Virus record (IMG/VR): IMGVR_UViG_3300042470_000199
Coordinates: 1-25,995 of that record
Reading direction: 5' to 3' (one strand)
Length of the DNA: 25,995 bases
Source: a virus
This document shows, piece by piece, positions 1-25,995 of this stretch. The position numbers and the translations under genes are program-made. The notes under the pieces are model-generated. The model made no database searches and was not told where the DNA came from. It was given only the letters and a program-made list of their open reading frames with translations. Numbering within the stretch: position 1 is the first letter of the stretch; the number at the start of each line of letters is the position of its first letter.

Positions 1-845
1 TACAGAACCTACCAAGAAAGTCTTTACTGAAGCATGCGATTCGTGCACCCCAAGGTTACGTGATGATTGATTCAGACTCATCGCAGATCGAAGCGCGAAC
101 GCTTGCGTGGTTGGCAGGGCAGTGGGATTTGGTCGATGCCTTCACTCGTGGGGAGGATGTGTATCGGATCATGGCATCTGCCATCTACGGCAAACCTGTG
201 GAAGAAATAACAGACTCCGAACGCTTTGTTGGTAAGACGACAATCCTTGGTGCAGGGTATGGCATGGGGGCTAAGAAGTTCCAAGCTCAGCTTAAGAACT
301 TTGGTGTAACGCTGCCAGAGGCAGAAGCACAGCGCATCATCACGGTATACAGGGAGACTTACCCCCAGATCCCCATGCTGTGGAAAGACTGCCAACGGGC
401 GCTTATCGCAATCATGATGAACCAGATAACTACGATAGGGGTGTTGACTGTCGAGGGCGGTAATGGTGTTGCATTACCTAACGGCTTATACATAAAGTAC
501 CCCAACCTGCGGATACATGTTACGCCCGAAGGTAAAGAAGAGTTTGTGTACGATACAAAGAAAGGGAAGGCAGTCATACCCAACCGCATTTACGGCGGGA
601 AGGTAACGGAGAATGTTTGCCAAGCTTTGGCTAGAATCATCATAGGCGAGCAGATGTTACTGATCGCTAGGCGGTATCGTGTAGTGATGACCGTGCATGA
701 TGCCATTGCTTGTATAGCACCAAAGGAAGAGGCAGAAGTTGCCAAGGCATTCGTCGAGCAGTGTATGCGGATGCGTCCAGATTGGTGTGACAAGCTACCG
801 TTAAATTGTGAAGCAGGGTATGGGGAAACTTATGGAAGTTGTTGA
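1..845 (+). CDS. Family A DNA polymerase, C-terminal part (5' end outside window)
   Basis: This is the palm and fingers part of a family A (Pol I-like) replicative DNA polymerase, which adds dNTPs to a primed template. The frame is open from base 3 with no start, so the gene begins upstream. The usual lead-in NLPR...AIRAP is read from bases 6-50. Motif A is DSDSSQIEAR (bases 69-98), with the metal-binding Asp and the conserved Glu. Motif B is RFVGKTTILGAGYG, with Arg, Lys and Tyr in the right places and Leu (246-248) where E. coli Pol I has Phe762. Motif C is VHDA (693-704): the catalytic His-Asp is kept, but the usual following Glu is Ala. Any 3'-5' exonuclease domain would lie outside the window. 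It heads a plus-strand replication gene series and overlaps the next gene by 14 bases. The family call is very secure. Confidence 0.95.
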   Translation, partial: QNLPRKSLLKHAIRAPQGYVMIDSDSSQIEARTLAWLAGQWDLVDAFTRGEDVYRIMASAIYGKPVEEITDSERFVGKTTILGAGYGMGAKKFQAQLKNFGVTLPEAEAQRIITVYRETYPQIPMLWKDCQRALIAIMMNQITTIGVLTVEGGNGVALPNGLYIKYPNLRIHVTPEGKEEFVYDTKKGKAVIPNRIYGGKVTENVCQALARIIIGEQMLLIARRYRVVMTVHDAIACIAPKEEAEVAKAFVEQCMRMRPDWCDKLPLNCEAGYGETYGSC

Positions 846-1068
846 TTTTGTTGATTATTCTGAGAACATGATCAGGACCGAAAAGGTACTTGCACAATTG
901 CATAATCTGTTGCTTAATAGGAAGTTTCAGGAAGCCGCAGAGCTTGGTCCGGTGTTAATTACAGAGGCTCGGTTGCTTGTTCATAGCATCAATATTGCGA
1001 ACCAAAACAATGAAGCCTATCAGTTGGTCCTACAGCAGCCTAAAAACATTTCAGCAATGTCCACGTAA
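832..1068 (+). CDS. Small phage protein of unknown function (78 aa)
   Basis: I do not recognise this family. The predicted protein is mostly helical (central segment around NLLLNRKFQEAAELGPVLIT) and has no Cys cluster, membrane segment or signal peptide. I chose ATG 832 because GGGGA at 822-826 lies 5 bases upstream. An in-frame GTG at 808 would add eight residues and extend further into the polymerase gene. It overlaps the end of the polymerase gene by 14 bases, and its own 3' end overlaps the nuclease gene, as is common in phage replication operons. Such small helical proteins next to a polymerase may be accessory factors, but nothing in the sequence shows a function. Confidence 0.65.
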   Translation: MEVVDFVDYSENMIRTEKVLAQLHNLLLNRKFQEAAELGPVLITEARLLVHSINIANQNNEAYQLVLQQPKNISAMST

Positions 1069-1690
1069 GTACTATCATCTTAAGATCAAGAAGGATGTAC
1101 AGGATAAGGGTAGTGAAGCGACGCTGTACGGCAAGGAAGTACACAAAGCAGCCGAGGACTACATCAAAGATGGTGTAGCACTACCCGAACAGTTTGAGTT
1201 TATTAAAGGCATGCTTGACTCGCTGAACCGAATCGAAGGTACGAAGCACTGCGAGTATGAGATGGGGTTGCTGAAGAAGGGGGACTCGCTCTCCCCCTGC
1301 GGTTTTAATACAAAGGGGTTTTGGTGGAGGGGCATCGCTGACTTGCTAATCGTCAATGAGGAGAAAGGTGTAGCGCATCTCGTTGACTACAAGACAGGTA
1401 AGAACGCCAAGTATGCAGACACACAGCAGCTAGATGTGTTGGCAGCGGCAACCTTCATTCATTTCCCAAAGATACATACGATCAAGTCCGCGTTGTTGTT
1501 TGTTGTTAGTAACGAGTTCGTACAAAAGAGGCACACCTCCGACATGGTTGACGATTACCTAGCGCCGCAACATCAACAACTCGCTAGGCTTGAAGCAGCT
1601 ATTGAGAACGATACGTGGAACCCAGTGACTAGTGCACTGTGCCGATTCTGTCCGGTGACTAGCTGTGAACATAACACTAAGGGGAACTAA
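1010..1690 (+). CDS. PD-(D/E)XK nuclease, Cas4/RecB-like, with four-Cys cluster
   Basis: This is a 226-residue nuclease of the PD-(D/E)XK superfamily, of the Cas4/AddB-like type that resects DNA ends during recombination or replication. Visible motifs are His45 in GKEVHKAAEDY, Asp111 in GIADLLIV and Asp126-Tyr-Lys128 in LVDYKTGK, which make the two-metal catalytic core. Four cysteines flank this core: Cys17 in QQCPRKYYH, and Cys211, Cys214 and Cys219 in the C-terminal CRFCPVTSC. This is the pattern that holds an iron-sulfur cluster in Cas4 and AddB. I prefer ATG 1010 because SWSYSSLKTFQQCPRKYY is the normal family N-terminus. A TTG at 977 would add 11 residues. There is no clear ribosome site at 1010, so translation may be coupled to the upstream gene, which it overlaps by 59 bases. 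With the neighbouring polymerase it suggests a recombination-linked replication role. Confidence 0.88.
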   Translation: MKPISWSYSSLKTFQQCPRKYYHLKIKKDVQDKGSEATLYGKEVHKAAEDYIKDGVALPEQFEFIKGMLDSLNRIEGTKHCEYEMGLLKKGDSLSPCGFNTKGFWWRGIADLLIVNEEKGVAHLVDYKTGKNAKYADTQQLDVLAAATFIHFPKIHTIKSALLFVVSNEFVQKRHTSDMVDDYLAPQHQQLARLEAAIENDTWNPVTSALCRFCPVTSCEHNTKGN

Positions 1691-1692
1691 TC

Positions 1693-1986
1693 ATGCCTTA
1701 CGTTAATAAACCCAGACCGTACAAAAAAGAGTATCAGCAACAATTAGCAAGAGGAGAGAAGGACGAGCGCAGGGTGCGCGAGAGAGCAAGAGATCTGATT
1801 GATCGCAACGGTAAAGATGCTAACGGCAACGGTAAAGCTGATGTGCGTGAAGGCAAAGACATTGACCACAAGCGCCCCATCACCAAAGGTGGTGGTAACA
1901 GTAGAAGTAATTTACGCATCACAACTGCTAAAGCTAATCGATCATTCAGTCGCAACAGTAACCATACTATAAAGAAGAACGACTAG
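1693..1986 (+). CDS. Small HNH-type endonuclease
   Basis: This is a 97-residue, strongly basic protein with an HNH nuclease core. Asp58-His59 lie in DIDHKRPITKGG, followed by Asn73 in RSNLR and Asn82 in AKANRSF, so the last metal-site His of classical HNH is replaced by Asn. There are no CxxC zinc pairs. Just before the core, residues 42-53 (DANGNGKADVRE) match the EF-hand/dockerin calcium loop spacing: D at 1, N at 3, N at 5, G at 6, A at 8, D at 9 and E at 12. Ribosome site AAGGGGA (1679-1685) lies 7 bases before ATG 1693, and the gene starts 2 bases after the previous stop. Small HNH proteins in phage replication regions may be homing enzymes or may nick or process DNA; which applies here is unknown. 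Confidence 0.82.
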   Translation: MPYVNKPRPYKKEYQQQLARGEKDERRVRERARDLIDRNGKDANGNGKADVREGKDIDHKRPITKGGGNSRSNLRITTAKANRSFSRNSNHTIKKND

Positions 1987-1987
1987 C

Positions 1988-3544
1988 ATGGAAGTGATCG
2001 ATAACAGGGCGCTACTAGTAAGGACTAAACATCCTGAACGGATAACAGCAGCCATAGAAAAGAGTAAGGTAGTAGGACAAGAAGATGGTGTGTATGAAGT
2101 TGCAGTCAGGTGGGGGTTGAACGAAGCTCAACTGCTTAATCAGTTCATCAAAGGTGTTCCATCCCCCATATCAAAGAAGTACGATTGGCCTGGACAGTTC
2201 ACGCCCTTCGATCATCAGAAGACTACAGCAGAGTTCTTAACATTAAACCGCAAGGCGTTCTGCTTCAACGAGCAAGGCACAGGCAAGACTGCATCTGTCA
2301 TCTGGTCTGCTGACTACCTCATGAAGCTTGGGCTTGTGCGTAGGGTGTTGGTTGTATGCCCGCTGTCTATTATGAAGTCAGCATGGCAAGAGGATCTGTT
2401 CAAGTTTGCAGTACACCGCACATGCAACGTAGCCTACGGAACCCCCGCGCAAAGAGTTAAGGTAGTGAACAGTTGCGCTGAGTTTGTTATTACAAACTTT
2501 GAAGGTGTGGAGATCATCGAAGACGCACTGACTAACGATGGCAAGTTTGATTTGATCGTGATCGACGAAGCTAATGCTTATAAGAACGTCAGCACAAAAC
2601 GATGGAAAGTCATGAAGCGCGTGTCGGATCGCGCCAAGTGGTTATGGATGTTGACAGGCACACCCGCCGCGCAGTCGCCTGTTGATGCTTACGGATTAGC
2701 AAAGCTAGTTAACCCAGACAATACGCCGAAGTTCCTTGGCTCTTTCCGTGACAAGGTTATGCAGAAGGTCACGCAGTTCAAGTGGACACCAAGACCCAAC
2801 GCAGAAAATGTAGTGCATCAAGTGCTGCAACCAGCAATTAGGTTTGAGAAAAAAGATTGTATCGATCTGCCTGACGTTATGTACGTAGAACGTGAAGCAC
2901 CGCTCACACCACAGCAGCGCAAGTACTACAAGATCCTCAAAGATCAAATGATGATTTCGGCGGACGGGGAAGATGTTACCTCTGGTAACGCAGCAACAAA
3001 ACTAAACAAACTGCTACAGATTTCAGGTGGCGCAGTCTATACGGACAATAGAGAAGTTATAGAGTTTGACGTATCCAACAGACTGCAAGTGATCGAAGAA
3101 GTTATTGAAGAAGCTAGCCATAAGGTTCTAGTCTTTGTACCTTTTACGCATACCATCGAGCTACTGCAAGCATATCTGACCAAGGCAGGTATTACGTCAG
3201 ACGTAATCAACGGCGCGGTGTCGGTTAACCGCAGAGCTGCAATCATCAAGAACTTCCAAGACCAGCCTGACCCACGAGTGCTTATCATTCAACCACAGGC
3301 AGCATCGCATGGCTTAACGCTAACCGCTGCCAACGTAGTTATATGGTACGCACCTGTGACATCTGTAGAAACCTACCTGCAAGCAAATGCCAGGATTAAT
3401 AGACCAGGGCAAAAGAATACTATGACTATAGTACATATAGCGGGTAGCCCAGTGGAGCGTAGACTTTATGACATGCTCAAGAACAACATAAGCACCCACT
3501 CACGGATCGTCGATCTGTACAGTCAAGAGATGAAAGAAACTTGA
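1988..3544 (+). CDS. SNF2-family (SF2) DNA helicase/translocase
   Basis: This 518-residue ATPase carries the full SF2/SNF2 motif set. Motif I (Walker A) is QGTGKT at residues 96-101. Motif II is DEAN at 193-196, a variant of DEAH. Motif III is LTGTP. Motif VI is QANARINRPGQ at 465-475, fitting the QxxxRxxRxGQ consensus with two arginine-finger candidates. Between the two RecA-like lobes, the segment near VLVFVPFTHTIELL opens the second lobe. Family members use ATP to translocate on double-stranded DNA and remodel protein-DNA or branched DNA complexes. Phage versions like this (short, helicase core only) are common beside Pol A and primase genes. The start ATG 1988 is 1 base past the HNH stop and has only a weak ribosome site. 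The stop overlaps the promoter that begins at 3541. Confidence 0.93.
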   Translation: MEVIDNRALLVRTKHPERITAAIEKSKVVGQEDGVYEVAVRWGLNEAQLLNQFIKGVPSPISKKYDWPGQFTPFDHQKTTAEFLTLNRKAFCFNEQGTGKTASVIWSADYLMKLGLVRRVLVVCPLSIMKSAWQEDLFKFAVHRTCNVAYGTPAQRVKVVNSCAEFVITNFEGVEIIEDALTNDGKFDLIVIDEANAYKNVSTKRWKVMKRVSDRAKWLWMLTGTPAAQSPVDAYGLAKLVNPDNTPKFLGSFRDKVMQKVTQFKWTPRPNAENVVHQVLQPAIRFEKKDCIDLPDVMYVEREAPLTPQQRKYYKILKDQMMISADGEDVTSGNAATKLNKLLQISGGAVYTDNREVIEFDVSNRLQVIEEVIEEASHKVLVFVPFTHTIELLQAYLTKAGITSDVINGAVSVNRRAAIIKNFQDQPDPRVLIIQPQAASHGLTLTAANVVIWYAPVTSVETYLQANARINRPGQKNTMTIVHIAGSPVERRLYDMLKNNISTHSRIVDLYSQEMKET

Positions 3545-3553
3545 CAAAGTCAA
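3541..3553. promoter_or_regulatory. Possible operator palindrome over the -35 box
   Basis: TTGAC and GTCAA are perfect inverted arms separated by AAA. A protein bound here would block the -35 element. The 75-aa helix-turn-helix protein at 4923-5150 lies in the downstream gene series and is a candidate ligand. That link is inference. A five-base arm is short and could be chance. Confidence 0.4.
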
Positions 3554-3569
3554 ATTAGTGTTTTATAGT
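3541..3569 (+). promoter_or_regulatory. Sigma70-type promoter with overlapping palindrome
   Basis: The -35 box TTGACA (3541-3546) and the -10 box TATAGT (3564-3569) are separated by exactly 17 bases, so the -35 is perfect and the -10 has one mismatch. It lies at the end of the SNF2 gene and in the 56-base gap before the gene at 3601. It is the only sizeable gap in the left arm before its end. The -35 box is half of the inverted repeat TTGAC-AAA-GTCAA (3541-3553), a plausible operator. It would be read by host RNA polymerase and drive the genes from 3601 onward. Confidence 0.75.
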
Positions 3570-3600
3570 TAGATCACAAAACAACCAAAAGGAGAGTAGC

Positions 3601-4035
3601 ATGGATGAGGGCATCCAAGACCTTGTGTCCCCTGAAGAAAAGCAAGCAGTCCCTGTGGACAAACTTGCAGGCATCTACATCAAGATTCGAGACGCTCGCG
3701 CAAAGCTGAAGTCTGACTACGAGGCTCAAGACACCGAGCTTCAAGAACAGATGGATGTGATCGAAGAGCAACTTCTTGAAGCTTGTAAATCAATAGGTGC
3801 TGACAGTATCCGCACAGCAGCAGGTACTGTGATTCGTAGTGTGAAGAGTCGGTACTGGACCAACGATTGGGACAGTATGTATAGCTTTGTACGCGAGCAT
3901 GATGCGTTCGGGTTATTAGAACGGCGTATTCACCAAACCAACATGAAGCAGTTCATTGAAGAAAATCCAAGTTTGCTGCCGATGGGTCTGAACACCGACA
4001 GTCGTTACAGCATTGTTGTCCGTCGTAGTAAGTAA
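3601..4035 (+). CDS. Conserved-looking phage protein of unknown function (144 aa)
   Basis: It opens the transcription unit behind the promoter at 3541 and has a strong ribosome site (AGGAG 3590-3594, 6 bases before ATG). Residues about 20-65 form a charged helical, probably coiled-coil, segment (KIRDARAKLKSDYEAQDTEL onward). A compact C-terminal half follows, containing TVIRSVKSRYWTNDW and RRIHQTNMKQF. There are no catalytic motifs or membrane segments. The overall look, a helical arm followed by a basic SVKSRYW strand, recalls small phage proteins found next to single-strand-binding and primase genes, but I cannot name a family. A role in replication or recombination is suggested only by position. 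Its strong promoter and ribosome site suggest high expression. Confidence 0.8.
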   Translation: MDEGIQDLVSPEEKQAVPVDKLAGIYIKIRDARAKLKSDYEAQDTELQEQMDVIEEQLLEACKSIGADSIRTAAGTVIRSVKSRYWTNDWDSMYSFVREHDAFGLLERRIHQTNMKQFIEENPSLLPMGLNTDSRYSIVVRRSK

Positions 4036-4048
4036 CCAAGAGGAACCT

Positions 4049-4921
4049 ATGTCAAACGTAACAGTATTTCAACAAGAACTTCCAGACTTCCTTAAGAATG
4101 CCGAAGTCGATGAGATGACCAAAGCCCTTGCAGGGGGTACACAAAACCGTCGCATCTCGATCCGTGGTGGTCGCTTCCGTTTAGTTATTAATGGCGAAGA
4201 AGTATCTAAGACTGATAAGCCAGAACTCGACATCATCGTTGCTGCCGGACGTAAAGAAAACTCACGTATCTTCTATGCAAAAGCCTACAACCCCAAGGAG
4301 ATCACACCTCCCGATTGTTGGTCAGATGACGGTATAACCCCACATGCCAAAGCTGAAAACCGTCAGGCTAACACTTGTGCAGACTGCCCCCAGAATATCG
4401 CAGGGTCAGGATCAAATGGCACTCGTGCATGTAGATACCAAAAGCGTTTAGCAGTTGTGCTTGCCAATGATCCAACCAATGGGTTGTTTCAGTTGACGCT
4501 GCCTTCACAGTCGATCTTTGGTAAAGGCGATATGGATTCGATGGGCTTTGACCAATACGCTAAGTATGTTGCAGGTAACGGCAAGAGCATCAATACAGTC
4601 ATAACCCGCATGTCCTTCGATGGCGATAGCGATGTGCCTGTGCTTAAGTTCCGTGCAGTAGGTTATGTGAACCGCGAGCAGTATGAGTCGGCACTGGAGG
4701 GTGGCAAGTCACCGGAAGCGCAGCGCATGCTGTCGTCTACCGTAGCGCAGATTGATAGCGTCAAGGCACTTCCCAAAGCTCAAGCTGCACCTGCACCCGC
4801 TAAAGTTGCCGAACCCGAAGAACCCGTGAAGCGTCCAAACAAAAAGCTTGAACCTGCCGAGGTTGCTGAGAAGAAGCGAGATCTTTCCGCAGTATTAGAC
4901 GCTTGGGGCGACGATAACTAA
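4049..4921 (+). CDS. Phage replication-region protein with four-Cys cluster, possible ssDNA-binding protein
   Basis: A 290-residue protein. The start is ATG 4049, with AAGAGGA at 4038-4044 directly upstream; an earlier in-frame start would overlap the previous gene and lacks this site. Residues 35-80 look beta-rich (RRISIRGGRFRLVINGEE onward). Four cysteines, Cys90, Cys110, Cys113 and Cys128, form a likely zinc site (CADCPQN ... GTRACRYQKR). A long Ala/Pro/Lys-rich linker (about 250-280) ends in an acidic tail, AVLDAWGDDN. A basic beta-rich body with an acidic tail is the usual plan of phage single-strand-binding proteins, where the tail contacts the polymerase or helicase. Placement between SNF2 and primase genes fits. 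The SSB role is inference; the ORF itself is secure. Confidence 0.85.
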   Translation: MSNVTVFQQELPDFLKNAEVDEMTKALAGGTQNRRISIRGGRFRLVINGEEVSKTDKPELDIIVAAGRKENSRIFYAKAYNPKEITPPDCWSDDGITPHAKAENRQANTCADCPQNIAGSGSNGTRACRYQKRLAVVLANDPTNGLFQLTLPSQSIFGKGDMDSMGFDQYAKYVAGNGKSINTVITRMSFDGDSDVPVLKFRAVGYVNREQYESALEGGKSPEAQRMLSSTVAQIDSVKALPKAQAAPAPAKVAEPEEPVKRPNKKLEPAEVAEKKRDLSAVLDAWGDDN

Positions 4922-4922
4922 A

Positions 4923-5150
4923 ATGGCTATCGGCTACAGTCAGCAGCTTATCAGTGACAACAAAGCCGCAGACAAACGGAAGATTGGAGTCTTACTTGGT
5001 AGGGTGTGCATCAAGCACAACATTTCTGTAGCAGACGTAGCAGCGTATTTCGGTGTCAGTAGGCAGACTGTCTACAACTGGTTTAGAGGCACCGAAGTAC
5101 GCTATCACTACAGAGAATTAATGAGCCGCTTCATTAATAGTTACCAATGA
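4923..5150 (+). CDS. Small helix-turn-helix DNA-binding protein
   Basis: A 75-residue basic protein with a clear helix-turn-helix of the Cro/XRE or resolvase-like kind. Residues about 35-60 read ISVADVAAYFGVSRQTVYNW, with the AxxFGVSxxTVxxW pattern of a recognition helix followed by a Trp. It starts one base after the previous stop with only a weak ribosome site, so it is probably coupled to the upstream gene. Its position between the SSB-like and primase genes suggests a transcriptional switch for this module, or an origin-binding role. The palindrome over the promoter at 3541 is a possible target. No dimerisation or inducer domain is visible, so it would act as a simple repressor or architectural protein. 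Confidence 0.8.
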   Translation: MAIGYSQQLISDNKAADKRKIGVLLGRVCIKHNISVADVAAYFGVSRQTVYNWFRGTEVRYHYRELMSRFINSYQ

Positions 5151-5169
5151 CCGCCAGGAGATCCGTGGT

Positions 5170-7971
5170 ATGTCGGCGCTTGAGTTGTTATCTGCGGTGC
5201 ATGCACCGGATGGGTGGCGCTGTGTTGTAGGCATTAAGAATAAGAAAGTCATCAAGAAATTTGTTGAGTCTGCTGAAGAAGTTGTACAGGCAGGGCAGCA
5301 GTTAGTTGACGATGGATTCGATGCCTACTTCGCCTGCGCTACGTTTGAGCAACCAACAACAAGATCAGGAGACAACACAAAAGAGTTTCGTGCTTTATGG
5401 TTAGACATAGATTGCGGTGAAGATAAACCTTATGCAGATCAGAGGGAGGGCATAACTGCTCTTAAGAACTTCTGCAAAGAAACTTCATTGCCTAGGCCGA
5501 CACTCGTTAACAGTGGGCGCGGTATTCATGCGTACTGGACATTTAAAACTCCCGTATCACCTGCGGATTGGCAACCTGCTGCGGACAGACTGAAGGCTTT
5601 ATGCGAGGAAGAATTTCTTAGCGCAGACCCTGCGTGTACAGCAGATAAAGCACGGATCTTGCGTCTGCCGGATACAAAGAACTTCAAGGATGAAAACAAA
5701 CCGCTTGATGTAGTACTGCTGTATACGAGCGAGCCTGTAGATTTCTTTGAGTTTCGGCAAGCCCTTGGCGTTCTTGTATTTAAGGAAGAAATACCAGACT
5801 TCATACCGCGTCATGTCAACGAGCTGACCAAAGCACTAATCAACAACCGTGAGTATTATTTTAAGAACATTCTAGTTAAGACAGATATAGGGCATGGATG
5901 CAATCAGATAAAGTTTTTGTCGGAGAATCAGAAGGATGTTAGTGAGCCGCTGTGGAGGGCAGGGCTGTCAATAGCCCAATACTGCGACGACAGGGATGTG
6001 GCGATACACGCCATATCAAAGCATCACGAAGAGTATGACCCTGACTCAACAGAGAAGAAAGCAAACCGTATCAAAGGACCGTATCAATGTTTGACGTTTG
6101 AGAAGTTCAATCCAGGTGGATGCGAAGAGTGTCCGCACAAAGGCAAGATCAAGTCTCCGATCATGTTGGGCATTGAGATTGCCGAAGATACTGTTAAGGA
6201 AATTGTAGAAGAGGTTGAAGACGATGCGCCTCCGATTATTCACTCCGTACCAGACTACCCTTTCCCATACTTCCGAGGGAAAAACGGGGGTGTTTATAGG
6301 CGTCCGGTCACGGAGGAAGAGGAAGCGCAGCTCGTCTATGAACATGATCTTTATATCGTCCGAAGGATGGTGCACCCCGTTGACGGGGAGATGGTCGTAT
6401 TCAGGCTTCACCTTCCCCAAGATGGGATGAAAGAATTTTCAGTACCGCTAACCGCAGTTGTAGTCAAAGAAAAATTAAGAGAAGCCCTTGCAGAAAGGGG
6501 AGTAGCAGCAACGCCAAAGCAGCAGGAGTCTTTACTCGGCTACATCATGGCTTTCGTTAAAGAACTTCAGGTAAGTAAAAAGGCAGACAAAATGAGAACT
6601 CAATTCGGGTGGTGTGATAGCGACAGTAAATTTATTATTGGCGATAGAGAAATATCAGCATCAGGCATCCACTATAGCCCCCCTTCAACAGCAACCGATC
6701 ACTTCGCGCCACACATGATTGCTATGGGGGATTTTGATAAGTGGAAAGAGTGCTTCAATATTTATGCGAAGGAAGGTTTGGAACCCTATGCTTATGCTGC
6801 GTTAACAGGATTTGGTAGCCCCCTACTAAAGTTCACAGGGATTCGCGGTGCTGCTATCAACCTAATCAGTGGAGACTCTGGGCCTGGAAAATCCACGATC
6901 CTTCGTGTCATCAACAGCATCATTGGCAAACCCACAGAGCTTATGTCAATGTGGAAAGACACGCAAAACTCAGTGTCTCGCAAGTTAGCAATCTTTAACA
7001 ACCTTTGCCATACCTATGATGAGATCACTAAGGTTTCTGCTGAAGACATGGGGTCGCATCTATACCAAGTAACTCAGGGGCGTGATAAAGAACGAGCGCA
7101 AGCTAGCGTCAACCAACTCAGAGCAAACCACGAGCGGTGGGAGCTTATTGAGATCATGACTTCCAACGCAAGCTTGTACGATAAATTGCAGATTGCACGA
7201 GACTCAGTAGATGGCGAGATGATGCGTGTCTTTGAGTATGTGATCTATAGCAGCGGAATCGATGAGCAGTATGCCAAGCATATGTTTGATGTGCAGCTTG
7301 AACAGAACTACGGACATGCCGCAGATATTTACTTCTCCTACCTAGTCAACAACCTCGACTATGCCATCAACACTGTACGCACCGTCCAAGCCAAAATTGA
7401 TAAAGAAGTTAAGCTGACTTCTCGTGAGCGATTCTGGTCGGCACTTGTGGCTTGCAATATTGCAGGGGGCATACTGGCGAAAGAAGTAGGGCTGCACGAC
7501 TATAGTCTTAAGAACATATATCAGTGGGTAACTCAGCAGATCCATCAGTTGCGTCAGCATGTCAGACCACCCTTGACTAACGCTGCGGGAGTGATTGGTG
7601 ACTACATCAATCGACACATGCAAAATATTCTGGTTGTTAATGCAGAAGTGGATGCGCGGACTAACATGGCATCAGCACCCTTAATAGAACCCAAAGGTCC
7701 GCTGTATATACGCTACGAACCAGATACGAAGCGCATGTTTATTAACGCCAAACACTTCAGGGCTGACTGCGCCAAAGCTCAGATTACCTACAGGGAACTT
7801 ACTCGTAAGTTGGAAATGGACAAGGTGCTCTTGGATACTGAAGTGAAGCGCATCACGAAAGGCATGAAGATCACAGCGCCACCTGTCTACTGCTTGATTT
7901 TTGACTGCGCTAACAGCAACTTCTTCGATGTAGAAGAACTAATGAACGTACCTGCTGATGCTAGTGCATGA
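5170..7971 (+). CDS. Primase-helicase fusion: AEP-type primase plus DUF927 P-loop ATPase
   Basis: This 933-residue protein is the likely replicative primase-helicase. The N-terminal third is an archaeo-eukaryotic (RepB/PrimPol-like) primase domain. Asp79-Ile-Asp81 in WLDIDCG are metal ligands, His120 lies in NSGRGIHAYW, and a conserved Arg lies in ARILRLPDTKNF. A Cys-rich segment around residues 300-325 (QCLTFEKFNPGGCEECPHKG) probably binds zinc and links the domains. The C-terminal half is a DUF927-type ATPase with Walker A GDSGPGKST at 568-576 and Walker B-like HTYDE at 615-618 (Asp617, Glu618), followed by a polar TQGRDKERAQ segment. The start ATG 5170 has GGAG at 5157-5160. No DnaB, gp4-type or separate primase gene is seen in the window, so this protein probably supplies both activities. 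Actual unwinding by DUF927 proteins is inferred from fold and context. Confidence 0.9.
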   Translation: MSALELLSAVHAPDGWRCVVGIKNKKVIKKFVESAEEVVQAGQQLVDDGFDAYFACATFEQPTTRSGDNTKEFRALWLDIDCGEDKPYADQREGITALKNFCKETSLPRPTLVNSGRGIHAYWTFKTPVSPADWQPAADRLKALCEEEFLSADPACTADKARILRLPDTKNFKDENKPLDVVLLYTSEPVDFFEFRQALGVLVFKEEIPDFIPRHVNELTKALINNREYYFKNILVKTDIGHGCNQIKFLSENQKDVSEPLWRAGLSIAQYCDDRDVAIHAISKHHEEYDPDSTEKKANRIKGPYQCLTFEKFNPGGCEECPHKGKIKSPIMLGIEIAEDTVKEIVEEVEDDAPPIIHSVPDYPFPYFRGKNGGVYRRPVTEEEEAQLVYEHDLYIVRRMVHPVDGEMVVFRLHLPQDGMKEFSVPLTAVVVKEKLREALAERGVAATPKQQESLLGYIMAFVKELQVSKKADKMRTQFGWCDSDSKFIIGDREISASGIHYSPPSTATDHFAPHMIAMGDFDKWKECFNIYAKEGLEPYAYAALTGFGSPLLKFTGIRGAAINLISGDSGPGKSTILRVINSIIGKPTELMSMWKDTQNSVSRKLAIFNNLCHTYDEITKVSAEDMGSHLYQVTQGRDKERAQASVNQLRANHERWELIEIMTSNASLYDKLQIARDSVDGEMMRVFEYVIYSSGIDEQYAKHMFDVQLEQNYGHAADIYFSYLVNNLDYAINTVRTVQAKIDKEVKLTSRERFWSALVACNIAGGILAKEVGLHDYSLKNIYQWVTQQIHQLRQHVRPPLTNAAGVIGDYINRHMQNILVVNAEVDARTNMASAPLIEPKGPLYIRYEPDTKRMFINAKHFRADCAKAQITYRELTRKLEMDKVLLDTEVKRITKGMKITAPPVYCLIFDCANSNFFDVEELMNVPADASA

Positions 7972-8152
7972 AGTAAATTTCAATATTAACTGGCGCAAAT
8001 TTGTGCGGGGGAGTTCGTTCTTTATCCCCTGCCTCGATTGCACAGCCGCTAAGGTCATAGTCCGTAAGGAGACTAGGCGGTTGAAGTTTAAAGTTGTTAT
8101 GAAGACAGTTATAGAGGAGGGTATTCAGGGTATTCGCGTTTGGAGAGTTTAA
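7958..8152 (+). CDS. Small basic phage protein of unknown function (64 aa)
   Basis: A 64-residue ORF that overlaps the primase stop by 14 bases and ends before the terminator. Its sequence looks like a real protein rather than a shadow. It has a hydrophobic-aromatic start (NFNINWRKF, then GSSFFIPCLD), a basic centre (VIVRKETRRLKFKVVMK) and a compact end (IEEGIQGIRVWRV), which suggests a small alpha/beta fold. To my recollection, the combination of an INWxxF start, a SSFFxPCLD strand and a GLRVWR-like end occurs in small proteins near phage replication genes, but I can give no function. Starts ATG 7958 or GTG 7964 are both possible, with no strong ribosome site. The pairing with the primase gene suggests translational coupling. 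Confidence 0.65.
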   Translation: MLVHEVNFNINWRKFVRGSSFFIPCLDCTAAKVIVRKETRRLKFKVVMKTVIEEGIQGIRVWRV

Positions 8153-8168
8153 CTGTATACTCCGCGCT

Positions 8169-8203
8169 GTAGTCCATGCTACCTCCTCGACTCGCGACGA
8201 GTC
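8169..8203. repeat. Two tandem hairpins upstream of the terminator
   Basis: Two inverted repeats precede the terminator: GTAG ... CTAC (8169-8172 with 8179-8182) and the perfect GACTCG-CGA-CGAGTC (8189-8194 with 8198-8203). Together with the terminator they make three stem-loops within about 60 bases. The region is not coding on either strand as far as I can tell. Such a structure could protect 3' ends of the plus-strand transcript or be part of a small RNA. The first stem is weak; the second is GC-rich and convincing. Confidence 0.55.
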
Positions 8204-8207
8204 CTTC

Positions 8208-8235
8208 ATCCCCGCCTCCCTGCGGGGATTTTTTT
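8208..8235 (+). terminator. Rho-independent terminator ending the replication module
   Basis: An eight-base stem, ATCCCCGC (8208-8215) with GCGGGGAT (8222-8229), encloses a six-base loop and runs into T residues at 8229-8235. It sits between the convergent gene ends, 56 bases after the last plus-strand stop, and stops plus-strand transcription. On the minus strand the same stem follows the stop of the 2102-aa gene but has no U-tract after it, so it should work poorly in that direction. Confidence 0.9.
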
Positions 8236-11200
8236 ACTCTTTAGCTCTAAGCTCTAAGAGTTCGCGGCGGTTCATCGGGTTAGCAATATACAACCCTTGA
8301 TCGACAACCCGCTCCTGCCTACGCCGAGTTTGATCCGACTGATTGATGTTGGCAAATGTGATGCGACGACTTGGATGCTTAATCCCAAACTTCTCGATGT
8401 CTTCCATCACATCATCAAAGTCTTCATCGGATATACCGCGCCGCGCATAGACCGCACGTTTCAACAGCTCAGTGCGCTCTTCTTCCCGTTCCTGCTCAAG
8501 CTTCTTAAGCTTATAGTTCTCGGATTGTTTTGCGGATACTTTGATTGGTGCAAAGCCAATACTCTGCATCGCAATGTCCATCCAATCGAGGTCTTCCTTA
8601 GCGACAACCTCGTAGCCTTTCGGAGTTTTTACTCCTTCTTCGCTAAAGCGATATGCCTTAACCGGCTGGCGTACGATTGAAGGTAGCATCGTCTCAATAG
8701 CACGTTCAGTCTGCCCCTCTTTGAATCTATCGTACGCACGTTGAGCGTTTTCATATAACCCAAAGCTTGGACCGAGCAGCCCCTTAAATTCCCAATCTTG
8801 GAAAAATAAATCGTTAAGTTTGACCCGTGCGTTGAAGTCTGCACCTGTTAGTCCAGTAGCCGGACCCATAGCGACATAGGTTGCTACGTTGGCACCGAAG
8901 TTTTCAGACAGCCACTTCTTGAACCAAAGATCAAATCCGTACTTACGGATCTGGAAGGCTGCACTATCTTCGTCATCGTCATCATCACCAAAGGCACTTA
9001 ATACTTTCTCAGCAACAGTAGTGATAACCGTATACAACGGGAAGCCTGTCACCCCTGCAAACATACCTGTCATACCCAAAGTGCCGAAGAACCTTGTTGC
9101 GGCTTGTTTCCTAATCGTAGGATCGGCACCCTTGAATATCTGTAAGAAGTTGGTTGTGAGATAAAACGCCGTGTTCTGGGAAAATTTCTTAAATTGAAAG
9201 AGCGTACGACCAACAGGCCCACGGAAATATCGTGGCGTATCAAAGAGCGAGTAGTCATACATCGCATCGTGCGTTAGGTCCAAAGCCTTTTTGGTAGCGT
9301 CTTCGTGAGAAAGACCTTGCTGTCGCCCGATACGGTACGCAGTCATTGCCATCATCTCTCGTGGCAGTTGTTCTGTCATCGAGAACATCGTAGAGATAGC
9401 ATCTGTAGCAAACTGCACAGGCACTTTCAAAATGTTAGGGTTAGTAGCTTCTTGAGAAGGGGACTTGACGACATTGAGTAAGTCCATCGAGCGGTTAAAA
9501 GAGAAGAGGTTGTCAGCCGCAAACTCATCGTAGGCTTTGATTTCATCAGCCTTAGTCAAGGCGTTACGTATAGAAGGCATAACATATTCTGTCTTACCAT
9601 CAACCTTGCGACGGAACCCAACCTCTTTGTACACATTCAGGAACCGCAGCAGTTCTGTGTGCACAGCCTTAGCGCCGCCAGGAGTCTTGCCGTATTCAGC
9701 AAGTAATGTGGGGTAACCAAACACAGGCAGTGAAGTCATGTTCGTCAGAGCAGACGAGATCGAACTCATGTAGTAGAAGAAGTTAAACGTCGAGAGTCCG
9801 TTGGCTGCAAAGTTCAGGATTGAGTTTTCATTCTTAGGATTAACGACAGCGTCAAAGTCCTCTGCTACTTCTTCGATATAGGTTCTGTATTTGGCAGAGT
9901 CTGGGTCATCTTTGATGGACTCTTTTGCTTCACTTATTCCGTTAACGATCTGTGGTTGGAACTCCATCTTGGCAAGTTGATTGGACATGCGGAAACCCGC
10001 AGTGCCAAAGTTACGCAACGCATCTGCACTAAAACCTGCTGTATTTTTACGATGGATAAACTGTTTGCGGAAGCTCTTCTCCGGCAACGTTAGCAGGTAC
10101 ATCTGATAGATCTCATCCTTGATCGCAGCCTTATCGGTATCAGTGCCTAACTTATCTACCGCTGCGAGGACTTCTTTTAGCTTTGTTGTATCGGCAAAGC
10201 TTTCTTCCATCATGCCGCTTAACTGATCACCACGCTTAAAGGTCTGGTCATCATATAAATCTTTAGCAGGTTTACCCATCTCCTTAGCCCTACGCAGGGC
10301 AAACCGATTGCGCTCCGAGGCAGACTCAAACATATAGAACTCCATGTCTTTGCCTTTGCCTACACGCAACCAGTTCTCTCCATATCTCATGAGAGGAAAA
10401 TAAGGATAAGCAACCTTGTCTGTCTCAAATTCTTTTTTGAGCAGCTCCATAAATTTAGTTTTTTCTGCGTCTTCTATGCCCATTACTTCAATACGTTTCT
10501 TTAGCAGCTCTTTGTATTGCTCGTATTGTTTAGCATAGTAGTTACGCACATCAACATAGATCTTGCGCCCAGGTTCGCCAAGCTTTTCCCACAGGTCATC
10601 CAGAGTATCTGACTGAGGCGTAGACGCAAGACGATCTTTACCAGGAATGCTTGGGTCTATACCGTTAACCGTAGCCAAGTGCATGATCGTGGCAAGCAAC
10701 TGACTTTGTTCTCTGTCGTTGCGCTGAAGCTTCAGCCAAGGCTTCATGATGCCTTTCATCTCGTCAAGGTACTGCTGACGCTTAGCGTTGAACTTCCTAC
10801 CAAGATCCACGACACGGGTAAGCGCAGGGACTTTATCTTTAACAAGCTTGGCAATCTGACTTGGGGTAAGTGCACCGATTAGATGCTTACGCGATACAGA
10901 CATACCACCTTCGATAACAGCACCGGCAAGTTCAGCCTGACTAGACACATCCATGCCGTTAGCAATAGCTTGATCGAGAAGCGACACGCTCGGACCTTGG
11001 CTGCGCGGAGTACGGATTACGTCATTACCGTATTTGACTTGCACTTCAGCAGCAGTTTGTACGTCTTGCTTTTGGCTAAGCGCTTCTACCGTTTGAACCG
11101 CAGCGGCTGTATCGGGCTTAAATTCTAAGAGCGTATTTGTAGCGTCAATCAAACCGGCGAGAGCAGATTCATCATTCTTGTTTAACCCAAATAACTGACG

Positions 11201-14200
11201 GATCGTAGCTACGAAACCTTTAGATACAGTGGTCTTTTCAAACGGTACAGTCTTTAAGAACGCTTGAAAATCTGGATCTGTCATGCCGTAGGCAAGAAAT
11301 TCGTTTACGTCAACTAAAGCTTTACCTTTAGTAAAAGTTCTATCTAAAGCTTTTGCAAGGTATGCTTCAACAGAATCAGGTGCACCTTTTTCTAGTTTAT
11401 CTACAGCCTTTCTAGTAGCGTCCATCAACCGCACTAACTTGCGATACGCAAGCACTCTAGGGTCTGAAGATTTAGGATCACTTGCTAGGATGTCTTTGCC
11501 TTGGGATATTTTTATAGCGGTAGCTGCATGTAACAACTCATGCAAAACAGTCTGGTTGTTTACCCCTTGTTCGCCGCCAATATTTGTACCTGCTACGTAA
11601 ACGTGAGGCACTCTAAGGATGTCCCTAGGAAACTCTCCGCGCTCCAAAGCTGCTCTGTCTGCTTGGCTTAAGGGCATGCTTGTCTGGGGGAAGAACAAAC
11701 CCTTACTCTTACGACTCCTGAACGCATTCAAAATAGCAGAATTAGATGCAGCATCTACAATTACAAAACGAACTGCGCCTAATGTAGAAGCTAGTTTTTG
11801 GGCTAACGTCCGTTCAAAATCTGTACTGTTACGATCAGTAGCAATTAGTTGAGCAGCCTCCCTGCCGTTCCTTGGCTTGCGCTTTTCAAAGTTCTTATTA
11901 ACTTCGGCACTTGTAGAATCTTCCCCTGTTTCTACTTGGCTTAGCGGTGCAGTCGGACCTTCAGGCTTCTCAAGCACACGCTTTTTCTTCTTAACAGTAA
12001 CAACGGGCGCAGGGCCAGTAGGCTGTGCTGTTTGCACAGGTGGCGCTTCTTCTGCTAATTCAGTGATCTTTTGTTCGATGTCAGGAGCAGGCGCAGCCCT
12101 AGCACCTTCAACTCTAGTCTTTATGAGATTCCGTATATCTACAGGTGCACGGTTGAACTGCGCTTCGGCCATTCCTTTAATGCGAGTAGTTGCGAGCTGA
12201 GGTCTCGTACTGAGGTCATACAGAACTTCAAGCGCAGGGTAAATGCTCTCATAAAAGTTTTTACGCAAAACAGCCAACGCTTCGGGGTTAGATGTTTTTG
12301 ACTTAAGAATATTGTCGAGCGTCCGCTCTTCAAACAGAGTCTGGTAGGTTTTCCTTGGGCCTTCGGGTGTTTCAGGTCTTGGACCGAAGAACCTATCAAG
12401 TTGAACAGCAAGACCTTCCTCGCCAGTATCAACGCGCTTCTTAGTAGAGGTAATTAAACGCTCTAAGAAATTAAGAACGCTAGTCCAATCTTTTTTCTCT
12501 GCCGCCTTAGTAGCTCTTTCTTCTTCAGTCAGCTTAGGCTTGGGACCACGTTTAGCAAGAGGCTCGGCTGCAACTCCAGTGACGTTAGCAATAGCATCTC
12601 GTAGCGTCTTACCTACAGGCGTTACTACACCGTCATCTTCCCGCACCCACATATTGTCTCTACGGATGATTTGAACCTTATCACCATTAGAGAGTTCTAA
12701 AGTCTTTACGCTTTCTCCGGCTGCATTTTTACCGCTAGGCTGCTTGACAACTTTAGGGGGCTTGGCTGCTGTGGCAAATTCTGCCACTTCTGTTCCTTCA
12801 GTAGGCGCTGCTGCTCCCTCTTCTTTTGCTTGCTTGGCTTCGGTGGGCGTAGTGACACTGGGGGTTTCCTCTATAGGTTTAGTTTCCTCTATTGCACCGG
12901 ATGGTGCCTCTTCTCTTCGTACAGGTTCTTCAACAACAGGTGCAGCGCGTTCCACTCGCTCGGTGACAGGTGGCTCAACTCTAGCGGTGGGTACTCCTCC
13001 AGCGGGTTCGCTAGGAATTGGAACGCTTTCTCCACCTGACTGTTCGATAGTTTTAGCAACATCTTCGACCTCCTTCGCGGCTTCGGCTTGAACTTTAGCA
13101 ATCTCGGCCTGTGCTTGCTCAACCTCTTGGTCATTTTTTTCCTCTTCCGCTACTTGTGCAGCAGCTTGAATTTTTGCTTTGTCAGGTTCTATGCCAGCAG
13201 CTATGTACTCGTCGGTAAGTTCATTGATCCGAGAAGTAACTTCATCAACTTTAGCAGTAGCTTCAGCAACCTTTTGTTCGGGGGTGACGGGAGCTTGTTC
13301 TCCTAGTTGCTCTGATACTGCTTGCTGAGCAGCAGTCAATACATCCGCAGCAGATGGTGCTTCTCCGACAAGCTCACTAGCTCTACCTGCAACTGCTTCG
13401 GGACTAACCGCAGCGGCTTGGATTTGGAGTTCTTTCTTAGCCTGCTCTGCGTCAATCCTATCTTGGAGTTGTTTAATCTGTTCGTCGCTAGCACCAGAGT
13501 CACGGGCAATTTTTATTGCGTCACGAGTAGCTAACCCCCCGCCTAATGCAGCACCAGCAAGGGCTTCAAGCACCCCTGCACCCACCACACCCCGCATCGT
13601 TGGCGTTTCGGCCAACGGTTTAATACCTAACTCTTCACCTGTCCGTTGTAGTGCAATATTCTCTGCGGCTTTTTCTTGCGCGGCCTGAGCAAATTCAGGA
13701 AGAGCTTCTTTGCCTGCTTCAGCACCAACCTTTTTAGCTGCGGCTACTGCACCTGTTTTAGTCGCAGTTTCTGCTGCTTCTTTAGCTGCTACGTTTGTAG
13801 CAATTTTCTTAGACAGCGCCCCAATTACTTGTTTCTCAGCACCAGTACGCCCAGCAATCGCGCCAAGTCCAGCCCCGGCAAGGATCATGTCTAAGTTTTT
13901 ACCACCGTATTCTTGGGCTTTTATAGCGGTTTCTTCTGCTTTCTTTTCATCAACACCAGCTTCTTTAAGCGCCTTCTTGGTCTCTTCGTAAATAGTGCCT
14001 TTGACTGTACCCGCGCCCATAATAGCGCCAAGACCTAGCGTAGTAGCTCCAGCAACAGCAGCGACAGGGACAGCGGCAGGGGCAAGAAAGGTAGCCCCAA
14101 GAGCACCAATAATAGTGGGGGCAGCAGTACCAAGGGCTTGAACCGTAAGATCTACGGGAGCAGTAGCAAAAGCTTTTAATCCTGCTTTTACGTTTTCAAG

Positions 14201-14542
14201 GACGCCTTTATCCTCAGCGTCCTTCATGATCTTAGCTATTTCTTGTTGGTCGTTCTTAGCCTGAGCTGATAGTAGACCACCTAAATAATCTTCAACACTT
14301 TTAATATTTTTTGATGTTCCACTACCTGCACCAAAAGCATCCGCAATCATGCGGACACCAGACACTGCACCTTTAGCTATACCTACCGGAACATCAGCAA
14401 CTTGACGAAAGATTGACTCTTCTTCTACTACTGGAGGGCGACCATCCCGTTGTCTTTGAGCAGCGAGCCATTCTTCTGGTGACATCGCCTTAATAGGCGC
14501 AGCACTACCCTTCTGAGAAGCAAGCCATTCTTGGGGGGACAT
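8234..14542 (-). CDS. Giant polyvalent internal virion protein with HExxH metallopeptidase motif
   Basis: At 2102 residues this is the largest protein here and the last gene of the virion operon. It starts with a duplicated tag (MSPQEWLASQ at 1-10, MSPEEWLAAQ at 20-29). Ala/Gly-rich hydrophobic stretches follow (about 141-178, 217-231, 317-337), then a long Glu/Gln/Ala coiled-coil region (about 350-500) and a Pro/Glu/Thr-rich linker. A zinc peptidase motif, HELLH at 1001-1005, has a candidate third ligand, Glu1081, in NEFLAYG. The C-terminal half is helical, with aromatic hydrophobic segments, an acidic run of Asp near residue 1850 and a charged helical tail. Its plan resembles the polyvalent (PLxRFG/LPD-type) proteins of podoviruses, which are thought to be packaged and ejected into the host. 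The start overlaps the previous stop by one base (TAATG). Peptidase activity and ejection are inferred. Confidence 0.85.
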   Translation of the reverse strand: MSPQEWLASQKGSAAPIKAMSPEEWLAAQRQRDGRPPVVEEESIFRQVADVPVGIAKGAVSGVRMIADAFGAGSGTSKNIKSVEDYLGGLLSAQAKNDQQEIAKIMKDAEDKGVLENVKAGLKAFATAPVDLTVQALGTAAPTIIGALGATFLAPAAVPVAAVAGATTLGLGAIMGAGTVKGTIYEETKKALKEAGVDEKKAEETAIKAQEYGGKNLDMILAGAGLGAIAGRTGAEKQVIGALSKKIATNVAAKEAAETATKTGAVAAAKKVGAEAGKEALPEFAQAAQEKAAENIALQRTGEELGIKPLAETPTMRGVVGAGVLEALAGAALGGGLATRDAIKIARDSGASDEQIKQLQDRIDAEQAKKELQIQAAAVSPEAVAGRASELVGEAPSAADVLTAAQQAVSEQLGEQAPVTPEQKVAEATAKVDEVTSRINELTDEYIAAGIEPDKAKIQAAAQVAEEEKNDQEVEQAQAEIAKVQAEAAKEVEDVAKTIEQSGGESVPIPSEPAGGVPTARVEPPVTERVERAAPVVEEPVRREEAPSGAIEETKPIEETPSVTTPTEAKQAKEEGAAAPTEGTEVAEFATAAKPPKVVKQPSGKNAAGESVKTLELSNGDKVQIIRRDNMWVREDDGVVTPVGKTLRDAIANVTGVAAEPLAKRGPKPKLTEEERATKAAEKKDWTSVLNFLERLITSTKKRVDTGEEGLAVQLDRFFGPRPETPEGPRKTYQTLFEERTLDNILKSKTSNPEALAVLRKNFYESIYPALEVLYDLSTRPQLATTRIKGMAEAQFNRAPVDIRNLIKTRVEGARAAPAPDIEQKITELAEEAPPVQTAQPTGPAPVVTVKKKKRVLEKPEGPTAPLSQVETGEDSTSAEVNKNFEKRKPRNGREAAQLIATDRNSTDFERTLAQKLASTLGAVRFVIVDAASNSAILNAFRSRKSKGLFFPQTSMPLSQADRAALERGEFPRDILRVPHVYVAGTNIGGEQGVNNQTVLHELLHAATAIKISQGKDILASDPKSSDPRVLAYRKLVRLMDATRKAVDKLEKGAPDSVEAYLAKALDRTFTKGKALVDVNEFLAYGMTDPDFQAFLKTVPFEKTTVSKGFVATIRQLFGLNKNDESALAGLIDATNTLLEFKPDTAAAVQTVEALSQKQDVQTAAEVQVKYGNDVIRTPRSQGPSVSLLDQAIANGMDVSSQAELAGAVIEGGMSVSRKHLIGALTPSQIAKLVKDKVPALTRVVDLGRKFNAKRQQYLDEMKGIMKPWLKLQRNDREQSQLLATIMHLATVNGIDPSIPGKDRLASTPQSDTLDDLWEKLGEPGRKIYVDVRNYYAKQYEQYKELLKKRIEVMGIEDAEKTKFMELLKKEFETDKVAYPYFPLMRYGENWLRVGKGKDMEFYMFESASERNRFALRRAKEMGKPAKDLYDDQTFKRGDQLSGMMEESFADTTKLKEVLAAVDKLGTDTDKAAIKDEIYQMYLLTLPEKSFRKQFIHRKNTAGFSADALRNFGTAGFRMSNQLAKMEFQPQIVNGISEAKESIKDDPDSAKYRTYIEEVAEDFDAVVNPKNENSILNFAANGLSTFNFFYYMSSISSALTNMTSLPVFGYPTLLAEYGKTPGGAKAVHTELLRFLNVYKEVGFRRKVDGKTEYVMPSIRNALTKADEIKAYDEFAADNLFSFNRSMDLLNVVKSPSQEATNPNILKVPVQFATDAISTMFSMTEQLPREMMAMTAYRIGRQQGLSHEDATKKALDLTHDAMYDYSLFDTPRYFRGPVGRTLFQFKKFSQNTAFYLTTNFLQIFKGADPTIRKQAATRFFGTLGMTGMFAGVTGFPLYTVITTVAEKVLSAFGDDDDDEDSAAFQIRKYGFDLWFKKWLSENFGANVATYVAMGPATGLTGADFNARVKLNDLFFQDWEFKGLLGPSFGLYENAQRAYDRFKEGQTERAIETMLPSIVRQPVKAYRFSEEGVKTPKGYEVVAKEDLDWMDIAMQSIGFAPIKVSAKQSENYKLKKLEQEREEERTELLKRAVYARRGISDEDFDDVMEDIEKFGIKHPSRRITFANINQSDQTRRRQERVVDQGLYIANPMNRRELLELRAKE
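14456..14542 (-). repeat. Duplicated SPxEWLAxQ tag at the N-terminus of the giant protein
   Basis: Residues 1-10 (MSPQEWLASQ) and 20-29 (MSPEEWLAAQ) are near-identical copies separated by a nine-residue Lys/Ala/Pro linker. Eight of ten positions match. The copies sit at the very start of a packaged protein, where a docking, packaging or processing signal would be expected. That role is a guess. Confidence 0.7.
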
Positions 14543-16143
14543 TATTTAGTACCTTGCTCTTTTACGTATTGCGCCCATTGTTCATCAGAAAATCCTGACG
14601 GTCTAGTATAAGTTTTACCGTCTTTGGCTTTAACTTCTTTTGGTAAGTTAGCAGGAACAGCGGCACCAGGGGCTGCACCTGACCTTGGACTCAGTCCATA
14701 CTCAACCATAAGGTCTTTTTTGATTGTCTCTTGTTGAGTTTGCAGTCTAGTTAATTCTTCATTTTCTTTGGATGTCAAAGAAGGTTTCTTCATTAACTGA
14801 GAAATTCTAAAGGCGTTATTTTGGAACGTAGGATCATTCTGCAAATCTTCTCTCATTCTCCCCCTTGCAGAAGACTGTGCTTGTAATGCGCTTGACTGCG
14901 CTGTTAATGCTGCATTTTGAGCGGCTAACCCTCTAAGTTCTGCGGTAACCCCAGCCATCTGCGCCTGAGCTTGCATCTGGTTGATACGTCCTTGGGCTAG
15001 AGCTTCATTGATAGAGAGCTGTTGTTGCTTTAACTCTAGTGCACGTTCTCTTAGCGCAGCTTGAGATGCGGCTTTATCTCTACCAGACAAGTAAGTAGCA
15101 CCAGCTTTAGCAGCTTCGGTAGACAGGGCTGCAACATCTTTCTCCCTGCTATATGCCTTATCAAGCAATGCTTGCGCTTCATCTGCGGCTTTCTTAGCAA
15201 TGTCATCACGCCCACGTTCTTCTGCAAAGTCTGCTTCTGCTTGTTTGCGTTTTGCCGCTGCAATGTATTGCTGGGCTTTGAGATCGCGTTCTTCTGCTTT
15301 ACCACGCTCACCTGCAATACCCTTGGCGATGCTAGCAATGCCACCAGCCAGACGCATACCCCTCAAATCAGTGGGTAACCCCGCAGCAATTCCCTGCCAT
15401 ATATCGGCTGGTTTACCTCTAATAGCAGCAGCGGCTTCTTCGTCTAGTCCTGCTATACCTTGCTTATATTTGCCGTACTGCTCTTCAAGTTCTTTCCTCT
15501 TTTCAGCTTTTAATTTTGCTCTGGCTTCGTCACTTAAAGTAGATATGGCAGAGAATGCAGCTAGTCTTTCCGCAGGATCTAGCAGCCGAGCAAGTATGTC
15601 CTCTTCTTCTAAATCGTCTTTTGACTTTCTGGGGGCGCTAGCAGGTACTGAAAAAGAAGGACGATCTTCATTAAACGCACCCAAATCAGGTGCTACCAAC
15701 CCACGGCTAGCATACCCTTCAACACTGCCGCCACGGTTAAACACAATACCGCCGTTCATAGCAGTAAACATATCTTGAGGGACGGGTAGTGCAGCGATAC
15801 CTTGCTCGCGGACTTGGAGATCCTGAGCTTTTTTAGCCATGAGTGCACCCATCACACCAAGTTGCTGTTCTTTCTGAGCAAGGGCTTGTTCTCTAGCTTG
15901 GAGCTGTTGAAATGTTGTTGGGCTTTTTGACGGGTCGTTTTGCATCGCCATTTGCCGTTGATTAGCCGCACCCATAGCACCACGTTCATTAAGCGCCATA
16001 GCTGCTGCGCCCATAGGTCCGGGCGTAACTTGTCCAGTGGGTTGGGGTGGTCGCCCTGCTGCGTATTGTTGCAGTTGAGGGGTTGGGACTCTTTGCAGGA
16101 CAGCTTGAACCTGCGGCCCATCGGGAGGAAAAGGAATCGCCAT
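14542..16143 (-). CDS. Internal virion protein, Ala/Gln-rich coiled coil (533 aa)
   Basis: A 533-residue low-complexity protein placed just before the giant polyvalent gene. The N-terminus is Pro/Gln-rich (about 1-45). A helical segment (80-125) leads to a Gly-Gly motif (NGGIVFNRGGSVEGY, about residues 129-145) also found in two upstream neighbours. The centre and C-terminal half are long charged then Ala/Gln-rich coiled coils (about 190-440), followed by a short tail with a GFSDEQWAQYVKEQ motif. No enzyme motif or signal peptide is visible. AAGGG, 9-10 bases before the ATG at 16143, overlaps the previous stop. Size, composition and position match podovirus internal core proteins that are ejected with DNA. 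It could also be a scaffold-like protein. I recognise no named family. Confidence 0.8.
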   Translation of the reverse strand: MAIPFPPDGPQVQAVLQRVPTPQLQQYAAGRPPQPTGQVTPGPMGAAAMALNERGAMGAANQRQMAMQNDPSKSPTTFQQLQAREQALAQKEQQLGVMGALMAKKAQDLQVREQGIAALPVPQDMFTAMNGGIVFNRGGSVEGYASRGLVAPDLGAFNEDRPSFSVPASAPRKSKDDLEEEDILARLLDPAERLAAFSAISTLSDEARAKLKAEKRKELEEQYGKYKQGIAGLDEEAAAAIRGKPADIWQGIAAGLPTDLRGMRLAGGIASIAKGIAGERGKAEERDLKAQQYIAAAKRKQAEADFAEERGRDDIAKKAADEAQALLDKAYSREKDVAALSTEAAKAGATYLSGRDKAASQAALRERALELKQQQLSINEALAQGRINQMQAQAQMAGVTAELRGLAAQNAALTAQSSALQAQSSARGRMREDLQNDPTFQNNAFRISQLMKKPSLTSKENEELTRLQTQQETIKKDLMVEYGLSPRSGAAPGAAVPANLPKEVKAKDGKTYTRPSGFSDEQWAQYVKEQGTK

Positions 16144-16155
16144 TTTTTAATTCCC

Positions 16156-18432
16156 TTATACTGACTTTAACGCAGTACCAAGCCCAAGTGCAGCAACTAG
16201 AGCTTCTAAGTTTGGACTAATACCTGTAGCTGCGGCAGAAATAGGCAACCCACCTAAAACTTGATTGGCGTACATAATCTCACGGTATGGATCTAAGTAA
16301 GTATCCCGCGCTTGCTGGTACTCAAACGCACGAGTAGTCTCGGCTGCACGTTGGGCTTCTTGCAGTTGTTGTAGAGCTAACGAAGCACCAAACTGATCGC
16401 CTCTAGCCTGAGCTTCTTCGGCCTGTTGCTGGAGCTGTCGCGCTGCTTGATCGTACTGTGCAGCAGTTTGCGCTGTTTGTAAGCCGTATTGAGCACCGAA
16501 CTGTTTAGATTGCTCTGTCAATCTACTTGCATCAAGCCCAAGTTGGGCAGCAGTCTGTGCGCTTGTGAGTGCTTGTTGACCTGCTGCTTGACGAGCTTGT
16601 TCTTGAGCGGTTTGTGCTTGCAGTCCTAGTTGTCCCGCAGTGGCTGCGGAAGAAAGTGCTTGTTGACCTGCTGCTTGTCTTGCCGCTTCGGTTGCAGTTT
16701 GTGCTTGGAGGCTACGAGCTTGGTCACGTTCAAACTGCTGCTGCGCGTTCAAGAAGGCTTCTTGCTGCCCTTTACCGTAAATATCACCGATCTGCGTAGC
16801 TAAATTACGCTGTCTTTCAACATCAGCAAGAACATTTCTAGTACCACCAAACGCACCAGCTTGGGCGTATTTAGCCGCATTAGCCATACCTGCTATTTCA
16901 GATTGGCGCTTAGCTTCCCGCACTGCCGGATCAACAACCCCCGACATATAAGGAGACATATACGCATCACGCTGAGCAGTGCCAAACGTACCTGTTGTTA
17001 TGCCTGTTGTCGGTGCTTGGTAAGTTGTAGGAGCAGTGTACCCAGAAGAAATGTTCCCCGCTGTGTACATATTAGTAGGGGCGGTATACCCAGAAGTAAC
17101 CGTAGTGGGCGAAAACGCAGTGGGAGCATCGAATGTAGAAGGCACAGTCTGCCCTGTAAACCCACCATCTGCATAAGAATCATCTGTTAACGAGGCTACA
17201 CCACCCTGTGAAAACCCAGCCAACCCTTGGGACTGCAAATAATCCCAATCGCTTTGAGACTGCGGACCCATGTACGTAGTTGCTGCGTTACGTAACGCTT
17301 GATCGGCACCTTGCATGTAGTCTTTATAGAAATTAATTTTATCTTGAGCCGACCCTTGTGATAAAGACTTTATTCCTTGCGCTGTTAAGGATGCGTTAGG
17401 GCTGGCAAAAGAAAACTTAGAAGGTGTATACATGGGCGTTGCCCCTGCACCTGTACCCATACCCATCATATTTTGGCGTTCAGTTTGAAGTGCTTTTAGT
17501 GTATTAGCCGTATCGGTACCGTAGGTGGTACCAAACTTGGTTGCTTGATATTGTGGCGAATCTCGTTCAGCCAAAAGCCCTGACATACGGGAAAGGTAAT
17601 CAGTGACATACGGACCGTAAAACTCACGTAATCCTGACGCACCTTTAAAATCTACTCCCTTACCACCTTCGTATGTACCTTGGTAACCTTTAGCTAACTC
17701 AGCATATTTAGAAAATAAATCTGTCTCAGCTAGGTTAGGCGTAGTCGTTACTAAATCTTGCAGTGCTTTTGTTTGGGTTGCCTTAATGTTTTCAGGACTA
17801 TATGTTTCTTTAATACTGGCAATTGTATTTGCGTCAACCCCGTTTTTTGCCATGTTATCCAAGGCAGTTTGAGTAATAGGCGTACCCGTCAATGCAAGTG
17901 TATTAAGATTTCCTGAACCCGTTGTACTAACTTTTGCAGCAGCTTCATTTAACTGTGTAGGAGAAAGGCTAGCTAAACTAAGGTTCTGCCCAGATTCTAA
18001 ATATTCATTAAGGACTTTATCGTAACCGCCGTATTGATTAAAGTTAGTAGGAGCGGTATCCGCCACCCCTGTAGACATAGATGCTTCAATTAGCTTTTCT
18101 GCAATCTCAGGAGTAGATGTATATTTTGCACGGATGTCATCATCCGACATACCTTGGTTTACTAAAGACGCAATAACAAATTTAGGAATGCCTAATTGAT
18201 TGGCAAGGTCTTCAACTCTTTGATTGGCAGCAGGTGGTGTTGGCGCAGGTTCGGGAATACCTAATAATTTAAAGTTTGCTTCTGTTGCGCCACTAGGATC
18301 AAGCTCTGCAATCTTAGCTTTAATTTGCTCTGGCGTAATGCCATTATTTAAAAGCGTTGTAATGTAGCCTTGTTTTGTTCCTAATGATGCGCCTGAGTTC
18401 CACGACAAACCAAAAACATCATATATAGCCAT
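16156..18432 (-). CDS. Internal virion protein with Gln/Ala tandem repeats (758 aa)
   Basis: A 758-residue protein. The N-terminus holds two similar helical segments (around NNGITPEQIKAKI and NQGMSDDDIRAKY) that may be a duplicated UBA-like or three-helix unit. The middle carries GFSQGGVASLTDDSYADGGF, a Gly-Gly motif shared with neighbours, then Thr/Pro/Gly/Tyr-rich repeats (SGYTAPT twice). The last third is a Gln/Ala coiled coil with two 29-residue tandem repeats (584-641) containing ARQAAGQQAL. It ends in a short hydrophobic Ala/Leu-rich segment. GAGG lies 6 bases before ATG 18432, and the gene follows the previous stop by 2 bases. Such proteins form the inner core or ejection apparatus of short-tailed phages. 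Exact role unknown; not a recognised enzyme. Confidence 0.8.
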   Translation of the reverse strand: MAIYDVFGLSWNSGASLGTKQGYITTLLNNGITPEQIKAKIAELDPSGATEANFKLLGIPEPAPTPPAANQRVEDLANQLGIPKFVIASLVNQGMSDDDIRAKYTSTPEIAEKLIEASMSTGVADTAPTNFNQYGGYDKVLNEYLESGQNLSLASLSPTQLNEAAAKVSTTGSGNLNTLALTGTPITQTALDNMAKNGVDANTIASIKETYSPENIKATQTKALQDLVTTTPNLAETDLFSKYAELAKGYQGTYEGGKGVDFKGASGLREFYGPYVTDYLSRMSGLLAERDSPQYQATKFGTTYGTDTANTLKALQTERQNMMGMGTGAGATPMYTPSKFSFASPNASLTAQGIKSLSQGSAQDKINFYKDYMQGADQALRNAATTYMGPQSQSDWDYLQSQGLAGFSQGGVASLTDDSYADGGFTGQTVPSTFDAPTAFSPTTVTSGYTAPTNMYTAGNISSGYTAPTTYQAPTTGITTGTFGTAQRDAYMSPYMSGVVDPAVREAKRQSEIAGMANAAKYAQAGAFGGTRNVLADVERQRNLATQIGDIYGKGQQEAFLNAQQQFERDQARSLQAQTATEAARQAAGQQALSSAATAGQLGLQAQTAQEQARQAAGQQALTSAQTAAQLGLDASRLTEQSKQFGAQYGLQTAQTAAQYDQAARQLQQQAEEAQARGDQFGASLALQQLQEAQRAAETTRAFEYQQARDTYLDPYREIMYANQVLGGLPISAAATGISPNLEALVAALGLGTALKSV
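16510..16683 (-). repeat. Two 87-base tandem coding repeats
   Basis: Two 29-codon units (16683-16597 and 16596-16510) encode ARQAAGQQAL...AQLGL-type sequence. At the DNA level a 23-base string (AGTGCTTGTTGACCTGCTGC plus TTG on the plus strand) is identical at 16568-16590 and 16655-16677, 87 bases apart. Flanking sequence on both sides is a degraded version of the same unit, so the coiled coil probably grew by duplication. Confidence 0.8.
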
Positions 18433-18434
18433 GA

Positions 18435-19943
18435 TTACCTCGGCAAAAATTTATTGGGGTTGATTTGTTTACCCTGTTTGGTGTTTCCGGTACGAGCGCC
18501 ACGAATACGATCCATCATTTCGTAAAGACGCTTTGCACCAGCATTTGAATTGCCGTTACCCAAGTGGCTAACAACGTCGGCAGGGATCACGAACTCACCA
18601 TCACTTAGCGCAGCAGGTCGTTTACCTTCAATATGAGCAGGTACTTTATCAGCCATACCATCGCTGTGTCCATCTAAATAGCGCCCCTGCGCCATACCTA
18701 AACTCATCACACCACCAGCAGCACGTTGCTGCGTAGTGTCTTCCCCCATCTTTAGGGCTTGTAACGAAGCTAAACCAGAATAACTTGACCCTAATTCTTC
18801 TTCATCACCATTTACGCCTTGAGGCATTCCAGCACGACTCAAATCAGCGTTGCTCATATTCCCTGAAAATTCGTATTCAGGGTTTAGCATGGAAGCTGGC
18901 ATATTACCTTCATAGAGCTGAGGTATACCTATATCGTAAGTAGGCTCCCCCATTAATTCACTTATATTGGCTTCATAATCAGACCGAGCCTGTGCAGATG
19001 GCATAGCCAATGCGCGTATAGTATTTGCAGTTTCCTCAGTCCTTGCATTTAATCTAGGTGAAAAATCCAACCCAGACTCGTCATATCCTCTATAGATGGG
19101 CCCAACTCCAAAATTACTAGCATAAACTTCTAACGCTTCTGGATCTGTAAGCCCTAGATTTTTTAAATCGTTTACAAATTTTGTTATATCTTTTTCTGCT
19201 TGGGATTTAGCAAAACGAGCATAATCCGCCCCCGCCGCCTGCGGTCCTGTAGCTGGGTTTAATTGTTTACCCCTAGCAGCAATCATTTCATCTTGCAGTG
19301 ACCCGCCCTTCTGCAAGCTCATTACCCCGCCCTGAGCAGCTTTTTGGAATCTAACGCCACTAGGACTACGTATAACTTTTTTAGCTGCTCCACCAGGAGC
19401 TTCCCACCCACGAGCTTCTTTACGCGCAGCTTCTGCATCATCCCTAGCCATTTTAGCTATAGCGAGCATAGCAGCGTACTTAGCGGCATCCGAACCAGAA
19501 ACCCCAGTTAGATTTTTTACAGCGTCACCTAGAGTATTTAAAAACCCTTTAACACCAGACGCATCAGCGGATTCAGTTTTAACCCCCGTATCTCCTTGGG
19601 GTCCAATATTTGCAACTGCATTTTCCCCACCAAGTACCGTGGATTGTTGCCGCAAGAGTTTTTTTGTTTCTGGATCTTGAAGTAATGTATCTAATGCGGC
19701 AGCATCTTCGGGGAACGCCGCTTTGAATTGGCTTAATAATTCAGGATCAGATAATAAGCTAGTCGCCCCCAACGAAGATAACTTTCCAGTTTCGTCAAAA
19801 AACCCAGAACCCACGGGCATATTTGCAGCTAAAAGATCTAAATCTACATTAGATAAATTAACACTCCCCGGATCGAATATAGTGCTACCTATATCTCCGC
19901 CACCATCAGAACCATCTTCAGGAAAAGCAAACATACCACTCAT
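18435..19943 (-). CDS. Virion protein with GG motifs and C-terminal SDGEFVIPADVV domain (502 aa)
   Basis: The start is ATG 19943, backed by a perfect GGAGG (19949-19953) with 5-base spacing; an in-frame upstream start at 19973 would run into the previous gene. The N-terminus is acidic and Asp/Ser/Gly-rich. An Ala/Lys-rich helix lies near residues 150-185. Two copies of GGVMSL occur, in AAQGGVMSLQKGGSL and AAGGVMSLGMAQGRYLDGH. The C-terminal domain (about 415-480) carries HSDGMADKVPAHIEGKRP and then the run LSDGEFVIPADVVSHLGNGN, ending in NAGAKRLYEMMDRIR. I recall this domain in several environmental short-tailed phage virion proteins, but know no established function. The extreme C-terminus is basic. 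Probably an internal core or tail-associated protein. Confidence 0.82.
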   Translation of the reverse strand: MSGMFAFPEDGSDGGGDIGSTIFDPGSVNLSNVDLDLLAANMPVGSGFFDETGKLSSLGATSLLSDPELLSQFKAAFPEDAAALDTLLQDPETKKLLRQQSTVLGGENAVANIGPQGDTGVKTESADASGVKGFLNTLGDAVKNLTGVSGSDAAKYAAMLAIAKMARDDAEAARKEARGWEAPGGAAKKVIRSPSGVRFQKAAQGGVMSLQKGGSLQDEMIAARGKQLNPATGPQAAGADYARFAKSQAEKDITKFVNDLKNLGLTDPEALEVYASNFGVGPIYRGYDESGLDFSPRLNARTEETANTIRALAMPSAQARSDYEANISELMGEPTYDIGIPQLYEGNMPASMLNPEYEFSGNMSNADLSRAGMPQGVNGDEEELGSSYSGLASLQALKMGEDTTQQRAAGGVMSLGMAQGRYLDGHSDGMADKVPAHIEGKRPAALSDGEFVIPADVVSHLGNGNSNAGAKRLYEMMDRIRGARTGNTKQGKQINPNKFLPR

Positions 19944-19944
19944 A

Positions 19945-21012
19945 TCAACCTCCGGGCTTACGCCGTGCTGCAATCATGGGTGCAGCAAAATTTAAAAACT
20001 TCATCACGGCAGCTTGTTGTTTGGGATCAACCCCCATACTCTGCCCAGCTTGATTCAGACCATAGTTAATTGCAGCGTTTTTTACTGCGGTGGTAGGGTC
20101 AAACTTCTGCCCAGTTAGTAATGAGGTAACACCAGATGTTGCTAACGATTTAGCGGGGGTATACAGCGACCCAAGACTTTTATCCAACCCAAGGGTTGCG
20201 CCTAGCGAATTAATACCTGCACCAACCCCACCAGCAATAGCGCCAGACTTAAACCCTTTGGAGAAGTCACCACCCATTGCTTTAGACAACGCACCTTGGG
20301 TAACACCGGAGACAAGCGCATTAGAAGCTATAGGTGCGAAAGACCCAAGCCCCGCCGATAGTGCGCCAGTAAGACTGCTAGTTGCACCACCCAATAAAGC
20401 CCCGGCTCCCCCAAAAGGCATAGAAAGAAGCGAACCTACTTTTAGGGCAGTAGCTACATTCTTAGCATCAGGGTGCTCACCTTTGTAATACGTCGGGTCA
20501 CCAATAGGAACAAGTTTGTCGCCCTTGGGGATGTAAGCTTGCGCCATGCGTTCGCGTTCGGTACCCCCTGTTTTACCACCCATAAACAGTACATACTCCC
20601 CTGAGTTAAGTTGCTCAGGGGTTAAGGAATCTAGTTCTACTTCAACAGGATTGCCTTTTTCATCTTTCTTGTAAGCTTTGGTAAATGTCGTTTTGTGACC
20701 CAGTTGCTCGCCAAACTTTTCGCGCATCAAATCGCTAGCTGTCTTTGCTTGCTCTTCTTCGCCAACAACATTACTTATTTGCTCATCAGTACCGTATATA
20801 GGCACTTTCTTTTTGCCAAAATCAGTCAACCCCGCAAACGGGTTAACAAGCGACTCTCCAGCAGTCCAGCCTGTATCAGCCTTTGCGCCTTTAGGGGTTG
20901 CACCATACTGCGTAGCTCTTCCAGACAAGTAATTGTCAAGCGCCTGTTGCTGCTGAAAAGATTGCAGCTTTTTAAGAGCGTCTAGCTGTGCGGGTGTTAG
21001 TGTCGTGCTCAC
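19945..21012 (-). CDS. Probable internal virion protein, Gly/Ala-rich hydrophobic core (355 aa)
   Basis: A 355-residue protein. Residues 1-35 are a Gln-rich helix. Residues about 70-175 form a charged, probably alpha/beta domain that includes GEYVLFMGGKTGGTERERM. Residues about 190-300 are Gly/Ala/Ser-rich with membrane-like stretches (SLLSMPFGGAGALLGGATSS, GAIAGGVGAGINSLGATLG). This is typical of phage proteins that insert into or cross the host envelope during DNA ejection, or of the ends of tape-measure-like proteins. The start is GTG 21012, nine bases after the previous stop, with no clear ribosome site, so coupling to the upstream gene is likely. The next in-frame Met is far inside, which supports GTG. 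No family recognised. Confidence 0.75.
   Translation of the reverse strand: MSTTLTPAQLDALKKLQSFQQQQALDNYLSGRATQYGATPKGAKADTGWTAGESLVNPFAGLTDFGKKKVPIYGTDEQISNVVGEEEQAKTASDLMREKFGEQLGHKTTFTKAYKKDEKGNPVEVELDSLTPEQLNSGEYVLFMGGKTGGTERERMAQAYIPKGDKLVPIGDPTYYKGEHPDAKNVATALKVGSLLSMPFGGAGALLGGATSSLTGALSAGLGSFAPIASNALVSGVTQGALSKAMGGDFSKGFKSGAIAGGVGAGINSLGATLGLDKSLGSLYTPAKSLATSGVTSLLTGQKFDPTTAVKNAAINYGLNQAGQSMGVDPKQQAAVMKFLNFAAPMIAARRKPGG
19949..19953 (-). promoter_or_regulatory. Ribosome binding site that fixes the start of the 502-aa gene
   Basis: Perfect GGAGG on the minus strand, 5 bases before ATG 19943. It overlaps the last codons of the preceding gene, whose TGA ends one base before the ATG. This rules out the longer reading from 19973. 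Confidence 0.85.
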
Positions 21013-21021
21013 GAAAGTATT

Positions 21022-22422
21022 TTATTGGGTTAGGTCGTAAAAGGAAATACTGCCAACACCATCGCCAAGCGTTGCACCAGAAACTGTCCTGACAGCCAAA
21101 GTGTAAATATCACTAACACCAGCCAAGGATGCGCCTAACTGTAGATCCCAGTTATAACCCGTAGCAGCACTTGTTTGACTTACCCCGGCGCTACCCGTGC
21201 TTGTGACGTAATCTGTCTGGACAATTGTCCCAACCGTTGCAATAGCCGTAGCAGCTACATCGTATTCAACATTAGAGTCAGAAGGTACGGTTGCTGCCCA
21301 CGTAGCGCCTGTAAGTACAGGGTTCTTCATCAAAGCTATTTCGTAGTTCTGGCTTGTAGTCGGAAGAAACTGCACCCTGTTGGGGAGCACTACCGCACCC
21401 GTCCGCCCTGAAGCAAGCCTGATAGAAACAATTGGAAAGAAGTTTGCTGACGTACTGATGTTATTAAAGATCGTTGTGCGACGTGCCACATGATCAATAG
21501 ACGTTTGCTCAAAGCCACCCTCTGAAACCACCGAGCAGCAGATTGACTTCATGCTTGCGGCAACCGCTGAAGTTGTTGTCGTTATTTCATATCTCACAGG
21601 CAGAATAGCCGTGGTCATGTAGACGTTGGTAATCTCGTTGGCATTATTAAAGGTGTGGCAAACAATATACTGACCGTTAATAATGAACCCACAACGTACC
21701 GACCCAACTCCTAACCACTCAAAATCCATCCACAGAATCTGAGCCTTAGAAGGATCAAGCGTTAACCCCGAAGCGCCTGTACCATCCAATTTATCGCCAT
21801 TCCATGAGGATTGATTAACTGTCCTAGCATCTGAGGGCGACCCACTTACTGACGAGCGAAGCACAAAAGAATAGGTGCCGTCCACCCTTTGAAAGAAAAC
21901 ACCGTTGCTCGTATTAAAGTAACCCACCCGCTGCGTGAGGTTCAAACTCTGGCTGCTGTCCATCACGAACGTCGCTAATACCAAAAGACCTTTTCCCGGC
22001 TGATATGGGAAAGACCGATAAGACTGACGCACCACCGAACCAACACCCGCGCCAGTAACTTCCATCTTGACCGCAGCTTCGTCAGATAAAAACGATGTCG
22101 TACCTGTTCCGGTAGTTGCTACATCAAACTGATTATCCGCAGCGTAGCGATTCTGACTATCAAAAAGCGTATAAGGTTGGCTTACACGCTGTCGGCCAAA
22201 CGCATCAAAATAAGTTCCGGGCAACGTAACCGTCCCGGTAATTGGGAGTTCTGAAGTAGTTGCCATAAGTTGTGCCAAAAAATTATCCAGCCGATTAAAG
22301 TACAAACGCAAGACGTTGCTGTATTGGTCTTGGTAAACAGACGAATAATCTGACGGAGCTATAGGAAGGCTAGGCGGCGCGAACCTTGTAAATTGATAAT
22401 CTGTTGTAACAACAAGCGTCAT
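21022..22422 (-). CDS. Tail appendage or virion surface protein, beta-rich (466 aa)
   Basis: A 466-residue, Ser/Thr/Gly-rich beta protein without membrane segments. Residues 20-55 (YSSVYQDQYSNVLRLYFNRL and the Asp-Asn that follow) are the N-terminal helix typical of phage tail-attached proteins. Then comes DAFGRQRVSQPYTLFDSQNR, a motif found in virion structural proteins of diverse tailed phages that leads into a jelly-roll-like, carbohydrate-binding-type fold (about 95-320). A separate C-terminal beta domain (about 330-466) has a VSGATLGDGVGSISFYDL end. Its start overlaps the tail hub gene stop by four bases (ATGA). Position after the hub suggests it binds the tail or decorates the capsid. 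Receptor binding is possible but not shown. Confidence 0.78.
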   Translation of the reverse strand: MTLVVTTDYQFTRFAPPSLPIAPSDYSSVYQDQYSNVLRLYFNRLDNFLAQLMATTSELPITGTVTLPGTYFDAFGRQRVSQPYTLFDSQNRYAADNQFDVATTGTGTTSFLSDEAAVKMEVTGAGVGSVVRQSYRSFPYQPGKGLLVLATFVMDSSQSLNLTQRVGYFNTSNGVFFQRVDGTYSFVLRSSVSGSPSDARTVNQSSWNGDKLDGTGASGLTLDPSKAQILWMDFEWLGVGSVRCGFIINGQYIVCHTFNNANEITNVYMTTAILPVRYEITTTTSAVAASMKSICCSVVSEGGFEQTSIDHVARRTTIFNNISTSANFFPIVSIRLASGRTGAVVLPNRVQFLPTTSQNYEIALMKNPVLTGATWAATVPSDSNVEYDVAATAIATVGTIVQTDYVTSTGSAGVSQTSAATGYNWDLQLGASLAGVSDIYTLAVRTVSGATLGDGVGSISFYDLTQ

Positions 22423-24524
22423 CGTCTACCATCCGGTCTAATATCAATTCGTGGTGCACCAAGCTGCCAAGTCGTCCCAACCCCATTAGACCCAATCTTC
22501 ATAATCATCTGGCGACCACGGATGCGGGTATAAATAATATTGGTGAACTGCTCAATTGTAACGGTGGAAGTACGCGCAACTGCTTTTGCTGCCTCAGTGT
22601 TAAACCCAGACCCTGAACCGTTCATGCCATACATCGTCATCGTGACTTGGGGTGTTGCAGCCGTAGACCCGTCAAATGTTAAGTCAGGCACCATGCGCCA
22701 TACAAACCCAAAGTTTTGTCCATCTTCAATATCAAATTCAGCAGATTCAATATAAGCTTCAATAGGCAGCGTAGTGCTTGTTTCGTCGTCATCAACACCG
22801 TACTCGTGGTCCACGATGTTGTAGTTATAGGTAGCGGCTTGAGGATACGCACGAATACCTGAATCACTCCATGCAGTCCTAGCCATCGTACCGTAGTACC
22901 AAATATCTTCAGCGTAGTTGTACACAACATACCGATTAATGGTTGTTGAATCCTCCGAGCAATAGAACCACCAAACCTCATTGAAACCTTCATTGGTGCC
23001 AGCAAAGATCTGGAAGTTTTGATATTTGTTAATGTCGTTAAAGATGTACCTACGCAAATCACAACGCAAGGTTTTTACAACTCCATCGTACACATAAAAC
23101 TTATCCACACCCATCCAGTACGTTTTGCTGGAAGCTATTGCTGTGGCGTTAGGACCAACGATTGAAGTATTGTCTGCAAGAATCTGAGACCCCCATACCA
23201 GCGGAGGACCGAGGTACTGCAAAGAAAAGAGCGCAGAATCAGTCCACACCAAAACTTCTTGGCGAGTTTGTTGCACTGCAATAATCTGTGAACCGTGAGA
23301 TAAACGCAGACTACCTGCTTGGTTAACTGCTGAAGGCACCCAATCCACTAACGATTCTTGATTACTCCAACGGATTAGCATGGGGTCAGTCGTTACACTT
23401 CCATAATCATTAGTACCAAACAAAAGTAAAAAGCGTGAAGCATCGGACACTAATAAGTTGTATTGCACAAGAGGTACATCAACTAACGTGCTTATAGATT
23501 GGACCCCGGACTGCGAGCCTGTTGTGGTGATTGCTGAACCTGTTATCGTAGCAGCAAGGTTTGCTGTAACCCCATCAACATTAATTAAGTAGTACGTCGT
23601 GCCAGCCGTTAACCCCGTGGGTAGCGCACCTGTTGTTGCAAGTTTGATTGCTGTACCTTCTGCAAGTACATTGGATAGCGTAATCACACATGGCGCAGCG
23701 ATTGTAAGTGTTACTGTCCCACCGAGGCTATTGAGTGCAACACCTCTTGTGGATAAGCCGTTGGTAGCGTCCCAGTAGTAAATGCCTGCTGTTCTTGGGC
23801 CAAAGACAAGATCCTCGCCCCAGTTGTTAGCGTTCCATACCCGCAGTGGATCAGTAACTTGAGGCGTAACACCCCACGACCCACTACCCCAAGCACCTGC
23901 GCCCCATCCTACAAGAGGTACTTGAGCAACGCCAGGACCAACATTAACTTGAAACGCACCGACTGCACTACCCCCACCACTACCTACATCAGAAGCGTTT
24001 GATGTAACCGGAGCACCTGTACCGGGATCTTTGGCAGTAATTGTGAAGGTGTTAACAGTAGGTACTGTTGCAATTTGATACTGCTGATTTAGCACGGCTG
24101 CTGTGATGTTTCCACCAAGGCTTACCGCACCGGAAAAGGTTACGAAGTCCCCAACAATAGCGCCGTGATTAGCAGATGTAACCGTGATGGTGGATGAAAA
24201 AGGAGATACCGTAACCGCTGCAAAAGTAACTGATTGGGTAAGTCTGATAGGGGTGATGTCTGAATACGCACCGCCCTGCTCGATGTAATACTTGAGGTTG
24301 GTTCCAACACCTAAAAGATTGGCGTTACCAAGCGTTACCCAATTCCATAAGGATCGGCAAATACCAAGAAAAACTGCCTGAGAAATCTTGCGCCATCCAC
24401 CGATCTTTTCAGGTGTGCCTTGACGAAAACGGACCTTGTCGCTAACATACCATCCGTTCTCATTTGTATAACGAGTGTTCTCTTTGTTGACCCCAGGCTT
24501 TAGAAGAATCTTTTTGAGTGGCAT
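22419..24524 (-). CDS. Tail hub / packaged DNA stabilisation protein (P22 gp10-like)
   Basis: A 701-residue protein. The N-terminus has KPGVNKENTRYTNENGWYVS, then DKVRFRQGTPEKIGGW, the signature of the phage stabilisation family, whose P22 member gp10 closes the portal channel and joins tail parts. Aromatic blade-like strands across 200-690 (LRVWNANNWGEDLVFGPRTA, VWTDSALFSLQYLGPP, EVWWFYCSEDST, DIWYYGTMART) suggest a beta-propeller. Two Thr/Val/Gly-rich segments (about 104-192 and 268-345) interrupt the core and look like inserted Ig- or adhesin-like beta domains. The start overlaps the lysozyme stop by one base. It points to a short-tailed virion with a P22-type neck. Family call is confident; the inserted domains are inferred. 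Confidence 0.85.
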   Translation of the reverse strand: MPLKKILLKPGVNKENTRYTNENGWYVSDKVRFRQGTPEKIGGWRKISQAVFLGICRSLWNWVTLGNANLLGVGTNLKYYIEQGGAYSDITPIRLTQSVTFAAVTVSPFSSTITVTSANHGAIVGDFVTFSGAVSLGGNITAAVLNQQYQIATVPTVNTFTITAKDPGTGAPVTSNASDVGSGGGSAVGAFQVNVGPGVAQVPLVGWGAGAWGSGSWGVTPQVTDPLRVWNANNWGEDLVFGPRTAGIYYWDATNGLSTRGVALNSLGGTVTLTIAAPCVITLSNVLAEGTAIKLATTGALPTGLTAGTTYYLINVDGVTANLAATITGSAITTTGSQSGVQSISTLVDVPLVQYNLLVSDASRFLLLFGTNDYGSVTTDPMLIRWSNQESLVDWVPSAVNQAGSLRLSHGSQIIAVQQTRQEVLVWTDSALFSLQYLGPPLVWGSQILADNTSIVGPNATAIASSKTYWMGVDKFYVYDGVVKTLRCDLRRYIFNDINKYQNFQIFAGTNEGFNEVWWFYCSEDSTTINRYVVYNYAEDIWYYGTMARTAWSDSGIRAYPQAATYNYNIVDHEYGVDDDETSTTLPIEAYIESAEFDIEDGQNFGFVWRMVPDLTFDGSTAATPQVTMTMYGMNGSGSGFNTEAAKAVARTSTVTIEQFTNIIYTRIRGRQMIMKIGSNGVGTTWQLGAPRIDIRPDGRR

Positions 24525-25033
24525 TACGCACCCCGTAGGTACAGTGCTTTTTCAGCTTTGCGGCGACGCACCAATCCTGGTAATTCTTTGCCTCCGCCCT
24601 TAGTCCACATCATAAACGCTTCTGCCGCACCTTCATAGTCGCCACGGTTGTTCTTCATCCTTATCGTAGACCGCTGGTAATTACCGACTCCGCAGTTGAA
24701 CGCAAAACAGACCACAGCGTCAAAGCGTGACTGACTGCCAGCAAGATTAGGAGACATTCGCAGAACACCGCGTTCAAAACTGACGAGATCATCCTCAAAA
24801 AGGCGATCAACCTCCTCCTGCGTCCAAGCACGATTATCTTTGGCTGCGAGCGGGTACTCCTTGCGAATAATGCCGGTATAACCATCTTTCCTCACTACCG
24901 GTAATTTGATCTGATCTTGGTACAGCACATGGCCGTATCCTATGGTCCACAGGTGAGCAGGGCAAAGATAAGGCCTGAGCTTGCGTCCCTCAAACTGGTG
25001 CATCAACTCAATACCGGCTTGCCCTGTCTTCAC
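24524..25033 (-). CDS. Phage lysozyme (endolysin), GH24
   Basis: A 169-residue muramidase that cleaves the MurNAc-GlcNAc bond of peptidoglycan at lysis. The GH24 triad is Glu15 (FEGRKL), Cys24 (YLCPAH) and Thr30 (WTIGYGH), with exact E-8-D/C-5-T spacing; Cys replaces the usual Asp, as in phage P1 Lyz. Downstream, the family motif FAFNCGVGNY (110-119) and the C-terminal GLVRRRKAEKALY are intact. Between GYGH and WTQEEVDRLF lies an insert roughly 20 residues longer than in compact family members. There is no signal peptide or SAR membrane anchor, so it should depend on a holin. Start is GTG 25033, overlapping the holin-like gene stop (GTGA), with GGA about nine bases upstream. Two more cysteines (109, 114) are present. 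Confidence 0.93.
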   Translation of the reverse strand: MKTGQAGIELMHQFEGRKLRPYLCPAHLWTIGYGHVLYQDQIKLPVVRKDGYTGIIRKEYPLAAKDNRAWTQEEVDRLFEDDLVSFERGVLRMSPNLAGSQSRFDAVVCFAFNCGVGNYQRSTIRMKNNRGDYEGAAEAFMMWTKGGGKELPGLVRRRKAEKALYLRGA

Positions 25034-25533
25034 TTTTTGTTCCAGCTTCTAGAACCAAACCAAAACCCTATGATGCCGCCAAGCATCGCCATCTCATCAT
25101 CACTAAAGATAATCTCAGCAACCTTGATTAAATCCTCCATAGATTGCACAAGATGCGGGTGATGCCAAACGTAATAAGCAAGTACCGCATTAACAGCAAT
25201 CAGTTCAAGGATTAGCAAATAAGTAACGTTAGGTCTTACGGTGCCGATGTAATTAACAACCCACCGAGAACTTTTCTCCATCACCATCTTGTCATGATCT
25301 AGCGCAGCGACTGTCATTTGAGCATCAGTCTGCATGGCAATCTGATCAGTGCGGATCTCTTCCACCCGCTGTTGGGCTATAAAACCTTCCTTGGCTAAGG
25401 CCAGTTCGCGCTCCGATTGCATCCTTGCTAACTCAAGCTCATGGGCTTGATCAGCTTTATTCTGGAAATAATCAAGGAGTTTCGGGAGGCCTGAGATCAG
25501 CAAACCGCCAAGCGTTGATAACAGTGAAAGCAT
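25030..25533 (-). CDS. Holin-like protein, 3TM (gene-transfer-agent holin type)
   Basis: A 167-residue membrane protein. Hydrophobic segments lie at about 2-20, 103-123 and 148-160, with a long charged coiled coil (25-90) between the first two. The pattern WVVNYIGTVRPNVTYLLI, followed by a C-terminal GGIIGFWFGSRSWNK, matches the 3TM holin family first described from gene transfer agents. It would form inner-membrane lesions that release the lysozyme encoded immediately downstream, with which it overlaps by four bases. The start is ATG 25533, three bases after the stop of the preceding 2TM gene. Function is inferred from family-like motifs and the neighbour; lysis activity is not shown. Confidence 0.8.
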   Translation of the reverse strand: MLSLLSTLGGLLISGLPKLLDYFQNKADQAHELELARMQSERELALAKEGFIAQQRVEEIRTDQIAMQTDAQMTVAALDHDKMVMEKSSRWVVNYIGTVRPNVTYLLILELIAVNAVLAYYVWHHPHLVQSMEDLIKVAEIIFSDDEMAMLGGIIGFWFGSRSWNKK

Positions 25534-25535
25534 GA

Positions 25536-25952
25536 TTACCCCTTAGCGGTTACAACATCTTGGCCCTTCTTAACTGTTACCTTGGTGCCTTCTACATCCA
25601 CTTGCATGGGCTGCTCGGCGCGGTCTAGTTTGTCAAGACGATGGATAAGATCCTTGATAACTTCAAACTCTGGCTTTTCTTGCTTCGGTGCTGTACCAGC
25701 AATACCGTTGAGCATTTGAATCAAGGCGGTAAGCGAAGCGCCTAGAAGCCCCATGACCGCAGCGATCTTCTCGCCCTCTAAGAACAGAGATGCGCCGACA
25801 CCCACGAGTACGATGAGGAAGATGTAAAGAAGCCCGTCCTCGCCAATCGCTTTACCAGCAACTTCCTTGGCAGAGTCTTGGGCCTTTAGTTCCTCTAGCT
25901 TGATCTTAGCTTGCGCTTTGAGAACCGCTAGTTCGTGGGTTTTATCGTCCAT
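25536..25952 (-). CDS. Two-helix membrane protein, probable lysis accessory
   Basis: A 138-residue protein. A charged N-terminal helix (1-35, KTHELAVLKAQAKIKLEELK) precedes two transmembrane segments (about 41-58 and 62-84) joined by a very short LEGEK turn, and then a charged C-terminal tail of about 50 residues (KDLIHRLDKLDRAEQPM). This hairpin layout fits a class II holin, antiholin or other lysis partner. It is directly followed by the 3TM holin-like protein and lysozyme. No lipobox or spanin pattern is present. Start ATG 25952 has no strong ribosome site, and the gene lies 5 bases after an upstream stop. I do not recognise the family. Confidence 0.78.
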   Translation of the reverse strand: MDDKTHELAVLKAQAKIKLEELKAQDSAKEVAGKAIGEDGLLYIFLIVLVGVGASLFLEGEKIAAVMGLLGASLTALIQMLNGIAGTAPKQEKPEFEVIKDLIHRLDKLDRAEQPMQVDVEGTKVTVKKGQDVVTAKG

Positions 25953-25957
25953 GATCG

Positions 25958-25995
25958 TTACTGCGGATCAGCCTTGGGTTCCTCTGGCTGCAACT
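25958..25995 (-). CDS. C-terminal end of an upstream minus-strand gene (partial)
   Basis: The last bases of the window contain the end of another reading frame on the same strand, LQPEEPKADPQ followed by TAA at 25960-25958, five bases before the next start. A Pro/Glu/Lys/Asp-rich end is plausible for a phage structural protein. The call rests only on operon spacing and the open frame, which is too short to identify. Confidence 0.4.
   Translation of the reverse strand, partial: LQPEEPKADPQ

Follow-up and report, generated by a model that had tools for sequence, protein, structure and literature searches.

A giant gene closing a block of late genes

The window, by which we mean the whole 25,995-nucleotide stretch of viral DNA analysed here, carries an intact ATG-started gene for a 2102-aa protein with a single HExxH motif (Table 1). 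The virus record comprises 25,995 bases in full, and the genome it represents may therefore be incomplete. On the minus strand, the gene comes last in a block of late genes that encodes a phage lysozyme as well as a structural protein of the virion; by analogy with its relatives, the 2102-aa product is itself probably a virion protein. Three neighbouring proteins of 533, 758 and 512 aa (window 14542-19973, minus strand) have short GG[VI] motifs in common (QGGVMSL, AGGVMSL and QGGVASL), which may represent shared binding or processing sites.

The protein opens with a short repeat of the form MSPxEWLAxQ. In phage P1, the first 30 residues of DarB direct it to the capsid (PMC9024508), and a role of the repeat as a packaging signal is therefore conceivable. 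A preceding sequence-only reading had also pointed to N-terminal hydrophobic runs, and these are real but of moderate strength.

Table 1. Features of the 2102-aa protein and its gene, in window coordinates.
Feature	Position	Strand	Evidence
2102-aa polyvalent protein gene	8234..14542	(-)	ATG-start ORF; aligns over most of its length to viral-contig ORFs of 2052-2383 aa
N-terminal repeat MSPQEWLASQ...MSPEEWLAAQ, residues 1-10 and 20-29	14456..14542	(-)	kept in 2 distinct relatives, L004 and L013
Hydrophobic run, residues 140-176	14015..14125	(-)	Kyte-Doolittle 19-residue means > 1.6 (starts at residues 140-158)
Second, weaker hydrophobic run, residues 319-337	13532..13588	(-)	single 19-mer, Kyte-Doolittle 1.63
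Predicted zincin-type metallopeptidase (MPTase) domain, residues 871-1158	11069..11932	(-)	profile 257 bits (built with the window sequence included); PHROG 2206 4.8e-17; AF2 model
Exchanged cassette with MPTase, residues ~861-1160	11063..11962	(-)	DNA-identity drop and recovery against L003; differences at the amino acid and synonymous level
HELLH, residues 1001-1005, predicted to supply two metal ligands and the general base Glu1002	11528..11542	(-)	H, E, H invariant in 102/102 distinct domains
Glu1081, predicted third metal ligand	11300..11302	(-)	invariant in 102/102; on second helix after HELLH in model
LPD39 domain, residues 1217-1361	10460..10894	(-)	PF18858, 64.9 bits (cut-off 27)
PLxRFG / DarB-like C-terminal module, residues 1380-2088	8279..10405	(-)	NF032893, 423 bits (cut-off 100); phrog_10089 5e-81

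The ~900 residues that follow the predicted metallopeptidase (MPTase) domain form a DarB-like/PLxRFG module with LPD39, and the best-scoring isolated phages match the full-length protein from residue 1184 or later only. In the DarB-like antirestriction PHROG the match is confined to this C-terminal module (PHROG positions 3946-4640 of 4647), and a family scan revealed neither a methylase nor a helicase domain, so the protein does not classify as a DarB antirestriction protein. Nor does it classify as an N4-like virion RNA polymerase (vRNAP), as Pfam, PHROGs and NCBIfam revealed no T7-type RNA polymerase domain in the 2102 residues. Its make-up of MPTase, LPD39 and PLxRFG/DarB-like module, to which relatives add ART-PolyVal and ATPase domains, combines unrelated domains including an LPD, and this marks it as a phage polyvalent protein (cf. 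PMC5512222). Directly behind the MPTase, residues ~1161-1200 (KQDVQTAAEVQVKYGNDVIRTPRSQGPSV, window 10942-11062, minus strand) are highly conserved in close relatives.

An invariant HExxH site in a highly diverged domain

The sequence-only reading had proposed a gluzincin-like zinc site composed of HELLH at residues 1001-1005 (nt 11542-11528) and Glu1081 (nt 11302-11300), the latter within VNEFLAYGMTDPDF; both elements lie at exactly these bases. Residues ~871-1158 align with relatives from uncultivated viruses, and across 102 distinct homologous domains, whose mean pairwise identity is 40% and whose minimum is 17%, His1001, Glu1002, His1005, Glu1081 and Phe1082 are invariant (102/102) while the two middle residues of HExxH vary. 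Between the window and its nearest relative (L002), the MPTase has a dN/dS of 0.09.

The viral scan based on the A1 query had used patterns containing the motif and was biased accordingly, so we repeated the assessment through the C-terminal module, with a search pattern outside the MPTase. The 68 ORFs considered are those extending at least 350 residues upstream of that module; three come from hand-chosen isolated phages and several are near-identical. In this motif-free search 63 of the 68 relatives contain the MPTase, and every one of the 63 has the HExxH. Loss of the motif in close homologues would have spoken against the proposed site, and the motif is retained. The five ORFs scoring nothing are L101, Klebsiella phage SopranoGao, L141, PBC5 and Vibrio phage douglas; L101 and SopranoGao have a different HExxH ~180-200 residues ahead of the module, and L141, PBC5 and douglas have no HExxH there. 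In SopranoGao_6 (L165) this is HELFH at residue 3286, ~180 residues ahead of the DarB-like module and without a match to the MPTase profile, possibly a remote MPTase in the equivalent place. The A1-query scan of genome contigs found no relatives.

HExxH is a short motif that could in principle arise without function, and it does so in 0.4% of 2000 residue shuffles of this His-poor 2102-aa protein, although none of the 2000 combined it with E[FL]xxY inside the searched downstream span. Its invariance across such diverged homologues, together with the homology of the domain to described MPTase-bearing proteins, contradicts a chance occurrence and leaves that explanation with a negligible probability.

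The domain is related to metallopeptidase domains of virion-interior proteins

Zincin-type MPTase domains of phage polyvalent proteins were described by Iyer et al. (2017), with the phage MPTase defined in N4 vRNAP (PMC5512222). No Pfam model detects the window domain, and searches of 50 members with E-values up to 10 did not return a plausible peptidase family for a single one. PADLOC gave no match. Each of the 50 domains in the alignment has a match to PHROG 2206 (virion RNA polymerase), the window domain with 4.8e-17, and together with the alignment of the motifs this establishes homology to a recognised MPTase through N4 vRNAP. Searching the sequences of solved proteins with the domain profile returned chain G of 9sfn (3.5e-25), PhiM1 gp48 (8vb2, 1.6e-4) and, weakly, N4 vRNAP (11fw, 0.015); these matches came from the profile search only, phmmer with the full protein against PDB sequences having found nothing. 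Over its matched stretch, 9sfn is identical to gp37 of LUZ19 and LKD16, an internal virion protein; we found no publication for PDB 9SFN.

An AF2 model of the domain built from 50 sequences (pLDDT 82, pTM 0.77) predicts three strands followed by a helix bearing HELLH; after an inserted helix comes the one that contains Glu1081. This order agrees with the MPTase core described in PMC5512222 and hence fits a zincin, and sequence, conservation and AF2 secondary structure together put the HExxH on a helix and the glutamate on the next conserved helix. Foldseek matched the model to predicted vRNAPs, to internal core proteins of the phiKMV-like type and to polyvalent proteins of uncultured origin, with E-values as low as 1.8e-9; against the PDB, neither the domain model nor the C-terminal model gave a significant match to a solved structure. 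We also considered a fold common to the C-terminal region and N4 C2 but do not claim it, because that Foldseek search was not significant and the C-terminal model is modest (pLDDT 71.5). Homology and conservation thus support the zinc site of the sequence-only reading as a predicted zincin-type His-His-Glu site of a polyvalent protein, with the putative ligands on the two helices that a zincin would have. On sequence and model evidence residues ~871-1158 appear to be a zincin-type MPTase of an already described kind, for which the peptidase reading is well supported; the domain was not placed in any of the 12 published MPTase clades (PMC5512222).

The protein shares parts with several known systems. 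Like the polyvalent MPTases of PMC5512222, the domain has the HExxH helix, the downstream Glu helix and three preceding strands, and occupies the centre of a giant LPD-bearing protein; it differs from them in being invisible to every Pfam model. The C1 domain of N4 vRNAP contains a homologous MPTase (HELVH and NEFMAWG) that is also followed by a large helical region, whereas in the window protein no RNA polymerase domain turned up and the C-terminal region could not be matched to N4 by sequence. Homologous MPTases also occur in the internal virion protein gp37 of LUZ19/phiKMV (PDB 9SFN; HEAVH and KELVAWG in LUZ19) and in the tetrameric ejection protein gp48 of PhiM1 (8VB2; HEAAH and HEF), but these proteins are shorter, at 1337 and 1263 aa, and LUZ19 gp37 is without the DarB-like C-terminal module. 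Conversely, the DarB-like/PLxRFG giants of PBC5, SopranoGao and douglas 12A4 have that module, about 870 residues long, in common with the window protein (profile E 2e-118 or better) and differ in giving no match to the MPTase profile, SopranoGao having just its divergent HELFH in the corresponding position.

N4 vRNAP, LUZ19 gp37 and PhiM1 gp48 are proteins of the virion interior (PMC5512222, PMC11440229, PMC12633501). Delivery together with the DNA is shown in the literature for the MPTase homologues only. JC1 gp69, a candidate homologue, was detected in virions by mass spectrometry (PMC9144972); there was no Burkholderia phage among the matches listed.

The metallopeptidase behaves as an exchangeable cassette

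Comparison with one relative, L003, exposed an exchange of the MPTase. The two proteins are 96% identical over residues 601-870 (synonymous difference 0.09) and again 96% identical over residues 1217-2102 (0.19), whereas their MPTases are 45% identical with a synonymous difference of 0.71. At the DNA level, identity is ~95-100% up to residue ~860, where it sinks below 70%, and it rises again at ~1160; these two points are the domain borders. Further pairs among 90 distinct proteins show divergent MPTases in like flanks, and reverse pairs combine MPTases that are 85-98% identical with C-termini of 46-47% identity. We rejected fast protein evolution alone as a cause of the low MPTase identity in view of the rise in synonymous differences (0.71 against 0.09 and 0.19), which points to recombination, and of the reciprocal combinations. 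Among related phages, the MPTase behaves as a swappable cassette. Mosaicism is general in phage proteins, and cassette exchange is thus no proof of a host target.

Among the isolated phages checked, the C-terminal module occurs without this MPTase in PBC5, SopranoGao and douglas, and the MPTase without the module in LUZ19, N4 and a Limnohabitans phage. The two parts have two ancestries, and they are joined in the window protein and in many of its relatives from uncultivated viruses. A limited literature search found neither the cassette exchange nor the explicit link to phiKMV-type ejection proteins, and the cassette exchange appears to be new.

Two neighbouring segments were observed alongside. 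Residues 601-870 exist in two forms in close relatives, with either ~76-99% or 43% identity to the window, and were apparently swapped independently of the MPTase. In the exchange with L003, the conserved residues ~1161-1200 belong to the C-terminal flank.

A putative endopeptidase acting after delivery

We consider it fairly probable that residues ~871-1158 are an active zinc endopeptidase of a polyvalent protein that would be packaged in the virion and ejected along with the genome. His1001, His1005 and Glu1081 would hold the metal, Glu1002 would activate the water, and the peptidase would work after delivery, inside the cell that has just been infected or in that cell's envelope. Cassette exchange, together with the cargo enzyme domains that longer relatives have beside the MPTase, fits a delivered effector module. 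The sequence-only reading had further suggested that the peptidase might disarm host defences or open the envelope; for envelope opening by this domain the analysis gave no supporting result.

It had also suggested that the peptidase might mature the virion protein itself. In a maturase version of this idea, the domain would sever its own chain before packaging or in the course of it, with just a fragment entering the head. The position of the MPTase between modules would suit this, and P1 DdrB, which has a C-terminal MPTase, is processed before packaging, with autoproteolysis as the published guess (PMC5512222). N4 vRNAP with its homologous domain is, however, packaged unprocessed and reported full length (PMC5512222), and no degradation of the recombinant protein was observed (PMC12633501), which together argue against obligatory self-cutting before packaging; the exchange of divergent alleles within near-identical frames also counts against it, and we regard self-maturation of this kind as unlikely. 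Somewhat less credible still is a purely structural domain, a building block of ejection proteins that kept its metal site without catalysis. Homologous domains do reside inside the tetrameric ejection protein of PhiM1 and the internal virion protein of LUZ19, and the PhiM1 paper gives no enzyme activity for its ejection protein, but the general base Glu1002 is invariant and would be unneeded in a structural metal site, which points to catalysis rather than to metal binding alone. That the HExxH belongs to an enzyme other than a peptidase, for example one with a hydroxylase-like fold, is very improbable: the N4 study names radical-SAM/alphaKG-HExxH proteins as an alternative for the N4 domain (PMC12633501), but His-His-Glu spacing and helix order are those of the described zincin MPTase, and family scans of the window proteins found no partner radical-SAM gene or domain.

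For the endopeptidase acting after delivery, we would place a host protein slightly ahead of the polyprotein itself, whose parts would otherwise be released, as the substrate. Peptidases of ~45% identity swapped into a near-identical frame fit a variable substrate slightly better, but the swap is not decisive, since a cleavage site could sit inside the cassette. The question of substrate has accompanied the zincin domains of ejected phage proteins since their first description, and cassette exchange offers a clue to a possibly varying target. The link to the solved ejection proteins of the culturable phages N4, LUZ19 and PhiM1 makes the reading testable by a single active-site substitution. 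Being invisible to Pfam, the MPTase is missed by automatic annotation.

More speculatively, and with a probability that we put well below that of the endopeptidase reading itself, the MPTase might be an interchangeable, host-matched protease effector common to the ejected proteins of N4-like, phiKMV-like and DarB-like podophages, with alleles being swapped because they cleave different host targets during genome entry.

Longer relatives have ~700-1000 extra residues between the MPTase and the C-terminal module. Three of these longer proteins were scanned (L047, L032 and L061): L047 contains an ART-PolyVal ADP-ribosyltransferase (residues 1302-1606), and each of the three gave a GHKL-type ATPase match slightly under the curated cut-off and a weak match to a YgjP-like metallopeptidase.
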